From the NCBI GenBank assembly GCA_020353055.1, contig CP070686.1, forward strand, positions 496,895-557,130: a stretch of 60,236 nt of DNA, in the 5' to 3' direction. Position numbers and translations under genes: made by a program. A model generated the notes under the pieces. The model was given only the letters and a program-made list of their open reading frames with translations. It was not told the DNA's origin and did not search any database. Below are positions 1 to 60,236 of the stretch, piece by piece; the first letter of the stretch is position 1, and each line of letters starts with the position of its first letter. The DNA is from Caldifarciminota bacterium (GTDB lineage Bacteria > Hydrothermota > Tepidihabitantia > SM23-42).

Positions 1-91
1 AAGAAATAGTAACGAGCGGGTTTCAGTAAATCTCTGCTGAAACATATTCCCTTGTTAATACGTAATATAAAGTAGTCGGAAAGGAGTCGAA

Positions 92-766
92 ATGGGCATA
101 TTGGATATATACTTTGCGCCAAGCAAAGTTTTCGCTGCATTAAGAGAAAAACCCCGGTGGATTTTGCCGCTTGCCGTTGTTCTTGTGGTCGTGGCGTTGA
201 CTGCGGTGCTGACTGTGAATCTCGCCCGGGAAGAAATAACGATGCGTCAGGAAGAAGTAATGAGGGATAGGGGCCTGACCGAGGAACAAATGGACCAGGC
301 GAGACAGTTTACTTCCAGTCCTGTTGCCGTAATTTCAGGTGCCCTTAGTGCTGCGATCTTCACCATTATCTTATTGCTTGTTTTTGCCGTCGTGACAAAT
401 CTATTCGTGCCTCTCTTCGGCGGCGAGAGCGGTTTCAAGAAAATATTCTCTGTTATATGCTTTTCTTCATTGGTTATCATACCTGCCGCAATTCTAAAAT
501 TGATCATGATCGCAATCACGAAATCGCCATACGTGACGACATCTCTGGCACTCTTCGTTCCTGCCCTTGCAAGGGACTCGTTCATGTATCAATTGCTCGC
601 CGGGTTTGACTTCTTCATCATCTGGGAGATGATTTTGGTTAGCATAGGCATCAGCATTACCAGCGGTATCGCACGGAAAAACGCCTACGTACTCGTATTT
701 GTGATATGGTTCGTATCGGTATTTGTCGGGATCGGACTCGGCAGAATATTCGGCCGAGGGATGTAA
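92..766 (+). CDS. Yip1-family multi-pass membrane protein
   Basis: A 224-residue inner-membrane protein. Hydrophobic segments are visible near residues 22-44, 80-107, 115-140 and 175-220, with a charged loop (about 45-72) between the first two. The opening, with the FAPSKVFAAL stretch, and the overall five-helix plan resemble the YIP1 family. A good Shine-Dalgarno site (AAGGAG) lies just before the ATG. It sits 30 nt upstream of the efflux genes on the same strand and probably belongs to their operon, which suggests a link to envelope transport. The family has no defined enzymatic role in bacteria. Family call is from overall pattern and moderately sure. Confidence 0.6.
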   Translation: MGILDIYFAPSKVFAALREKPRWILPLAVVLVVVALTAVLTVNLAREEITMRQEEVMRDRGLTEEQMDQARQFTSSPVAVISGALSAAIFTIILLLVFAVVTNLFVPLFGGESGFKKIFSVICFSSLVIIPAAILKLIMIAITKSPYVTTSLALFVPALARDSFMYQLLAGFDFFIIWEMILVSIGISITSGIARKNAYVLVFVIWFVSVFVGIGLGRIFGRGM

Positions 767-796
767 CAGTTACTCACGATCTAATTTGACATCCCC

Positions 797-2035
797 ATGA
801 TACTCTTAGCATTATTCTTACAGGTTGACTCGCTTTCGATGTCGCAGGCAATTGATATTGCGTTCCAGAACAGCCCGGTATATTACGAATCACGTGTTGC
901 TCTCGACAAATCCCGTATTCAATTCTATCAGAGTCTGTCAAACCTCCTTCCAACGCTCAACGTTACAGGTACGTATACCAAGAGTGAATTTGGAGACCTC
1001 AGGAGCACCGATTACACCGGAGCGCTTAGTATTAATATGCCCTTGTTTGATCTTGACATAATAAGTTCTATTTTCATTGCACGTGGAGAGTTGGGTGGTA
1101 ACAGCATACAGCATCAGGCAGATATTTCAAATCTTATCCTCCGTATAAAAACAGGATACTACAATCTGGTGAACGCTTTCGAGCTATTGAGATCTTCGGA
1201 GGTAACGATTGAGCGGGCACAGGAAAATCTGAATTTAGTCCAAGCAAAGTATGATCTGGGCTCTGCATCAAGACTCGAGTTACTGCAGGGTGAGGTATTT
1301 TATCTCAATGCTCAGCAGGATAGGTCTCGGGCACGGACGCTGGAGATAACAGCGCAGGAAGAGCTCAGGTCGATATTGGGTACGGCCGGATATATTTATC
1401 CGACCGATACGCTTGTTACGCCCGAATTAACCGACATGCCCGATCTTGATTCGCTTACGGAAATTCTCCATGCTATGAGCTACGAAGTGCGTATCGCCAG
1501 GCAGTTGAAGGCACTTTCGAAGATCAACCTCGCCTCTTCCTATCTTGCATTCTTGCCGCGTATCTCTTTGTTCTACGGTTACAATGTGAGCAGTGATACG
1601 TTTGTGTTCGACTTTCAGTATTACCGAGATAACGCGGTAAAGAACTACGGAATCAGCGTGAGTTTTCCGATATTCGAGATCAAAGGGCTCATATTCAGAT
1701 ATTTGAATGCAAAGAATGATCTAAGACGCAGCGAGTTTGCCGAGCGCAGGGCCGAACTGGAAACCGAAAAGCAGTTGCGTACAACCTACTATTCATTACG
1801 TGAGTCGCTTGATAAACTGCAGTATGCCAGGAAGAGCCTCGACGCAGCCAATGAAGCGGCGGTCATTTCCCGCGAGCGGTACGCGTTAGGGGCTACATCT
1901 TTCCTTGATTTCTTGACTGCGGAAAAATCCGTATACGATGCACGTGTGTCGTATTCCTCGGCGCTTAGTGACTATTACGTGCAGCAGACAGCGTTTTCTT
2001 ACTTACTGGGTACGTTAACACTCGAGAAGGAGTAG
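797..2035 (+). CDS. TolC-family outer-membrane efflux protein
   Basis: A 412-residue outer-membrane channel component. The two internally similar halves typical of the OEP/TolC family are visible: long amphipathic, Ala/Leu/Gln-rich helices with the AIDIAFQNSP and AQENLNLVQAKYDLGSAS type motifs, and near the C terminus SRERYALGATSFLDFLTAEKS. It should form the outer-membrane exit duct for the adaptor and ABC transporter encoded immediately downstream (2 nt gap). The N-terminal hydrophobic segment is only about 10 residues and lacks basic residues, so the signal peptide is unusually short. No clear Shine-Dalgarno precedes the ATG. Confidence 0.9.
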   Translation: MILLALFLQVDSLSMSQAIDIAFQNSPVYYESRVALDKSRIQFYQSLSNLLPTLNVTGTYTKSEFGDLRSTDYTGALSINMPLFDLDIISSIFIARGELGGNSIQHQADISNLILRIKTGYYNLVNAFELLRSSEVTIERAQENLNLVQAKYDLGSASRLELLQGEVFYLNAQQDRSRARTLEITAQEELRSILGTAGYIYPTDTLVTPELTDMPDLDSLTEILHAMSYEVRIARQLKALSKINLASSYLAFLPRISLFYGYNVSSDTFVFDFQYYRDNAVKNYGISVSFPIFEIKGLIFRYLNAKNDLRRSEFAERRAELETEKQLRTTYYSLRESLDKLQYARKSLDAANEAAVISRERYALGATSFLDFLTAEKSVYDARVSYSSALSDYYVQQTAFSYLLGTLTLEKE

Positions 2036-2037
2036 CG

Positions 2038-3192
2038 ATGAAGAAAAAGAGATTGCTGATAATTATCGGCGCCATTGTGGTTGTCGCTATAGTGATCGTG
2101 CTGAATCTGAACCAGGGGGGTTCAGGAGAAGAGGTCAGTGTGAGCCTGGTCAGCCGGGGTAACATAACTTCATTTGTTTCGGCGTCTGGTGAGCTCAAAG
2201 CCAAGGCACAGATTGATATATCAGCGGAGACAATAGCGCGGGTCAAACGCATAAACTTTCGCGAAGGGGACCACGTGAAGAAGGGCGATCTGCTAATAGA
2301 ACTCGATGACGTTCAGGCTGATGCAACGCGTAGTCTTGCGCTCGCAAATCTGGAACAGGCTGAGCAAGATCTACAGAGAGCTCAAAAGTTGATCGAGCAA
2401 AATTTGATATCACGGGAGAGTTTCGAGAGGGTGGAGTTGAATTACAAAACGGCCAAAGCTTCTTATGCGCAAGCATTGGATACATATCGCAAAACCAGAA
2501 TATACTCGCCGATTTCCGGTAAGGTAATGAAAATAAATGTGGAGGAAGGTGAAACAGCGGTCATGGGCGCGCTCAATTATGGTGGAACGGTGATGATGAC
2601 CGTTGCCGACATGTCGCAGATGATCGCCGTTGTGAAGATAGACGAAACCGACGTTCCTGATGTGAGGGTCGGCGAGCACGCAGAAGTAATAGCGGATGCA
2701 CTGCCTGATTCGGTTTACCACGGTTCGGTCGTTAAGGTTGGCCTCATGCCCATCCAGAGTCAGCTCAGTACAGATGAGGTGACTGATTTTGAAGTGGAGA
2801 TTGACCTCCACGAATTTTCTTCGCTTCTGAGGCCGGGAATGAATGTCAAGGCAGACATCATAACGAGTGAGAAGTCAGATGTCTTGAAGATCCCCATCCA
2901 GGCTTCGGGCAAACGGGATATCGACGATGAGTCGGTGGAAACCGTCTTTTTGATTCAGAACGGTAAGGCGGCTTTGAAGGAAATCGTGCCGGGGGTGTCG
3001 AGCGATGAGGAAACCGAGATCATCTCTGGTATTGAGGAAGGCGATACGGTGATCACCGGACCCTATCGTGTGCTCAGCAGGTTGAAAGACGGACAAAAGG
3101 TGAATTTCAAAAGTGTAGAGTCCGATACCATGTCATCGAGCAGGGCCCCGGAACCCAGAAGATTACTGAGAACGATTCGCGGACGTTCCTGA
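2038..3192 (+). CDS. MacA/HlyD-type periplasmic adaptor subunit
   Basis: A 384-residue membrane-fusion protein. It starts with a basic N terminus and one transmembrane helix (about residues 5-24), followed by a lipoyl-like half motif (RVKRINFREGDHVKKGDLL), an alpha-helical hairpin (about 95-150), the second lipoyl half (IYSPISGKVMKI) and beta-barrel regions. These are the parts of the RND/MacA adaptor fold linking an inner-membrane ABC pump to TolC. The stop codon overlaps the start of the next gene by one base (TGATG), which supports translational coupling with the ATPase. The last ~25 residues are Ser/Arg/Pro-rich and probably disordered. Confidence 0.9.
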   Translation: MKKKRLLIIIGAIVVVAIVIVLNLNQGGSGEEVSVSLVSRGNITSFVSASGELKAKAQIDISAETIARVKRINFREGDHVKKGDLLIELDDVQADATRSLALANLEQAEQDLQRAQKLIEQNLISRESFERVELNYKTAKASYAQALDTYRKTRIYSPISGKVMKINVEEGETAVMGALNYGGTVMMTVADMSQMIAVVKIDETDVPDVRVGEHAEVIADALPDSVYHGSVVKVGLMPIQSQLSTDEVTDFEVEIDLHEFSSLLRPGMNVKADIITSEKSDVLKIPIQASGKRDIDDESVETVFLIQNGKAALKEIVPGVSSDEETEIISGIEEGDTVITGPYRVLSRLKDGQKVNFKSVESDTMSSSRAPEPRRLLRTIRGRS

Positions 3193-3875
3193 TGAGGAAG
3201 GATCAGGTCATCTGCCGGGCACTCGACATCCATAAGACCTACTGGCGTGGAAAGGTGGCGGTAGATGCTTTACGTGGAGTCACCATCGAGATCAAGACAA
3301 ATGACTATATATCCATCATGGGCGCATCCGGCTCTGGTAAGTCCACCTTGATCCACATTCTCAGCTGTCTCGATACACCGACATCCGGGGAATATTACCT
3401 TGAAGATAAGTTGGTCTCCAGCTATACAGACCTCGAGCTGGCAAAGGTCAGAAATACTTTCTTTGGTTTTGTCTTTCAGAGTTTCAGTCTTCTCCCCAGG
3501 CTTACGGCGACCGAAAATGTAGCATTGCCATTGATCTACGCTGCGATCGGCAAAAGAGAACGTGTGATGAAGGCGCAGAAAATTTTGGAGAAGATTGGTT
3601 TAGGCGATCGAATGAACCATCGGCCAAACGAGATGTCGGGCGGAGAATGTCAGCGCGTTGCCATTGCCCGTGCTTTGATAAACGATCCAAAGGTTATTTT
3701 TGCCGATGAACCGACCGGTAATCTCGATTCTAAAACAGGCGCTGAGATCATGGACATTTTCGATAAACTAGTAGATGAAGGTAACACCGTGGCAATGGTT
3801 ACGCATGATTCCAGTGTTGCCTCACATGCCGGAAAGATCGTCCGCCTGAAGGATGGGTTGATTCAAAATGAATGA
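3192..3875 (+). CDS. MacB/LolD-type ABC transporter ATP-binding protein
   Basis: A 227-residue ABC ATPase. Walker A (GASGSGKST, about residues 44-52), a Q-loop (FGFVFQSF), the signature MSGGECQRVAIARAL and Walker B with the D-loop (VIFADEPTGNLDS) are all present, as is the H-loop (VTHD). The sequence class is that of MacB/LolD/FtsE-like ATPases, which pair with FtsX-fold permeases. In E. coli MacB the ATPase and permease are one chain; here they are separate genes overlapping by 8 nt. The pump would export a peptide, lipid or drug through the TolC partner; the substrate cannot be told from sequence. Confidence 0.93.
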   Translation: MRKDQVICRALDIHKTYWRGKVAVDALRGVTIEIKTNDYISIMGASGSGKSTLIHILSCLDTPTSGEYYLEDKLVSSYTDLELAKVRNTFFGFVFQSFSLLPRLTATENVALPLIYAAIGKRERVMKAQKILEKIGLGDRMNHRPNEMSGGECQRVAIARALINDPKVIFADEPTGNLDSKTGAEIMDIFDKLVDEGNTVAMVTHDSSVASHAGKIVRLKDGLIQNE

Positions 3876-5112
3876 TTTTTTGATAAAAGTATCCCTCTCT
3901 CTCCAGACATTCAAGACGCACCGCCTGCGGTCGTTTCTCACAGCTCTTGGCATTATAATCGGTGTGAGTACGGTGATCGCTATCCTTTCATTGATCGAGG
4001 GACTCAACCGCTCGGTTGCCGAACAGATCCAGTCGATCGGCTCGGATCTGGTTTTCCTCAGCAAATCACCAATGGTCATGGCTGGTCCTCGGAACATTGA
4101 GGAGATAGCAAACCGCCCCGATCTTACCCCCGACGATGCAGAAGCGATCACTGAACTGCCGTCAGTCGATGTAGCTATTCCAGAAATATCTCAGCAGTTA
4201 ACAAAACTTAAATATAGAGATAAAGAACTTGCGGCAGTACGTATGATTGGCTCAACCGAGAATTTCTCAAAAGTGAATAACCGTTTTGTCGAAAGCGGGC
4301 GTGACTTCACCCGCGATGATGTCACACATCGGCGCAGTGTGTGTGTAATAGGTTCATATGTTGCTAAGAATATTTTTCCTGAAGGGTCGCCCGTCGGTAA
4401 GGAATTGAACGTGCGTGGCCACCGGTTGAAAATAATCGGCGTATTCAGGGAAAAGGGGGCGTTTCTTGGCCAGAGCATGGATAACATGCTCGTGATTCCC
4501 TACACATTTTTTGAAAAAATATTTCCGCTGGGCGAATCCGTATTTGAACGTGCCTTCTTTGGCTATTCGGTAGACATTAAGCCAAAACCAGGTGAATCCG
4601 AGAAAACAATCGATGAAGTAAGAGAACTAATGCGCCGGAGGCATGGGCTTTCTTTTGATAAGGAAGATGATTTCGAATTGGGCACCCAGCAGATGTTGAT
4701 GGAGATATATCAGAATATCACCCGCGTAGGCTTCATTGCGATTGTGGCAATCGCGGCGATCTCTCTGGTGGTCGGCGGCATCGGCATCATGAACATAATG
4801 CTTGTCTCCGTCGCCGAGCGTACCCGGGAAATCGGCATACGCAAAGCGGTCGGCGCGTCAAACCAGAACATTCTTTCGCAATTTCTGGTTGAATCGGTAT
4901 TCCTCGCGCTCATCGGCGGGGTCATCGGCATTGTGTTCGGCCTGATACTTGCTTGGCTCATTTCGGTGATATCTCCGCTCAAGGCATCGGTATCGCTGTG
5001 GATGGTTATGCTCGGGTTCGGGTTTTCGGCTGCGGTTGGCATTTTCTTTGGAATATACCCGGCCCGACGCGCCGCTGGACTCAATCCCATCGAAGCGCTG
5101 CGTTACGAGTAG
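3868..5112 (+). CDS. MacB-like (FtsX-fold) ABC transporter permease
   Basis: A 414-residue permease with the MacB_PCD plus FtsX arrangement: an N-terminal transmembrane helix (about residues 18-45), a large periplasmic domain (about 50-280), and three C-terminal helices. The conserved cytoplasmic stretch AERTREIGIRKAVGAS is present. It completes a tripartite MacA-MacB-TolC system with the three preceding genes. The protein ends in the usual PARRAAGLNPIEALRYE tail. The next 311 bp carry no gene. Confidence 0.93.
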   Translation: MNDFLIKVSLSLQTFKTHRLRSFLTALGIIIGVSTVIAILSLIEGLNRSVAEQIQSIGSDLVFLSKSPMVMAGPRNIEEIANRPDLTPDDAEAITELPSVDVAIPEISQQLTKLKYRDKELAAVRMIGSTENFSKVNNRFVESGRDFTRDDVTHRRSVCVIGSYVAKNIFPEGSPVGKELNVRGHRLKIIGVFREKGAFLGQSMDNMLVIPYTFFEKIFPLGESVFERAFFGYSVDIKPKPGESEKTIDEVRELMRRRHGLSFDKEDDFELGTQQMLMEIYQNITRVGFIAIVAIAAISLVVGGIGIMNIMLVSVAERTREIGIRKAVGASNQNILSQFLVESVFLALIGGVIGIVFGLILAWLISVISPLKASVSLWMVMLGFGFSAAVGIFFGIYPARRAAGLNPIEALRYE

Positions 5113-5303
5113 ACCCCCTGCGGGGAAATTCGAAATTCCGCAAATGCTCTGAATCTGTTGTTTGGTCGCATTTACGAGAATCCTCGCGGAGCGGGGATAA
5201 ATCCAAAATTCAAACATTAAAGTCCCAAACAGTGGTAGAAGGTGGTCGTGTCTTTTCTGAAGATATGCTCCGCAGGAAAAACCAGAAGCTTGGAAGATAG
5301 GCA
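5113..5303. other. Gene-free spacer with low-complexity sequence
   Basis: The space between the efflux operon and the GGDEF gene begins with a small CCCC/GGGG hairpin right after the stop codon. It continues with short GAAATTC direct repeats and AT-rich text. No ORF here looks coding: the longer frames have no recognisable protein and are antisense low-complexity (Leu/Ile/Ser). The right-hand part of the gap holds the 9-bp repeat array and the promoter listed separately. Confidence 0.5.
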
Positions 5304-5375
5304 GATAACGATATTAACGAGATTAGTGAGACTAACGGAAATAACGAAATCAACGGTATTAACGGGCATAGCGTA
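5304..5375. repeat. Array of about eight degenerate 9-bp tandem repeats
   Basis: Read in 9-bp steps the sequence is GATAACGAT, ATTAACGAG, ATTAGTGAG, ACTAACGGA, AATAACGAA, ATCAACGGT, ATTAACGGG, CATAGCGTA. The consensus is close to ATTAACGRN. The array ends 10 bp upstream of the -35 box of the GGDEF regulator, so it may be a row of protein-binding sites. A 15-bp core (ATAACGATATTAACG) recurs once upstream of yidD in the same orientation relative to the gene (34469-34483). Confidence 0.75.
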
Positions 5376-5385
5376 TTTTCGCAAG

Positions 5386-5414
5386 TTGACTTCAGTTCAT
5401 TCATTGATTATAAT
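5386..5414 (+). promoter_or_regulatory. Sigma70-like promoter of the GGDEF regulator
   Basis: TTGACT (5386-5391), a 17-bp spacer and a perfect TATAAT (5409-5414). The start codon at 5424 is 9 nt past the -10 box, so the transcript should begin about 2-4 nt before ATG, giving an almost leaderless mRNA. Confidence 0.75.
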
Positions 5415-5423
5415 TCTCTGGAG

Positions 5424-8400
5424 ATGAAGGAAATATATCGTGATGACCTGACAAATTGTTACAATCGACGCTACATGCATTATTGGATCGACAATGAAAT
5501 AAAACGCGCCAGAAGATTTGGCACCAAGTTCGCTTTGATGTTGATCGACATAGACGATTTCCGCCGGATTAATAATAACTTCGGTCATCTTGAAGGTGAC
5601 CGCGTTTTGGTGAAATTTCGAGAATTCCTGAGTGATAACGTAAGGGAAGTCGATAGTATTGTGCGTTATGGTGGAGATGAGTTTTTCGTGCTAATGCCTA
5701 ATAGCACTGCTGGTGGGGTCATGGAGCTCGGACGTCGTATCATCGAGACATTGGCCAGCACAGAATTGCGGGCACACAAGATACACTGTAGTGTCGGATT
5801 CGCGGTCTTCCCGGATAACGGAACGACCGCAGAGAACCTGGTAAATCATGCAGACGGTTTGATGTATCAGGCAAAGAGAGAAGGTAAGAATCGAATAGGT
5901 GTTAAACATACTGCTGTCAGGAGATTAAGAATTCCAGCGCCGGTGACAATTGGACGTGAAGATGAGACCAATTGGTGTATAAGCCAACTGAAGGAATACG
6001 GCGCAATTTTCATTGCTGGCACTGTGGGGATCGGCAAAACACGCCTCGTCATGGAAATAAAGGACCGCTTGAACACGCAAATTCTTGCCAGGGGTAATGC
6101 TTATGAGGCACTATCCGCGGCTGCTTACCACCCGTTCAAAAACATGTTCAGCGATCTGCTCAACAAGGATTTTCCGTTGGTGCAGCAGACATTCAGGAGG
6201 ATGGCAGATATCTATCAGTCCGAGTTGACAAAACTGCTCCCGGCATCGGGGATGCTCCGCGCCGCGCAGATTGAGGAACTCGATAAATACCGCCTGTACT
6301 ATGCGATCAGTGAATTCCTTGGCAAATTGGCGGAAGCAGTTTATCCCGGCACTACGATTCTTTTCATCGACGACCTGCATTGGGCGGACCGGCCTAGCAT
6401 TGAGTTGTTGGATTTTCTCATGCGTAGCATGAAGAACAGTGTGACAATCTTCGGTACATATCGGGTTGAGGAAAGGAAGAATCTACCGCTTACGGATTAC
6501 CTCGGTATATGGGCTAGAGAGCGGCTCTATACTCAAATAACACTCAGTCCTTTGAGTGATGTGCAAACCACGCAGCTGCTGGATGCCATTATGGGAAAGG
6601 TACCGCCGGCAACAGCCAAATTGATCTACAGGGAGAGTGGAGGTAATCCTTTCTTCATTGAAGAAATTCTGAATGAATACCGGCGGAGTAAGCGTATGTA
6701 CTGGGACGGAGATGAATGGACTTTCGTGAAGGGATCTGTGGTTTCTATCCCATCGACGATTGAAGAAACGATAAAAAGAAAGATTAAATTACTCGATGCG
6801 GAATCACGAATGTTCCTCGATGTCGCTTCGGTTTTTGGCCAGGAATTCAATCCGGAGATAATTGCAGTCACCACTAAGCGGAATGTTGGTCAGATCATGG
6901 AGGTCTTGGATGTACTATGCAGAGTGAGTTTCTTAAAAAGCAGAACTGCAGATACTTACTTTTTCTCTGAGGACATAGTACGTCAGATTGTATACAAAAA
7001 TATCCTGCGGGGTGATTTGCGGCGCTATCATCATGCGGTGGGTGAAGCGATTGAGACGGTGTTCCACAGTACTCTATCCAACCACTATGAAGAACTAGCA
7101 AGCCATTTCGCCGTTGCGCGGGACGCTTTGAAAACACTGACTTATTCGAAGAAGGCTGCGCTGAAGGCAAGAGACAATTACGCGCACAGTCTGGCCGTAA
7201 AATTCTACGAAATAGCCTTGAAATACGAGGATAGTATTGAACAGGTATTCCAGATAAATCTCGCGCTGGCCGACATACATATTTCTATTGGTAATTATAA
7301 GAAGGCGCTCGAGCTATTGCATATGTGCTTAAAGATAAACCCTCATGCCTATCTCGTTTACGAGAAAATGGGGAGTGTTCACGAAAAAATGGGGCAATAC
7401 AAGCGAAGTCTGAAATATTATGAGAAAGGAATTAAGATTACCCGGGGAACAAATGCAGTTTATATATTCAGGACAGCCATTGCCTGGCTGTATACAAGGA
7501 TGGGGCTGTATGCGCGCGCCAAAGAAGAATGTTCTGACATACTGAAGAAGAAGAAACATATGAGCAGGCACACGCTGGGTGATGCATACGTCATCCTGGG
7601 TGTCGTTCTTCTGCGGATGGGTAAGTTCAACAATGCAGAGCGGTATTTCAGGAAGAGTTTGAGGATACGAAGATCCATCGGTGATAAAAAGAATATCGCT
7701 GCCTGCTATGTAGATCTGGGGCTCAATTACCAGGGAAGATTCAATATCAGGATGAGTGAGAGGTTTTTCAGCCGTGCCCTGGGCATTTATCAGGAGGTTG
7801 GCTATCAGGAAGGTATTCTGATCAGCCTGAACAACCTTGGTGTCATGTATGCAAATTATGATCTACCGAAGGCAGAAGCATATTGTCTGGAAGCGCTTGC
7901 GAAGGCTAAACTGGTGGGCGCGAAGAGGACGATCGTCCTCTTGTACAATAACCTGGGTATGATAAGCCACAATCGCTTGATGGGTGATCAAGCGCTGGAA
8001 TATTTCCGGAATTCACGCAGGCTTGCCAAGGAAATTACTTTCTACGAAGGCGTTATCTTCGCGAGTATAAGCCTCAGTGAACTGTATCGTGAAAAAGGGA
8101 ACGTAAGAAAAGGAAGAAAATATCTCCAGACTGCTCTACGTGTTGCCGCAGATATCAAAGTTAAGTTTCTTAATATAGATTGTTTGATGGAAGAGATAGA
8201 ATACCTCTTGAGGGCTGGTAAGAACAGAAAAGCCGATACTCTGGTGAGGAGAATGACGGCGCAACTAAAGAAAGAGAGCAATGTTCTATATAGAATATAC
8301 AATCTTATGTATCGGGCCCGTATTTTAGCTGCGTTCGGTAAGAATTCGAGAGCGCAGACTCTCTACGGACAGGCTCAGAGTTATGTCAGTGGCCTGCCAG

Positions 8401-8576
8401 CGAATAAGATATCTGGAGAGATTCTCTATTTGAGAGGTGTTGCCTACAAGCGTGAAGGACAGTTCAAGGAAGCGTTGAAGATGTTCCTTGAAGCCGACAA
8501 GATATTCAAAACAGTGGGTAATCTTAGATATCTGGACAGAATTGAGCAGGAAATCGCCGGCACCAGAGATAAATAA
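5424..8576 (+). CDS. GGDEF diguanylate cyclase fused to AAA ATPase and TPR repeats
   Basis: A 1050-residue cytoplasmic regulator. Residues 1-160 form a GGDEF domain with an intact active-site signature (RYGGDEFF, GGDEF at 83-87) and the IDIDDF metal-binding strand, so it may make cyclic-di-GMP. Residues about 175-560 are a STAND/AAA ATPase: Walker A GTVGIGKT (199-206), Walker B ILFIDDLHWAD and the GGNPFFIEE motif seen in CyaA/MalT-like modules. Residues about 590-1040 are TPR-like helical repeats. No DNA-binding domain or membrane segment is seen. The gene has its own near-leaderless promoter and stands alone. The input signal is unknown; the TPR region is the likely sensor. Confidence 0.9.
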   Translation: MKEIYRDDLTNCYNRRYMHYWIDNEIKRARRFGTKFALMLIDIDDFRRINNNFGHLEGDRVLVKFREFLSDNVREVDSIVRYGGDEFFVLMPNSTAGGVMELGRRIIETLASTELRAHKIHCSVGFAVFPDNGTTAENLVNHADGLMYQAKREGKNRIGVKHTAVRRLRIPAPVTIGREDETNWCISQLKEYGAIFIAGTVGIGKTRLVMEIKDRLNTQILARGNAYEALSAAAYHPFKNMFSDLLNKDFPLVQQTFRRMADIYQSELTKLLPASGMLRAAQIEELDKYRLYYAISEFLGKLAEAVYPGTTILFIDDLHWADRPSIELLDFLMRSMKNSVTIFGTYRVEERKNLPLTDYLGIWARERLYTQITLSPLSDVQTTQLLDAIMGKVPPATAKLIYRESGGNPFFIEEILNEYRRSKRMYWDGDEWTFVKGSVVSIPSTIEETIKRKIKLLDAESRMFLDVASVFGQEFNPEIIAVTTKRNVGQIMEVLDVLCRVSFLKSRTADTYFFSEDIVRQIVYKNILRGDLRRYHHAVGEAIETVFHSTLSNHYEELASHFAVARDALKTLTYSKKAALKARDNYAHSLAVKFYEIALKYEDSIEQVFQINLALADIHISIGNYKKALELLHMCLKINPHAYLVYEKMGSVHEKMGQYKRSLKYYEKGIKITRGTNAVYIFRTAIAWLYTRMGLYARAKEECSDILKKKKHMSRHTLGDAYVILGVVLLRMGKFNNAERYFRKSLRIRRSIGDKKNIAACYVDLGLNYQGRFNIRMSERFFSRALGIYQEVGYQEGILISLNNLGVMYANYDLPKAEAYCLEALAKAKLVGAKRTIVLLYNNLGMISHNRLMGDQALEYFRNSRRLAKEITFYEGVIFASISLSELYREKGNVRKGRKYLQTALRVAADIKVKFLNIDCLMEEIEYLLRAGKNRKADTLVRRMTAQLKKESNVLYRIYNLMYRARILAAFGKNSRAQTLYGQAQSYVSGLPANKISGEILYLRGVAYKREGQFKEALKMFLEADKIFKTVGNLRYLDRIEQEIAGTRDK

Positions 8577-8600
8577 GAAGGGGGCCGTAGCCCCCTTCTT
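8575..8600. terminator. Perfect 11-bp hairpin between convergent genes
   Basis: AAGAAGGGGGC (8575-8585), loop CGTA, then the exact complement (8590-8600). It overlaps the TAA of the plus-strand gene and lies 18 nt beyond the stop of the minus-strand ompA-like gene. It is followed by nine A residues on the plus strand. Neither direction has the classical U-tract after the stem, so it could be a terminator or an mRNA 3'-end stabiliser. Confidence 0.6.
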
Positions 8601-8618
8601 AAAAAAAAATGTAAATAA

Positions 8619-10649
8619 TTACCAGCTTAATACTTTGAATTCAATACGACGGTTCATGTCCCTGCCCGAGCGTGTTCGATTATCAGCGATCGGCTGGGTT
8701 TCTCCGTAACCCACTGCGATCAGGCGGCTGGGGTCAATATTGTGATATCTGATTAAGTAATCGCGTACCGAATTTGCTCGTTGGTTTGATAACTTCATAT
8801 TGTAGGAATCGGATCCGATGCTGTCGGTGTGTCCGCTGATCTCAACCCTTATGGTGGGTTTCGCCTTAAAGACGCGAGCCGCATCGTCCAGGACCGGATA
8901 AGAGGATGGTTTGATCACGGCTGAGTTGAAATCGAAGGTGATGCCCCTCAAAACAACCCTTTCGCCGACCTTGGGGACCGGTTTGAGGACGAAATTCTGA
9001 ATCTTCGTTTCGTCCTTTGCCACGACGATGGGTGCGCTTTCGGCGATATAATCTTCTGCTTCGACCATAACCGAGTACGTACCGGGTGGTACTGCAACCT
9101 TGTATATACCCGTAGTTGCATCGGTCGTTATTCGTGGAATACTTGTGTTGACGAATGTGATCTGTGCCAGTAATGCTTTACCAGTTTCGTATTCAGATAC
9201 TTTCCCGGTGAGGATTCCGCCGGTATGCATTGCAATGTCAACTACTTTGGTTTCATTGTCAGCCAGGTTGATTGTCTTTTCCATTGGCTGGAAGTTCGTA
9301 GCTTCTACACGCATCCTGAAAGTTCCTGGCAGCAGCTCGACAGTATAGAATCCCGAAGTATCGGTGGCGACCTTCGCGAATTCAGTCTGCGGGAAAGTAA
9401 TCGTTGCCACAACTGGAGCATTGGTTTCGGCATCATATATCCTGCCAGCGATTTTTGCCACCGGTTTCTTGTTCAGCTGGAAATCGAGCATGATCTTGTC
9501 GCCATCCTTCAGGACCAATCCCTGCTCGCGCCACCTGTAGTCCGGAGCGTCACCACGGATACGGTAACTTCCGGGTGCCAAGGACAATTCATAGGTGCCG
9601 TCGGTAGATGTCTGCACCGGTTCTTTTTGGATATCGGGGAAACTGACGGTTCCCGCCAATGGCGTTCCTGTTTTTGCATCGGTTATTCTCCCAAAGACTC
9701 GAGCGATTGGCACCTTCGGTTTCTTTGCCAGGTCATATCCGCCCGATAGATTGAAGAACGCTTTCCAGTACCAGGTCCCGACCAGACCGAGTTCACAGCC
9801 GATATCGAACGCAACACTTTTAGAACCGAACCGTAGGCCTGGTGTTACCCAGAGAGATTCAGATTCGAAGTCCGGCGTTGTGTAGCCGTAGGCTTCGAAT
9901 AATATCTTCAGACCCTCAGAGGGGACTAACTCGACACCGATCCCGTGGGGGATGTAGTTAGGGCGCTGTAATGCCGCAAAATCAGTCGGTGTTACATATC
10001 CCGGGTTCTGATCGTCACCGGTTATAACGTAGCCGGCGTTGATATGGGTCGCAAAAGGTCCAACCCTAAAGTCAAAGAGCGCAGTGAAACCAAAATCCGG
10101 ATCATGTGGTATATATGGTGCCATGCGGTAAATGGAATCTTCGTAAAGCAGGCGATCTTTATCAAGGGCATTGCCGAAAAAATCGGTTGAAAGTCCGGGG
10201 CCGAAGTCAACACGGGAGTCAATGCCGAATGCGTAGAGTGTTGGGGTGAGCTCATCGACGATTATCGGATAACCCAATTTCAGGCCTATTTCATACCTGC
10301 TGATACCGAAAACCGGATCAGGATCGCCCCGCGTAACAGGATAATCATTAGCCTCGTAATATTTTACCAACGGCGCAAAGTGAAACCGCGTTTCAACATA
10401 GTCATTAATTGCATAGGATATACCCAGCACCGTTTCAAGAAAATGCTTACGGTCGTTCACTGAATCGCCCGCTATCTCCACCCTGTTTTTCTCGAATCTT
10501 TCGAGGGCAGCAAGGTGAAATGAGAGCATGCCCATTTCATGGGGCTGTGCATACTGCAGTTTGAACATGCCTCGATTACCGTGAATTGATATTTCCTGAG
10601 CGGATGCTGCGATTGCCACCAGTGTAATTGACAACAATATTTTTTTCAT
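8619..10649 (-). CDS. OmpA-family protein with carboxypeptidase-regulatory repeats
   Basis: The start is placed at the ATG at 10649 (676 residues), because it follows a good Shine-Dalgarno site (AAGGAGAGG) and begins with a clear signal peptide (MKKILLSITLVAIAASAQ). The longer frame would run into tRNA-Glu. After the signal come an outer-membrane-type beta-rich region (about 20-320), three CarboxypepD-regulatory-like repeats of ~85 residues (VFGRITDAKTGTPLAG, IAGRIYDAETNAPV, LTGKVSEYETGKAL) and a C-terminal OmpA peptidoglycan-binding domain (about 560-676) with SGHTDSIGSDSYNMKLSNQRA and the NRRIEF end. It probably anchors the outer membrane to peptidoglycan. Confidence 0.9.
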   Translation of the reverse strand: MKKILLSITLVAIAASAQEISIHGNRGMFKLQYAQPHEMGMLSFHLAALERFEKNRVEIAGDSVNDRKHFLETVLGISYAINDYVETRFHFAPLVKYYEANDYPVTRGDPDPVFGISRYEIGLKLGYPIIVDELTPTLYAFGIDSRVDFGPGLSTDFFGNALDKDRLLYEDSIYRMAPYIPHDPDFGFTALFDFRVGPFATHINAGYVITGDDQNPGYVTPTDFAALQRPNYIPHGIGVELVPSEGLKILFEAYGYTTPDFESESLWVTPGLRFGSKSVAFDIGCELGLVGTWYWKAFFNLSGGYDLAKKPKVPIARVFGRITDAKTGTPLAGTVSFPDIQKEPVQTSTDGTYELSLAPGSYRIRGDAPDYRWREQGLVLKDGDKIMLDFQLNKKPVAKIAGRIYDAETNAPVVATITFPQTEFAKVATDTSGFYTVELLPGTFRMRVEATNFQPMEKTINLADNETKVVDIAMHTGGILTGKVSEYETGKALLAQITFVNTSIPRITTDATTGIYKVAVPPGTYSVMVEAEDYIAESAPIVVAKDETKIQNFVLKPVPKVGERVVLRGITFDFNSAVIKPSSYPVLDDAARVFKAKPTIRVEISGHTDSIGSDSYNMKLSNQRANSVRDYLIRYHNIDPSRLIAVGYGETQPIADNRTRSGRDMNRRIEFKVLSW

Positions 10650-10670
10650 AACCTCTCCTTTTTCAAATAG

Positions 10671-10742
10671 TGGCCCCAACGGGACTCGAACCCGTGTCTC
10701 CACCTTGAAAGAGTGATGTCCTAACCACTAGACGATGGGGCC
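10671..10742 (-). tRNA. tRNA-Glu (TTC)
   Basis: A 72-nt cloverleaf with acceptor stem GGCCCCA paired to TGGGGCC, discriminator A at 10671, and T-arm GGGTTCGAGTCCC. The anticodon loop CTTTCAA gives TTC (complement of 10707-10709). CCA is not encoded. Its 5' 22 nt overlap the end of the upstream same-strand cyclic-nucleotide-binding gene, and no separate promoter is evident, so it is probably cut from a transcript that also carries the OmpA-like gene 21 nt further on. Confidence 0.95.
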
Positions 10743-11236
10743 TTTTGGGCAAGTATGTAGAGATCCTTGAACGATTTGTTATCCACTATTGCCTGATTTA
10801 TCAGGAAATAATTCTCTAAGTTATTGTTTGTCGCAATTATTCGATTGGATAAATCCTCGGTCATCGCCAGCAGAAACTTGGCGGCAACCTTAGGATTCTC
10901 GTTCACAATAGCCATGAAGTCACGCTTTTTCAATACAATTAGCCGAGTATCGGTCTTAGCCTTTGCCGTAACCGATCTTGGTTTATCAGTCAGTATCGAC
11001 ATTTCTCCGAAGAAGAAAGATTCCTGTAATTCGGTTAATAATAAGACAACATCACCACGCATAAGGTAAATCTCGACCCGCCCAGTTTCAATAATGAACA
11101 TCTCGTCACCGGTCGTTCCTTCTTTTATTATTACAGATCCTTCGGGTACTTCTCTGGTCTGCCATCTGACCAGCATCCAGCTGACTTCCTGGGGTGTCAT
11201 GTATTTGAAAAGCCTGACTTTCTCCAGCTCTTTCAC
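10721..11236 (-). CDS. Cyclic-nucleotide-binding domain protein
   Basis: A 171-residue single-domain protein. A CNB (CAP_ED) fold covers about residues 5-120, including the phosphate-binding region EMFIIETGRVEIYL, FFGEMSILTDKPRSVTAKA and LIVLKKRDF. There is no helix-turn-helix after it, only a helical tail, so it is not a Crp-type regulator in itself. The GTG start has no Shine-Dalgarno site but a consensus promoter directly in front, suggesting leaderless translation. The final residues (APSSSG) and the stop codon are encoded inside the 5' end of tRNA-Glu. It is divergent from GGGP synthase. Confidence 0.85.
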   Translation of the reverse strand: MKELEKVRLFKYMTPQEVSWMLVRWQTREVPEGSVIIKEGTTGDEMFIIETGRVEIYLMRGDVVLLLTELQESFFFGEMSILTDKPRSVTAKAKTDTRLIVLKKRDFMAIVNENPKVAAKFLLAMTEDLSNRIIATNNNLENYFLINQAIVDNKSFKDLYILAQKAPSSSG

Positions 11237-11242
11237 ACCATG

Positions 11243-11270
11243 ATTTTACGCATAATTTTAGAATTGTCAA
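11243..11270 (-). promoter_or_regulatory. Promoter of the CNB gene (leaderless)
   Basis: On the minus strand: TTGACA (11270-11265), 16-bp spacer, TAAAAT (11248-11243). Only six bases separate the -10 box from the GTG at 11236. It lies back to back with the GGGP-synthase promoter, the two -35 boxes being 18 bp apart. Confidence 0.75.
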
Positions 11271-11288
11271 GCTTTCCCGTTTTCCCCC

Positions 11289-11316
11289 TTGATTTTTCGG
11301 CCGAGATAAGTATAAT
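11289..11316 (+). promoter_or_regulatory. Promoter of the GGGP synthase-pur operon
   Basis: TTGATT (11289-11294), 16-bp spacer, TATAAT (11311-11316). The ATG at 11325 is 8 nt downstream of the -10 box, so transcription should start within about 3 nt of the start codon. Confidence 0.75.
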
Positions 11317-11324
11317 CAGGCAAT

Positions 11325-12053
11325 ATGAATAGCCGGTCAATTTATGACCAACTGAATAGTATAAAACCGGGTGTCCTGGCCCTGTTGGACCCGGACCGTA
11401 TGTCAACGGCAGATGCCGGTACCGTAACAAAATTCGTTTGTGATAACGGCGTCAAAGGAATTCTTATAGGTTCTTCTCTCCTCGTGACCCCACATTTTGA
11501 CAAGTTTGTGCAGGCGGTAAGCAGCAATGCAAACTGTCCCGTCATCCTTTTTCCGGGTGGTTCACATCAAGTCTGTTCAAGCGCCGACGCGATTTTTTTC
11601 TTATCCTTGCTGAGTGGCCGGAACTCGGAGTTTCTCATCGGCGAGCAGGTAAAGGCGGTGTTTTTGATAAAAGAATGCGGCCTCGAAGTGATCCCGGTTG
11701 GGTACATACTGGTCGAATCCGGCAATTTCACTGCAGTTGAATACATATCAAACACAAAGCCGATACCACGGGCCAAACCTGAGATTGCAGTCGCTCATGC
11801 TCTGGCAGGGCAGTATTTCGGCATGAAATATATCTATCTCGAAGCGGGCAGTGGTGCCGCAAATCCAGTACCCCACACCATGGTCCAGAAAGTCAGACAG
11901 AATACGAATATTCCGCTGATTGTCGGTGGTGGGCTGAGAGAATACGATGACGTGAGAAAGACAATTGACGGTGGCGCGGATTTCGTGGTAATGGGGAGTA
12001 TTATTGAGCGATCCGAGAATAAGTTCAAAGATATAATGAGGAGATTGCGATGA
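11325..12053 (+). CDS. Geranylgeranylglyceryl phosphate synthase-like protein (PcrB/GGGPS)
   Basis: A 242-residue TIM-barrel prenyltransferase of the PcrB/GGGPS family, joining a polyprenyl diphosphate to sn-glycerol-1-phosphate. The family signatures are visible: LLDPDR near the N terminus, ILIGSS, CPVILFPGG, the YLEAGSGA stretch and the phosphate-binding loops IVGGGLR and GADFVVMGS. In archaea this is the committed step to ether lipids; bacterial versions occur in Firmicutes and in Bacteroidetes-like lineages, where the product is less clear. It is the first gene of an operon and overlaps purD by 4 nt. Chain-length and lipid product cannot be read from the sequence. Confidence 0.88.
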   Translation: MNSRSIYDQLNSIKPGVLALLDPDRMSTADAGTVTKFVCDNGVKGILIGSSLLVTPHFDKFVQAVSSNANCPVILFPGGSHQVCSSADAIFFLSLLSGRNSEFLIGEQVKAVFLIKECGLEVIPVGYILVESGNFTAVEYISNTKPIPRAKPEIAVAHALAGQYFGMKYIYLEAGSGAANPVPHTMVQKVRQNTNIPLIVGGGLREYDDVRKTIDGGADFVVMGSIIERSENKFKDIMRRLR

Positions 12054-13336
12054 GGATATTGATCGTCGGCGGCGGTGGGCGTGAACATGCTCTTGCCTGG
12101 AAATTGAGCAAGGCAAAGAGAGTCAGGAAGATCTACGCCGCGCCAGGCAATCCGGGTATTGCCCAGATCGGTACATGTGTCGACATCCTGGCATCGGACA
12201 TACCCGGCCTTCTGCATTTTGCCCAGGAGAAAAAGATAGATTTCACGATAATCGGTCCTGAGTTACCCCTGGCAATGGGTATAGTCGATGAATTTGAAAA
12301 CGCGGGGTTGAGAGTTTTCGGACCGAACAAGAATGCCAGTCGCATTGAAGCCGATAAGTCATTTGCCCGGGAATTCATGGGTAAATTTGGCATTCCGGCA
12401 CCGAAATTTCAAATATATGAAACGGCCTCCGAGGCGTTAAAATACACCAAGACGATAAATAAATTTCCGGTTGTGGTAAAGGCATCTGGTCTGGCCTCAG
12501 GAAAGGGTGTCTTCACGGCCAGCAATAAGCGTGATTACGAGAAAACTGTCGATCATCTATTGGTGCAGCATAGACTTGGTGAAGCGGGGAACCGTGTTGT
12601 GGTTGAAGAATTTCTCACGGGCCAGGAAGCATCCGTTTTCGTGCTCACCGACGGACTCTCCATCAGCTATCTTCCCTCATCACAGGACCACAAGAAGCTG
12701 TATGATCGTAACCGCGGTCCCAATACCGGCGGTATGGGGGCGTATGCACCGTATCCGGTGAACAAACGTGTTCAAAACATAATTGAAAACGTAATCATCC
12801 AGCCGACTGTTTTGTCGATGCGGGATCAGGGGCTCGATTACAAGGGCGTTCTGTACGCCGGACTGATACTGACTTCAACCGGTCCCAAGGTACTGGAATT
12901 CAACTGTCGCTTTGGAGATCCAGAAACACAGGTCATTCTACCGCTCGTGGAAGGTGATCTCTTAAGTTCGATGGTCGCCGTTGCTGAGCGCAAACTTTCG
13001 GACGAACCAGTAAAGGCGAAGAATCAGTGGTCGCTCTGTGTCGTGTTGGCGTCAGCCGGATACCCGAATGACTATCTGGTGGGTGAAGAGATCGAATTCA
13101 AGCAGAAACTTGATTCTCGTACATTGATCTTCCATGCCGGGACCAAGATGGATGAATCGAAATTGGTTACCGCGTCAGGAAGAGTGATGAATGTTGTAAC
13201 AGTGCATGAAAACCTTAAAATAGCCAAGCAGCGTGCCTACGATGAGATCAAGAAGATACATTTCAAGGGCATGTACTACCGTAAGGACATCGGCAACACC
13301 GGTATGAAGAAAATGAAGCGCAGGAGGCGAAAATGA
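12050..13336 (+). CDS. purD: Phosphoribosylamine-glycine ligase
   Basis: A 428-residue GAR synthetase, which makes glycinamide ribonucleotide in purine synthesis. The N-terminal MRILIVGGGGREHALAW, the ATP-grasp region (PVVVKASGLASGKGV) and the RFGDPETQ motif are all in place, and length matches the family. Translation is coupled at both ends: the start overlaps the GGGPS stop (ATGA) and the stop overlaps purE. The last residues (KKMKRRRRK) are very basic, which is not usual for PurD. Confidence 0.96.
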   Translation: MRILIVGGGGREHALAWKLSKAKRVRKIYAAPGNPGIAQIGTCVDILASDIPGLLHFAQEKKIDFTIIGPELPLAMGIVDEFENAGLRVFGPNKNASRIEADKSFAREFMGKFGIPAPKFQIYETASEALKYTKTINKFPVVVKASGLASGKGVFTASNKRDYEKTVDHLLVQHRLGEAGNRVVVEEFLTGQEASVFVLTDGLSISYLPSSQDHKKLYDRNRGPNTGGMGAYAPYPVNKRVQNIIENVIIQPTVLSMRDQGLDYKGVLYAGLILTSTGPKVLEFNCRFGDPETQVILPLVEGDLLSSMVAVAERKLSDEPVKAKNQWSLCVVLASAGYPNDYLVGEEIEFKQKLDSRTLIFHAGTKMDESKLVTASGRVMNVVTVHENLKIAKQRAYDEIKKIHFKGMYYRKDIGNTGMKKMKRRRRK

Positions 13337-13743
13337 AGATCTGGGTATTCATGGGCAGCAAATCTGACACGGAAACTATGGCGCCGGCCAAGGAGTTATT
13401 GGAAAAGGAATCTATTCCACACGAGATTTTTGTCCACTCAGCTCACCGTGAACCAGACAAGATCAGAGAATTGATAGCCAGGGCTAAAGACGAAAAAGTT
13501 GTGGCAATCATTGCCGGTGCTGGTTTGGCTGCGCATCTCCCTGGTTTTATAGCTTCTATGACCGACATCCCGGTACTTGGAGTACCCATTCCGGCGTCGA
13601 CCCTGGGCGGGATTGATTCCCTTCTATCAATTTCTCAGATGCCTGGTGGAGTTCCGGTGGCGACATTTGGTATTGGCAAATCTGGTGCCAAGAATGCGGC
13701 GCTATTCGCCAGCCGTTTGTACAATCAACTGAAGAAAAAGTAG
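13333..13743 (+). CDS. purE: N5-carboxyaminoimidazole ribonucleotide mutase
   Basis: A 136-residue PurE. It has MGSKSD at the N terminus, the active-site SAHREP and GAGLAAHLPG stretches, and the DSLLSISQMPGGVPVATFGIG core. It converts N5-CAIR to CAIR (or uses CO2 directly if class II). GAGLAAHLPG, with Leu where many class I enzymes have Gly, leaves the class open. No purK lies next to it. It overlaps purD by 4 nt. Confidence 0.95.
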   Translation: MKIWVFMGSKSDTETMAPAKELLEKESIPHEIFVHSAHREPDKIRELIARAKDEKVVAIIAGAGLAAHLPGFIASMTDIPVLGVPIPASTLGGIDSLLSISQMPGGVPVATFGIGKSGAKNAALFASRLYNQLKKK

Positions 13744-13769
13744 TAATTTAGTTTGCTGTTCTAATCTCT

Positions 13770-14849
13770 ATGGTCATCAAACTCGTTGAGGCATGCAATT
13801 CAATAGACCGTATTGCAGACGTTCTGAGGGGTAAAGGGATAATCGCAATACCTACTGATACGGTCTACGGACTCGCGGTCGACGGGCTTGATGAAACGGC
13901 GGTAAGAAAACTCTTTAGAACAAAAAAGCGGGAAGAAAGACCGTTCACCTTATTTATGGTCAAAGGCGATATCAAAGAATTCGCGCTTCCCGTGAAAAAA
14001 AGGATAATCGATTTCTTCATGCCCGGGCCCCTGACCGTTATCCTTAAGAAGAAACGTGACATTTCACTTCCATATATTACCGATAAGATCGGCATTCGAA
14101 TTCCTCAACATGATTTCGTGCTGAAGTTGCTCGCCGAATACCAAAGACCACTCGCCGTGACGAGCGCCAATAAAAGCGGCGAGCCGCCGCTGGTATCGCC
14201 TTATGACATCATCGAGCATTTCACGGAGGTGGATGTTATTGTTGATGGAGGTATGCTGTATGCAGCACCTTCGACGGTGCTCGACCTGACGGCGACGCCG
14301 CCGATAGTAATGCGTAAAGGCGGAGTTTCTGTTTTGGCAATTGAAAAGGTTTACGGGCGCAGGGTGAGGCTCAAGGCTTCCCTGAAATTCAATGTGCTCT
14401 TTGTGTGCAGCGGTAATACCTGTCGCAGTCCGATGGCCGAAGGCATATCCAAAACGCTAATCAGCTCAAGATTCTGTGAGATAAAATCAGCCGGGACCAT
14501 TGCGATGAGCGGTTTGCAGTCCGCACACTATGCAAGGCAAGTGGTCAAGGAATATGGCGGTTCGATCGACCGCCATCGCAGCAACTACCTCGATCGAGAG
14601 GTGGTTGACTGGGCGGATCTGATACTGGTGATGGAGTATAAACACTATGAAACGGTGTTGGAGATCAATCCGGACGCGGTGGTAAAAACATTTCTTCTGC
14701 GTGAATACAGGCGTAAGACGAAATACACTGAAGTGCCTGATCCGGTAGGCCGTGATCTTATCGCTTATCAGAATTCGGCAGCCAAGATGTATCCAACGCT
14801 AAAACGCTTGGCCAAGGATATCGAAGCCAGATTCCGGGGGATTCGCTAG
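13770..14849 (+). CDS. Fusion: Sua5/TsaC-type L-threonylcarbamoyladenylate synthase + LMW protein tyrosine phosphatase
   Basis: A 359-residue two-domain protein. Residues 1-~195 are a YrdC/Sua5 domain (IAIPTDTVYGLAVDG, KKREERPFTLF, GPLTVILKK, AVTSANKSGEPP), which makes threonylcarbamoyl-AMP for the tRNA t6A modification. Residues ~205-359 are a low-molecular-weight phosphatase with its complete P-loop CSGNTCRS (Cys213 to Arg219) and the general-acid DP motif (324-325). Both parts look active. The two genes are neighbours in Bacillus (ywlC-ywlE), so this is a natural fusion of a known pair. It follows purE by 26 nt and precedes the ThyX-like gene by 5 nt. Confidence 0.9.
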   Translation: MVIKLVEACNSIDRIADVLRGKGIIAIPTDTVYGLAVDGLDETAVRKLFRTKKREERPFTLFMVKGDIKEFALPVKKRIIDFFMPGPLTVILKKKRDISLPYITDKIGIRIPQHDFVLKLLAEYQRPLAVTSANKSGEPPLVSPYDIIEHFTEVDVIVDGGMLYAAPSTVLDLTATPPIVMRKGGVSVLAIEKVYGRRVRLKASLKFNVLFVCSGNTCRSPMAEGISKTLISSRFCEIKSAGTIAMSGLQSAHYARQVVKEYGGSIDRHRSNYLDREVVDWADLILVMEYKHYETVLEINPDAVVKTFLLREYRRKTKYTEVPDPVGRDLIAYQNSAAKMYPTLKRLAKDIEARFRGIR

Positions 14850-14854
14850 ACTCC

Positions 14855-16330
14855 ATGCGGGTTATCCTGGCAGGCTATAATGTCGACCTTGATGCTCTGA
14901 AAGAATACAAAGAAAGAGATGTACTTTTAACTCCGGAATCTTTATCAGCGGCTTACGCGCGCATCAGCCGAAGTCCAAAGTCGATCGATGTACTTAGAGA
15001 AAATGCCAGGCATGAGGTCACCAAGGCAAGGGCATCGAACCGTAAGATTATTTTTGAGATGGGGCATCACTCTGTGGCGGAGCATGCAATTTTCAATTTT
15101 GATATTCTGGGAATCTCCCGCAGGGCTGTTGAAGAATTTGAGAAGTTTCGTCTGTGTTCATATACAGAGAAGTCTCAGCGTTACGTAACCCTCAAGGGAG
15201 ATTATGTAGTACCCAAGGAATTGCAGGGTAGGGTATTGCGCGGTGAATTCAGAAAAATCATCCGCCTGCAGAATGGGTTCTATAAATTGCTGTTTGAAAG
15301 AATAAGAGCACACAATTTCGCTGCATATCCCGGGTTGACCAAAGATAATCAGGATCGGCGTCTTCTGGAAAATCTGGCAAAAGAAGATGCCCGTTACATT
15401 CTTTCCCTTGCGACCCAGACTCAGGTTGGCGCGACCATCAACGCACGCAGCCTCGAACTGATGATACGCAGATTCGCATCGCATCATCTGGCCGAGATAC
15501 GTGAACTGGGGAGAAAACTCTTTGCAAGCGTGAAGAAGATCTCGCCATCAATCATTCTTTTTTATGAAGCAAATGATTACGACCGGAAAACGTATAAGGA
15601 ATTGTACGAACATACAGCCCGGATGGAAGCCTACACTAAAAAAGGACGCAAGAGGGAGGTACGGCTGGTTGACCATACGGAAGATGGCGATAACAGAATA
15701 TTAGCCGCGTTGCTATTTAGAGTAAGGGGCGGGGATTATGCTACGTGCTTACAAACGGTGAGAAAGATGTCTGAAAGAAAGAAGTTGGAATTCTTTAAGA
15801 AGGCGTGCTCGCGTGTTGAACTATATGATGTGTTGCTCAGAGAATTCGAGTTTTCAGACCTTTCATTCTCGCTGATCGTATCTTCGGGATGTTTTGGCCA
15901 ACTGAAGCGACATCGTATGGCTTCGATCGTCTGGCATAGGTACGATCCGAACCTGGGTATCACCATGCCTCAGTCGGTAAAAGCGGTTGGAGAGGAAAAG
16001 GGGTTTCATGAAATCGTCCACGAGACAGAGCAATTTTACTACAGAATCGAAAAAGCACTGCCCGGTATTGGAGACTATATTCTCACCAACGCACACCGCA
16101 GGCGGGTACTTATGAGGGTTAATCTCAGGGAATTATACCACATTTCCCGACTGCGCGAAGACCCGACGGCACAATGGGATATCAGAAACATAGCCCAGAA
16201 GATGTCAGTTCTGGCAAAGAAGGTATTTCCCATAACGACTATGTTGCTCGGAGGTAAATCAGATTACCCGGAGATTTACCGGCGTTTATACGGCCGTTAC
16301 CCGAGAGTTAGGGAAGTTCCTGTTCCTTAA
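14855..16330 (+). CDS. Tandem ThyX-domain protein (FAD-dependent thymidylate synthase-like)
   Basis: A 491-residue protein made of two ThyX-like halves; a usual ThyX is about 220-250 residues. The first half has GHHSVAEHAIFNFDI (70-84), a motif region FRLCSYTEKSQRY (98-110) and NARSLELMIRR...LAEIRELG (196-219). The second has KRHRMAS (351-357), NAHRRRVLMRVNLRELYH (412-429) and AQWDIR (439-444). The canonical RHRxxSxNExSxRY motif is thus split: the first half keeps SxxExSxRY but not RHR, the second keeps RHR but not the rest. Either the halves share one composite active site or the protein has another role. No thyA was seen in the window. Confidence 0.85.
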   Translation: MRVILAGYNVDLDALKEYKERDVLLTPESLSAAYARISRSPKSIDVLRENARHEVTKARASNRKIIFEMGHHSVAEHAIFNFDILGISRRAVEEFEKFRLCSYTEKSQRYVTLKGDYVVPKELQGRVLRGEFRKIIRLQNGFYKLLFERIRAHNFAAYPGLTKDNQDRRLLENLAKEDARYILSLATQTQVGATINARSLELMIRRFASHHLAEIRELGRKLFASVKKISPSIILFYEANDYDRKTYKELYEHTARMEAYTKKGRKREVRLVDHTEDGDNRILAALLFRVRGGDYATCLQTVRKMSERKKLEFFKKACSRVELYDVLLREFEFSDLSFSLIVSSGCFGQLKRHRMASIVWHRYDPNLGITMPQSVKAVGEEKGFHEIVHETEQFYYRIEKALPGIGDYILTNAHRRRVLMRVNLRELYHISRLREDPTAQWDIRNIAQKMSVLAKKVFPITTMLLGGKSDYPEIYRRLYGRYPRVREVPVP

Positions 16331-16364
16331 GCGCACCGAGATATCGAGAACCACCGTTGTTCCG

Positions 16365-16392
16365 TTGACTTGATGCTTTCTCTGTATATACT
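16365..16392 (+). promoter_or_regulatory. Promoter of tRNA-Leu
   Basis: TTGACT (16365-16370), 16-bp spacer, TATACT (16387-16392). Transcription would start near 16399, about 40 nt before the mature tRNA-Leu 5' end. Confidence 0.65.
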
Positions 16393-16437
16393 AACTCATA
16401 ACAGTCTACAGATCTCTGATATCGGTTATCGTGTTAA

Positions 16438-16521
16438 GCCGGGATGGCGGAATTGGCAGACGCACTAGGTTCAGGACCTAGCGCCCGCAAGGGTATAGGG
16501 GTTCAAATCCCCTTCCCGGCA
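16438..16521 (+). tRNA. tRNA-Leu (CAG)
   Basis: An 84-nt class II tRNA. The acceptor stem GCCGGGA pairs with TCCCGGC, with discriminator A at 16521. The anticodon stem CTAGG/CCTAG encloses TTCAGGA, giving anticodon CAG. A variable arm (CGCCCGCAAGGGTA region) and the T-arm GGGGTTCAAATCCCC follow. CCA is not encoded. The next gene starts 9 nt downstream. Confidence 0.95.
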
Positions 16522-16529
16522 TTATTCAT

Positions 16530-17036
16530 GTGAGTACTCTCTTCACAATAGGCAGGCACTTATTTCGCTACCGCGCAGCAATCGCTGCTACTGCCTTTGT
16601 ATTTCTTGTTATTGGTGCAACCCCTCGCAACTCGATCGCTGGCCATGCCGCAATGGCGCTTGGTTTGGCGATTAGAATCTGGGGTGCCGGATATCTCGGC
16701 AGCGACGCCCGGCGGCGTGAATTACATGGCGAATACGTTATTAGTAACAAACCCTTCAGATTTCTTAAACACCCGTTATATGTCGGTAATTTGTTTCTCG
16801 TGGTCGGTGTTTTGATACTCTACAACCCGCCGCGATGGATGGGCGTGTTATACGTTGGCTTATTTTTGATTATCTACTCGACCATTCTGCTCACTGAGCT
16901 GGATTATCTGAAAGGGAAACCGGTGCGAGAAGGGCGTTACAGACTGAAAAACCTGAAAGGGGAGTTATCCACATGGTTTGTATTGATGTTTATTTATTTG
17001 CTGTACTTTTTGTTACGGGTATTTAAGAACGGATAG
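16530..17036 (+). CDS. ICMT/PEMT-like membrane methyltransferase
   Basis: A 168-residue membrane protein with about four to five hydrophobic segments. The family signature is the SNKPFRFLKHPLYVGNLFLV stretch (RHPxYxG-like), followed by an acidic TELDYLKGK region, as in isoprenylcysteine carboxyl methyltransferase and phospholipid methyltransferase homologues that use S-adenosylmethionine. The substrate is unknown. The GTG start lies only 9 nt after the tRNA-Leu 3' end with no Shine-Dalgarno site, so the mRNA may be leaderless after tRNA processing. It ends 11 nt from the convergent PBP gene. Confidence 0.7.
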   Translation: MSTLFTIGRHLFRYRAAIAATAFVFLVIGATPRNSIAGHAAMALGLAIRIWGAGYLGSDARRRELHGEYVISNKPFRFLKHPLYVGNLFLVVGVLILYNPPRWMGVLYVGLFLIIYSTILLTELDYLKGKPVREGRYRLKNLKGELSTWFVLMFIYLLYFLLRVFKNG

Positions 17037-17047
17037 ACTAAATAGTG

Positions 17048-19147
17048 CTAGTATCCTTCGATTATTGATTCGTCGATCTTTTCAAATTCCTCTTCATACA
17101 AGTGGTGAAATCGGTCCCTGAATACGTGGGTATCACAAAGGTCTGTAGGCTGAGTGCCTTCGACATATACCTGCTCAATTACGTCCGGGCACGATGGTCT
17201 TGCCAGGAGTCCGGTTTGTGAACAGATGGAAGCCGTGGATAAGCCGGATGATGGCCTAGAGAATTCTTTGTCTTGCAGAGTATCGATGCGGGACATGAAA
17301 TCACCCCAGATCGGTGCGGATGCAAAACCACCAGTAGCACCGCGGAATATTCTATCATTATTGTCATAACCGAGCCATATACCACATGCGTATTCAGGCG
17401 TGTAGCCAATAAACCAGGCGTCACTGTAGTTATTTGTCGTGCCTGTCTTACCCGCAGCAGTTCCCTTGTAGTACTCACGTACCCGGTAGCCGGTGCCGCC
17501 GTTTACGACTGATTGCATTATATCGGTCATAATATAGCTGGTCTGGGGGGATATTTTCCTTTCCGGTAGTGGATTATTGATCTCGATCAGCGTACCGTCG
17601 TTATCAGTTATTTTTCTGATCATTATCGGATCGATCCTTTCGCCCAGATCGGCGATCGTGCCCGCGGCGCTGACCATTTCCAGCAGATTCACCTCGCAAG
17701 CACCCAGGGCCAGAGACACAACTGGAAGCAGTGGTGATGCAACACCGAGGCTGTGAGCGTAACTTACAACCAATTCCGGACCGATGCTCCTGATGAGCCT
17801 TATCGCAACGAGATTCCTCGAATGTTTTAGGGCATTCTTGACTGTAATCGGGCCCATGAATTTACGGTCATAATTTGAAGGCCGGTAAATACTGTCCATG
17901 CCAGGAATCTCGAGGACGATCGGCAGGTCGAGTACGATATCGGTTGGAGTGAATCCGTTATCGACGGCTGCCGTAAAGACGAATATCTTGAAAGCACTGC
18001 CTGCCTGACGGCGTGCCTGGGTGGCGCGATTAAACTGGCTTTGGGTGAAACTACGGCCGCCGATCATGGCTTTGACTTCGCCCGTATGATAATTAAGCAG
18101 AATCAGCGCGCCCTGAAGATAAGGTATCGCGGTTATCGTGTCAGCCAGCCCGATCGAATCAAATTCTGCCTTTTGATAAGGTAATCTCTGGTCCTTTTCT
18201 AATTTGACGATGTGCTTTTCCAGAACATCTTCGGCGATTGTCTGCATGCGCGTGTTCATTGTCGTGTAGATGTTGGCACCGCTTCGGTAAAGGAATTCTG
18301 GCCCGTACTTTAACTCGAGATAGCGGCGTATTTCTTCAAGAAAATATTCGCCCGTGCGTTTTTCCTTCTGTGATTCAACGACCCCGAGTGCTTCGGCCAC
18401 CGCTTTATCATAATCCTCTTGCGAGATGGTCTTATTTTCGAGCATCTTCTTCAATACAAGATTACGGCGTTGTATTGCCAGTTCAGGATGTTTGTACGGA
18501 GAATATCTTTCTTGTGACTTGGGTAGGGCAACGAGCAGCGCGCATTCAGTAAGATTTAATTCTGCTATATCTTTATTGAAATAGTATTCGGCAGCAGTGG
18601 CCACTCCATAGTGTCCCTGTCCGAAATTGATCTGGTTGAGGTACATCTCGAGTATTTCATCTTTGGTGAAAGCCCTTTCAATCCGTATCGCTAGCGCCAT
18701 TTCTTTCAATTTACGCATGATCGTCTGCTCCATCGTCAAGAACATGTTACGGGCGAGCTGCATGGTTATCGTGCTCCCGCCTTGCACGATCCGCATATTC
18801 ACGACGTTGATCAACATTGATTTGAAAAAACGCAAGATATCTACACCCCAGTGGCTGTAGAATCTTTTATCCTCGATGCTGATGAATCCGTCTTTAAGGT
18901 ACTGCGGTACCCGATCGAGACTCGTTAGTTCCCGTCTCTCGATAAAGAATTGACTGATGAGATTGCCCTCATCATCGAATACTTTGGTAGAAATTGGCGG
19001 CGCAAAGAACGAGATCGATTCGGCCGGCGGGAGACCGCTGACCACTGAGAAATATACGCCGATCCCGAGCCCCAGGAAAAGGGGTATCAGGGTAAGCAAC
19101 CCCCAGCGCAAGAGCCTCTTATTGAATTTTATGTTGAGTTTTTTCAT
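17048..19147 (-). CDS. mrcA: Class A penicillin-binding protein 1A
   Basis: A 699-residue bifunctional peptidoglycan synthase anchored by one transmembrane helix (about residues 13-36). The glycosyltransferase domain (about 50-230) has the catalytic IEDKRFYSHWG (Glu92) and GGSTITMQLARN (123-134). The transpeptidase domain (about 340-640) has the SxxK nucleophile in GSAFK (Ser384), the SxN triad SRN (443-445) and KTGT (567-570). All catalytic motifs are intact. It is the last gene of the accD transcription unit and overlaps the preceding ABC ATPase by 29 nt. Confidence 0.96.
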   Translation of the reverse strand: MKKLNIKFNKRLLRWGLLTLIPLFLGLGIGVYFSVVSGLPPAESISFFAPPISTKVFDDEGNLISQFFIERRELTSLDRVPQYLKDGFISIEDKRFYSHWGVDILRFFKSMLINVVNMRIVQGGSTITMQLARNMFLTMEQTIMRKLKEMALAIRIERAFTKDEILEMYLNQINFGQGHYGVATAAEYYFNKDIAELNLTECALLVALPKSQERYSPYKHPELAIQRRNLVLKKMLENKTISQEDYDKAVAEALGVVESQKEKRTGEYFLEEIRRYLELKYGPEFLYRSGANIYTTMNTRMQTIAEDVLEKHIVKLEKDQRLPYQKAEFDSIGLADTITAIPYLQGALILLNYHTGEVKAMIGGRSFTQSQFNRATQARRQAGSAFKIFVFTAAVDNGFTPTDIVLDLPIVLEIPGMDSIYRPSNYDRKFMGPITVKNALKHSRNLVAIRLIRSIGPELVVSYAHSLGVASPLLPVVSLALGACEVNLLEMVSAAGTIADLGERIDPIMIRKITDNDGTLIEINNPLPERKISPQTSYIMTDIMQSVVNGGTGYRVREYYKGTAAGKTGTTNNYSDAWFIGYTPEYACGIWLGYDNNDRIFRGATGGFASAPIWGDFMSRIDTLQDKEFSRPSSGLSTASICSQTGLLARPSCPDVIEQVYVEGTQPTDLCDTHVFRDRFHHLYEEEFEKIDESIIEGY

Positions 19148-20201
19148 CGAAAAAATAGATCTTTCTCGGATCGATTTTCAGAAGAAACGGTTTGCCGACC
19201 TGTGGCGCCGCGTCCTCGGGAACCCGGGCCGACAAGAGCGTATTGCCAAGCCGCCCGTGCACGTAGAGCTCTGTGCCCATTGGTTCGATTACGTCGACGG
19301 CAATCTTCATTTGAGATCCAGTTTTTACTGAGAAGTCAGTCGGCCTTATACCGATGATTACTGGATGATCGATCATCTTCTCATGCTTCTTGCCGAGTTT
19401 CACCGTTAAATCTTTGCTGCGAAAAGCAATTGTCTTACCCATTCGGACAACAGAACCGCTAATGAAGTTCATCGGCGGGCTGCCGATGAATCCCGCGACG
19501 AATTTGTTTTTTGGATTCTTATAGAGTTTCATCGGATCGGCTATCTGCTGTACTTCTCCGTCCTTCAGCACGATGATTTTCTGTCCGAGGGTCATTGCTT
19601 CCACCTGGTCGTGAGTTACGTAGATGATCGTTGCTTGAATCTTCTTGTGCAGCCTTGCCAGTTCGGCACGCATTTGGACGCGCATCTTTGCATCCAGGTT
19701 AGAGAGTGGTTCGTCAAATAAGAACAGCTTTGGGTTACGAACGATCGATCGGCCGAGAGCTACCCGTTGTCGCTGACCTCCTGATAACTGACGTGGTTTT
19801 CTCTCTAAGAGCTCAGAGATACCCAGGGTCTGGGCGGTCGTGACCACCCGTTCTTTGATCTCATGTTTAGGATATTTACGCATTTGCAATCCAAATGCCA
19901 TGTTGTCATAGACGTTCATATGCGGGTATAAGGCATAGTTCTGAAAGACCATCGCTACATCGCGGTCTTTTGGTGACATATCGTTTACCAGTTTACCGTC
20001 GATGTAGATATCTCCCGATGTGATGTCTTCTAGTCCGGCGATCAATCTGAGCGTTGTTGTCTTACCGCAGCCCGAGGGACCGACCAGGACGGTGAACTCT
20101 TCGGGCTCTACAGCAAACGAAATGTTTTTCGCTGCATAGACATTCCGATCGTAAATCTTTGTTACGTTCTCCAGGAGGAGTCTAGGCATGTTTCCAGACA
20201 A
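19119..20201 (-). CDS. MalK/UgpC-type ABC transporter ATP-binding protein (orphan)
   Basis: A 360-residue ATPase of the sugar-import (CUT1) class. Walker A GPSGCGKT (41-48), LSGGQRQRVALGRS, Walker B LFLFDEPLSNLD and the H-loop VTHDQ are present, and the C-terminal TOBE/MRP regulatory domain (about 240-350) has GIRPTDFSV. In the family it energises uptake of sugars or glycerol-3-phosphate, often shared by several permeases. No permease or binding protein is near. It overlaps accD by 20 nt and PBP1A by 29 nt. Confidence 0.9.
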   Translation of the reverse strand: MSGNMPRLLLENVTKIYDRNVYAAKNISFAVEPEEFTVLVGPSGCGKTTTLRLIAGLEDITSGDIYIDGKLVNDMSPKDRDVAMVFQNYALYPHMNVYDNMAFGLQMRKYPKHEIKERVVTTAQTLGISELLERKPRQLSGGQRQRVALGRSIVRNPKLFLFDEPLSNLDAKMRVQMRAELARLHKKIQATIIYVTHDQVEAMTLGQKIIVLKDGEVQQIADPMKLYKNPKNKFVAGFIGSPPMNFISGSVVRMGKTIAFRSKDLTVKLGKKHEKMIDHPVIIGIRPTDFSVKTGSQMKIAVDVIEPMGTELYVHGRLGNTLLSARVPEDAAPQVGKPFLLKIDPRKIYFFDEKTQHKIQ

Positions 20202-21012
20202 TATTGAGTATTTTGACCAGAGTATTTCTTAATTCTTTTCTGGATACAACGATATCGACCAGCCCATGATCTAACATGAATTCCGACCGCTGGAATCCGG
20301 GCGGTAGCTTGCTGCCAATAGTCTGTTCAATTACGCGTGGACCGGTGAATCCAAGTAAAGCCCCGGGTTCTGCGATTATTATGTCACCGAGTGATGCGTA
20401 GGACGCCATTACCCCAGCCGTAGTTGGATGGGTGAGAATTGAGATGTATGGAAGGTGCTTCTGGTTGAGCAAAGCCAGCTCGGCAGAGGTTTTTGCCAGC
20501 TGCATGAGAGAAAGAATACCCTCTTGCATTCGCGCCCCGCCCGACGCGGAAAGTATTATCAATGGAATTTCCTTGTCGTAAGACATGCGGATGGCACGGG
20601 CGACTTTCTCTCCAACGACAGAACCCATGCTGCCGCCCATAAAGCCGAAATCCATAGCCGTAAATACTATGGGTACCTCATTGATCTTAGCCAAGCCGTA
20701 AACCACGGCATCGTTCATCTGCATCTTCTGTTGAGCTTCCTTTATTTTCTTCTTGTAACCAGGGAATTCCAATGTGTCCACCGGTTCAAGGTTTGCATCC
20801 ATTTCCTCAAAACGGGCATTATCGAGGAGCAGACTGATGTAATCGCGGCAACTGATCCGGAAATGGAATTGACATTTCAGACATATCCAGAGGTTCTTTT
20901 CGAGTTCCTTACGGTATAATATCTCACCGCAAGCCTCACACTTTGCCCATAGCCCGTCTGGTAGTTTGAGCTTGTCCTCGGCTTTTGCCTCGATCTTCTT
21001 CTTGAACCACAT
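20182..21012 (-). CDS. accD: Acetyl-CoA carboxylase carboxyltransferase beta subunit
   Basis: A 276-residue AccD. It carries the N-terminal four-cysteine zinc ribbon (Cys25, Cys28, Cys44, Cys47) and the crotonase-like carboxyltransferase core (VYGLAKINEVPIVFTAMDFGFMGGSMGSVVGEK, read in parts, and SASGGARMQEG). It works with AccA to carboxylate acetyl-CoA for fatty-acid synthesis. accA is not in this window. The ATG has no Shine-Dalgarno site but a promoter immediately upstream, so this is probably a leaderless first gene of the unit accD, ABC ATPase, PBP1A. Confidence 0.96.
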   Translation of the reverse strand: MWFKKKIEAKAEDKLKLPDGLWAKCEACGEILYRKELEKNLWICLKCQFHFRISCRDYISLLLDNARFEEMDANLEPVDTLEFPGYKKKIKEAQQKMQMNDAVVYGLAKINEVPIVFTAMDFGFMGGSMGSVVGEKVARAIRMSYDKEIPLIILSASGGARMQEGILSLMQLAKTSAELALLNQKHLPYISILTHPTTAGVMASYASLGDIIIAEPGALLGFTGPRVIEQTIGSKLPPGFQRSEFMLDHGLVDIVVSRKELRNTLVKILNIVWKHA

Positions 21013-21018
21013 AATAAG

Positions 21019-21047
21019 ATTCTAACTTAAATTCTTAGTAATGTCAA
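21019..21047 (-). promoter_or_regulatory. Promoter of accD (leaderless)
   Basis: On the minus strand: TTGACA (21047-21042), 17-bp spacer, TAGAAT (21024-21019). Six bases (CTTATT) separate the -10 box from the ATG at 21012. Confidence 0.75.
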
Positions 21048-21072
21048 CATTGCTATATTCCGGCGGTTTTGC

Positions 21073-22152
21073 TCAGCGCGGTGCTTTGAGGAACAGAATT
21101 ATACCGATTATCCCGAACACGATATTGGGTAACCATGCTGCAAGGAAGGGGCTCAGAATGCCAGCAACGCCGTATGCCCGGCTTGATTGAATGAATCCCC
21201 AGTATGTAAATGATAAGCCGATACTTATTCCCAAACCAACGGCTATTCCGCCTCTGCGTAGTACGATAGAAATCGGGAGGGTTATCAAAAGCAGCACTAA
21301 AGTTATAATCGGGTATGAAAAACGGTAGTTTAGCTCAACCTTCTCTTTTGCGACATCCTGCCCTGCGCGTTGCCGTTTTCTGACAAACGCAGATATCTCA
21401 AGAAAGTTCATTTCCTCGACCGGCTTTATCTTCTTTATAAAATCGACGGGTGTTTCCACAAGTCCAGGCATTTTGAGGATTGCATGTCTGGTCACGGTTT
21501 CAATGTCGAGTGTGTCAAACTGGCGAACGGTTGCGTTCTCAAAAACCCAGATACCATCAAACCGGCCATGCGGCGCGTCAATCCGTTTCTTGATCCTGTT
21601 ATCTCGTGTGGTCTGCCACATAATTATATCATCCATAGTGTTAATTCTGCCGTCGAACTTTCGTATGAAATATATCCAGTTATCCTCCCCGTAGTAGAAG
21701 AAATTGCGGCGCCATAGATTCGGTCTCTGCGGACGCCGGTTTATCTGCTCCTGCTCATGTTGTATCAGCCTTGCTTGAGCCCAAACTCCAACCGTCTCCT
21801 GGAAGACAAAAGTGCCGGCAGCGATAACTCCTCCTGCTATCAATAACAGATAGAAGAGGCTGTTTATGCTGAAGCCACATGTCTTTAAAACAAGCAATTC
21901 CCGGTTCTTTGTCATGATTCCAAATACTAAAAATACGGCAATCATGGATGCAACCGGGACGAGCAGGATGGCATAGGAGGGTACCAGATACACGTAGTAC
22001 AACATGATATCGACGGCGGTGGCGTTTTTTGCCAGGAATTTACCGAGATTATCGAATAGGTTGATAACTATATAGATGAATATTGCTACGCCAAGACAGA
22101 TGATACCATAGCGGATGAATTGCTTCAAAACATAACGATTGATGATGCTCAT
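21073..22152 (-). CDS. lptG: LptG-type LPS export permease
   Basis: A 359-residue YjgP/YjgQ-family permease of the ABC system that lifts LPS from the inner membrane to the Lpt bridge. The start is placed at the ATG at 22152 (MSIINRYVLKQF), which overlaps the TGA of the upstream lptF gene (ATGA). A longer frame exists but would overlap lptF by 90 nt more. Three N-terminal helices, a periplasmic beta-jellyroll-like middle (about 125-260) and three C-terminal helices fit the family. The ATPase partner LptB is not in the window. Confidence 0.9.
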   Translation of the reverse strand: MSIINRYVLKQFIRYGIICLGVAIFIYIVINLFDNLGKFLAKNATAVDIMLYYVYLVPSYAILLVPVASMIAVFLVFGIMTKNRELLVLKTCGFSINSLFYLLLIAGGVIAAGTFVFQETVGVWAQARLIQHEQEQINRRPQRPNLWRRNFFYYGEDNWIYFIRKFDGRINTMDDIIMWQTTRDNRIKKRIDAPHGRFDGIWVFENATVRQFDTLDIETVTRHAILKMPGLVETPVDFIKKIKPVEEMNFLEISAFVRKRQRAGQDVAKEKVELNYRFSYPIITLVLLLITLPISIVLRRGGIAVGLGISIGLSFTYWGFIQSSRAYGVAGILSPFLAAWLPNIVFGIIGIILFLKAPR

Positions 22153-23396
22153 TTGAACAGTTTCCTCAGCGGCGAACGATCCAACTCCGCCATCAGGAAA
22201 AGATATATACCGATCACGAGCAGAATGAAATTGGGAAGCCACATGCCCCAGAAGGCGGGGAAATTCCTGCGGTCGGCAAACTCCTCGCCGGCGATGACGA
22301 GGATGTAGTAAGATGAGAACAGAAATACCCCGACCAGAATCCCGGCGATGCCGCCCCTCTTGAAGAGGTAGCCAAGTGGTGCTCCGATGATCAGAAATAC
22401 AACGCAGGCAAAGGCCAGTGAAAATTTCTTGTAATAGGCAACCTGGTAACGGGAAAGCCTTCTTGAAGCACCTTCGATCGTCTTTATTCGGCGTTCGATC
22501 TCGAAGTTCGCACGATCGAAGCCAAACATATCACCCTGAAGATAGTTATCGATTGCGTCACTGCCGATTTCGGTGATCTCGAGCCGGAGGTCGGCGATTT
22601 TCTGCCGCGTTTCATTAATTTTGTCATCAAGTCCATCAACGGTCAGCTCGTTTTCATTTCGGTATCCACGTTCTTTTCTCACCAGGTCAGTATCGAGTTT
22701 CATGTTGATGACTTGTTTGTCGAATTGCGTTTTTTGATATTTTGCGCTGTCAACCAACTGATGTAGTTCGCCGTCAAACAGTATAAATTGAAGGATGTCT
22801 TCTTCGTCGAAACTCTTCAATTCCCCGCGCGGAGCGCTTATAAGCACGCCGTCGCGCGCGTCGAAGATAGTAACATCGCGGATGATCGAACGGCGTTCAT
22901 CCTTCTCGCCAATGTAGATTGTGTAGCCGGGGAATTCACTCGTGAAGATGCCTTCGGGTAAACGGATGGCCGGCCGTTTGCGCGTGACGTCCAGCATTAG
23001 ATTGCGCACACGGTGATTCGATTCGGGGAGGAGATAATTGTTGAAGAAACCGAGGAAAAGCGTGAAGACCAGCGTTATCGCAAACGGCACTCGCATGATC
23101 GAGCGGAACGACAGACCGCTTGTCTTAAGAGCCAGTATTTCATTGTCCTGTGCTGCCCTGCCGAAGCTCATTATGATCGCCACCAGGATTGCCATGGGCG
23201 CGGTATATGACAGAATCAGGGGAAGAGTGTATATCAGGATCTGCCCGACGATGCCGATAGGTAAACCCTTTCTGACAAAGAGATCGATGAGCCGGAACAA
23301 TTCGTTCATGAGCAGTATGAAAGTCAGAGCCATCATTGAGAAAATGAAAGGTGGTATGAATTCTTTGACAAAGTAGCGGTCAATGAGTCTAATCAA
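22149..23396 (-). CDS. lptF: LptF-type LPS export permease
   Basis: A 415-residue partner of LptG. The N terminus (MIRLIDRYFVKEF) and AQDNEILALKTSGLS stretch are family hallmarks. The periplasmic domain is longer than in LptG and contains a charged, probably coiled-coil insertion (about residues 230-310: DGLDDKINETRQKIADLRLEI). It overlaps the upstream lipoprotein gene by 8 nt and lptG by 4 nt, indicating one tightly packed operon. Confidence 0.9.
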   Translation of the reverse strand: MIRLIDRYFVKEFIPPFIFSMMALTFILLMNELFRLIDLFVRKGLPIGIVGQILIYTLPLILSYTAPMAILVAIIMSFGRAAQDNEILALKTSGLSFRSIMRVPFAITLVFTLFLGFFNNYLLPESNHRVRNLMLDVTRKRPAIRLPEGIFTSEFPGYTIYIGEKDERRSIIRDVTIFDARDGVLISAPRGELKSFDEEDILQFILFDGELHQLVDSAKYQKTQFDKQVINMKLDTDLVRKERGYRNENELTVDGLDDKINETRQKIADLRLEITEIGSDAIDNYLQGDMFGFDRANFEIERRIKTIEGASRRLSRYQVAYYKKFSLAFACVVFLIIGAPLGYLFKRGGIAGILVGVFLFSSYYILVIAGEEFADRRNFPAFWGMWLPNFILLVIGIYLFLMAELDRSPLRKLFK

Positions 23397-24150
23397 GATA
23401 ACCTTTTGTGGCTAAAACATTGAGCGCCTTAATGGCGAAAAGGAAATTTGCATTCTGTCCCGGCATAAGATACGGGTCGAGTTCCATTGCGCCGATTTCA
23501 ACGAGTCTCATATATGGAAGATAGAGATATGATCTGGTGCTGATATTCTTCATCGGATAGAGATTAAGTGGATATTCGGGTTCAATCAGACGGTCGAAGA
23601 GCACGATCAGATTGGCTACCGTGAGTGTATCTTCTTCGTATAGATTTCCATCGGGGAAAAGTGGCAGATATTTTCTTGTGATACAGTAAACCATCGGGTC
23701 GGTCTTGATTTTTCGTGTCGAAGTGCCGCAAATTAGTTCGGCCAATAATCTACGGGTGAGGATGAGATGCCTGTTCATATCATTGCTGACCGATTTGGGG
23801 ATATTTGACAGCATGTTGTACATCCGACCATACCTCTCATGTTTCCGGTAGAGAAACGTGAGATTAAGGTAGATATTAGGATCATTCACGCTGCGGCCGG
23901 CAAGTTTCTCCAGAGTCATTATTTGATTTTCGGGTTCATTGAGTTTGCTGTAGCAGTTATATAAGTAGTAGAGTGTCGAATCCGAGTCTGGATGTTCTTT
24001 ATGATAAGCAGCAAAATAACCGGCGGCTTCGCGAAATTGGAGGTTATTGTATGAAATAAGGCCTCGCTCGAAATCAGACTTACGATCGAGGAGCGAGGCG
24101 CAGCTTGAAAATAATATGACTACTGCCCAGATATAATAGCGACACGGCAT
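23389..24150 (-). CDS. Lipoprotein with helical repeats and a possible SLH-like segment
   Basis: A 253-residue exported protein. The N terminus has a hydrophobic stretch ending in LFSSC, a plausible lipobox (Cys17). Residues about 25-140 look like TPR-type helices (AAGYFAAYHKEHPDSDSTLYYLYNCYSKL). Around residues 165-215 the text LPLFPDGNLYEEDTLTVANL followed by a Tyr-rich stretch recalls an S-layer-homology (SLH) repeat, which binds cell-wall polymers. It lies directly upstream of and overlaps lptF, so a role linked to envelope assembly is an inference. No named family is recognised with certainty. Confidence 0.55.
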   Translation of the reverse strand: MPCRYYIWAVVILFSSCASLLDRKSDFERGLISYNNLQFREAAGYFAAYHKEHPDSDSTLYYLYNCYSKLNEPENQIMTLEKLAGRSVNDPNIYLNLTFLYRKHERYGRMYNMLSNIPKSVSNDMNRHLILTRRLLAELICGTSTRKIKTDPMVYCITRKYLPLFPDGNLYEEDTLTVANLIVLFDRLIEPEYPLNLYPMKNISTRSYLYLPYMRLVEIGAMELDPYLMPGQNANFLFAIKALNVLATKGYLD

Positions 24151-24899
24151 TCTCGTAGCAGTTTTAGATTTTTCTGAGAACCATGTATACGCTTTGAATC
24201 GGGCAATGAGATTTTGATGTCTGTTCGGTGAGGTCCCATTGTGGCGATTGCCCTTATTCTCAGGGGATTGCTGCCTGTTAATGGACCGTCTTTGGGCTCA
24301 GATTCAGTGTAGTAGACCAACCCGCGCTCAATCACGTGACGTGAATCGGCGAAATCAATGGAAAAAACCTCCTGGAGTTTTTCATTGAATATTCTTGGGA
24401 AAAAGCAAGGATTGAGTTTCAACCCTCGGCAATCTATGATAATGCCGGTATAGTCCTCTTTTTCGACCTCCTTCGGACTCAATTGCATTCCAGGAGGATG
24501 CTGTTTGTCAGCCGGCCATTCTTGGCCGCAGGTTGGGCAAAGTACCGGCACTACCAGCTGGACCGGCCGTTTTTCGGGTATGATCAGAGACATGATCGAT
24601 GGTGTCAGTGTTAAGTTGAAACCGAATTCGGTCGTACCGTCCGTGAGGTAATACTGATCCATCTTGTAACGATTAATGTGCTCTGTCAGATGTTCCTGAC
24701 GGTCCGTCTTAAGGAGGAATTCGCCGACCGTGCTTGTTGCATCATACTGTAGGCTGTACAATTCATTCTTCAACAGGTCAAATGCTTGCTCCTGATGGGT
24801 TGCAGATTCCTTGAGCACGAACCTTCCCCAGTCCATTTCGGCAAAGGACACTTGCCCAGCGGTTGCGGCGATAGTAAGAAACATCAGTACATTTCGCAA
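24120..24899 (-). CDS. Exported protein of unknown function
   Basis: A 259-residue protein with a short signal peptide (MRNVLMFLTIAATAGQVSFA). It starts at a TTG codon, supported by a strong AGGAGG four bases upstream. A region around residues 145-160 (YTGIIIDCRGLKLNPC) recalls the TGLIIDARGL motif seen in exported LPP20/flagellar-associated proteins, but this is weak. A CPTCGQEW stretch is present mid-protein. It overlaps the next lipoprotein gene by 31 nt and is the first protein gene after tRNA-Gly on the same strand, ahead of lptF-lptG. Confidence 0.6.
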   Translation of the reverse strand: MRNVLMFLTIAATAGQVSFAEMDWGRFVLKESATHQEQAFDLLKNELYSLQYDATSTVGEFLLKTDRQEHLTEHINRYKMDQYYLTDGTTEFGFNLTLTPSIMSLIIPEKRPVQLVVPVLCPTCGQEWPADKQHPPGMQLSPKEVEKEDYTGIIIDCRGLKLNPCFFPRIFNEKLQEVFSIDFADSRHVIERGLVYYTESEPKDGPLTGSNPLRIRAIATMGPHRTDIKISLPDSKRIHGSQKNLKLLRECRVAIISGQ

Positions 24900-24927
24900 A
24901 ATACCTCCTCGTCAGAGAGAAAACCAA

Positions 24928-24999
24928 AGCGGGCGACGGGATTCGGACCCGCGACCCTCGGCTTGGGAAGCCGATGCTCTACCCCTGAGCTACACCCGC
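24928..24999 (-). tRNA. tRNA-Gly (CCC)
   Basis: A 72-nt cloverleaf with acceptor GCGGGTG paired to CGCCCGC and discriminator T. The anticodon stem TCGGC/GCCGA encloses TTCCCAA, so the anticodon is CCC. T-arm GCGGGTCCGAATCCCGT. CCA is not encoded. It lies between the activase gene and the lptFG unit on the same strand. Confidence 0.95.
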
Positions 25000-25034
25000 A
25001 GAGTACAAAAATTATATGCTGAATCATATGATTG

Positions 25035-28000
25035 TCAAGAAGCCCCCAACCGGTGGGTTCTTGCCTGCGTTACAAAAGTTTCCAGTCGCATAGTATCGAC
25101 CGCATGGTCAAGACCATCAACGGATAGGTTAAAAAGCGGAAAATTCTTGTGATCCTCCCTGATCTTCTTATAGATCGAGGTTACCGTATTCCCCGGCATG
25201 CAGGTGAACGGCATCACATTCACGACGCCGTCAAATCCTTCCTTGATAAAATCAATCGTTTTGCCGATCGTCATTACCGCCTCGCCCTCCAGAGTTGAGT
25301 GCATGTAAGAACTGGCGTGGTCGAATAGGCTGTCTATTGAAGCCTCTGGCCGAAGACCGATGATTCCGAAGATCTTTTTCTGGCGATATTTCATGTAGCG
25401 ATCGAATATCTTTGTGAATATTACCCTGCGGTATTGCCGGAACCACCGGCAGTTGCGAACACGTGTGAAATTGAGATAAAGAAACCACTCACCGATGGAT
25501 GGTAAAGCGACCTCACAGCCCAGGTCCTCAAGTCTTCTGATCACGAAATTGTTGCTGAATTCCTGTGAGCGCACGTATATTTCACCAACAACACCTATCT
25601 TTGGTTTTTGAACGTGATCTATCTGGATCTTGTCGAAGTCCTTTCTTGCGTCTTTTAATAAAGATATGATACCTTTTCCTTTCTCGATCAGCATACACAA
25701 ATCATCGAGGCATCGGTTGTATATCTCTTCTGTTTGTCCCGGGGTCATTTCGTACGGTCTTGTCATTCTTACTTTTGCCTCAAGTGCATCGACAGCACAG
25801 ATTCCGTCCCACACCGAAGTGAGAAAACTAATTCCCATTGTTCCGAGGTCATCAAACAGGCTGGGTCCTTGATTGGGCGCATAGATTGGTATTTCTCTAT
25901 AACCCAAATCATCAAGTATGATGCGGTGGAGTCTGTAGTATTGTCCGAAACGACAGGGACCGGAACCCTGAGCCATGAAGAATCCACTCCGCTGTGGGTC
26001 GAAGCCAGGAGAATCGATCTTTTTCACCATATCACCAGCCGTTATAATGGCTGGTATGCATTCCCGTCCCGAGGTGTACTGCCGGCCGAGGTTGATCGAT
26101 TCTTCGTCGGGCTTCGGCAGCACCTCAGCATTTATGCCGCTGCGCATCATCGCGCTGGCAAGAACACGGGCACTGTCGCACATATACGGAACGTATATTG
26201 TTCTTCCTTCCTTAACTTCGCTGTGTTGGTTGATTTTTCTTGACGCGCTGGCTCTACTCGCTCCCCTGATGCTGTCCAGGAATGCCTCACATCGAGTTAT
26301 GAATCCGGCATCACCGGAGTGCTCGTCGATCTCCAGGAGCAGGAATGGTTTTGCCCCGAGTTTTTCTCGGAAGAAGCGGGTAAGGAAAGAATCTGGACCG
26401 CAAGCGAAATTTGACAGATACACCGGGAAAAGACGTCGATCTTTGCTTAGCATTTCGGCGGCAGACATGATACGCTGACCATAATGCCAGTACATGTTGC
26501 TGAAATCATCCTGGATTGACTTATAATCCAATTCTAGAAAATCGAGCGGTATGGCCAATATCCCAAGATCGCGGAGTTTTTTGGGTAAATTCAGATTCAT
26601 CCCCATGTCAAAACCATTGTAAGGCCGTGAGCATACTACGAACGCGGTGTCATCTATGTGGTCTAATACATTTTTCCCCAAGTCTCTGATTTCATTCTGA
26701 ACATTCTGCCAATGCGTTAATGCCTTTTCAATCGCTCTCCTTACTTCTTTTTTGGATTTTCCCACGTCCTTGCCGAATTGAATGAGGGATTCCTCTATTC
26801 CTGCTCTTCCCCGGTCGAAATGAAGGTACGGTGAGTAAACTTTCGCTTGTTCGCCAAATACTGCACGCGTGAGGTAAGGAAGTGATTGGACATAAGGGCA
26901 AACGTAGCTGCGCGGAAAAACATCATCCTGCGGTTTCATGGTGATAACGCTGGGTATGAACATGCGTTTGATATTCCTGCCGAGCAAACTCTGTATCTGC
27001 CCCAGTGCAACCTTGACCGGCAGGCAGGTGTCGGCAAGCGCCAGTTCAGCCCCGCGCTCAATTGTACCACGTGTCGTCTGCTCGGACAGAATAGGGCTAA
27101 AACCCAGTTGTTTGAGGAATTCGTAGAAGAAGGGAAACAATTCATACATGATCAGACATCTAGGTATACCGATTTGTGGCCCAGTGGTTTCTTGGGTCTT
27201 GAAGAATATATCGTTACGGAGTTTGAATAGATCCGGGATAACTCTATTGTCCTTCTTCTCGTTTTCTTCGTATTTACCGCAACGGCCGCCATAATGGATT
27301 GCCTTTTCTCCGACGATCGTTATTTTATTTACTTCACATTCATTGCTGCAATCCTTGCACGTGAAAGACATCGAAGTATGGGCTTTAGTTGCGAGATCCA
27401 GCCCCTTGAATCTGGTTCTGTTAATTCCCTTATCGCGGACAATCAGGGCTATGCCAATAGCGCCGGTTACGTCGTAATTCGGAGGGACCACGATTTCTTT
27501 ATGTAGTACTTCTTCAAACGCCGAAACTACTGATTTATTCGCTGCCACGCCGCCCTGGAAGAATATTTTCTTGCCGATCTCTTTACCGCTGACAACACGA
27601 TTCAGGTAATTATACGCTATAGAATAACCTAAACCTGCAAGCAGGTTCTCACGCTCGTTGGTATCTTTTTGATGATGTATTACCTCGGAATTGATGAATA
27701 CCGTGCACCTTTCACCTAGATTGATCGGGGATTTTGCCTGCAGTGCCTGGTCGCCGAATTCGTTGAGCCCGACGCCGAGGATCTCCGCCTGTTCTTCGAG
27801 AAAAGAACCTGTTCCTGCTGCGCAAACCTTGTTCATCTCGAAGTCGACTATTGTCTTGTTCCGCAGGCTTATGAATTTTGAATCTTGTCCACCGATCTCG
27901 AATATCGTATCGACCTGGGGATCAATCTCAAGGGCTGCTCTTGCCTGGGCAGTTATTTCGTTTTTGATCACGTCGGCACCTATGAATTCACCAATGAGAT

Positions 28001-29096
28001 ATCTGCCAGAACCCGTAGTACCAGCGCCAACGATTTCAACCTTGCTACCCATTTCGGATTTCAATTCGGCCAGGCCCTGCAGCACCACCTCGATCGGTCG
28101 CCCCCTGGTCCATAGATATTTACGGCCCAGGATGTCCCCTTCTTTGTCGAGCAGTACCAGATTTGTCGATATCGAACCAACATCTATTCCTAGATAGGCA
28201 CTTGTTTTTTGAGTCGGAATACTCGACGATATCATGGGAGGTCTGCGCATTTTGCCATCGAGAGGAGGCAAACGCTTCACTAGTTTTGGCAGAGCGAGCC
28301 ATTCGGCCAATTTTTCATGACCCCGGAATTCCGATTGTATATCCATTTTTCTTGCAGCGAGCACGGCGCCGATTGCACCGATAGAATTGTGATGTTCGGG
28401 GATCAAAAGTTGTCCTGGTGATATTTGTAGTATTTCACGGAATGCTTTGATCATTCCTTTGTTTGCGGCTACGCCGCCGACAAACGCAACTGGTGTGTCG
28501 ATTTCTTTTCCTTTGGCAATGACGCTCTTGAAATTACGGGCGAGAGCAAGGCATAGACCGGCAATCAGATCGTCGGGATCGGTTCCGATTTGCTGTAGAT
28601 GTATCATGTCGCTCTTGGCAAAGACCGAACACCGCCCGGCAATGCGGGCCGGTTTCTTCGCTTGCAGTGCAACATCACCTAACTCCTCGATATCATAGCA
28701 CAGCCTTCGGGCCTGCTGGTCGAGGAATATCCCGGTTCCGGCGGCGCATATTGTATTTGAGGCGAAATCCCTTATGCCTCCGTTGATGTTGATGAGTTTA
28801 GAATCTTCGCCGCCGATTTCGATTATCGATCTCACTTCGGGATGGAAATGCATGACCGCGGCTGCGGTGGCTTCGACCTCGTTGATACGCACTGCACCAA
28901 GAAGATCGGTGAGTGGTTCGACCAGACTGCCGGTCAAGACAAGACGGTCGATTTTCTTTACGGGTGTCAACAGTTTGAGCAGCAGATTATACGGCCGCCC
29001 TTGATGTTTGATATATCGGGTCTGAACAAGCTCGCCATCAACGAAATTGGCGAGTTTGATACTTACCGAACCGATATCAATGCCGTACTCGTACAT
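25035..29096 (-). CDS. Giant 2-hydroxyacyl-CoA dehydratase activase-like protein (BadF/BcrA + DUF2229 + HgdB-like)
   Basis: A 1353-residue protein. Two ASKHA-fold BcrAD/BadFG ATPase domains occur in tandem (about residues 1-260 and 300-560), each with GGxDSK and the CAAGTGxFLxxQA motif that in HgdC provides the [4Fe-4S] cysteine. A Cys-rich segment (FTCKDCSNEC, GGRC) follows near 580-620, then a DUF2229-like region (IGIPRCLIMYELFPFF, about 650-880) and a C-terminal HgdB-like part with YVPYMCDSA and GSGPCRFGQY. Related proteins are thought to drive low-potential electron transfer to radical dehydratases or related enzymes. No dehydratase subunits are nearby, so the partner is unknown. No Shine-Dalgarno site precedes the ATG. 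Confidence 0.85.
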   Translation of the reverse strand: MYEYGIDIGSVSIKLANFVDGELVQTRYIKHQGRPYNLLLKLLTPVKKIDRLVLTGSLVEPLTDLLGAVRINEVEATAAAVMHFHPEVRSIIEIGGEDSKLININGGIRDFASNTICAAGTGIFLDQQARRLCYDIEELGDVALQAKKPARIAGRCSVFAKSDMIHLQQIGTDPDDLIAGLCLALARNFKSVIAKGKEIDTPVAFVGGVAANKGMIKAFREILQISPGQLLIPEHHNSIGAIGAVLAARKMDIQSEFRGHEKLAEWLALPKLVKRLPPLDGKMRRPPMISSSIPTQKTSAYLGIDVGSISTNLVLLDKEGDILGRKYLWTRGRPIEVVLQGLAELKSEMGSKVEIVGAGTTGSGRYLIGEFIGADVIKNEITAQARAALEIDPQVDTIFEIGGQDSKFISLRNKTIVDFEMNKVCAAGTGSFLEEQAEILGVGLNEFGDQALQAKSPINLGERCTVFINSEVIHHQKDTNERENLLAGLGYSIAYNYLNRVVSGKEIGKKIFFQGGVAANKSVVSAFEEVLHKEIVVPPNYDVTGAIGIALIVRDKGINRTRFKGLDLATKAHTSMSFTCKDCSNECEVNKITIVGEKAIHYGGRCGKYEENEKKDNRVIPDLFKLRNDIFFKTQETTGPQIGIPRCLIMYELFPFFYEFLKQLGFSPILSEQTTRGTIERGAELALADTCLPVKVALGQIQSLLGRNIKRMFIPSVITMKPQDDVFPRSYVCPYVQSLPYLTRAVFGEQAKVYSPYLHFDRGRAGIEESLIQFGKDVGKSKKEVRRAIEKALTHWQNVQNEIRDLGKNVLDHIDDTAFVVCSRPYNGFDMGMNLNLPKKLRDLGILAIPLDFLELDYKSIQDDFSNMYWHYGQRIMSAAEMLSKDRRLFPVYLSNFACGPDSFLTRFFREKLGAKPFLLLEIDEHSGDAGFITRCEAFLDSIRGASRASASRKINQHSEVKEGRTIYVPYMCDSARVLASAMMRSGINAEVLPKPDEESINLGRQYTSGRECIPAIITAGDMVKKIDSPGFDPQRSGFFMAQGSGPCRFGQYYRLHRIILDDLGYREIPIYAPNQGPSLFDDLGTMGISFLTSVWDGICAVDALEAKVRMTRPYEMTPGQTEEIYNRCLDDLCMLIEKGKGIISLLKDARKDFDKIQIDHVQKPKIGVVGEIYVRSQEFSNNFVIRRLEDLGCEVALPSIGEWFLYLNFTRVRNCRWFRQYRRVIFTKIFDRYMKYRQKKIFGIIGLRPEASIDSLFDHASSYMHSTLEGEAVMTIGKTIDFIKEGFDGVVNVMPFTCMPGNTVTSIYKKIREDHKNFPLFNLSVDGLDHAVDTMRLETFVTQARTHRLGAS

Positions 29097-29104
29097 CGAG
29101 CAAA

Positions 29105-29725
29105 TTATGGTACGTAATAAAAGCCAAGAGTAAGGTGGTAATCAACATTCTCTTCGGTGCGGTTCTCAGTTGCCTGATTATCGGCCTGAGCGTTGATGTT
29201 TGCGGTGAATTCAGGCATGATTCTGAATTTAATGAGTTTTATCTCGGCACCAAGACCGAGTATCAAAAAAGCATTTGTGCTCGCACCTTCGATCGGGGTC
29301 TCAACCGCAGAACCGTTGATGTCCCATCTGTCCTTACCGTCGAACTGAACATTGATGCCAATGCCGGCTCCGATATACGGAGAGATCAGTGGCAGCATGC
29401 CCGCTTTCAGCGAGACAAAGAGAGGAAAATAGAGATTATTAAATGACTTCGTGTGTTCACCGAAAACATCTTCGTCTCGGCTGTATCTCGTCGTCCTGAA
29501 TTGGGCGCCCATATCAAGCGATATCAAATTCAATAAGTCAGTACCCATGCCTAAGCCGAAATGCACGCCCGTGCCTTTGAATTCGTTAAGACCGTCATCA
29601 AGGTTATATATTCCCGGATTGATGCCGAATTTCACGCCCACCCGGGTGCTAACTGGAGCCGACAAGCACTGGGCGTAAGAGAAGATCATCATTGAAAGCA
29701 CTAATAACACGATTTTTTTCATCAT
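29105..29725 (-). CDS. Outer-membrane beta-barrel protein
   Basis: A 206-residue exported protein. A signal peptide (about residues 1-22, MMKKIVLLVLSMMIFSYAQC) is followed by alternating hydrophobic/polar strands with glycines and aromatic turns (VGVKFGINPGIYN, GVHFGLGMGTDLL, PYIGAGIGINVQF, YHLTLGFYYVP), typical of an eight-stranded OmpA/PorT-like barrel. Starts at an ATG after AGGAGG. It has a consensus promoter with a short leader. It ends 8 nt before the activase gene on the same strand, so the two may share a transcript. Confidence 0.75.
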   Translation of the reverse strand: MMKKIVLLVLSMMIFSYAQCLSAPVSTRVGVKFGINPGIYNLDDGLNEFKGTGVHFGLGMGTDLLNLISLDMGAQFRTTRYSRDEDVFGEHTKSFNNLYFPLFVSLKAGMLPLISPYIGAGIGINVQFDGKDRWDINGSAVETPIEGASTNAFLILGLGAEIKLIKFRIMPEFTANINAQADNQATENRTEENVDYHLTLGFYYVP

Positions 29726-29740
29726 ACCTCCTGCGTTTGT

Positions 29741-29769
29741 ATTATATCTGGAAAGATGTTCAAAGTCAA
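29741..29769 (-). promoter_or_regulatory. Promoter of the beta-barrel gene
   Basis: On the minus strand: TTGACT (29769-29764), 17-bp spacer, TATAAT (29746-29741). Here the -10 box is 15 nt before the start and a full AGGAGG lies between, so this is a leadered gene, in contrast to the leaderless ones. Confidence 0.75.
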
Positions 29770-29823
29770 TCGCAACAGCCCTGAAGGTAATGTCGGGTTC
29801 AGGGCTTGAACCTATATGCCGAG

Positions 29824-30672
29824 TTAATGGGCCATGAGACGCAGATCAGATACCTTCTGGAACCAGGTTTCTACCCCGATTGTACCGGTGTTCGTGTCTG
29901 CGTCAAAGAATTTTACAAGTGCGTAATGCTGTTCTGCACCGAGGTATACGCCTATATATATGGTGTCGTTTTCTATGCCGCTCATGCATCTGAAAAATGT
30001 TGTCGGTGCGAAATTGGGGAGGATCGACTGGGGATCGAGCAGCGGATCTGAAAACCAGTTCTGGCGCCAGTCAGCCTGAGGAACAGAAGTACCGCCCGGG
30101 TCACTACCTGCCGTATCCGGACTTGCAATGTACCATGGAGCCGGCCATGGTCCGGCAGTGGAATCATTTTCGAAATTGGTGATATAAAAATCGACAAGCG
30201 GCGCATTTGAGACCTCAATCAGATCATAGGCACTGCCGCTGAAATCACCGCTGATAGACCACCCGTAGCCAGATTCGCCGCCGGCGTTCAATTCAGAGAC
30301 GATAATAACTTCCGAATGAACGGGCACGGTCGTCAAGGTGTCTGAGCTGTATTCCGTACTGCCAAATACTGCGGCTACATAATAATCGCCGGTCGCTCCA
30401 GCTGGATCATGTGTATATTCCATGGAGTCACCGCTGACTGTGGCGCCTTCGACGAAATCAACGGCGCTGAGTTCACGGAAATAGACGACGTAATTGCCTG
30501 GCGGGCCGCTTAACGGCACCTCCCAGGAAAGCATGACTTCCTGGCCGTAGTTTGCGCCGCTGAGTGAGAAATTCAGAGGTGCGCTACCGTCGCCTTCACT
30601 CTCGCACCCAGCCAAAACCGCGATCAGGATCAAAACTGTACTGATTGCTATCGATCGCGAGAATTTTTTCAC
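29824..30672 (-). CDS. Lipoprotein with FnIII-like domain (copy 2)
   Basis: The start is taken as the GTG at 30672 (282 residues) because AAGGAGGT lies just before it. A signal peptide ends in LAGC (lipobox Cys23). Residues about 30-125 resemble a fibronectin type III or similar beta-sandwich (VMLSWEVPLSGPPGNYVVYF), followed by a unique region with DWRQNWFSDPLLDPQS and a conserved end (ETWFQKVSDLRLMAH). It is a close paralogue of the next gene upstream and has the same length. Surface exposure in the outer membrane is likely; function unknown. Confidence 0.75.
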   Translation of the reverse strand: MKKFSRSIAISTVLILIAVLAGCESEGDGSAPLNFSLSGANYGQEVMLSWEVPLSGPPGNYVVYFRELSAVDFVEGATVSGDSMEYTHDPAGATGDYYVAAVFGSTEYSSDTLTTVPVHSEVIIVSELNAGGESGYGWSISGDFSGSAYDLIEVSNAPLVDFYITNFENDSTAGPWPAPWYIASPDTAGSDPGGTSVPQADWRQNWFSDPLLDPQSILPNFAPTTFFRCMSGIENDTIYIGVYLGAEQHYALVKFFDADTNTGTIGVETWFQKVSDLRLMAH

Positions 30673-30700
30673 AATACCTCCTTGATTTCTTATCAGCACG

Positions 30701-30729
30701 ATTATACACGCAAATGACTAACAAGTCAA
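30701..30729 (-). promoter_or_regulatory. Promoter of lipoprotein copy 2
   Basis: On the minus strand: TTGACT (30729-30724), 17-bp spacer, TATAAT (30706-30701). The leader to the GTG at 30672 is about 20 nt and contains AAGGAGGT. Confidence 0.75.
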
Positions 30730-30753
30730 CGGCGCGCGGGTGTGGTTGAACTG

Positions 30754-30783
30754 CCCAAGGACAGAACTCTTGTCGTCCTTGGG
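30754..30783. repeat. 9-bp inverted repeat in the spacer between lipoprotein genes
   Basis: CCCAAGGAC (30754-30762) and GTCCTTGGG (30775-30783) with a 12-nt loop. The surrounding spacer (30730-30907) holds no convincing ORF or RNA gene. Function unknown. Confidence 0.45.
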
Positions 30784-30907
30784 AGTCTTGCGCTATGGCC
30801 CCCGTGATCTTAGAAGGGATTTGACCATCGCTTTGGCGGGAAGAAGTTGATATTGCCTGGTTGGCGCCGTAATGACAGGTATGTGAATCTGTACCGGGAA
30901 AAACGAA

Positions 30908-30932
30908 AAAGGGCGGGCAAAGCCCGCCCTTT
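30908..30932 (-). terminator. Intrinsic terminator after lipoprotein copy 1
   Basis: AAAGGGCGGGC (30908-30918), a 3-nt AAA loop and the exact complement (30922-30932). In the minus direction it sits 16 nt after the stop of the 282-residue lipoprotein and is followed by TTTTT CG TTTTT, a good U-rich tail. Confidence 0.8.
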
Positions 30933-30948
30933 TAAATATCCCATCCGT

Positions 30949-31797
30949 TTAGTGAGCAATTAGACGCAGTCCCTGGACGGTCTGGAACCAGGCTTCTACA
31001 TTGATGGTACCAGCAGCCGGGTTGACGCCAGTGAATCTTACGAGACCGTAGTGGTCTTCATCACCCAGATATACACCGATAAACGTCGGGTCTGTTTGAA
31101 TGTTTTCGGTGTAGTTGAAATATGTGGTTGCGCCATAATTGGGCAGAGCGGCCTGCGGATCAGTGATCGGATCCGAGAACCAGTTCTGGCGCCAGTTGGC
31201 TGTAGGCACAAAACTTCCACCTGGGTCATTAGGTGCTAGATCTGGGCTGGCAATGCTCCATGGAGCTGGCCAGGGTCCACCACTAGGATCATCTGTGAAA
31301 TTGGTGATATAGAAGTCAACTAAGGCAGCATTTGCATCATCGGCCATAGAATAGGTAGTGCCAGTGAAATCACTGGTTATCCCCCAGCCGTAGCCAGAAT
31401 TACCGGCAGCCTCTAATTCATAAATGCTCATAGAAGCGGTGTGGACCGGTATGGTCGTTTCGATGCTCGATTCGTATTCGGTGCCGCCGAAGTCCGCTGC
31501 TACGTAGTAATCACCGGTTTCGTCCATTGGATCGTGCGTGAACGTAAGCACATCGCCGTCGAGCTCTGCGCCGATCGCCCAATCCGTTGTACCGATTTCC
31601 CTGAAATAGACGATGTAGCCGTCGGGTTGACCATCCACTGGCTCTTCCCAATCTAGTATGACTTCCAGACCATCGGTCGATGCAGTCAGCATGAAGTTCT
31701 GCGGAGCACCACCGGTATCTTCACCTTCGCATCCTACGAGGACAACCATGGTCAACGACAGGGCGCCTAATGCGAGTATTCTAGAAAGTTTTCTCAT
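30949..31797 (-). CDS. Lipoprotein with FnIII-like domain (copy 1)
   Basis: A 282-residue lipoprotein. The signal peptide ends in VLVGC (Cys23). It parallels its neighbour throughout: an FnIII-like sandwich (VILDWEEPVDGQPDGYIVYF), the NWRQNWFSDPITDPQA block and the end WFQTVQGLRLIAH. A strong AAGGAGGA precedes the ATG. It is followed by its own intrinsic terminator, so the duplicates are separate transcription units. It directly follows the small lipoprotein gene (9 nt). No function is assigned. Confidence 0.75.
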   Translation of the reverse strand: MRKLSRILALGALSLTMVVLVGCEGEDTGGAPQNFMLTASTDGLEVILDWEEPVDGQPDGYIVYFREIGTTDWAIGAELDGDVLTFTHDPMDETGDYYVAADFGGTEYESSIETTIPVHTASMSIYELEAAGNSGYGWGITSDFTGTTYSMADDANAALVDFYITNFTDDPSGGPWPAPWSIASPDLAPNDPGGSFVPTANWRQNWFSDPITDPQAALPNYGATTYFNYTENIQTDPTFIGVYLGDEDHYGLVRFTGVNPAAGTINVEAWFQTVQGLRLIAH

Positions 31798-31806
31798 TCT
31801 TCCTCC

Positions 31807-32079
31807 TTATTTACCACCGACTCTTGTTGGCTTGCTCGGTTTCGGTGCCGTGGGAGCAGGTGTTCCGCCTTTATGGAATTTCTCGATATGCATGTTGTAA
31901 TTCATAGTCAGCGAATCTATCGCCGTGTATAGTTGAGCAACATCCGTTTGTAGGGCTTCTACCTGCATCTTGAGCGCATCGAATTCCTCTTTTGTCGGAC
32001 CTGCCATGCCTTCTGGCGGCTGGCATCCGATCACTGTCAGACAAGCAACTATGATCAGTAGTGTCGCTATCCTAATCAT
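31807..32079 (-). CDS. Small coiled-coil lipoprotein
   Basis: A 90-residue lipoprotein started at the ATG at 32079, which follows AAGGAGGAATA. The signal peptide ends in LTVIGC (lipobox). The mature part has one heptad-like helix (EEFDALKMQVEALQTDVAQLYTAI, in two parts) followed by a Pro/Lys-rich tail. The layout recalls Lpp-like or trimerising outer-membrane lipoproteins, with the basic tail able to contact the cell wall. It is 9 nt upstream of the FnIII-like lipoprotein, probably co-transcribed. Confidence 0.7.
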   Translation of the reverse strand: MIRIATLLIIVACLTVIGCQPPEGMAGPTKEEFDALKMQVEALQTDVAQLYTAIDSLTMNYNMHIEKFHKGGTPAPTAPKPSKPTRVGGK

Positions 32080-32141
32080 TATTCCTCCTTTTTCTAACAC
32101 TACTAAGGGTAAGATTTACTACCCCTACTGTATGTTCTAAT

Positions 32142-32163
32142 GTTACACCAGGATCGGTGTAAC
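32142..32163. promoter_or_regulatory. 8-bp dyad GTTACACC/GGTGTAAC
   Basis: GTTACACC (32142-32149), six bases, GGTGTAAC (32156-32163). It lies about 60-85 bp upstream of the small lipoprotein gene, between it and tRNA-Ile. It could be an operator or an RNA hairpin; nothing more can be said. Confidence 0.35.
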
Positions 32164-32213
32164 TCCTTTGTACCGGATATAGAATAAATTCAGCCTTTCT
32201 AACGTTCCGGTCA

Positions 32214-32287
<74 letters not shown>

Positions 32288-32419
32288 ATTCGCGCATTGA
32301 ATTCAGCACAAACAACTAAAACCCGACCCAATGGCAATTTGACCCATTATATACACTACTCAGTTTTTGTCAAGACCGCAGCTCCGCTGAGTAGATTGCA
32401 ATGATAAAAGACGGGATTC

Positions 32420-32479
32420 CCCGACAAAGAGGTCGGGATGCTCATTTTTCACAGCAAATCATGGATTTGATGAAAAATG
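32420..32479. repeat. Two adjacent hairpins in a gene-free spacer
   Basis: First dyad: CCCGAC (32420-32425) with GTCGGG (32432-32437). Second, longer dyad: CATTTTTCA (32443-32451) plus CAAATC (32455-32460), loop ATG, then GATTTG (32464-32469) plus TGAAAAATG (32471-32479). The spacer between tRNA-Ile and the next gene shows no ORF. The pair might be a small RNA, a REP-like element or a terminator region. Confidence 0.45.
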
Positions 32480-32545
32480 GCAACAGCGATGGCTTGTCGC
32501 CCTGGCTACGGTTGTAAAGGATAGGTTCTTAATTGCCACTGATTT

Positions 32546-33307
32546 TCAATCGATTACAAGGTTGAGGCTGTCAAAATGAGCCTGCAAAAAAGCCTCCAGC
32601 CATGCCTTCCGTTGTTTTTCATTATGTTCGGAGGCTGATTTTTGGGCATTGTTCAGGGATCCCAGATAAAAACGGTTGAATAGGAAAAAGAATATCAGGC
32701 TGGCATCGGCATATTTATGCTGCCTGATTGCATTATAGAAAAGATATCCAGAACCCAGGTTGACCAGGAAATCCATGAATCCACGGCGTACATTGCCGGC
32801 GTATATTTGTCCTGATCCGGGTATGAACAGCGATAACAGAAGGGCAGTTTTCTCGGATTTCATGGGGTGTTTCAAGAAATGATCGATTTCTGCCGCCATT
32901 TCATTGTCGCCATGCCGGAGAAAAGTATTACGTGCGTTGATGAATTGATCATCGAGGAGATAGGCTATTCCGAGCAGTCCCTGCCCTTGACTGTCTTCCA
33001 GTAGATTGATCGCCAGATATTGTCGGCCGGCTTCCAGATACTTGGTGGCAATTTCATTTATCACCTTGCCTGGCAGATCAGGAAAGTCATTTACAATTTT
33101 ATTCAATTCTTCAATACCGCTTGTTTGGTCGGTCGCAAATACTGACATTGCGTGATTTAATCTTGGGTTCAGTTTCTGCTCGAGGTCGGGATAGAAGAAG
33201 AAACATCTTAAATACTCGATACGCGCCGCATCATAATAACCGTGCGTATATAGTGAATCGGCCAGGCCGAGTTGAGCGCAGAGGGCGAGCATTATGATCA
33301 TGGTCAT
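32546..33307 (-). CDS. Exported TPR-like/DUF5683-like membrane protein (paralogue B)
   Basis: A 253-residue protein with a short hydrophobic start (MTMIIMLALCAQLGLA) that serves as signal or anchor. The N-terminal half looks like helical TPR-type repeats. The C-terminal half has the motif LFIPGSGQIYAGNVRRGFMD and a following hydrophobic segment, as seen in DUF5683-type membrane proteins. It is a diverged paralogue of the gene 9 nt upstream and forms an operon with it and yidD. Function unknown; context suggests envelope or secretion work. Confidence 0.6.
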   Translation of the reverse strand: MTMIIMLALCAQLGLADSLYTHGYYDAARIEYLRCFFFYPDLEQKLNPRLNHAMSVFATDQTSGIEELNKIVNDFPDLPGKVINEIATKYLEAGRQYLAINLLEDSQGQGLLGIAYLLDDQFINARNTFLRHGDNEMAAEIDHFLKHPMKSEKTALLLSLFIPGSGQIYAGNVRRGFMDFLVNLGSGYLFYNAIRQHKYADASLIFFFLFNRFYLGSLNNAQKSASEHNEKQRKAWLEAFLQAHFDSLNLVID

Positions 33308-33316
33308 GAGCGAGCA

Positions 33317-34036
33317 CTACTCGCCGTGGAGGATTCGTTGAAGGTATTTTTCGTTTTCATGGTAGTTATAATTACGTACCGCATTTATACCACCATATAT
33401 ATTGCCGCCATAAAACAGTATTGCCGCACCGAGGGTAAAACCGAACTTTATGTCTTCATCGCGATCATAGTAATAATAAGAAAGTAATGCTGCGGTGCCG
33501 ACAACCAGGAACGAATATAGTCCATCACCAACGCGGCCGGCATAAAAATGGCCGCCGCCAGGCACTATCGACAATAACGCTCCCAATGCGGGTTGTTTGT
33601 AGGAAGGTGTTTTTGCCGGGAGTGTGATATACGTTGCGGCCTCTTCGAATTTGAATTCATATGCATATCCCAGTCCGATCAGCCGGCATGCATCACTATC
33701 ATATGGTATGTCAACAGACTCGAGATATTTACGTGAGGAATCCATTGCGCCTGCAGTAAAATATATCAAACCCACGGCAAAATTACGTTTATTGACATCA
33801 ACGAAGCTCTCCGCTTCAGCTACTGCTTCGTTGTATCTTCCCAGACGCGTCAGGCAGTCAACGATCCTTTCGCGGATTTGCTGTTCGCCTGAGTCGGCAA
33901 GAAATATATATCGGCGATATTCACCCAGCGCCGCGGCGTAATCCTCCCGAGCGTAGAGATGATCGGCAAACTTCTGTATATTCTGAGGTTCAAATAACTC
34001 AGCCTGAATCAATATTAAAAACATCAAGATATTCAT
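33317..34036 (-). CDS. Exported TPR-like/DUF5683-like membrane protein (paralogue A)
   Basis: A 239-residue protein built like its downstream neighbour: a very short hydrophobic N terminus (MNILMFLILIQA), TPR-like helices (residues about 20-130), then LSIVPGGGHFYAGRVGDGLYS and a hydrophobic stretch. The shared P-G-x-G-x-x-Y-A-G core and the matching length show that the two arose by duplication. The gene starts 16 nt after yidD on the same strand. Confidence 0.6.
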   Translation of the reverse strand: MNILMFLILIQAELFEPQNIQKFADHLYAREDYAAALGEYRRYIFLADSGEQQIRERIVDCLTRLGRYNEAVAEAESFVDVNKRNFAVGLIYFTAGAMDSSRKYLESVDIPYDSDACRLIGLGYAYEFKFEEAATYITLPAKTPSYKQPALGALLSIVPGGGHFYAGRVGDGLYSFLVVGTAALLSYYYYDRDEDIKFGFTLGAAILFYGGNIYGGINAVRNYNYHENEKYLQRILHGE

Positions 34037-34052
34037 TATTTCAATTCTTTAT

Positions 34053-34424
34053 TCAGTAGTTCTTCTTTGCTGTTGAATCATTGGTCAGCTGTCTTTCAAT
34101 TGGCCGAAGTATGAAGTTGTTTTCAATGGGATCGTAGAATTTGTGCTCTTTAATCCCGACGTAGTGCTTGTCAAATGATTGATATGCCCAGGGGTTGCAG
34201 CGAAGTAGACGGTCCGATGCCATGAGTGAACCCCAGAAAATTCCATACCTGTCTATCGATTGCCTGGCAAAATGAGAACAGGATGGAGAGTAGTTGCAAA
34301 CATCACCCTGAGATGGAGATATCAAGTTTTGATACAATCTGAAACAAGTACCCGTTACGATCTTTACGGGATTTGTCTGGTGGGGCGATTGGGCAAGAAG
34401 CAGCAATATCAACAGAGCTTGCAT
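34053..34424 (-). CDS. yidD: YidD-type membrane protein insertion efficiency factor
   Basis: Recognised by the family core RLYQNLISPSQGDVCNYSPSCSHFARQSI and LLRCNPWAYQSFD (given in pieces), with the conserved cysteines. The start is placed at the ATG at 34424 (123 residues), because a promoter ends 5 nt before it; a longer frame to 34457 would begin inside the -35 box. YidD helps YidC insert inner-membrane proteins. Unlike usual YidD (~70-85 residues), this one has an N-terminal hydrophobic segment and a C-terminal extension. It usually sits beside rnpA-yidC; here it leads two DUF5683-like genes. Confidence 0.85.
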   Translation of the reverse strand: MQALLILLLLAQSPHQTNPVKIVTGTCFRLYQNLISPSQGDVCNYSPSCSHFARQSIDRYGIFWGSLMASDRLLRCNPWAYQSFDKHYVGIKEHKFYDPIENNFILRPIERQLTNDSTAKKNY

Positions 34425-34429
34425 ACGAT

Positions 34430-34457
34430 ATTTTAGGCAATTCAGGGCAGAAATCAA
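34430..34457 (-). promoter_or_regulatory. Promoter of yidD (leaderless)
   Basis: On the minus strand: TTGATT (34457-34452), 16-bp spacer, TAAAAT (34435-34430). Five bases then ATG at 34424. Just upstream (34469-34483) is a copy of the 15-bp core found in the 9-bp repeat array. Confidence 0.7.
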
Positions 34458-34468
34458 GGTGCTAAGAA

Positions 34469-34483
34469 CGTTAATATCGTTAT
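34469..34483 (-). repeat. Second copy of the ATAACGATATTAACG element
   Basis: Exact 15-bp match, on the minus strand, to 5305-5319. It lies 11 bp upstream of the yidD -35 box, in the same orientation relative to the gene as in the array before the GGDEF regulator. Flanking bases (a TTAG three bases later) also agree. Confidence 0.6.
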
Positions 34484-34524
34484 TACCGCGACTGTCTTTG
34501 GCTACGGATACGTGTTAAAAGCAC

Positions 34525-34552
34525 TTGATTGATGCTAAGTCAGGTATATAAT
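34525..34552 (+). promoter_or_regulatory. Promoter of the CPBP protease gene (leaderless)
   Basis: TTGATT (34525-34530), 16-bp spacer, TATAAT (34547-34552), then six bases to the ATG at 34559. Confidence 0.7.
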
Positions 34553-34558
34553 GAGGCG

Positions 34559-35230
34559 ATGCTGCGATTGGTCAAAGAATATGCACGTGAGTTGAGGAAC
34601 ATTGACCGCGAGGCCCTGGTAATCGCCATATACGCCACGACGATATTGCTCTTCGCTATGTTCATGCGCCGAACACATTTTTTGCTTCCCAGAGACTCGT
34701 TCATGGAACGGCTGCTCGTGGTGGGTACGCTGTATGGGATATCACCCTTTGTGCTTCTGTTAGCTTTCAGGCGTGCACCGAGGGATTACGGCATAGCCCT
34801 TGGAAATCCCAGAGTATGGCTCAAGGATGTTTTTTTCTATTACTTGATATTTCTGATCATCCTCTTCGTTGCCTTCAGATTCACCAATCTTAAGAATGTG
34901 TATCCGTTATACCGGAGGGCAACCCAAGGTGTGGGGTATTTCTTCCTCTATCAACTGGTTCAACTCTGGTACATGATAGGTTGGGAGTTTTTCTTCCGTG
35001 GGTTTATGCTCTTCGGCCTCGAGCGCAGTTTTGGCAGAATGAGTCTACTCGTACAGGCGATTGCTTTTGGACTTGCGCACTTCAAGAAGCCGCAGATCGA
35101 GGCTTATGGGGCTGTGATTGCTGGTGTGTTTTTGGGGCTGATCGCTCTGAGGGCTCGTAGTTTCTTGCCGTGTATTGTCCTGCACTATCTTATTCTCCTA
35201 ACTGCGGATGTGATGGGAATACTACTTTAG
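34559..35230 (+). CDS. CPBP-family intramembrane metalloprotease (CAAX protease-like)
   Basis: A 223-residue multi-pass membrane protein. The start is placed at the ATG at 34559 rather than the TTG/ATG at 34529/34532, which lie inside the promoter. Conserved CPBP motifs are visible: GWEFFFRGFMLFGL (motif 1, with E-F-F-F-R in place of the usual E-E-x-x-x-R), AFGLAHFKKPQ (motif 2, His) and the LPCIVLHYLI histidine near the end. Members cleave or process membrane-bound substrates. It stands alone, divergent from yidD. Confidence 0.8.
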   Translation: MLRLVKEYARELRNIDREALVIAIYATTILLFAMFMRRTHFLLPRDSFMERLLVVGTLYGISPFVLLLAFRRAPRDYGIALGNPRVWLKDVFFYYLIFLIILFVAFRFTNLKNVYPLYRRATQGVGYFFLYQLVQLWYMIGWEFFFRGFMLFGLERSFGRMSLLVQAIAFGLAHFKKPQIEAYGAVIAGVFLGLIALRARSFLPCIVLHYLILLTADVMGILL

Positions 35231-35376
35231 AAACACGAAATCACAAATTCTAAATAAGAAACAATATTGAAACTCCAAGCACAAATAGCAAAAACCGTTT
35301 TGAGTTTCGAAAATTAGTATTTTAAATTTGTCCCTCTTGCGGAGCCAGTATTTCGATATTCGAATTTAGGATTTTC

Positions 35377-36933
35377 CTATTTCGCTGTCTCAACCACCCT
35401 CTTTTCGCGTATGACAGTGACTTTTATCTGACCAGGATACTGGGTTTCTTTCTCGATCCGGCGCGCGATATCATGGGCCAGGCTTTCCGCCTCGATATCA
35501 GATATCTTTTCAGGGTGTACCATTACTCTTATTTCGCGTCCTGCCTGTATTGCAAAAACTCTTTCGACACCATCGAATGATGAGGCAAGTTCCTCCAGTG
35601 TGTTAAGTCTTTTTATGTATGCTTCGATGGTCTCACGACGAGCACCGGGCCGGGAACCGGAAATCGAATCGGCGATTTCTACAATTGCCGCGTAGGGCGA
35701 TACAGGCCTCACTTCCTCATGGTGAGCGGCGATTGCATTGGCGATTATCTCACCTTCTCCGAACTTATTTGCGATCTCGGCCCCGATGTGGGCATGAGAC
35801 CCTTCAAACGTACCGTCCGCAACCTTACCCAGGTCGTGCAGCAAACCTGCACGCTTCGCGGTGGTTTGCTCTAAACCCAATTCCTGCGCAAGCAGTGCAG
35901 ATAGGGAAGCGACTTCCCTGGAGTGCTGCAGAAGATTCTGTCCGTAGCTGGTACGATATTTCATCTTACCGAGATACTTTACGATTTCAGGCGCGACACC
36001 GATGATACCGAGCTCGAGCACGACTTCCTCACCTGTATTTTTTATGATACCTTCGATCTCCTTACGCGCGTTCTGTACTACGTCTTCGATCCGTGACGGA
36101 TGTATCCGGCCGTCGGTGATCAATTTTTCCATAGAAATACGGGCTACTTCTCTCCTGATCGGGTCAAAACAGGACAGTGATATCATTTCCGGCGTATCGT
36201 CAATTACCACCTCGACGCCGGTGAGATTCTCGAAGGCACGGATGTTTCGCCCTTCACGGCCAATGATACGGCCTTTCATCTCGTCCGAAGGAATCGGTAC
36301 AACGGAGATTGTCGTATCTGCGGTGTGTGCTGTAGCACATCTTTGGATTACCTGAAGTATTACCTCGCGGGCGCTTTCATCTGCTTTGGATTTTGCATCT
36401 TCTTTTATTTGATTTATCAAAGAAGCAGCTTCGTGCCGGGCCTCGGCTTCGAGATTTCTCATGAGCATTGCCTTAGCCTCTTCTTTTGAGAGATTAGCGA
36501 TCTTCTGCAATGCTTCATTCTGCTCCCGTATCATCTGGTCGAATCTGTCTGATTTGGCATGGATTATTCTTTCTTTATTCTGCAGGTCATGTTGCATCGT
36601 CATCAACTCTTTTTCCCTGTCGACGATCAGATGCTCGTGTCTGTCAAGAACCCTCTCTTTTTCTGATAGCCTTTTCTCAGCTCGGTCGATTTCCTTTCGT
36701 CGTGAGCTTGTTTCCTTTTCGAACTTCACTTTTTCCTGGTACCAGTTTTCCTTGGCTGCGATCTCTGCGGCCTTACGGCTGTTCTCAGCGTCCCGTTTTG
36801 CTTCGTCGATTATGCGACTTGCTTCGAGTGAGGCACTTGCTAATTTTGTTTTGCCAGAGCGTAGATACAAGAAAATTGCTGAAACGACCGCCACAATTAG
36901 AATGGCGATTGCGATAAACGTATAGGTGATCAT
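35377..36933 (-). CDS. rny: Ribonuclease Y
   Basis: A 518-residue RNase Y, the membrane-tethered endoribonuclease that starts mRNA decay. It has one N-terminal transmembrane helix (about residues 3-25), a long coiled coil (about 30-175), a KH domain (GRIIGREGRNIRAFENLTG, about 215-275) and an HD phosphohydrolase domain with LLHDLGKV. The length matches the family exactly. A Shine-Dalgarno site (AAGGAG) precedes the ATG. It is directly downstream of the 6S RNA gene and closes the thrS-to-rny gene row. Confidence 0.97.
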   Translation of the reverse strand: MITYTFIAIAILIVAVVSAIFLYLRSGKTKLASASLEASRIIDEAKRDAENSRKAAEIAAKENWYQEKVKFEKETSSRRKEIDRAEKRLSEKERVLDRHEHLIVDREKELMTMQHDLQNKERIIHAKSDRFDQMIREQNEALQKIANLSKEEAKAMLMRNLEAEARHEAASLINQIKEDAKSKADESAREVILQVIQRCATAHTADTTISVVPIPSDEMKGRIIGREGRNIRAFENLTGVEVVIDDTPEMISLSCFDPIRREVARISMEKLITDGRIHPSRIEDVVQNARKEIEGIIKNTGEEVVLELGIIGVAPEIVKYLGKMKYRTSYGQNLLQHSREVASLSALLAQELGLEQTTAKRAGLLHDLGKVADGTFEGSHAHIGAEIANKFGEGEIIANAIAAHHEEVRPVSPYAAIVEIADSISGSRPGARRETIEAYIKRLNTLEELASSFDGVERVFAIQAGREIRVMVHPEKISDIEAESLAHDIARRIEKETQYPGQIKVTVIREKRVVETAK

Positions 36934-36972
36934 AAAGACTCCTTACCTCCACCGGAGGCAATTTTTTAAAGC

Positions 36973-37120
36973 TCCCCGCAAGTGCCGTGTGGTAAAAAGT
37001 CTTTGAACCCAAGGTTAAGGTGGGCGCCAGTCGAATTCGGGTAAAATCCCTGATCGAACTTGGCTCCCTTAAGATGGGTGTTGGCTCAAGACTTCATACC
37101 GATCACGGGCACTGCAGGGA
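36973..37120 (-). ncRNA. ssrS: 6S RNA (RNA polymerase-binding regulator)
   Basis: On the minus strand the 5' arm TCCCTGCAGTGCCCGTG pairs with the 3' arm CACGGCACTTGCGGGGA in a ~16-bp closing stem with two bulged bases. Inside, AAGTCTTGAGCC pairs with GGTTCAAAGACTT, and the 3' half reads CACCTTAACCTTGGGTTCAA, close to the CACCTTGAACCAAGGGTTCAA of E. coli 6S RNA. The size (about 150 nt) is a little short for 6S. The position between zapA and rny agrees with the known zapA-ssrS neighbourhood in Proteobacteria. 6S RNA mimics an open promoter and sequesters the sigma70 holoenzyme. Exact ends are estimated from the stem. Confidence 0.85.
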
Positions 37121-37125
37121 ACGAA

Positions 37126-37413
37126 TTAAGGAACTGATTCGTCTATCTTGAGGATTAGAGATCTAATCCTCTCTTCCATATCGGTCAACTTCTTGTTCAG
37201 TTGATTCTCACGCTGGAGATAGTCGTCCACCAAATTCAAACATGCAAGCACGGCGATTTTGGTTGTCGAGGGTAAGGGAAATTCGCGATGGATCTCTTTC
37301 ATTTTGGCATCGACGATCTCGGCGACTTCCTTTATTCGTTCGGTATCGACATCATCGGAAATGACCCGATAGTCATTCCCGAAAATGTTGACGATAACCT
37401 CAGTCTTCTTCAA
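37126..37413 (-). CDS. zapA: Cell division protein ZapA
   Basis: A 95-residue ZapA, which bundles FtsZ filaments at the division site. The N-terminal beta-alpha region VIVNIFGNDYRVISDD and the following EIVDAKMKEI helix, then a coiled-coil tail with the LACLNLVDDYLQ stretch, fit the family. The start codon is TTG, with GGAG upstream. The stop lies 6 nt before the 5' end of 6S RNA. A second small coiled-coil gene, possibly its partner, ends 9 nt upstream. Confidence 0.88.
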   Translation of the reverse strand: MKKTEVIVNIFGNDYRVISDDVDTERIKEVAEIVDAKMKEIHREFPLPSTTKIAVLACLNLVDDYLQRENQLNKKLTDMEERIRSLILKIDESVP

Positions 37414-37421
37414 CTCATCTC

Positions 37422-37598
37422 CTATATTAGTAGATTATCAACCTTTTCAATCAAGCCATCAACCCGTTTTTTTGCTTCTTGTTTCGTATTCTGCAAACGA
37501 CCGTTGCTTTCCTCGAGATCTTCGACTTTCTGTCTTAATTCGTTGACCAGAGAAACCAACTTGTCGATTCGTTCTTCAAGCTTAGTTAATTCGTCCAA
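37422..37598 (-). CDS. Small coiled-coil protein, ZapB-like
   Basis: A 58-residue ORF starting at a TTG codon (37598) that directly follows the pheT stop and is preceded by AAAGGAG. The translation begins (M)DELTKLEERIDKLVSLVNEL and continues with heptads (RQKVEDLEESNGRL) to the end; it is almost all one coiled coil. Its place, between pheT and zapA in a tight row, and its make-up suggest a ZapB-like or ZapA-partner protein. Sequence identity to E. coli ZapB is not claimed. Confidence 0.7.
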   Translation of the reverse strand: MDELTKLEERIDKLVSLVNELRQKVEDLEESNGRLQNTKQEAKKRVDGLIEKVDNLLI

Positions 37599-37600
37599 CT

Positions 37601-39931
37601 CTACTCCTTTGTTCTTAGACTTGCATTGAATGTCTTTAGCACCTCTTCAGTGATTCTTTTGACAAAGACATCCACTTCTCTGTCGGTAAGGGTTCGGTCT
37701 GGTGCCCGGAAGTGCAGACGGAATCCTAAGCTTTTTTTCATGGGACTCAAATTTTCCCCTTTATAGTAATCAAAAAGCACAACTCTTTCCAGAATCGGGC
37801 CTCCGACTCTGGATATAGCACTAACCATATCGGGAACCTGTACTTTATCTTCCGTAACGAATGAAAGGTCTCGAGTGTTAGCAGGAAATCTTGGTGGGGG
37901 CATGTAAAATGCATCCTCAATCGCATTCCACAGGGGCTCCAATGCCAATTCGAAAAAATAGTATGGCTCCTTGCATAATTCCGTGTCGAGAGAAGCCAGA
38001 AAACCAAGTTCTTTCCCGGATACATGAATCGCCACACTCTGCTTAAAACCTTCTCTGCTTAACGGTTTGAAACTGACATCTGAAACACGGAGAATTTCAA
38101 ACACGCTTTCAACCACACCCTTGGCATCGAAGTAATTTAGTGTATCTTCACCCTGCTGCCAGAAATCTCTATTTCGGTCACCGCCCATTATTACGCCCAC
38201 TCTGCGTTCTTGGTATGGTGGTTTGGAGAGAAGCACATTTCCCAGTTCAAATAATCTAAGGGATTTATTCCCTTTTGACAGATTATAGTTGAGAGTGTCC
38301 AACAAACCAAAAAGGAGTGTTGGTCTAAGTGCATCAAACCGCTCGTTGAGCGGGTTCTTGATACTTACAAAATGCTCATAGCCTGCCTGTGCGAGCACTT
38401 TGCCTGACATCAACGAAAGATTATAAGTTTCGTCAAATCCCTGTCCAACCAAGTAGTTCCTTACGGTTTCTTCATGAACATATGTCCTGTTGATCTGGGC
38501 GTGCCCAGACCATTTCTTGGGTTCGGTTTCAGGAATTCTCATGTAACCGTAGACACGTGCGACTTCTTCGTAGAGGTCTTCTTCGATGTGAATATCTCGT
38601 CGATAATGTGGTATCTTCGCGGTAAGCGATTTGGCGCCGGTTACGTGGATGTTGATCTTTTTTAATATGTTTTTGACTTGTTTCGACGTAAGCTCGAGGG
38701 AAAGTATTTCATTCAGACGCGTCAGGGAAAACCGTACCTTTATAGGTTTTAATTTCTTACCCTGCCCGATAAATTCAATTTCCGTGCAACCGGTTTGTTC
38801 TTTAAAGAGCGTGCCAGCCATTGATGAGGCTGCATCAACAATGGCAATATCGCCTCCCCGTTCAAAGCGCGTTGAGGCGTCGGTCATTATGCCGAGACGC
38901 CGGGCCGTATGTCCAATGCGCTTAGGGTGAAAGTAGGCGCTCTCGAGCAGTACCTTTGTTGTTGCACGTGATATCTGTGCCCGTTTTGCACCGATTATCC
39001 CGGCTAGAGCAACCGGCGCTTCACGATCGGCGATCACCAGATCGTCCCCGGCGAGTTTTAGAATGGTGCCATCGAGGGTCACGAATCTTTCGCCGGCTCT
39101 TGCGTTTCGGATGAAGATTCCACCTTTCAGCAGATCGGCATCAAATGGGTGCAGAGGTTGGCCGGTCAACAGCATGATCAGGTTGGTGGTATCAACGATA
39201 TTGTTTATTGCGTTCATACCCATACAGTGCAAGCGCCATTTCATCCAGAACGGAGATTCAGCCACCTTGACGTTGTGGAATAAACGTCCCGTATACCGTG
39301 GACAACCGTTTATATCTTCGATTTTGATTTTGAAATTACCGCTGCGGTTATTTTGCACCGGAGCGTACATCCGATCCAGCGAACTTAGTTTAGAGTAATC
39401 AATGCCAAGACTTCCTGATATCTCGCGGGCAATACCCTCGAGGGATAGCCAATCGGGACGGTTGGGCGTAGCACTCATGTCGACGACGAGATCATCAAAA
39501 TATGAAGAAAACGCCGCACCGGGTCTACCCCGGTCAAGGACAATGACACCGGTTGAAGATTCTGCAAGCCCCAGTTCCTGTTCACTTACTAAGACTCCCT
39601 CCGACTTGACCCCGGCAAAATTCTTTTCAGCAACGGGATTATCGTTCAGCTTTGACCCTGCTGTGGCAACGAGAACCAGATCACCTTTTCTTATATTCTT
39701 TGCCGCGGTTACGATATTTATACTTCGCTTGGCCTTAACATTCAGAAAGTCCAGATTCTTTTGTCGCGGGTGAGGAGAAATAGAGATGATCTTACCGATG
39801 GTGATATCCCGGGGTGCATAATTTATCCTTTCTTCGACTTCAAGTCCGAGGTCCAGGCAGACTTTCTCTAGCGTGTCGACATCCAATTTTGTTCCCAGGA
39901 ATTCCTCAAGCCATTTGATTGAAAATAACAT
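37601..39931 (-). CDS. pheT: Phenylalanyl-tRNA synthetase beta chain
   Basis: A 776-residue PheT. Visible parts are the N-terminal tRNA-binding OB fold (about residues 40-150, ITIGKIISISPHP), the B3/B4 editing region, the B5 domain and the C-terminal FDX-ACB anticodon-binding domain (about 685-776, PPPRFPANTRDLSFV). It forms an alpha2-beta2 enzyme with PheS. It is separated from pheS by a 130-nt spacer that carries a 12-bp direct repeat and a hairpin. Confidence 0.96.
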   Translation of the reverse strand: MLFSIKWLEEFLGTKLDVDTLEKVCLDLGLEVEERINYAPRDITIGKIISISPHPRQKNLDFLNVKAKRSINIVTAAKNIRKGDLVLVATAGSKLNDNPVAEKNFAGVKSEGVLVSEQELGLAESSTGVIVLDRGRPGAAFSSYFDDLVVDMSATPNRPDWLSLEGIAREISGSLGIDYSKLSSLDRMYAPVQNNRSGNFKIKIEDINGCPRYTGRLFHNVKVAESPFWMKWRLHCMGMNAINNIVDTTNLIMLLTGQPLHPFDADLLKGGIFIRNARAGERFVTLDGTILKLAGDDLVIADREAPVALAGIIGAKRAQISRATTKVLLESAYFHPKRIGHTARRLGIMTDASTRFERGGDIAIVDAASSMAGTLFKEQTGCTEIEFIGQGKKLKPIKVRFSLTRLNEILSLELTSKQVKNILKKINIHVTGAKSLTAKIPHYRRDIHIEEDLYEEVARVYGYMRIPETEPKKWSGHAQINRTYVHEETVRNYLVGQGFDETYNLSLMSGKVLAQAGYEHFVSIKNPLNERFDALRPTLLFGLLDTLNYNLSKGNKSLRLFELGNVLLSKPPYQERRVGVIMGGDRNRDFWQQGEDTLNYFDAKGVVESVFEILRVSDVSFKPLSREGFKQSVAIHVSGKELGFLASLDTELCKEPYYFFELALEPLWNAIEDAFYMPPPRFPANTRDLSFVTEDKVQVPDMVSAISRVGGPILERVVLFDYYKGENLSPMKKSLGFRLHFRAPDRTLTDREVDVFVKRITEEVLKTFNASLRTKE

Positions 39932-39954
39932 CCCTACCTCATTCCATTCGGTTC

Positions 39955-39986
39955 GATTACGGTGATTAAATCATGATTACGGTGAT
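39955..39986. repeat. Direct repeat GATTACGGTGAT in the pheS-pheT spacer
   Basis: GATTACGGTGATT at 39955-39967 and GATTACGGTGAT at 39975-39986, 20 bp apart, in the otherwise gene-free 130-bp spacer. The 9-bp-like ATTACGGTG unit recalls the array at 5304-5375. Confidence 0.55.
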
Positions 39987-40046
39987 ATTCTGTCGTCCTG
40001 CTTCTCGTTGCCATCTCTGTAATCTTGTTTTTTATCATTTTAATCG

Positions 40047-40063
40047 AATGAACTTCGTTCATT
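40047..40063 (-). terminator. Hairpin at the pheS stop
   Basis: AATGAAC, a 3-nt loop and GTTCATT, extended by an outer ATTTTA/TAAAAT pairing across a two-base bulge. It overlaps the pheS stop codon. It is AT-rich and has no clean U-tract, so it may protect the mRNA end or partly terminate rather than stop transcription fully. Confidence 0.4.
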
Positions 40064-41063
40064 AAAATTGTTCCAAGAATCTGATATCATTATTAAAAAA
40101 TACCCTGATGTCATCAATAACATATTTGATCATCGCTACCCGCTCGACACCCATACCTAGGGCATAGCCTGAGTACTTTTTTGGTGAAATCTTGACGTTC
40201 TTCAGCACGTTGGGGTGTACCATGCCACACCCCAGTACTTCAAGCCAGCCGCTACTCCCGCATACAGAACAGCCGGCTCCCCCACATACCATGCAACTCA
40301 CGGCCAATTCGCCGGACGGCTCAGTGAACGGGAAAAAAGACGGTCGTATTTGGTATTTTGTCTTCTCTCCAAAAACATACTTGACGAATTCGTTGAGAAT
40401 CCATTTCAATTCACCGAAAGAAACGTTTTTGTCAACATACAGAGCTTCCACCTGATGGAATACCGGTGAGTGGCTAGCATCAAACGCATCATATCTGTAG
40501 CAGCGTCCTGGGCAGATTATCTTGACTGGCGGCTTTTGTTTCTCCATAGTCCTTATCTGCACTGGTGAAGTATGGCTGCGAAGCAGTAGATCGTCCTTTA
40601 TGAAGAAACTTGAGAACATATCTCGGGCCGGATGATCTTTAGACATATTCAGAGCACCGAAATTGTACCAGTCATATTCAATTTCGGGGCCGGTTTCAAC
40701 CGTGAAACCGTAGCTCTTAAAAAATGTTATTATCTGATCGAAAACTTTTGTCAATGGATGCAGATGGCCGACTGGTGGAATCCTGCCGGGCAATAGTAAT
40801 TCAACATCTCCTTTTGAGTTATCCTTGAATTTCTCCATCCTTGCATTCAAGTCATCGGCAATATCATTCTTCAGCCTGTTTATAACCTCACCGTAGGCTT
40901 TCTTCTCCTCCGGCGGAAGTTGAGCAACTTCTTTGAATAGCTTGTTAATCTCCCCCTTGCGCCCGAGGTATTTGATTCTTAATTCCTCCAAAGCAGCAGG
41001 GTCGTTTGCCTGCTCAAGGGACTGCCGGATTTCCTCCTCTAAGCTATTCAGCTTTTCCCGCAT
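40062..41063 (-). CDS. pheS: Phenylalanyl-tRNA synthetase alpha chain
   Basis: A 333-residue PheS when started at the ATG at 41063 (MREKLNSLEEE), which overlaps rplT by 20 nt; an upstream ATG at 41090 would add nine basic residues that are only rplT in another frame. An N-terminal coiled coil (about residues 1-85) precedes the class II catalytic core, with HPLTKV, the motif 2 region, the family CxxC/CxxC cluster (SCMVCGGAGCSVCGSSGW) and motif 3 GMGVERVAMIKY. It charges tRNA-Phe with PheT. Confidence 0.95.
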   Translation of the reverse strand: MREKLNSLEEEIRQSLEQANDPAALEELRIKYLGRKGEINKLFKEVAQLPPEEKKAYGEVINRLKNDIADDLNARMEKFKDNSKGDVELLLPGRIPPVGHLHPLTKVFDQIITFFKSYGFTVETGPEIEYDWYNFGALNMSKDHPARDMFSSFFIKDDLLLRSHTSPVQIRTMEKQKPPVKIICPGRCYRYDAFDASHSPVFHQVEALYVDKNVSFGELKWILNEFVKYVFGEKTKYQIRPSFFPFTEPSGELAVSCMVCGGAGCSVCGSSGWLEVLGCGMVHPNVLKNVKISPKKYSGYALGMGVERVAMIKYVIDDIRVFFNNDIRFLEQF

Positions 41064-41433
41064 CTTTCTTTTTACCTTTCTTCTCTGCATCCTTGCATAT
41101 TTCGATAAGTTTGTCGAATTGCTCAGGATATTCGTAGGCGATGCTGGCTAGAGTCTTACGGTCAAGGTCAATATTGTTGTTCTTGAGAATGTGGATAAAC
41201 TGTGAATATTTCATGCCCTTTTCGCGAAGTGCAGCATTAATTCTAGTTATCCACAGAGCCCGGAATACGCGTTTCTTGCGCTTCCGCTCGCGATATGCGG
41301 AAAGCCAGGCTTTCATAACGGCAATCCGCGCCGTCTTATAGAGTCGGTGTTTCCCGCCCCAGTAGCCTTTTGCCTGTTTCAGCCACTTTTTTCGCCTTTT
41401 GCGCTTCTGGGGAACATTCTTCGTTCTTGGCAT
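41044..41433 (-). CDS. rplT: 50S ribosomal protein L20
   Basis: A 129-residue L20. It starts MPRTKNVPQKRKRRKKWLK and contains the family block AYRERKRKKRVFRALWITRIN and LNNNIDLDRKTLA-like end (NNNIDLDRKTLASIA). The C-terminal Lys-rich tail is about ten residues longer than usual. It has a good Shine-Dalgarno site and its own perfect promoter 22 nt upstream, so L20 and the downstream pheS-pheT can be made apart from thrS-infC-rpmI. Confidence 0.97.
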   Translation of the reverse strand: MPRTKNVPQKRKRRKKWLKQAKGYWGGKHRLYKTARIAVMKAWLSAYRERKRKKRVFRALWITRINAALREKGMKYSQFIHILKNNNIDLDRKTLASIAYEYPEQFDKLIEICKDAEKKGKKKDAGKAE

Positions 41434-41455
41434 GTTGGGACTCCTTTCTTCCTAA

Positions 41456-41483
41456 ATTATAATCATTTCTAAATTTCTGTCAA
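41456..41483 (-). promoter_or_regulatory. Internal promoter before rplT
   Basis: On the minus strand: TTGACA (41483-41478), 16-bp spacer, TATAAT (41461-41456), then a ~20-nt leader with AAGGAG before the ATG at 41433. The 170-nt rpmI-rplT gap has no other clear feature. Confidence 0.75.
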
Positions 41484-41603
41484 TGTTTTCGCAGAAAGAA
41501 ACGTTATCATTTGGGTTTGCGCTAAATGACGAATTAGGCTCTACCAATAATTACGTCCCGCATTGGCGGAACGCATTGATTTCTGCGTAAACGAAAAAGC
41601 TCG

Positions 41604-41792
41604 TTATATCAACGCTTTTGTTCTTTTTAGATCTGGCTTCGAGACCTTTGCGGGTTTGCGAAGCCTTCTTTTCCTTTTCCGCGACTTAGAGGACAGGATA
41701 TGTCTCCTGCCTGATCTACTGCGCATTATTACACCACTTTTCTTAACTTTTAGTCGTTTTGCAGCGCCGCGTTTCGTTTTCTGCTTTGCCAT
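41604..41792 (-). CDS. rpmI: 50S ribosomal protein L35
   Basis: A 62-residue L35: MAKQKTKRGAAKRLKVKKSG, then MRSRSGRRHILSSKSRKRKRRLRK. It matches the family in length and motif. It follows infC by 4 nt and is preceded by a GGAG site. It is 170 nt from rplT, a longer gap than usual in this ribosomal pair. Confidence 0.95.
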   Translation of the reverse strand: MAKQKTKRGAAKRLKVKKSGVIMRSRSGRRHILSSKSRKRKRRLRKPAKVSKPDLKRTKALI

Positions 41793-41796
41793 TGAA

Positions 41797-42315
41797 CTAT
41801 CTCCTCTTTTTCTCAGGCAGGAAGGTTATCATAAATATATTGTTCTCTTTCCTGGGGGCTGCTTCGGGCTTGCCAAGACCGTCCAGGTCTACCTGCATTT
41901 TCTGCAGCATCTTAAAGGCCATATCAGCATGCACCATTTCCCTGCCTCTTAGACGCAGCGAAATCTTTACCCGGTCACCGTCCATAAGAAATTCCTTGAC
42001 CTTCGCCAGTTTTACCTGATAGTCATGTTCGCTAATCTTGAGAGAGAATCTCATACCGCGTGCAGTTGTTCGGTGCTGATGTTTGCGTGCTTCGCGTTCC
42101 TGCCGCTTCTTTTCATAAACATACCTGCCAAAATCCATTAGTCGACACACCGGAGGTTTAGCATTCGGTGCAACTTCCACCAGATCCAGTTCTTTTATAC
42201 GGGCCATGCGCATTGCTTCTTTGATATTGTATTCGCCGAGCATCGTCCCGTTTTCGTCGACAATTTTTACCCTCTGTGCTCTGATTTCGCGATTCACCTT
42301 TGGCAGATGCTTAAT
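41797..42315 (-). CDS. infC: Translation initiation factor IF-3
   Basis: IF-3 of 172 residues if begun at the ATT codon at 42315. The text has AAGGAGG five bases before this ATT, while the GTG at 42321 lies inside that Shine-Dalgarno site and so cannot use it. AUU starts are known for infC in E. coli and Bacillus, where they allow IF-3 to repress itself. The N-terminal domain (VNREIRAQRVKIVDENG), the linker KRQEREARKHQHR and the C-terminal domain (MRFSLKISEHDYQVK) are complete. The ATT overlaps the thrS stop. Confidence 0.93.
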   Translation of the reverse strand: MKHLPKVNREIRAQRVKIVDENGTMLGEYNIKEAMRMARIKELDLVEVAPNAKPPVCRLMDFGRYVYEKKRQEREARKHQHRTTARGMRFSLKISEHDYQVKLAKVKEFLMDGDRVKISLRLRGREMVHADMAFKMLQKMQVDLDGLGKPEAAPRKENNIFMITFLPEKKRR

Positions 42316-44209
42316 TTTCACCTCCTTGTTCTGATTTCAACAAACTGAAAAATTCCTTCAATGTCATCTGTCCCAAATTACCTTCCTTGTGTTTTCTTAC
42401 TGACACATTTTTATCGACAACCTCGCGTTGCCCCAGGACAAGCATGTATGGAACCTTACTGACTTCCACTTCTCTTATCCGGTAATTGATCTTCTCCGAC
42501 TTACTGTTCATTTCGGCGCGGAGCCCTTGTTTTCGGCATTTTTTCAATATCTGTTCAGCGTACCGGTTTTCCTTATCGGTGATTGGCATGACCACAACCT
42601 GCACCGGCGCCAGCCATATAGGAAATGACCCGGCATAATGCTCAATGAGACAACCGATGAATCTTTCGAGAGAGCCATATATTGCGCGATGGATGACTAC
42701 GACCTGCTTATGTTTGCCGTCTTTATCCATGTACTCAATGTTGAAACGGCCAGGTAGATTGAAATCGAACTGAATAGTCGCAGCTTGCCATAGTCTGCCC
42801 AGAGCATCGACGAGTTTTATGTCAATCTTGGGCCCGTAGAATACTGCTTCACCTTCCATGCGCTGGTACTCGAGTCCAACTCTGCCGAGTGCAGCTATTA
42901 ATCCCTTCTCTGCTCTATCCCAGTCTTCGTCAGTGCCCATGTATTTCTTTGTTTCATTCGGGTCACGAACAGACAACTCCACACGAAAATCCTGAAAGCC
43001 GAATCGATGCATGAATTTCTCGGCTAGTTCCAATGATTTCACGAGTTCACCTTCGATTTGGTCAGGCTGGCAGAATATATGGGCATCATCGATGGTGAGC
43101 CCTCGCACCCGCAACAAACCATGAAGCGTTCCTGATAATTCATTGCGATATACGGTACCAAGTTCAGCATATCTCAAGGGTAATTCCCTGTAGCTGCGCA
43201 CTTTGGACTTGTAGATGAGAATATGGCCCGGACAATTCATCGGTTTCAGAACATATTCCTCATTTTCTACCGGTAGGAGGTACATGTTTTCCTTGTAGAA
43301 ATCGTAATGGCCAGACTGATGCCACAGATGACCGCGCGCGATGTGAGGCGTTACATTGATTTGATACCCGGCGTCAAGGTGTTCCTTCATCCAGTAATCT
43401 TCGATGATACGCCTCAGAGTTGCACCTTTTGGATGCCAGTAAACCAGGCCTGCGCCAGCTTCTTCAAATATCGAGAAAAGTTCGAGTTCTACGCCTAATT
43501 TACGATGATCGCGCTTCTTCGCTTCCTCGAGCATCTTAAGGTGATCGTTTAACTCATCTTGTCCAGGAAATGCGATTCCATATATTCGCGATAGCATCGG
43601 TTCATTGACATCTCCCCGCCAGTACGCACCGGCGAGGCTGAGCAATTTAAAGGCGTTGATATAGCCCGTACTCGGAACATGAGGTCCACGACAAAGGTCA
43701 GTAAAATCTCCGTTCCGGTAGACACTTATTTCATCATCTTCGATTTCTTCTATCAGCTGGACCTTATACGATTCGCTTTTCTTCTCGAAGAGCGCAATCG
43801 CGTCTTTTTTCTTCATGGGTGCTCGCTCAAATGGAATGTCCTGTTCGATAAGCTGCTTCATCCTGTTTTCGATTCTCGTGAGGTCATCCGGGGAGAAGGG
43901 TTTCTTGGCGTCGAAATCATAGTAAAAACCCTGGTCTATTGCTGGACCGATCGCCAGTTTGGCGTCAGGGAAGAGTTGAGTAACTGCCATCGCCATTACG
44001 TGTGATGAGGAGTGCCAGTATATTTTCTTGCCATCACTACTCGAGAAATCGATGAGTTCTATCACACAATCTTCCGTGATTTCAGTGCTTAGGTCCTGCA
44101 AGACACCATTTACGCGTGCCGCTATGCATGCTCTGTCCTCTGTCAGGTCAGAAATTCGTCTTCCTTTCTCTATTTCGATGACCTCGTTATTTATCTCGAC
44201 TTTTATCAT
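42311..44209 (-). CDS. thrS: Threonyl-tRNA synthetase
   Basis: A 632-residue ThrRS. The N-terminal TGS domain (about 1-60), the second editing/SAD domain with HSSSHVMAMAV (His zinc-binding-type motif) and the class II core with KPMNCPGHI (zinc Cys), and PVQVVVMPITD at the anticodon-binding domain are all visible. It is the first gene of the long minus-strand translation row. The ATG has no Shine-Dalgarno site but lies six bases after a consensus -10 box. No T-box or leader is possible with so short a 5' end. Confidence 0.97.
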   Translation of the reverse strand: MIKVEINNEVIEIEKGRRISDLTEDRACIAARVNGVLQDLSTEITEDCVIELIDFSSSDGKKIYWHSSSHVMAMAVTQLFPDAKLAIGPAIDQGFYYDFDAKKPFSPDDLTRIENRMKQLIEQDIPFERAPMKKKDAIALFEKKSESYKVQLIEEIEDDEISVYRNGDFTDLCRGPHVPSTGYINAFKLLSLAGAYWRGDVNEPMLSRIYGIAFPGQDELNDHLKMLEEAKKRDHRKLGVELELFSIFEEAGAGLVYWHPKGATLRRIIEDYWMKEHLDAGYQINVTPHIARGHLWHQSGHYDFYKENMYLLPVENEEYVLKPMNCPGHILIYKSKVRSYRELPLRYAELGTVYRNELSGTLHGLLRVRGLTIDDAHIFCQPDQIEGELVKSLELAEKFMHRFGFQDFRVELSVRDPNETKKYMGTDEDWDRAEKGLIAALGRVGLEYQRMEGEAVFYGPKIDIKLVDALGRLWQAATIQFDFNLPGRFNIEYMDKDGKHKQVVVIHRAIYGSLERFIGCLIEHYAGSFPIWLAPVQVVVMPITDKENRYAEQILKKCRKQGLRAEMNSKSEKINYRIREVEVSKVPYMLVLGQREVVDKNVSVRKHKEGNLGQMTLKEFFSLLKSEQGGEN

Positions 44210-44215
44210 ACTGCA

Positions 44216-44243
44216 ATTATAGGTTGATTTTCAATTTTGTCAA
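44216..44243 (-). promoter_or_regulatory. Promoter of thrS (leaderless)
   Basis: On the minus strand: TTGACA (44243-44238), 16-bp spacer, TATAAT (44221-44216), then six bases to ATG at 44209. A near-perfect consensus promoter. Confidence 0.8.
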
Positions 44244-44335
44244 GATAAATGCCCGACTGGGGAAAGGCAAAAAGTCCTATATTTCCAGAATTTATTCGTG
44301 TTCTATGGCGCGACGGACGAATCTTTCCTGCCGTC

Positions 44336-44364
44336 TTGACTTCCTTATTTATATCAATTATAAT
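44336..44364 (+). promoter_or_regulatory. Promoter of the EamA-like gene (leaderless)
   Basis: TTGACT (44336-44341), 17-bp spacer, TATAAT (44359-44364), then five bases to the GTG at 44370. Confidence 0.75.
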
Positions 44365-44369
44365 CCTCG

Positions 44370-44771
44370 GTGGATTATGTAAAATATGCATTTGTCGCCC
44401 TGGTCGGCTGGGGTCTTTGGGCGATCGGCAGCAAATTATTGACCCGCTTTTTCAATACATTAAGCACCACTTTCTGGATTTCTTTCTGGTCCATAGTATT
44501 CCTGACTTTCTTCTTGCTATTCCGTAAGAATTTGATGTTCAACAAGTATGTGTTATATTCTATCCCGGTAGGGATTATCTCGCTGGTTGCGATGATCTCT
44601 TTTTACAAGGCGTTGAAATTAGGACCATCTTCGGTGGTCTTGCCTTTGACCAATCTTTATGTTATCCTGCCTGTGCTCTTTGGCTTCATTGTGCTGAAAG
44701 AGTCGGTGACAGTTGTGAGGGTAATCGGCATAGTTTTTGCGGTCCTGGCGGCCGTCCTGCTCACTCTATGA
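44370..44771 (+). CDS. Half-size EamA/DMT-family membrane protein
   Basis: A 133-residue protein with four to five transmembrane helices. It equals a single EamA repeat, ending with FGFIVLKESVTVVRVIGIVF, the family signature (the E-x4-x(R) helix pair). Most DMT transporters have two such repeats (~300 residues); single-repeat members work as dimers. The start is GTG, five bases after the -10 box, without a Shine-Dalgarno site. Its stop overlaps the next gene by 4 nt. Substrate unknown. Confidence 0.8.
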   Translation: MDYVKYAFVALVGWGLWAIGSKLLTRFFNTLSTTFWISFWSIVFLTFFLLFRKNLMFNKYVLYSIPVGIISLVAMISFYKALKLGPSSVVLPLTNLYVILPVLFGFIVLKESVTVVRVIGIVFAVLAAVLLTL

Positions 44772-45919
44772 GAGTAATAATATACGAAGACAATCAAGAG
44801 AAATTCTATCCCCTGACGAATCTCTTTCCTCAATTCGGTTTACGGCTTGGCGCCAAGGTGATCGCCGAACACACGGCGTCTTTCTTCAAGCGCAATAAGA
44901 TGGCCTTTGCCGCCCGCGCCCAATTTGGTCTGGAATCGGTAAGACCGGCACAGCCGTCGTTGTATCTTTCTGGTCGGCTCCTTCTGAATGAGAATTTTAG
45001 GTTACCTGCGGTAGATACGGAGTTAAAAATCGAGTCCGAAACCGTGGGTTTTTTCAAAAAAACACCACCGTATCCCAATACCCTCGATGAAATCAAAGAG
45101 GTGATTACCGGAATGAAGGAGTCAAAGCAGGTCAATGGTATGGTTGTGAGGAATATCTGGGACCTTATTACCCACAACACAACGATGTTGATAAAACACT
45201 ATTCATTGGAGCGCAGAAAAGGTAGTACAATCAGGAATGCGTATGTCAAGGGAAAGAACATCCATGTGGCGAAGGGTGCCAAAGTTCATAAATTGACTTT
45301 TTTAGATGCGACCGACGGTCCGATCTTTATTGACCGGGATGCCGAGGTGCGCCCTTTCTCAACCGTTATTGGACCATCCTACATTGGCACTGGAGCGATA
45401 ATCGATCAGGCAAAGGTTGTGAGGTCAAGCATTGGACCTTATTGTCGCATCGGTGGAGAAGTTGAGGATTCTATATTCCAGGGGTACTCAAACAAGCATC
45501 ACGAAGGGTTTATCGGGCACTCGTTCATCGGTGAGTGGGTGAATCTGGGTGCTCTTACTACTAATTCCGATCTTAAGAATAATTACGGCACTATCCGGGT
45601 GCATATCTGCGGTAAGGATCATGATACGGGTGCGATTAAACTCGGATGTTTTATAGGTGACCACAGCAAACTCGGTATCGGGACCCTGATCCCGACGGGC
45701 GCGGTGATCGGCAGTTTTGTAAATTTCGCGGGCGGAGGCATGATGCCGCGATTCGTGCGTGATTTTCAATGGATTGTTGGTAGAGAAGAGGAAGACTACG
45801 ATCTTGAAAAAGCGATAAGGACTGCGCAGATTGTTATGAAGCGTAGAAACGTAAATATGTCACGTCAATATAAAGAAACAATCCGTTTCCTTCATGGCAA
45901 GATTTGTCGTAGCAATTGA
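44768..45919 (+). CDS. GlmU-like sugar nucleotidyltransferase/acetyltransferase (alternative bacterial GlmU)
   Basis: A 383-residue protein resembling the alternative GlmU family common in Bacteroidetes-like bacteria. The N-terminal part (MRVIIYEDNQEKFYPLTNLFP, about 1-150) is a divergent nucleotidyltransferase-type domain. The C-terminal part (about 165-345) is a left-handed beta-helix with hexapeptide repeats (AKVVRSSIGPYCRIGGEVEDS) and the acetyltransferase loop NLGALTTNSDLKNNYG. It is predicted to make UDP-N-acetylglucosamine for peptidoglycan and LPS. It overlaps cmk by 26 nt. Confidence 0.82.
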   Translation: MRVIIYEDNQEKFYPLTNLFPQFGLRLGAKVIAEHTASFFKRNKMAFAARAQFGLESVRPAQPSLYLSGRLLLNENFRLPAVDTELKIESETVGFFKKTPPYPNTLDEIKEVITGMKESKQVNGMVVRNIWDLITHNTTMLIKHYSLERRKGSTIRNAYVKGKNIHVAKGAKVHKLTFLDATDGPIFIDRDAEVRPFSTVIGPSYIGTGAIIDQAKVVRSSIGPYCRIGGEVEDSIFQGYSNKHHEGFIGHSFIGEWVNLGALTTNSDLKNNYGTIRVHICGKDHDTGAIKLGCFIGDHSKLGIGTLIPTGAVIGSFVNFAGGGMMPRFVRDFQWIVGREEEDYDLEKAIRTAQIVMKRRNVNMSRQYKETIRFLHGKICRSN

Positions 45920-46595
45920 CGGCGGAGCGGGTTCGGGCAAGAGCACCACGGCAAAAGGTGTTGCCAAACGGCTGAACTTTTTCTACATTGACACCGGCGC
46001 GATGTACCGTGCTTTCACCCTGAAATATCTACGCAATGATTTCGCGAAAGGCAAAAGAATTGACCATGAGTTGATCAGGAAGTTATTGGCCGAAACAACC
46101 GTTGACCTACGCAGAGAAAACAGCGATGTGAAAGTGTACCTTGACAGTGAAGATGTTTCTCTGGCAATCAGGACACCAGAGGTGAGTGATTTCGTTTCGC
46201 AGATCTCGGCAATATCCGAGGTACGCGAATGGATGGTGGCCCGGCAGAGAGAGGTTGCTGAAGGCAAGAATGTTGTCTGTGAGGGCCGTGATATCGGTAC
46301 GGTTGTATTCCCGGACGCCCAGGTCAAGATTTTCATGGAGGCGGATGTGAAGGTGAGGGCAGCTCGCAGGCTGAAGGAATTGGGTGAAAAAGAAATAGAT
46401 GCTGCTGAGCAGGATGTTATGGAAAACATCAAGTTCCGTGATAGATTTGATTCGGAGAGGGAGCATTCGCCGTTGAGAAAAGCAGAGAATTCGATAGTCG
46501 TCGATACGACGAATCTAACCATCGAAGAAGAGATAGAGAAAGTAAAGGCGATCGTTGTAGAGCGCTTGGCTATCTCAGGAACGGAGAAACCGTAG
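45894..46595 (+). CDS. cmk: Cytidylate kinase
   Basis: A 233-residue CMP/dCMP kinase. The P-loop GGAGSGKST lies at residues 10-18, followed by YIDTGAMYRAF, the CEGRDIGTVVFPDA substrate motif and ADVKVRAARR. The length is normal. It is the last of the EamA-glmU-cmk row and overlaps the previous gene by 26 nt. The 112-bp space to the convergent miaA holds nothing recognisable. Confidence 0.95.
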   Translation: MARFVVAIDGGAGSGKSTTAKGVAKRLNFFYIDTGAMYRAFTLKYLRNDFAKGKRIDHELIRKLLAETTVDLRRENSDVKVYLDSEDVSLAIRTPEVSDFVSQISAISEVREWMVARQREVAEGKNVVCEGRDIGTVVFPDAQVKIFMEADVKVRAARRLKELGEKEIDAAEQDVMENIKFRDRFDSEREHSPLRKAENSIVVDTTNLTIEEEIEKVKAIVVERLAISGTEKP

Positions 46596-46707
46596 ATTAT
46601 CGGTCAGTATTTTTCGCAGCCAAGGGTTAAGACGGAGTACTTGAGCTGAATCCCCCTTTACCCAAATGTTCCGTCGAGAAATCAGATTAAGTGGTCAGGA
46701 AGGTTGG

Positions 46708-47625
46708 TCAGATTACTTTTGCTTTCTGAAGATCTTTCAGAATGGAGTCAAGCACATGCCGATCGTCTGAATCGTACCATAACAACTCCGCTATTTTATT
46801 GAACCATGTGAGTTGGCGTTTGGCGTAGTTACGTGTTCGGCGTTTCGCTCTATCTACGGCTGTCTCGAGACTCATACTGCCTTGCAGGTAGCCGACGATT
46901 TCTTTGTAGCCAATTGTGCGCATGGCGCTCGACTGCGCTTTGAATCCTCGTTTCAGGAGTGATTCGGTTTCCCCGATCAAGCCCGCTTCTAGCATTTTGT
47001 CGAAACGTTGATTGATTCGCGAGTAGAGGTCCTCCCGTGGCAGGCGCATGCCGATATAATGAGGTTGAAGAGCCGGATGTCGGATTCTTTTACCCATCAT
47101 TTTGGTCAGTGGCTTACCTGCTATCTCGTAGACCTCGATGCCCCTAAGGATTCGTTGCTTGTCTTGGGGACTGATCCTCTCTGCCCAGTCGGGATCGATA
47201 CGCTGCAATTTGTTATACATGTACTCAATACCTTGTTGCTCGAGCATTGCACGCAACCTGTCTTTGGTTTCTGAATTCGACTGCGGAAGTACATCAAGAG
47301 GGTGAAACAGCGCTCTTATGTATAATCCTGTTCCGCCGCAGACGATAGGTGTTTTGCTTCTTTTGCGTATTTCTTTGATCTTTTCTTCTGCGTCACGCGC
47401 AAACTGACCGCATGAGTAATTATCATCAGGCTCGATGAAATCGATCAGATGGAAACTCAGCTTCCTTCTTTGCTCCTCGGTTGGTTTGGCAGTACCGATA
47501 TCCAGATATTTGTAGATCTGTCTCGAATCTGCCGAAATGATCTCACCCGAAAGGCGGGTGGCGATCTTCATGGCGATTTCTGTCTTGCCGACAGCAGTCG
47601 GTCCTGCGATGGTCAGGATATGCAT
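46708..47625 (-). CDS. miaA: tRNA dimethylallyltransferase
   Basis: A 305-residue MiaA, which adds a dimethylallyl group to A37 of tRNAs reading UNN codons. The P-loop GPTAVGKT (8-15), SADSRQIYKYLDIGTAKPT, CGGTGLYIRAL and the C-terminal KRRTRNYAKRQLTWF are all present. It probably has its own transcription start, but no clear promoter is seen; the 76-bp upstream space holds a nested palindrome. Confidence 0.96.
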   Translation of the reverse strand: MHILTIAGPTAVGKTEIAMKIATRLSGEIISADSRQIYKYLDIGTAKPTEEQRRKLSFHLIDFIEPDDNYSCGQFARDAEEKIKEIRKRSKTPIVCGGTGLYIRALFHPLDVLPQSNSETKDRLRAMLEQQGIEYMYNKLQRIDPDWAERISPQDKQRILRGIEVYEIAGKPLTKMMGKRIRHPALQPHYIGMRLPREDLYSRINQRFDKMLEAGLIGETESLLKRGFKAQSSAMRTIGYKEIVGYLQGSMSLETAVDRAKRRTRNYAKRQLTWFNKIAELLWYDSDDRHVLDSILKDLQKAKVI

Positions 47626-47639
47626 GGTACTGAATATCG

Positions 47640-47695
47640 TATTCGTTTATCGTAGGTCTCACAAAAAACGGGCCTACGCATCTTGAGTACGAATA
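47640..47695. repeat. Nested inverted repeat between pilD-like gene and miaA
   Basis: TATTCGT (47640-47646) pairs with ACGAATA (47689-47695), and inside it CGTAGG (47651-47656) pairs with CCTACG (47673-47678). It lies between the stop of the prepilin peptidase gene and the miaA start. It may serve as a terminator or protein-binding site. Confidence 0.45.
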
Positions 47696-47701
47696 ACGAG
47701 A

Positions 47702-48472
47702 TCACAGGTAAATGCCGAGGAGAGCAAAGAGTTTGTATACATATGGTTCGAAAATGACTACTGCCATACCGCCCAGACTCAGAAAAGGTCCAAAAGGTAT
47801 TGGACTTTCCCGATTCTGAGCGGTCGAAATGATGTACAAAACGCCCAGTACTGCACCAACAAGGGCGCCGATGAATATTGCAGGTAAGATAAAAGGGAAA
47901 CCAACGAAAGCGCCGATCATCGCGGTCAGATAAACATCACCTAAACCCATTACCTCTTTTTTGTATACTTTTCCGCCGATGACTCTGATGAAATAGATCA
48001 TTCCACCGCCAAACAGCATTCCGAACAAACCGACAATGAAATTACCGTTGATGGCTTGGAATATGATCCCGAGGAAGATACCCGGAATAGAAATCAGATC
48101 GGGGATTACCTGGAAAGAGAAGTCAATGAAAGCAATTACGATCAGACCGCTAAAGAAAAACGCAATAAAAAAGAAGTTATAACCAAGGCCGTAGCGGCTC
48201 AATGCGTACACGAAGAGTAATCCGGTAACGGCCTCGACTATGGGGTAGCGCAGCGAAATTCGGCTCTGGCAATTGGAGCACCTTCCCTTCAATATGGCAA
48301 AACTGATAATAGGGATGTTCTCGTACCACCGTATCGGCTTCTTGCATTTAGGACAGAAGGAGTGGGGGGCGACGATTGATATTTGCCTTGGCAGGCGGTA
48401 GATCAACACATTCAGGAAACTGCCAATCGCCGATCCGAAAACAAAGGCGAAGAGGTAGTAGACTAAGTGCAA
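47702..48472 (-). CDS. Type IV prepilin peptidase (A24 family)
   Basis: A 256-residue inner-membrane aspartic protease that cleaves and methylates type IV pilins or pseudopilins. The N-terminal methylase-like part has GSFLNVLIYRLP and the CxxC...CxxC zinc cluster (Cys40, Cys43, Cys65, Cys68). The protease part has the two catalytic aspartates in AFIDFSFQVIPD and GLGDVYL. About eight helices. Its substrate pilins are not in the window. It starts 2 nt after the HepT-like gene stop. Confidence 0.93.
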   Translation of the reverse strand: MHLVYYLFAFVFGSAIGSFLNVLIYRLPRQISIVAPHSFCPKCKKPIRWYENIPIISFAILKGRCSNCQSRISLRYPIVEAVTGLLFVYALSRYGLGYNFFFIAFFFSGLIVIAFIDFSFQVIPDLISIPGIFLGIIFQAINGNFIVGLFGMLFGGGMIYFIRVIGGKVYKKEVMGLGDVYLTAMIGAFVGFPFILPAIFIGALVGAVLGVLYIISTAQNRESPIPFGPFLSLGGMAVVIFEPYVYKLFALLGIYL

Positions 48473-48474
48473 TT

Positions 48475-48894
48475 CTACGCGCCGTCCTTCTTTGCCGCAA
48501 AATACTCAGAGTAAAAACTCAGACACTGGCTGAAATTACCCATGCAATCGGAAATGATCTCGACGAGTTCAGCCTTTGTGAAGTTCGTTATTCTGGGTAT
48601 CGTCATTGCTGCTTTTTTCATCCCAGGGACAACGGAGGGCGATATTAATTTATGTTCCGCAAGACTAATGAAAACATCGGCAGAGTTCAAAGGCGGGCGG
48701 AAGTCATTCTCAATGATGATATCGTTGCCGATGGTGATCATCGATCTCGTTAAACTCTGGAATAAGTAAATCCCTCGGTCAAAAGGAGAACCGTCGGAAG
48801 GATCGAGTACATTCTGGTCACTTACGATCGACTTAACCTCAGCGATATTCCTTTTTATATTCTCTTTGAGGTTTTGAAAGTCTTGTGGGTCCAC
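48475..48894 (-). CDS. HepT/DUF86-like helical protein, toxin motif missing
   Basis: A 139-residue alpha-helical protein. The segment YLFQSLTRSMITIGNDIIIE followed by FRPPLNSADVFISLAEHKLI is like the DUF86/HepT core. The RNase motif of HepT (RxxxxxH, as in FRNxLVH) is absent: the region reads IPRITNFTKAE with no His. No MNT-type nucleotidyltransferase antitoxin lies next to it. It is the leaderless first gene before the prepilin peptidase. It is probably not an active toxin; a different binding role is possible. Confidence 0.55.
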   Translation of the reverse strand: MDPQDFQNLKENIKRNIAEVKSIVSDQNVLDPSDGSPFDRGIYLFQSLTRSMITIGNDIIIENDFRPPLNSADVFISLAEHKLISPSVVPGMKKAAMTIPRITNFTKAELVEIISDCMGNFSQCLSFYSEYFAAKKDGA

Positions 48895-48899
48895 CAGAA

Positions 48900-48927
48900 A
48901 TTATATGTAGTAATACTTCAAAGTCAA
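48900..48927 (-). promoter_or_regulatory. Promoter of the HepT-like/prepilin peptidase unit
   Basis: On the minus strand: TTGACT (48927-48922), 16-bp spacer, TATAAT (48905-48900), then five bases to the GTG at 48894. Confidence 0.78.
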
Positions 48928-48968
48928 TAGTACATCGGCGCAACGGCAATTTATGATCATAAAAAAGA

Positions 48969-48992
48969 AGAAGGGGGATTACTCCCCCTTCT
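48969..48992 (-). terminator. Intrinsic terminator after the lysine-rich gene
   Basis: A 10-bp stem (AGAAGGGGGA and its complement) with a 4-nt loop, followed on the minus strand by CTTCTTTTTT. A classical Rho-independent terminator, 9 nt after the stop of the 37-residue ORF. Confidence 0.85.
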
Positions 48993-49001
48993 CGTACGCA
49001 A

Positions 49002-49115
49002 CTATCTCTTCTTCCTTTTCTTTGCTTTCTTCTTTGTTGTCTTCTTCTTCTTAGTTACCTTCTTCTTTTTCTTAGTAACCTTTTTCTTCTTCTTAGCTTT
49101 CTTTTTTGCAGGCAT
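49002..49115 (-). CDS. 37-residue lysine-rich basic protein (histone H1-tail-like)
   Basis: A 37-residue ORF starting MPAKKKAKKKKKVTKKKKK and continuing with more Lys runs, broken by VT and TT, to KKRKKR. More than two thirds of the residues are Lys or Arg. It is a real gene by signals: a near-perfect promoter (TTGACA-16-TATAAT), a full AAGGAGG six bases before the ATG and a strong terminator. It resembles the tails of bacterial histone H1-like (Hc1, AlgP) proteins and may bind DNA, RNA or ribosomes. No family is assigned. Confidence 0.8.
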   Translation of the reverse strand: MPAKKKAKKKKKVTKKKKKVTKKKKTTKKKAKKRKKR

Positions 49116-49134
49116 TCTTACCTCCTTTTGTGCG

Positions 49135-49162
49135 ATTATAATCATTATTTAATTTTTGTCAA
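49135..49162 (-). promoter_or_regulatory. Promoter of the lysine-rich gene
   Basis: On the minus strand: TTGACA (49162-49157), 16-bp spacer, TATAAT (49140-49135). The start is at 49115, with a ~13-nt leader holding AAGGAGG. Among the strongest promoters in the window by consensus. Confidence 0.8.
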
Positions 49163-49207
49163 GACCTAAGTTGATGTGTAGCATCGATATTTGCGCCAGG
49201 TTGACTA

Positions 49208-49235
49208 TTGACTTGACTTCGGAATTGATTATTCT
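49208..49235 (+). promoter_or_regulatory. Promoter of nfeD (leaderless)
   Basis: TTGACT (49208-49213), 16-bp spacer, TATTCT (49230-49235), then five bases to the ATG at 49241. Overlapping TTGACT copies at 49201 and 49213 make the exact -35 box less certain. Confidence 0.6.
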
Positions 49236-49240
49236 CTTTT

Positions 49241-50497
49241 ATGTTTATTTTACTTCTACTGTTGTTTAACGTAAATGATGTTCTCGTTGCCGATTTGGAT
49301 GGTGTAATAAGTCCTGCAAGTAGTTCCTATCTGTTAAGAGTGGTCGATGTGGCCGAAAGAGAGCAGGCCGCCTGTCTTGTTTTTAAGATTGATACACCGG
49401 GCGGACTTGATGTTTCAATGCGCGAGATCACTAAGAGGATTCTCAATGCAGATGTCCCGGTCGTTGTGTATGTGGCCCCCAAGGGTGCGCGTGCTGCTTC
49501 GGCGGGGGTTTTCATATTGTATGCGAGTCATGTTGCCGCGATGGCTCCAGGTACGAATGTCGGCGCTGCACATCCGGTTAGTATGGGCGGTGAGAAGATG
49601 GACAGCGTGATGACCGAGAAAGTGACCAATGATGCAGTTGCATATTTGAAAGCGTTGGCTAAAGAGAGAGGCAGAAACGAGGAGTGGGCTGAGCAGTCGG
49701 TAAGGGAGAGCGCTTCTGTAGATGCTGAGACCGCATTGGAATTGGGCGTGACGGATTTGATCGCAGGGAACGAGGTCGAACTCATCGATCAACTGGACGG
49801 CAGGAAGGTCATGGTCGGTGATGAGGAAATCGTTCTCGAGACAGCGGGACGGCCGGTGCGCGAAGTAAGAATGAGCCTGCGGGAACGTCTGCTGCTACTC
49901 CTTACTAACCCGAACATAGCGTATATACTCTTGCTGTTGGGAATATACGGATTGTTCTTCGAGTTGCAGAACCCGGGGATGATCTTCCCGGGAGTGGTCG
50001 GTGGCATATGCATAATATTGGGATTCTATTCCCTGCACGTTTTGCCAGTGAATTATGCAGGCCTTGCGTTGATAATTCTTTCCGCGGTTCTTTTCGTCAT
50101 GGAGATATATATAACTTCACAGGGACTGCTAACGATAGGCGGTATTGTTGCTTTGATATTTGGTTCATTGATTCTGTTCGAAAGTGATGTTCCTTATTTA
50201 CGTGTTTCATGGGAGGTTATTATGTGGGCTGTTGTGATTGTTGCTGGTTTTGTCATTTTCATATTGACTCTTGGTGTAAGAGCACAATTCAGAAGACGCG
50301 CTACGGGCAGTGACGGTATGGTCGGTGAGACAGGAAGCGCCAAGACCGATGTAGATACAAGCGGGGGTACCGTCTATGTTCATGGAGAGTTCTGGAATGC
50401 AACCAGTGACAAATTGATAAAAACTGGTCAGATGGTGCGCGTTATTGGCGTAAAGGGTATGACCCTGAATGTGGAAGTCATAGATTCGGTTAAGTAA
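49241..50497 (+). CDS. NfeD-family membrane serine protease
   Basis: A 418-residue long-form NfeD (1b). After a very short N-terminal hydrophobic signal (MFILLLLLFNV), a ClpP-like protease domain (about 15-215) has the catalytic Ser-Lys pair in RAASAGVFI (Ser87) and MTEKVTN (Lys127), spaced as in the archaeal PH1510 protease. Four to five transmembrane helices follow (about 225-350), then an OB-fold NfeD domain (about 355-418). Such proteins usually act with a stomatin/SPFH partner; none is seen here. It leads the plus-strand row to DedA. Confidence 0.9.
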   Translation: MFILLLLLFNVNDVLVADLDGVISPASSSYLLRVVDVAEREQAACLVFKIDTPGGLDVSMREITKRILNADVPVVVYVAPKGARAASAGVFILYASHVAAMAPGTNVGAAHPVSMGGEKMDSVMTEKVTNDAVAYLKALAKERGRNEEWAEQSVRESASVDAETALELGVTDLIAGNEVELIDQLDGRKVMVGDEEIVLETAGRPVREVRMSLRERLLLLLTNPNIAYILLLLGIYGLFFELQNPGMIFPGVVGGICIILGFYSLHVLPVNYAGLALIILSAVLFVMEIYITSQGLLTIGGIVALIFGSLILFESDVPYLRVSWEVIMWAVVIVAGFVIFILTLGVRAQFRRRATGSDGMVGETGSAKTDVDTSGGTVYVHGEFWNATSDKLIKTGQMVRVIGVKGMTLNVEVIDSVK

Positions 50498-50512
50498 CAA
50501 CACATCATTTCG

Positions 50513-51229
50513 TTGAATATTTTACTGCTTGTCGGATTCTTCGAGTCGTTCTTATTTCCAAGAAGTGTTCTGTATGAAAGAGAATTTAATCCAGCACATC
50601 TGCACGAAAAGAAATTTGAACTGATACTCGGGAGTGAAACAAGGTACGAACTCGCAGAACTACGGGCTTTTTATTTCTATTCACGGGTAGACCGGTTCAG
50701 TATAAGATTCACTAGTTTTGGCGGGAGCCTGTATCGGGAAAATTTTTTTGAACTCGGCTTTGGATTCCCGGTTGGCGGAAAGTTCGCTCTCGGATTTAAC
50801 TTCGCGGGATTGAACAGCTGGGTTAAAGATTTGAGTAACGAATTCACCTATAGCGTAAAGGCTGGGGGTCTATACGGAGCGGAGCGTTTTACGATGAGTG
50901 TCTGGGTGAATAACATCAACGTGCCGAGGATTTCCTCCATTGATTATGCTCCCATCTCTTACACCGTGCGTTTCGAGTATCTCGTACGCGGAAATCTCAA
51001 TTTCAATATCGCTGCGTGTGGAGTGGAGACGGAAATGCCTTTCTACAAATGCGGATGTGCGTTTGCCCCTTATGACATCATAGTCATTAACCTTGGTGTT
51101 AATACAAAGCCGATCGTGATTGAGTATGGACTCAAGGTGAACGTAGGAAACATGTTTGTTTTCTACTCGGGAAATCGTCATCAACAGCTCGGCTTGACAC
51201 ACAATTTAGGGTTGGGCTTCCGCCGGTAA
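50513..51229 (+). CDS. Exported barrel-like protein of unknown function
   Basis: A 238-residue protein starting at TTG (50513) with a short hydrophobic segment (MNILLLVGFFESFLF). The rest is rich in alternating beta strands with aromatic ends (FELGFGFPVGGKFALGFNFAGL, YTVRFEYLVRGNLNF, given in part) and finishes with LTHNLGLGFRR, as outer-membrane barrels do. It lies between nfeD and the HhH/barrel gene, whose start overlaps its stop (TAATG). It resembles the PorV/UPF0164-like class only loosely. Confidence 0.6.
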   Translation: MNILLLVGFFESFLFPRSVLYEREFNPAHLHEKKFELILGSETRYELAELRAFYFYSRVDRFSIRFTSFGGSLYRENFFELGFGFPVGGKFALGFNFAGLNSWVKDLSNEFTYSVKAGGLYGAERFTMSVWVNNINVPRISSIDYAPISYTVRFEYLVRGNLNFNIAACGVETEMPFYKCGCAFAPYDIIVINLGVNTKPIVIEYGLKVNVGNMFVFYSGNRHQQLGLTHNLGLGFRR

Positions 51230-52953
51230 TGATCGTCTTTCTGTTTTTCATAGCCACTACAGAAGACGTGGTTTTCAAAACTGAACAGGAAATAGATCTT
51301 GAGTTAATCGTCGGTGATCTTGAATATCTGCGGAATCATCCTGTGGATATTAACAGCGCCGGGATCGACCAATTCACGAGGATTCCATATCTTTCATCGA
51401 ACGAAATAATGAGGATTATCGAATACCGCAACCGTTACGGGTCATTTGGATCGGTAGAAGAGTTAATCAATGTCCCTGGGATTGATCCGAGCCTCCTGCA
51501 ATTGCTCAGACCATTCATTACTATCGGCGTCAAGCGGTTTGAAATAGAGGCGCTAGACTCAAGGCTTCGCGTACGCACGGCATTACCCGGTGAAGAACGG
51601 TCCGTGGAATACTACACAAGGACGCGAGCGCGGATGGCCGAATACGGCATTAATGTGATCACCGAGAGGGATCCGTACGAGGATGATTTCTTTGACCATA
51701 ATGCGGTGGGTCTGCTCATTTATGAAGGCAAGCGGAAATTTGCCATGGGTAAATACAATTTGGACTTGGGTGCAGGTGCTGTTTTGTCGCCAGTTGGATC
51801 CTTCTTTAGAGGTATCGAATTCAGGGTTATGCTGAACGAGCGGCGTCTCATTCCCTATACCTCGACGATTGAAAACGGCGGTTTTTTCGGAGCCGCGTTT
51901 GCTGATTCTTTCTTTGTCGACTACACCCTTTTCTATTCGAACCAGAAACTCGACGGTACCGTCGATTCGCTGGGTTTTGCTCGTTCACTGGATGGGTCTG
52001 GGGAACATACCGATTCGGCATCGTCAAGCCGTAAGGATCGAATTAACGAGGAGATACTTGGATATGACATAAGATATCGGAAAGCAGATGTCCTGGTTGC
52101 CAGCCGATCCTATTTTTGTTCCTACGAACCTTCGTTCGTGACATCCGATTCGGTAGCGAGGTTCTATGGCGATGATTTCTTCTTGACGGGTCTTGAGTTC
52201 AGGTACCTCGGTGAAGAATTTATCTTCTTCAGCGAAGTTGTCCGTTCGTGGAAGAACAGCATTGGAGGTCTATTCGGATTCAGCGCGGTTTTTCCCTTTG
52301 TTGATTTCAACCTTGCCGGTAAGTATTTCCCTCGTGGTTTCTATTCACCGAAGGGTATTGAAGCGGCGGCTAACCATGCCTCCGGGACCCTCGACATAAC
52401 CCATCATTCCAGTATTATCGACGCAGGTTTTAGCCTGACACTCGATAACCGGCTCGATGAGGATACGACAAAACATGACCTCAAATTCAGCCTCGCGAAG
52501 AGACTCGGCAGACTGGATGCGAGGATAAATTTCAGAAGGAGATACAGGGCAGAGGATGTTGATCTGTCAGGTTCTGAAGTTCTTCTGCGGTTTAAGGCCA
52601 CCAGGTTTCTTTTCCTTGATCTGCGCTTCGAGGAGAAATCATTGTATAAAGAAGAAACTGAACGGGGGATATTCCTTGCGGTTGAATTGGGCCTGGATCT
52701 AAAGAGGTTGGATGCAAGGGTTAGGTACGGCATCTTTGATACGGATACGTATGCGGCACGTATTTACGCGTACGAAATAGATCTGCAAGGAATAGTGAAT
52801 AATCGCATGTTGTACGGTGACGGTGAGTACGGGTTCGTTTACTTATCGATGAGGCCGGTGCAGCAGATTAAACTGAGCATGAAGTACGCGGTTGTGAACC
52901 GCGACTCTATTTCCGACAAAAAGATAGGTGGGCAGATTGACTTCAATCTATAA
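51229..52953 (+). CDS. ComEA-type helix-hairpin-helix protein with C-terminal beta-barrel-like region
   Basis: A 574-residue exported protein. After a short signal (MIVFLFFIATT), residues 37-95 form a ComEA-like helix-hairpin-helix DNA-binding domain (DINSAGIDQFTRIPYLSSNE, YGSFGSVEELINVPGI). The remaining ~470 residues are beta-rich with repeated strand-turn patterns (FAMGKYNLDLGAGAVLS, LDARVRYGIFDTDTY) and look like an outer-membrane barrel. The mix suggests a role in DNA uptake or binding at the outer membrane. It is translationally coupled to the preceding barrel-like gene. Confidence 0.7.
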   Translation: MIVFLFFIATTEDVVFKTEQEIDLELIVGDLEYLRNHPVDINSAGIDQFTRIPYLSSNEIMRIIEYRNRYGSFGSVEELINVPGIDPSLLQLLRPFITIGVKRFEIEALDSRLRVRTALPGEERSVEYYTRTRARMAEYGINVITERDPYEDDFFDHNAVGLLIYEGKRKFAMGKYNLDLGAGAVLSPVGSFFRGIEFRVMLNERRLIPYTSTIENGGFFGAAFADSFFVDYTLFYSNQKLDGTVDSLGFARSLDGSGEHTDSASSSRKDRINEEILGYDIRYRKADVLVASRSYFCSYEPSFVTSDSVARFYGDDFFLTGLEFRYLGEEFIFFSEVVRSWKNSIGGLFGFSAVFPFVDFNLAGKYFPRGFYSPKGIEAAANHASGTLDITHHSSIIDAGFSLTLDNRLDEDTTKHDLKFSLAKRLGRLDARINFRRRYRAEDVDLSGSEVLLRFKATRFLFLDLRFEEKSLYKEETERGIFLAVELGLDLKRLDARVRYGIFDTDTYAARIYAYEIDLQGIVNNRMLYGDGEYGFVYLSMRPVQQIKLSMKYAVVNRDSISDKKIGGQIDFNL

Positions 52954-52964
52954 CCTCGAGATTT

Positions 52965-53582
52965 ATGTTTGAATGGATTGGTAGACAGAATGTGTTCCTC
53001 ATATATGTATTCTTGTTCCTCAATGCGATGTTTGAGAGCTTATTTCCACCGTATCCTTCTGATGCGTTCGTTCTTGTTTTTTCGTTTTTGGCAGGGCGCG
53101 GACATTATGATCCCTTTGTAGTCTATTTTCTAACCGTTGCGGGTAGTATAGCCGGCATCATGTTGATATACCATATCGGCAGGAGGTACGGTGATAGCTT
53201 GTTGGTTTTTCTTTCACGAACTTTTCTCGGCCGGATATTCCCGGTGCGCCTGATCCAAAGGGCCAGAAAAAAATTCCGCGAGAGAGGTGATTTGATAGTA
53301 TTGTTTAACCGTTTTCTCCCCGGAATGCGCGCTCCGATCGGCTTTGCAGCCGGCATGTCCGGCATCAAGATAAACAGGTTCTTCATATACAATGCGATAA
53401 GTGTGCTTGTATGGAACGCTTTCTTGATCACGGCGGGTTTCTATGTGGGTGCGACGTGGGATGAAGCATCACGTTTCTTGAGGAACTATACGGTAATCGC
53501 GGCTTTGATGTTGATAGTTATTTTGGTTGTCCTCACAATAGTATACTTCAGAAAGCAATCCAGGAGCCGCGATGGACGTTAG
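52965..53582 (+). CDS. DedA-family (SNARE-associated) membrane protein
   Basis: A 205-residue DedA protein. The family blocks are present: FESLFPPYPSDAFVLVFSF near the N terminus, the GRRYGDSL loop and FNRFLPGMRAPIGFAAGMSG (the conserved RFxPGxR motif), then three C-terminal helices. Members move undecaprenyl phosphate or other lipids between membrane leaflets. It ends one base before the convergent kinase-helicase gene, with no terminator in between. Confidence 0.9.
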   Translation: MFEWIGRQNVFLIYVFLFLNAMFESLFPPYPSDAFVLVFSFLAGRGHYDPFVVYFLTVAGSIAGIMLIYHIGRRYGDSLLVFLSRTFLGRIFPVRLIQRARKKFRERGDLIVLFNRFLPGMRAPIGFAAGMSGIKINRFFIYNAISVLVWNAFLITAGFYVGATWDEASRFLRNYTVIAALMLIVILVVLTIVYFRKQSRSRDGR

Positions 53583-53583
53583 A

Positions 53584-56106
53584 TCAGGACGCGGTTTTGA
53601 ACATTTCCACCAGAAAACGGGATGGATGCTGAAAACGCCCATGCCGCCATTTTGGATATAACAAGTAGAGTTTTTTCTGAGCACGGGTCAGCGCAACGTA
53701 ACACAGTCTTCTCTCTTCCTCAATTTCCTTCGGTGAAGACATTTTTTTGGTAAGCGGAAAAACATCTTCGACGAGCTCGACTACAAAAACCACCGGAAAT
53801 TCGAGGCCTTTTGCGCTGTGGACGGTCATCACTTTGACCAGGTCTTTGTTCCATTCCGCCAGGTCGAGTTCCTGCACGAGTCGGACCTGATTCAAGAAGT
53901 TCACCAGACTATGAGATTCTAAACTGGCTGCCAGGAACTGAAGTTCACTCACTTCAGTACTTTTTGTGCCGGTCAATTCGACAATATCATCTATCAATTT
54001 TTTGGCTTCGAGAAGCCCGCCATTCGCCAGATGGTATTCATAGACTTTCTGCGCCCGGCTCGCGTTTCGTTTAGGTATTCTAATAATATGTTTGACCCGG
54101 GCGATGAATTTGTCGGGAGTTTCTTTGTGCAAGTGGCATTCTTTGAGAGCTTCGAGGTAATCGAGGAGCGGCTTCAAGTTACTGCGCTCATATAACGATG
54201 AACCGCTGATGAGGACATGCGGCATGCGAGATTGCGCCAGTGCTTCTTGATAAGTGAGAGCAAGTTGATTCATCCGGCACAGGATAACCATGTCACCATA
54301 ACTGAAATTTCCTTTTGCGAGTTTTCTAATTTCTTTCACTACGAAATCGGCTTCATCTTGCTCTGTTTTTGCAGCATAGACGATTACGTCACTCTCGTGC
54401 CCAGCCGGGATTGCAGTTGCTTCACGTTGCATGAGGTTGCCTGCAATATCTATGATACCCTGGGCAAGACGGAAGCTGCGGTTGAGTTGGAATATTTTCG
54501 CCTTGGGGTAATCCTTTGGTACTTGGTGCATCAGTTCTCTTTTTGCGCCACGCCAACCGTAAATTGCCTGATCCGCGTCTCCCGTGAAGAATATATTTTC
54601 ATTAAAGAGGAGCCCGATTAGTTTGTATTGTGCCGGATTTATGTCCTGCAGTTCGTCGACAAAGATGTGGTCAAATGTATCCTGGTAATGTCGTCTGATA
54701 TCACTGTTTTCCTCGAGCAACCGGTTCGATAAGAGGATCAAGTCGTCGTAATCAAGGATACTGTTTTCCATCTTATGGGTTTCATATCTTCTATAGACAT
54801 CAGTGCATACACCCTCCCAGTCGTTCTTGGGTTCGAAATCCCGCGCTGTGATGCCTTCTGCCTTCAGCATCTCGATGAATCTCAACACTGCGTTAATCCG
54901 GTATTTACCGACGTCGATATCAATCTGCCGTATAATGCTCTTGGCGTCCTTGATGATAAAACCGGGATTCAGATCCAGACGTTCGGCATCGCGACGGAGA
55001 ATACGAAATCCTAATGTGTGAAGTGTGCCCACCCACAGGTCGCGGATATCAAGCCGGTTGGTTTTCTGCAATCGTTCTCTTATATCATTTGCCGCTTTGT
55101 TGGTGAACGTACAGATCAATATCCTGGAAGCCGGCAGTCCTTGTCCGAGCAGGGTATTCACCGCGTACGTGAGGGTCGTTGTTTTACCACAGCCTGCCTG
55201 GCCGTGCACGAACACTTGACCGGACAGGGATTCAATTACTTCCCTTTGTACGGGTGTCAGTTGTATTTCCGGAGTCTTTTTCGTTGGAATCCGTACCTTC
55301 TCACCGCGTATACCTTCTTCCATTTGCGTTATCTTTTCCAGGATTTCCGCTGTGCTGGGACGGGATAGTGGGTCATTTGTCAGTGCCGATAGGATTAGCT
55401 TTTCGATTTGCTCGGGGATATTGTGTCTTAGAACCGCAGGAGCAACAAACGAAGCCTTCTGGATTTTTCGTCTAAGCCCATCCAGGTTGTCATCGAGAAA
55501 CGGCGGCGCTCCGGTGAGTATTTCATAGAGCACTACACCCAAACTCCATACGTCAGATTTGTCGCTGAAACTTCCAGACCAGGATTCCGGTGCCATGTAG
55601 ATCGGTGTTCCGGCACTCGATGCTGATATCGAATCGGCGCGAATGAATTTGGCGAGACCGAAATCGGTGATCTTCACAGTGTCTCTATTCTTCCTTGTTG
55701 AGATAAGTATGTTTTCGGGTTTGAGATCTCGATGTAGAACGCTGCAGCCGTGCGCGTATACAAGGCCATCGGTGATCTGTGCTAGGATAGAGAGCGATTT
55801 CTTGATATCGATGCCGCCTTCGGTGATAATGTCACGCAGACTATCGCCTTCGATATACTCCATTACAAGCACGAATTTATTTTCGATAAAATCTATGTTG
55901 TAGAAGCGTACGATATTCGGGTGATCGAGAGAGGCTAAGAGTGTCGCTTCATCCCTTAACATGTCGATCTCTTCACGGCGCATGCGTGATATCTTGAGTG
56001 CGAAATTCTTGTCGATGATAGTATCGCGCGCGAGAAATACATCACCGAAACGTCCGCCACCGAGCCATTCTATGATTTCATATTTGCCCAGGTTTTTCAG
56101 CAGCAC
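53584..56106 (-). CDS. Fusion: Ser/Thr protein kinase + UvrD/PcrA-type SF1A helicase
   Basis: An 840-residue fusion. Residues 1-~265 are a complete Hanks-type kinase: G-loop GGGRFGDV (16-23), Lys38, HRDLKPEN (125-132), DFG (148-150), APE (172-174). Residues ~283-840 are an SF1A helicase: Walker A GQAGCGKT (302-309), TFTNKAA, DELQD (484-488), GDADQAIYGWRG (509-520), VMTVHSAKGLEFP (759-771), and the motif VI region ERRLCYVALTRAQ (798-810). No transmembrane helix or PASTA domain is seen. All catalytic motifs seem intact, but the helicase is shorter than UvrD (~720). The frame is continuous with no frameshift sign. It lies 3 nt after the ARPP-1-like gene. Confidence 0.92.
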   Translation of the reverse strand: MLLKNLGKYEIIEWLGGGRFGDVFLARDTIIDKNFALKISRMRREEIDMLRDEATLLASLDHPNIVRFYNIDFIENKFVLVMEYIEGDSLRDIITEGGIDIKKSLSILAQITDGLVYAHGCSVLHRDLKPENILISTRKNRDTVKITDFGLAKFIRADSISASSAGTPIYMAPESWSGSFSDKSDVWSLGVVLYEILTGAPPFLDDNLDGLRRKIQKASFVAPAVLRHNIPEQIEKLILSALTNDPLSRPSTAEILEKITQMEEGIRGEKVRIPTKKTPEIQLTPVQREVIESLSGQVFVHGQAGCGKTTTLTYAVNTLLGQGLPASRILICTFTNKAANDIRERLQKTNRLDIRDLWVGTLHTLGFRILRRDAERLDLNPGFIIKDAKSIIRQIDIDVGKYRINAVLRFIEMLKAEGITARDFEPKNDWEGVCTDVYRRYETHKMENSILDYDDLILLSNRLLEENSDIRRHYQDTFDHIFVDELQDINPAQYKLIGLLFNENIFFTGDADQAIYGWRGAKRELMHQVPKDYPKAKIFQLNRSFRLAQGIIDIAGNLMQREATAIPAGHESDVIVYAAKTEQDEADFVVKEIRKLAKGNFSYGDMVILCRMNQLALTYQEALAQSRMPHVLISGSSLYERSNLKPLLDYLEALKECHLHKETPDKFIARVKHIIRIPKRNASRAQKVYEYHLANGGLLEAKKLIDDIVELTGTKSTEVSELQFLAASLESHSLVNFLNQVRLVQELDLAEWNKDLVKVMTVHSAKGLEFPVVFVVELVEDVFPLTKKMSSPKEIEEERRLCYVALTRAQKKLYLLYPKWRHGRFQHPSRFLVEMFKTAS

Positions 56107-56109
56107 AGA

Positions 56110-56991
56110 TTATTTCGGGAAAACGGATAGATGTATTACACGACCGTCATGAAAGAGGCCCTGTCCCACACACCTTTTGTCTTTCAATGAAAAATGATGC
56201 GTGTCTTTGGAGAATTTTTTCTTATTGATCAAATTTGTTATATCGTTGAGAAAACCCCGGGTGTCGACCTGCTCGCTGGCAGTTTTGCGGTGCTCGATGG
56301 CATCGAGCGCATAACTGCGCACGAGTTTCTTCTCAAATTTACGGTAGGCAGGATGGTTCAGGAATATATCACAACCCAGTATTTTCCTCCCTGCTACACC
56401 AATAAAGCCGGCCGTGTTGTGATTGAGGGTTTCGAAGTCTTCAAGGTATCGAGCGATTTCGTCTTCAAGATTATCATATATGTCGTGCATCGATGATGTT
56501 GTGGAGAGCGTTCGTGTGACAGTCATCTTGCGCTCGATTTCGTGCCAGATTTTTTCCTGCAGACCGTTCCCCTTCTTACCGCGACGCGAGAGAATAGCGC
56601 GGATCCCCGGGTAGGAGCAGTATCCTGTTTGAAACGAACCGATGTCTTTCCACCTGCCTTCTTCGGCGCAGATAACCGGAATTTCGTTTGTCGACCTGGC
56701 GGTTACAAGTGTCGAATCAGCGACGATGCGGTTCTGTAGGGAACCGAATATTTCCTCGCCATCCACCATGAGTACGGGTTCATCTCCCTGATTGTCGAAT
56801 GATATGCGGTTGATGTCCGGTGGATCAAGTTCGGCGAATTCACCCTGCGCAGTCGCCAGGATATCTTCAAGTGAGGAGATCTCAATACCATTATCTGAAG
56901 GCCGGGAGATCGCATAGATTGACAGGTTTCTCAAGAAAACTGGCTGGGCGATTTCAAGATCTTGGAGAAAACCTTTCATATCAGGACTCAC
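56110..56991 (-). CDS. ARPP-1-like (DUF6569) protein
   Basis: A 293-residue protein, probably cytoplasmic. Its core PVLMVDGEEIFGSLQNRIV (about residues 72-90) then VICAEEGRW matches the signature of the ARPP-1/DUF6569 family (dGEEl.GakQNRi, CVEqgRW). The family was defined from gene neighbourhoods with ADP-ribosylglycohydrolases and rhodanese-like phosphatases; its activity is unknown. GTG at 56991 is the assumed start; an ATG at 56979 is an alternative. It overlaps the upstream lipoprotein gene by 11 nt and is 3 nt from the kinase-helicase gene. Confidence 0.7.
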   Translation of the reverse strand: MSPDMKGFLQDLEIAQPVFLRNLSIYAISRPSDNGIEISSLEDILATAQGEFAELDPPDINRISFDNQGDEPVLMVDGEEIFGSLQNRIVADSTLVTARSTNEIPVICAEEGRWKDIGSFQTGYCSYPGIRAILSRRGKKGNGLQEKIWHEIERKMTVTRTLSTTSSMHDIYDNLEDEIARYLEDFETLNHNTAGFIGVAGRKILGCDIFLNHPAYRKFEKKLVRSYALDAIEHRKTASEQVDTRGFLNDITNLINKKKFSKDTHHFSLKDKRCVGQGLFHDGRVIHLSVFPK

Positions 56992-57403
56992 GCCAGAGGT
57001 AGAATCTTAGGATATCTGACCAAACCGTGTAATCTGTCCAGTGTGAACTACCGGCGCGTATTCTTGCATAATAAGTGACCCTGCTCGTTCCATAGTAGTT
57101 TAGAAAAATGAATACTCCCGGCGCGGTGGACTGAGAAATATCGGCAGTAATGAACGAAGGTATTGTGTCGGTCTGGATCTGAAATATTTCCGAGCCGGAC
57201 GGTGCTGTCCAGTCGAAAAAAACCGGACCACTACAAATAACGGTATCAAGCAGAGGCTCTATGATCTCGGGAGGTACCGGCGGGGGTATTTTCTGTTCTT
57301 GAGGATTGTACTCTTCAGGGTCTGTGCATGAAATACCTGCCATCAGCACAACGACGGAGATATGAGTGATGACTGACAGCAGACTGCCTATGCGGTTGAA
57401 CAT
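56981..57403 (-). CDS. Small lipoprotein (paralogue 2)
   Basis: A 140-residue lipoprotein if begun at the ATG at 57403; a GTG at 57409 is also in frame but only 3 nt past the -10 box. The signal peptide ends in MAGISC (lipobox). A Pro-rich linker (PPPVPPEIIEPL) leads to an FnIII-like sandwich with VFFDWTAPSGSEIFQIQ and TYYARIRAGSSHWTDYT. It is a clear paralogue of the gene at 57500-57949. It overlaps the ARPP-1-like gene by 11 nt and appears to be first in that operon. Confidence 0.7.
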   Translation of the reverse strand: MFNRIGSLLSVITHISVVVLMAGISCTDPEEYNPQEQKIPPPVPPEIIEPLLDTVICSGPVFFDWTAPSGSEIFQIQTDTIPSFITADISQSTAPGVFIFLNYYGTSRVTYYARIRAGSSHWTDYTVWSDILRFYLWRES

Positions 57404-57412
57404 ATCCACACT

Positions 57413-57440
57413 ATATTACCCGCAATGACGTTTTTGGCAA
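57413..57440 (-). promoter_or_regulatory. Promoter of the lipoprotein-ARPP-kinase/helicase operon
   Basis: On the minus strand: TTGCCA (57440-57435), 16-bp spacer, TAATAT (57418-57413). The ATG at 57403 is 9 nt past the -10 box and has no Shine-Dalgarno site, in line with the leaderless pattern elsewhere. Confidence 0.55.
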
Positions 57441-57499
57441 TAGACAATATCCCGTGATGTGTTTTTACTTAACGCTCAGTGCGTACCCTCAGGAGCACA

Positions 57500-57949
57500 T
57501 TATGGATCTGGTCGCAGATAGAATCTTCGAACTTCAGACCACTCGGTATAATTGGTCCACCGTGTACTGCCGGCGCGTATTCTTGCGTAATAAGTGGCTC
57601 TATCTTCATAACGGTATAGCTGAACATAAGTGGGCGGATATGAGTATTGAAGTAACTCGGCCGTTTCAAAAGTGATTAGACTATCGGTCTGGAGTTGGTA
57701 TATTTCAGCGCCGCCGACGGTATTCCAGTCGAAAAAGACAAGAGGAAAAGGTGAAGAACTACATAGGTTCGTGTCGGGTAGCGGGTAGAGCAAGGTTGGT
57801 GGTGCTGGCGGTGGATCGAGCGGTTCGTTTGGATCGTATTCATCAGGGTCCTTACAACCAGCACTGGCGAGCAAGACAACAAACGCAAGGGTGAAACCAA
57901 TTAACACAGTATCCTTCAGGCGCACTTTTATTTTTGCATAGGCGAACAT
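57500..57949 (-). CDS. Small lipoprotein (paralogue 1)
   Basis: A 149-residue lipoprotein; the signal peptide ends in LLASAGC. A Pro-rich linker (EPLDPPPAPPTLLYPL) and an FnIII-like sandwich (VFFDWNTVGGAEIYQLQ, TYYARIRAGSTRWTNYTEWS) match its neighbour closely. AAGGAGGCGCC lies before the ATG. It starts 13 nt after the TonB-dependent receptor gene on the same strand, so it may be a surface lipoprotein partner of that receptor. Confidence 0.7.
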   Translation of the reverse strand: MFAYAKIKVRLKDTVLIGFTLAFVVLLASAGCKDPDEYDPNEPLDPPPAPPTLLYPLPDTNLCSSSPFPLVFFDWNTVGGAEIYQLQTDSLITFETAELLQYSYPPTYVQLYRYEDRATYYARIRAGSTRWTNYTEWSEVRRFYLRPDP

Positions 57950-57962
57950 GGCGCCTCCTTTT

Positions 57963-60236
57963 TTAAAAACTCATTTGCAGGGCAATCCGTGCCCTGCGCG
58001 GTGCTGTATATGCGTTGACCCAGTCATCTGTAGCATGATAGACTGCGGTGTAAGATTCGTACTCTTCGGACGGGGTGATGAGACCATCGTGATTTGCGTC
58101 GGCTGCCGGGCTGTAGGAGCGATGTTCAAAAGTGTAGTAATCATGGAAATCCCAACGCTGCATTTCAGCGATTAAAGGAGCGTGTGGTGCGATCTCGTAT
58201 CGCTCATCAAGCAGATTCAAAACCTCAAAGCTTAGATCGAAAGTGAGATTAGCCAGCTTTATGGATTTGGACAACACACAATCGATCTGCTTCTGAGAGG
58301 GTAGCCGGAGAACCCCGCGCTCTTCGTATTTACCTTCGGGTCCCGGCGGTATGTAGGGGAAACCTTTGCCGAAGTAGGCGAAGAGATGAAATCGTGACCG
58401 AAACGGCAGTTGTACAGCACCCTGAATGAATAATCGATGCCGTTGGTCAAAGTCAAGATAGTATTCTTCAACCGGCTTTGGGATATCCGGATCGGCATAC
58501 TCCCCTGCAAAGGAGCTGGTGCCCTTGGTCCACGAAAGTGTGTAGGATATCTTGCCGGTGAATATTGAGTTCGAGAATTCAAGTATTGTTTCGACGCCTT
58601 TGATGCTAGCGTATTCGAGATTGTCATATTGCGTATAACTTCGTGGGAGTGCTTCCACTTCGCGTGTGCCGATGAGATCGGATACTTCTTTTTGGAAGAC
58701 TGTCACTGTGCTGCTAATGTGTGTGGTAATTTCGCCCTGCAGTCCGATTTCGAAACTGGTTGTCTTCTCGACCTCCATATCGGGGTTCCCGACAATTACC
58801 CAATAGGTTGAAAAAGGTACATACTGGGGCAGCGGTAGAATTGTGTAATAATCATACATCTGATAGTACAGCGGTGGTTGGGCATATTTCCCGATATTCG
58901 CCCGGAAGATGAATTTGTCGGTCACTTGGAATGAAATACCGATTCTCGGTGAGATAAAGGCCTTTGGCAGTATACCTTCGACGGCTGGGTCGAAGTAGTC
59001 ATACCGGCATCCGAGTTTTGCATACACTCCGCTGAAATCGATATTGTCCTGTACATAGAAGAAGTATTCTTTTGGCTTGTATCGATAGGCGTCGATGATC
59101 GGGTCAGTGGTGTCACTGGCGAAGTACGCAAAATTCTCGAAGTCATGATAACTGTATTCAAAGCCTGCTTTGAGCTCGTGGTACCTATGGATTTGCATAT
59201 TCGTAGACAGGTTCGCCTTGAGCACATCAGAGGATTTCTTCTTGTATTCCGGAAAATCGCCGGCGCTAAAAGGTCTACGAACGTACACGCCGTATGGGTT
59301 CTTGATACTTACGCTTGGATAATCGAGCGTGAGATAGTCTTTGAATATATATTCATCGAATAAATCATATGGCCCAGGTTCGCGCACCCCATATATATTT
59401 TTCGTATGCAGACGGCTGAGGGTTAGGTTGAACAACCTTTGAGTGTTCGGCAGGAAGTTGACGTTGATCACCTGAAAGTTGCCGTCCTGCAGATCCGAAC
59501 GATAGTGATCAAGCAGGAACATCCACATTGTTGCATACCGGTCGAACTGACTTCTTGATTTCGCGCCGCTGATACTGACTTTTATTTTGCCTGATGGTAT
59601 ATATAGCCACTTTCCATACAATGAATAGTCCTGACGCTGTTTGTGCCACAGCAGATACAGGCGCGGATCCCAGTCGTCAGTTACCATCGCGTCGAAAGAA
59701 AGAAATCCTTTGAATCTTGAAGACACCGGTAAATGAATCGAGGATTGGACGTTTTGATAGCCGAAATCATAGTACTCGGGCATGATCTTCTCGGTCTTCC
59801 CGTATACCTTCATTTTCAAATTGCCGGCCGGATATGCAGTTATGATATTGATGATGCCGGACATGGCGCGGCCGTATTCGGCATCAAAACCGCCGGGTAG
59901 AAATATGATCTCGTCGACCACACCCTTGGAAAGAGTGATCGCCGTGTGTCCGGTTTGGGGGTCGATGATCGAAACGTTGTCGATCATATACTGGACCTCC
60001 GTGGCACGGCCGCCACGCACATGAAGCGCCGTGTCGGTACGGGCAACCGCCGCCTGGAAAGCCACCAGCTCGATCGCATAATCGACCGGTAAATAAGGAA
60101 GCTCAGTCTTGCGGATGAGATAGGTGGTACCAACCATGTCTTTTGACACCGCCGGCCGTTCACTGGTCACGGTTACCGGTGAAAGCTCTATTGCCGAAGG
60201 CATCAGGCTGACCTCAAGGCGAACGGTCTTATCGTA
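57963..60236 (-). CDS. TonB-dependent outer-membrane receptor (partial, N terminus outside window)
   Basis: The frame is open to the window edge, giving at least 757 residues; the text before the first ATG (YDKTVRLEVSL) looks like the end of a carboxypeptidase-regulatory-like N-terminal domain, so the true start lies beyond 60236. A plug domain follows (about 100 residues: VRGGRATEVQYMIDNVSI and DAEYGRAMSGIINIITA), then a 22-strand-type barrel ending in the usual aromatic (RARIALQMSF). Near the C terminus DANHDGLITPSEEYE is like an EF-hand calcium loop. It is likely to import a large or scarce substrate; which one is unknown. Confidence 0.88.
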   Translation of the reverse strand, partial: YDKTVRLEVSLMPSAIELSPVTVTSERPAVSKDMVGTTYLIRKTELPYLPVDYAIELVAFQAAVARTDTALHVRGGRATEVQYMIDNVSIIDPQTGHTAITLSKGVVDEIIFLPGGFDAEYGRAMSGIINIITAYPAGNLKMKVYGKTEKIMPEYYDFGYQNVQSSIHLPVSSRFKGFLSFDAMVTDDWDPRLYLLWHKQRQDYSLYGKWLYIPSGKIKVSISGAKSRSQFDRYATMWMFLLDHYRSDLQDGNFQVINVNFLPNTQRLFNLTLSRLHTKNIYGVREPGPYDLFDEYIFKDYLTLDYPSVSIKNPYGVYVRRPFSAGDFPEYKKKSSDVLKANLSTNMQIHRYHELKAGFEYSYHDFENFAYFASDTTDPIIDAYRYKPKEYFFYVQDNIDFSGVYAKLGCRYDYFDPAVEGILPKAFISPRIGISFQVTDKFIFRANIGKYAQPPLYYQMYDYYTILPLPQYVPFSTYWVIVGNPDMEVEKTTSFEIGLQGEITTHISSTVTVFQKEVSDLIGTREVEALPRSYTQYDNLEYASIKGVETILEFSNSIFTGKISYTLSWTKGTSSFAGEYADPDIPKPVEEYYLDFDQRHRLFIQGAVQLPFRSRFHLFAYFGKGFPYIPPGPEGKYEERGVLRLPSQKQIDCVLSKSIKLANLTFDLSFEVLNLLDERYEIAPHAPLIAEMQRWDFHDYYTFEHRSYSPAADANHDGLITPSEEYESYTAVYHATDDWVNAYTAPRRARIALQMSF

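Follow-up and report, generated by a model that had tools for sequence, protein, structure and literature searches.

A Hanks-type Ser/Thr kinase fused to a PcrA/UvrD-like helicase and conserved in candidate phylum WOR-3

The fusion gene and its two halves

Within the window analyzed here (the whole stretch of 60,236 nucleotides of DNA from an uncultured bacterium of candidate phylum WOR-3), a single gene encodes a protein in which a Hanks-type Ser/Thr kinase (residues 9–258) is followed by a variable linker of 24 residues and a PcrA/UvrD-like SF1A helicase (residues 283–840). A gene of the ARPP-1 family lies directly upstream (Table 1). The initial annotation had described one open frame with full sets of kinase and SF1A helicase motifs, and all of the motifs that it named are present and kept in orthologues. 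Pfam placed Pkinase at residues 9–258 (E = 6.6e-57), UvrD-helicase at 283–534 (E = 5.3e-60), and UvrD_C (E = 2.5e-42), with both helicase matches falling within 283–817, and found no further sensor domain (PASTA, TPR, or NERD) in the protein. The source contig is the whole assembly, a single contig of 2.69 Mb that is 97% complete.

Table 1. Coordinates of the fusion gene, its domains and motifs, and the adjoining ARPP-1 gene
Feature	Position in window	Strand	Basis or conservation
Kinase-helicase fusion gene, 840 aa	53584..56106	-	GTG start 56104-56106, TGA stop 53584-53586, unbroken frame
Hanks-type Ser/Thr kinase domain, residues 1-258, PknB-like, RD kinase	55333..56106	-	Pfam PF00069
Catalytic Lys38 codon	55993..55995	-	K in 49/49 orthologues
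HRD motif, codons 125-127	55726..55734	-	H, D 49/49; R 48/49 orthologues
DFG motif, codons 148-150	55657..55665	-	49/49 orthologues
Variable linker, residues 259-282, low model confidence	55261..55332	-	Orthologue alignment; model pLDDT
SF1A (PcrA/UvrD/Rep-like) helicase, residues 283-840, without PcrA C-terminal extension	53587..55260	-	Pfam, PcrA alignment, Foldseek
Walker A GQAGCGKT, residues 302-309	55180..55203	-	G305, G307, K308 49/49; T309 48/49
Motif II DELQD, residues 484-488	54643..54657	-	D484, Q487, D488 49/49; E485 48/49
2B-like helical region, ~residues 645-746	53869..54174	-	PcrA 1pjr and own-genome paralogue alignments; helices in model
Motif V VHSAKGLEF, residues 762-770	53797..53823	-	K766, G767 49/49
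Motif VI ALTRAQ, residues 805-810	53677..53694	-	T807, R808 49/49
ARPP-1 gene (PF20208), 293 aa, directly upstream of fusion	56110..56991	-	Pfam E 1.3e-58

The kinase half carries the G-loop, VAIK lysine, alpha-C glutamate, HRD, DFG, and APE (residues 172–174) elements that define Hanks-type kinases. K38, E53, D127, N132, and D148 were invariant in 49 orthologues, as were S163 and T167 of the activation loop in an alignment of 18 sequences. The best structural match to this half of the model was the kinase domain of PknB (6b2p; Foldseek TMt, 0.88), and the score against the PknB-type family profile was 210 bits, below its cut-off of 450. Thus, the kinase, which is probably cytoplasmic, is apparently catalytically complete, and protein kinase activity is predicted. 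A complete RD-type catalytic domain is common to the fusion and to PknB/StkP-type Hanks kinases; unlike the PASTA kinases (PknB/Stk1), however, the fusion gave no Pfam match to a PASTA repeat, and the helicase stands in the place of that sensor.

The helicase half contains Walker A, DExx, and motifs III to VI in the order seen in the SF1A UvrD-like superfamily, with motif III at residues 509–520. Across the 49 orthologues G305, G307, K308, D484, Q487, D488, G509, D510, Q513, R519, R546, K766, T807, and R808 were invariant; W518 was replaced by F in 11, and a few other residues differed in one or two sequences. Residues 283–838 aligned co-linearly with PcrA 11–640, leaving the conserved core complete, and the best Foldseek match was PcrA (1pjr; E = 1.3e-35), with UvrD matched as well. 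The half therefore appears catalytically complete, and unwinding activity is predicted. All of the SF1A motifs are shared with PcrA, UvrD, and Rep, from which the fusion differs by its N-terminal kinase, a shorter 2B-like region, and the lack of a C-terminal extension. Its scores also fell below the NCBIfam equivalog cut-offs for PcrA (382 versus 911 bits), Rep (315 versus 951), and helicase II (325 versus 965 and 303 versus 1144). A separate PcrA-like protein of approximately 600 to 700 residues is present in most of the genomes surveyed, and the fusion may accordingly be regarded as an added, specialized helicase. The genome studied here also encodes a third UvrD-like protein (L003, C1:1720765-1722060; 934 codons) that has diverged far from the other two, the PcrA-like one and the fusion.

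The AlphaFold2 model of the whole protein had a pLDDT of 79 and a pTM of 0.56, with pLDDT below 50 at residues 265–279. Since the linker was poorly predicted, the model leaves the placement of the kinase relative to the helicase unsettled. In alignments of orthologues, the domain order and the short length of the linker were constant while its sequence drifted; against congeneric relatives, 25 to 58% of linker amino acids had changed, versus 17 to 32% in the domains.

Spread, selection, and descent

The initial annotation proposed that the spread of this architecture be mapped, and genome surveys place it in WOR-3 and in two small other phyla. At a threshold of E <= 1e-140, orthologues were found in 62 of 147 genomes of the phylum, a few of them cut by contig ends, and one further contig-edge fragment with both domains was seen in WOR-3 genome G130. 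Within its own family, 21 of 23 genomes had the fusion; one of the remaining two held a C-terminal fragment, located on a short contig, and the other held none. It was also present in all four genomes of the order's second family. Elsewhere in the class, several families had it, and the survey found whole families without it. Outside WOR-3, orthologues with the same domain order were found in G160, the only genome of its phylum in the collection, and in five of the nine genomes that represent G314's phylum. Two partly overlapping surveys of approximately 390 genomes each yielded no further fusion at the thresholds used and one extra match, in G159, to the helicase only; because only the two best first-look candidates per genome were scored, a rare miss is possible.

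The initial annotation had raised an assembly error joining two separate genes as a finding that would overturn it. This explanation, or its frameshift equivalent, is refuted by recurrence: the identical joined frame in 62 WOR-3 genomes excludes chance or misassembly, orthologues extend to the two other phyla, and the fusion frames contain no internal stops, so that an artifact linking two unconnected genes has a vanishingly small probability. A mobile or viral origin was also rejected. None of 2418 matching plasmid records and none of 159 matching phage records covered at least 80% of the query at one place; among the matches listed, the best covered the helicase half only, and no relative of the fusion was confirmed on viral contigs.

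Motifs of both halves aligned without loss in 30 orthologues. Codon differences from three congeneric relatives fell mostly at third positions on either side of the joint, with the linker looser; both halves are under purifying selection. Together with the invariant or nearly invariant catalytic residues, this pattern of substitution suggests that both activities are needed, and it shows that both enzymes have been retained by their host bacteria.

A tree was built from the helicase halves of 49 fusions, 12 PcrA-like proteins encoded by related genomes, and the paralogue from the same genome. In it all of the fusions grouped in a single clade (support, 0.91) that lies apart from the PcrA clade. 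Since the fused helicases stand apart in this way from the PcrA-like helicases of the same and related genomes, a single ancient fusion event followed by joint vertical inheritance is probable. In the 49-orthologue set, patristic distances measured on the kinase half correlated with those measured on the helicase half (r = 0.93), which is what co-inheritance would produce although it is not a formal test of congruence, and the trees of the two halves had 22 of 46 splits in common.

The ARPP-1 neighbor and the wider surroundings

The ARPP-1 gene, a conserved neighbor that the initial annotation missed, ends 3 nt before the GTG of the fusion. Its product matched the Pfam family over essentially its full profile (positions 2–297 of 297; 199 bits versus a gathering score of 27). 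Among 50 loci from separate genomes of three phyla, ARPP-1 stood next to the fusion in 39, and it is a conserved operon partner. It lay upstream in 37 loci (29 of the first 30, all of the fusion's own class; six in the two other phyla; G141; and G040) and downstream in two (G121 and G122), indicating that the link has survived rearrangement or been re-made after it. L015 and L016 are among the few loci with several hundred bases between the two genes. The remaining 11 loci, ten from other WOR-3 families plus G037, had no adjacent copy, so ARPP-1 is not strictly required; in one of the ten, L114, the upstream sequence is too short to judge. Nor is the ARPP-1 family tied to the kinase, since genomes of the class commonly carry another ARPP-1 gene at a different place (in the genome studied here, its neighbors there are PdxJ, RNA methyltransferase, and DnaJ genes) and some genomes have ARPP-1 without the fusion.

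According to the Pfam description alone, the name ARPP-1 ties the family to the ADP-ribosylglycohydrolases. The AlphaFold model was confident (pLDDT, 91), but no relative of solved structure was found by sequence, and a fold search against the PDB gave nothing convincing (best Z, 3.9 over 58 residues; best Foldseek E, 0.068); the modeled fold is possibly one without a solved representative. One explanation of the linkage is that the two genes form a signaling unit, with ARPP-1 as the target or the partner of the kinase-helicase, and that the pair serves as a switch for DNA damage or NAD/ADP-ribose stress. The adjacency over three phyla, on either side of the fusion, favors this idea, but the lack of a convincing structural match, the loci without an adjacent copy, and the occurrence of ARPP-1 apart from the fusion make it rather improbable. 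The conserved neighbor is nonetheless a candidate substrate and offers a first handle on what the ARPP-1 family does.

An anti-phage defense protein, built from a Gabija-like helicase joined to a PD-T4-6- or PglW-like kinase, was also considered. The top PADLOC matches were GajB for the helicase half and mad6/PD-T4-6 for the kinase half; however, such matches are expected from a library limited to defense-related helicases and kinases. GajB of Gabija is a UvrD-like helicase and PglW of BREX, MAD6, and PD-T4-6 are Ser/Thr kinases, as in the fusion, and to our knowledge none of the four pairs a kinase with a helicase. For the fusion, in contrast to these systems, no GajA, NERD domain, or defense neighbors were found. 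No adjacent GajA nuclease was present, Pfam identifying the neighbors as ARPP-1 and a VTT-domain protein, the latter encoded on the flank of the fusion in the window; there was no Pfam match to NERD, and the PglW score was 128 bits versus a cut-off of 990. In other lineages the flanks encode, among others, an M48 peptidase, a radical SAM enzyme, a Mur ligase, tRNA synthetases, a glycosyltransferase, and a CheW-like protein, and the flanks examined showed no defense gene and no mobile element. Given these housekeeping surroundings, the conservation of the family throughout its own family and order, and the lack of finds on plasmids, phages, or viral contigs, a defense role has little support and is very improbable. 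The initial annotation had named DNA repair, signaling, or defense; repair or signaling stands as the most plausible class, and defense is not supported.

Several other genes of the window may be recorded here. At 51229-52953, near an NfeD-like gene, lies a conserved neighbor in the genus that encodes 574 residues, with an N-terminal sequence resembling a helix-hairpin-helix (ComEA-like, by eye) and a long remainder. Two tandem, mutually similar paralogues for small secreted or lipoprotein-like products (56981-57409 and 57500-57949) belong to no Pfam family; in several related genomes, similar genes occupy the corresponding position. A TonB-dependent-receptor-like protein (by eye) is encoded at 57963-60203, and two tandem copies occur at the related loci L034, L035, and L038.

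Proposed working of the fusion

Each half belongs to a well-known family, and their combination is apparently undescribed. Kinase modules and UvrD modules are both encountered among NERD-domain proteins; the fusion differs in having no NERD domain detectable by Pfam, and nothing on a NERD-type kinase/UvrD fusion was found in the literature searched. The initial annotation knew of no described system with this pairing, and this stands for the open literature searched, in which the Pkinase plus UvrD architecture was not found, but such absence is weak evidence because subscription papers were mostly beyond reach.

Bacteria have many Hanks kinases, whose ties to DNA replication and repair are poorly known, with YabT one of the few cases. 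The conserved physical join described here makes a connection between kinase and DNA directly testable in vitro. We favor, with a probability of roughly 0.45, a real, ancient, and vertically inherited bifunctional protein that acts as a DNA-responsive Hanks kinase, with the SF1A helicase as its sensory or targeting module. The observed basis for this reading is the architecture, the intact active sites, the conservation, the single clade, and the linkage to the ARPP-1 gene; DNA-dependent activation of the kinase, its substrates, and a role in replication or repair are inferred. Since the joint protein is intact in dozens of species and usually sits beside a second conserved gene, DNA processing and protein phosphorylation are probably coupled through it.

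By analogy with its family, the helicase half would bind single-stranded DNA or forked junctions and translocate with ATP. Engagement with DNA may bring two molecules together or alter the contact between kinase and helicase, upon which the RD-type kinase would autophosphorylate its activation loop. Targets of the activated kinase could then be partners in DNA processing, the fusion protein itself, or the ARPP-1 protein encoded beside it, and stalled forks or gaps would in this way be reported to the cell. The reading is reasonable in that direct activation of a bacterial kinase by DNA has precedents in YabT (PMC3708118) and in the GHKL kinase CapK, which is activated by single-stranded DNA (PMC13373217); PMC4754617 is cited in further support. 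Unlike the fusion, these precedents lack a helicase, and CapK does not belong to the Hanks kinases. The closest analogy in working is YabT of Bacillus subtilis, a DNA-activated Hanks kinase (PMC3708118, PMC6333020). In YabT, DNA is bound by a short basic stretch; the protein also has a transmembrane helix, and it has no helicase.

Alternatively, the kinase may be the input, with autophosphorylation switching the helicase on or off and the usual 2B regulation handed over to the kinase. In alignments the 2B-like region of the fusion is approximately 70 residues shorter than that of PcrA. Since 2B restrains unwinding in Rep and UvrD, a regulatory role may sit elsewhere, perhaps in the kinase. An RD kinase with conserved Ser/Thr residues in its activation loop would suit such gating, and the short linker could permit action in cis. 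However, the kinase half has no recognizable signal-input domain, so that the signal would have to be fed in from outside, and no conserved phosphosite was noticed in the helicase half. We consider this explanation, the main rival of the DNA-responsive kinase, somewhat less likely than the latter. A unit formed with ARPP-1 is compatible with either direction of control.

A broader and speculative extension of the DNA-responsive kinase is a signaling enzyme of WOR-3 and its allies in which the SF1A motor is the kinase's built-in DNA sensor and ARPP-1 its target or partner, a bacterial counterpart, in logic and not by homology, of the checkpoint kinases of eukaryotes. Such an enzyme would be previously undescribed. 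As for other phosphorylation genes in the genome studied here, no PF13672 match, and hence no PP2C phosphatase counterpart, was found. Pkinase matches in this genome number eight, and outside the window (C1:437786-443449) three Ser/Thr kinase genes, each approximately 765 codons long, stand in a row.
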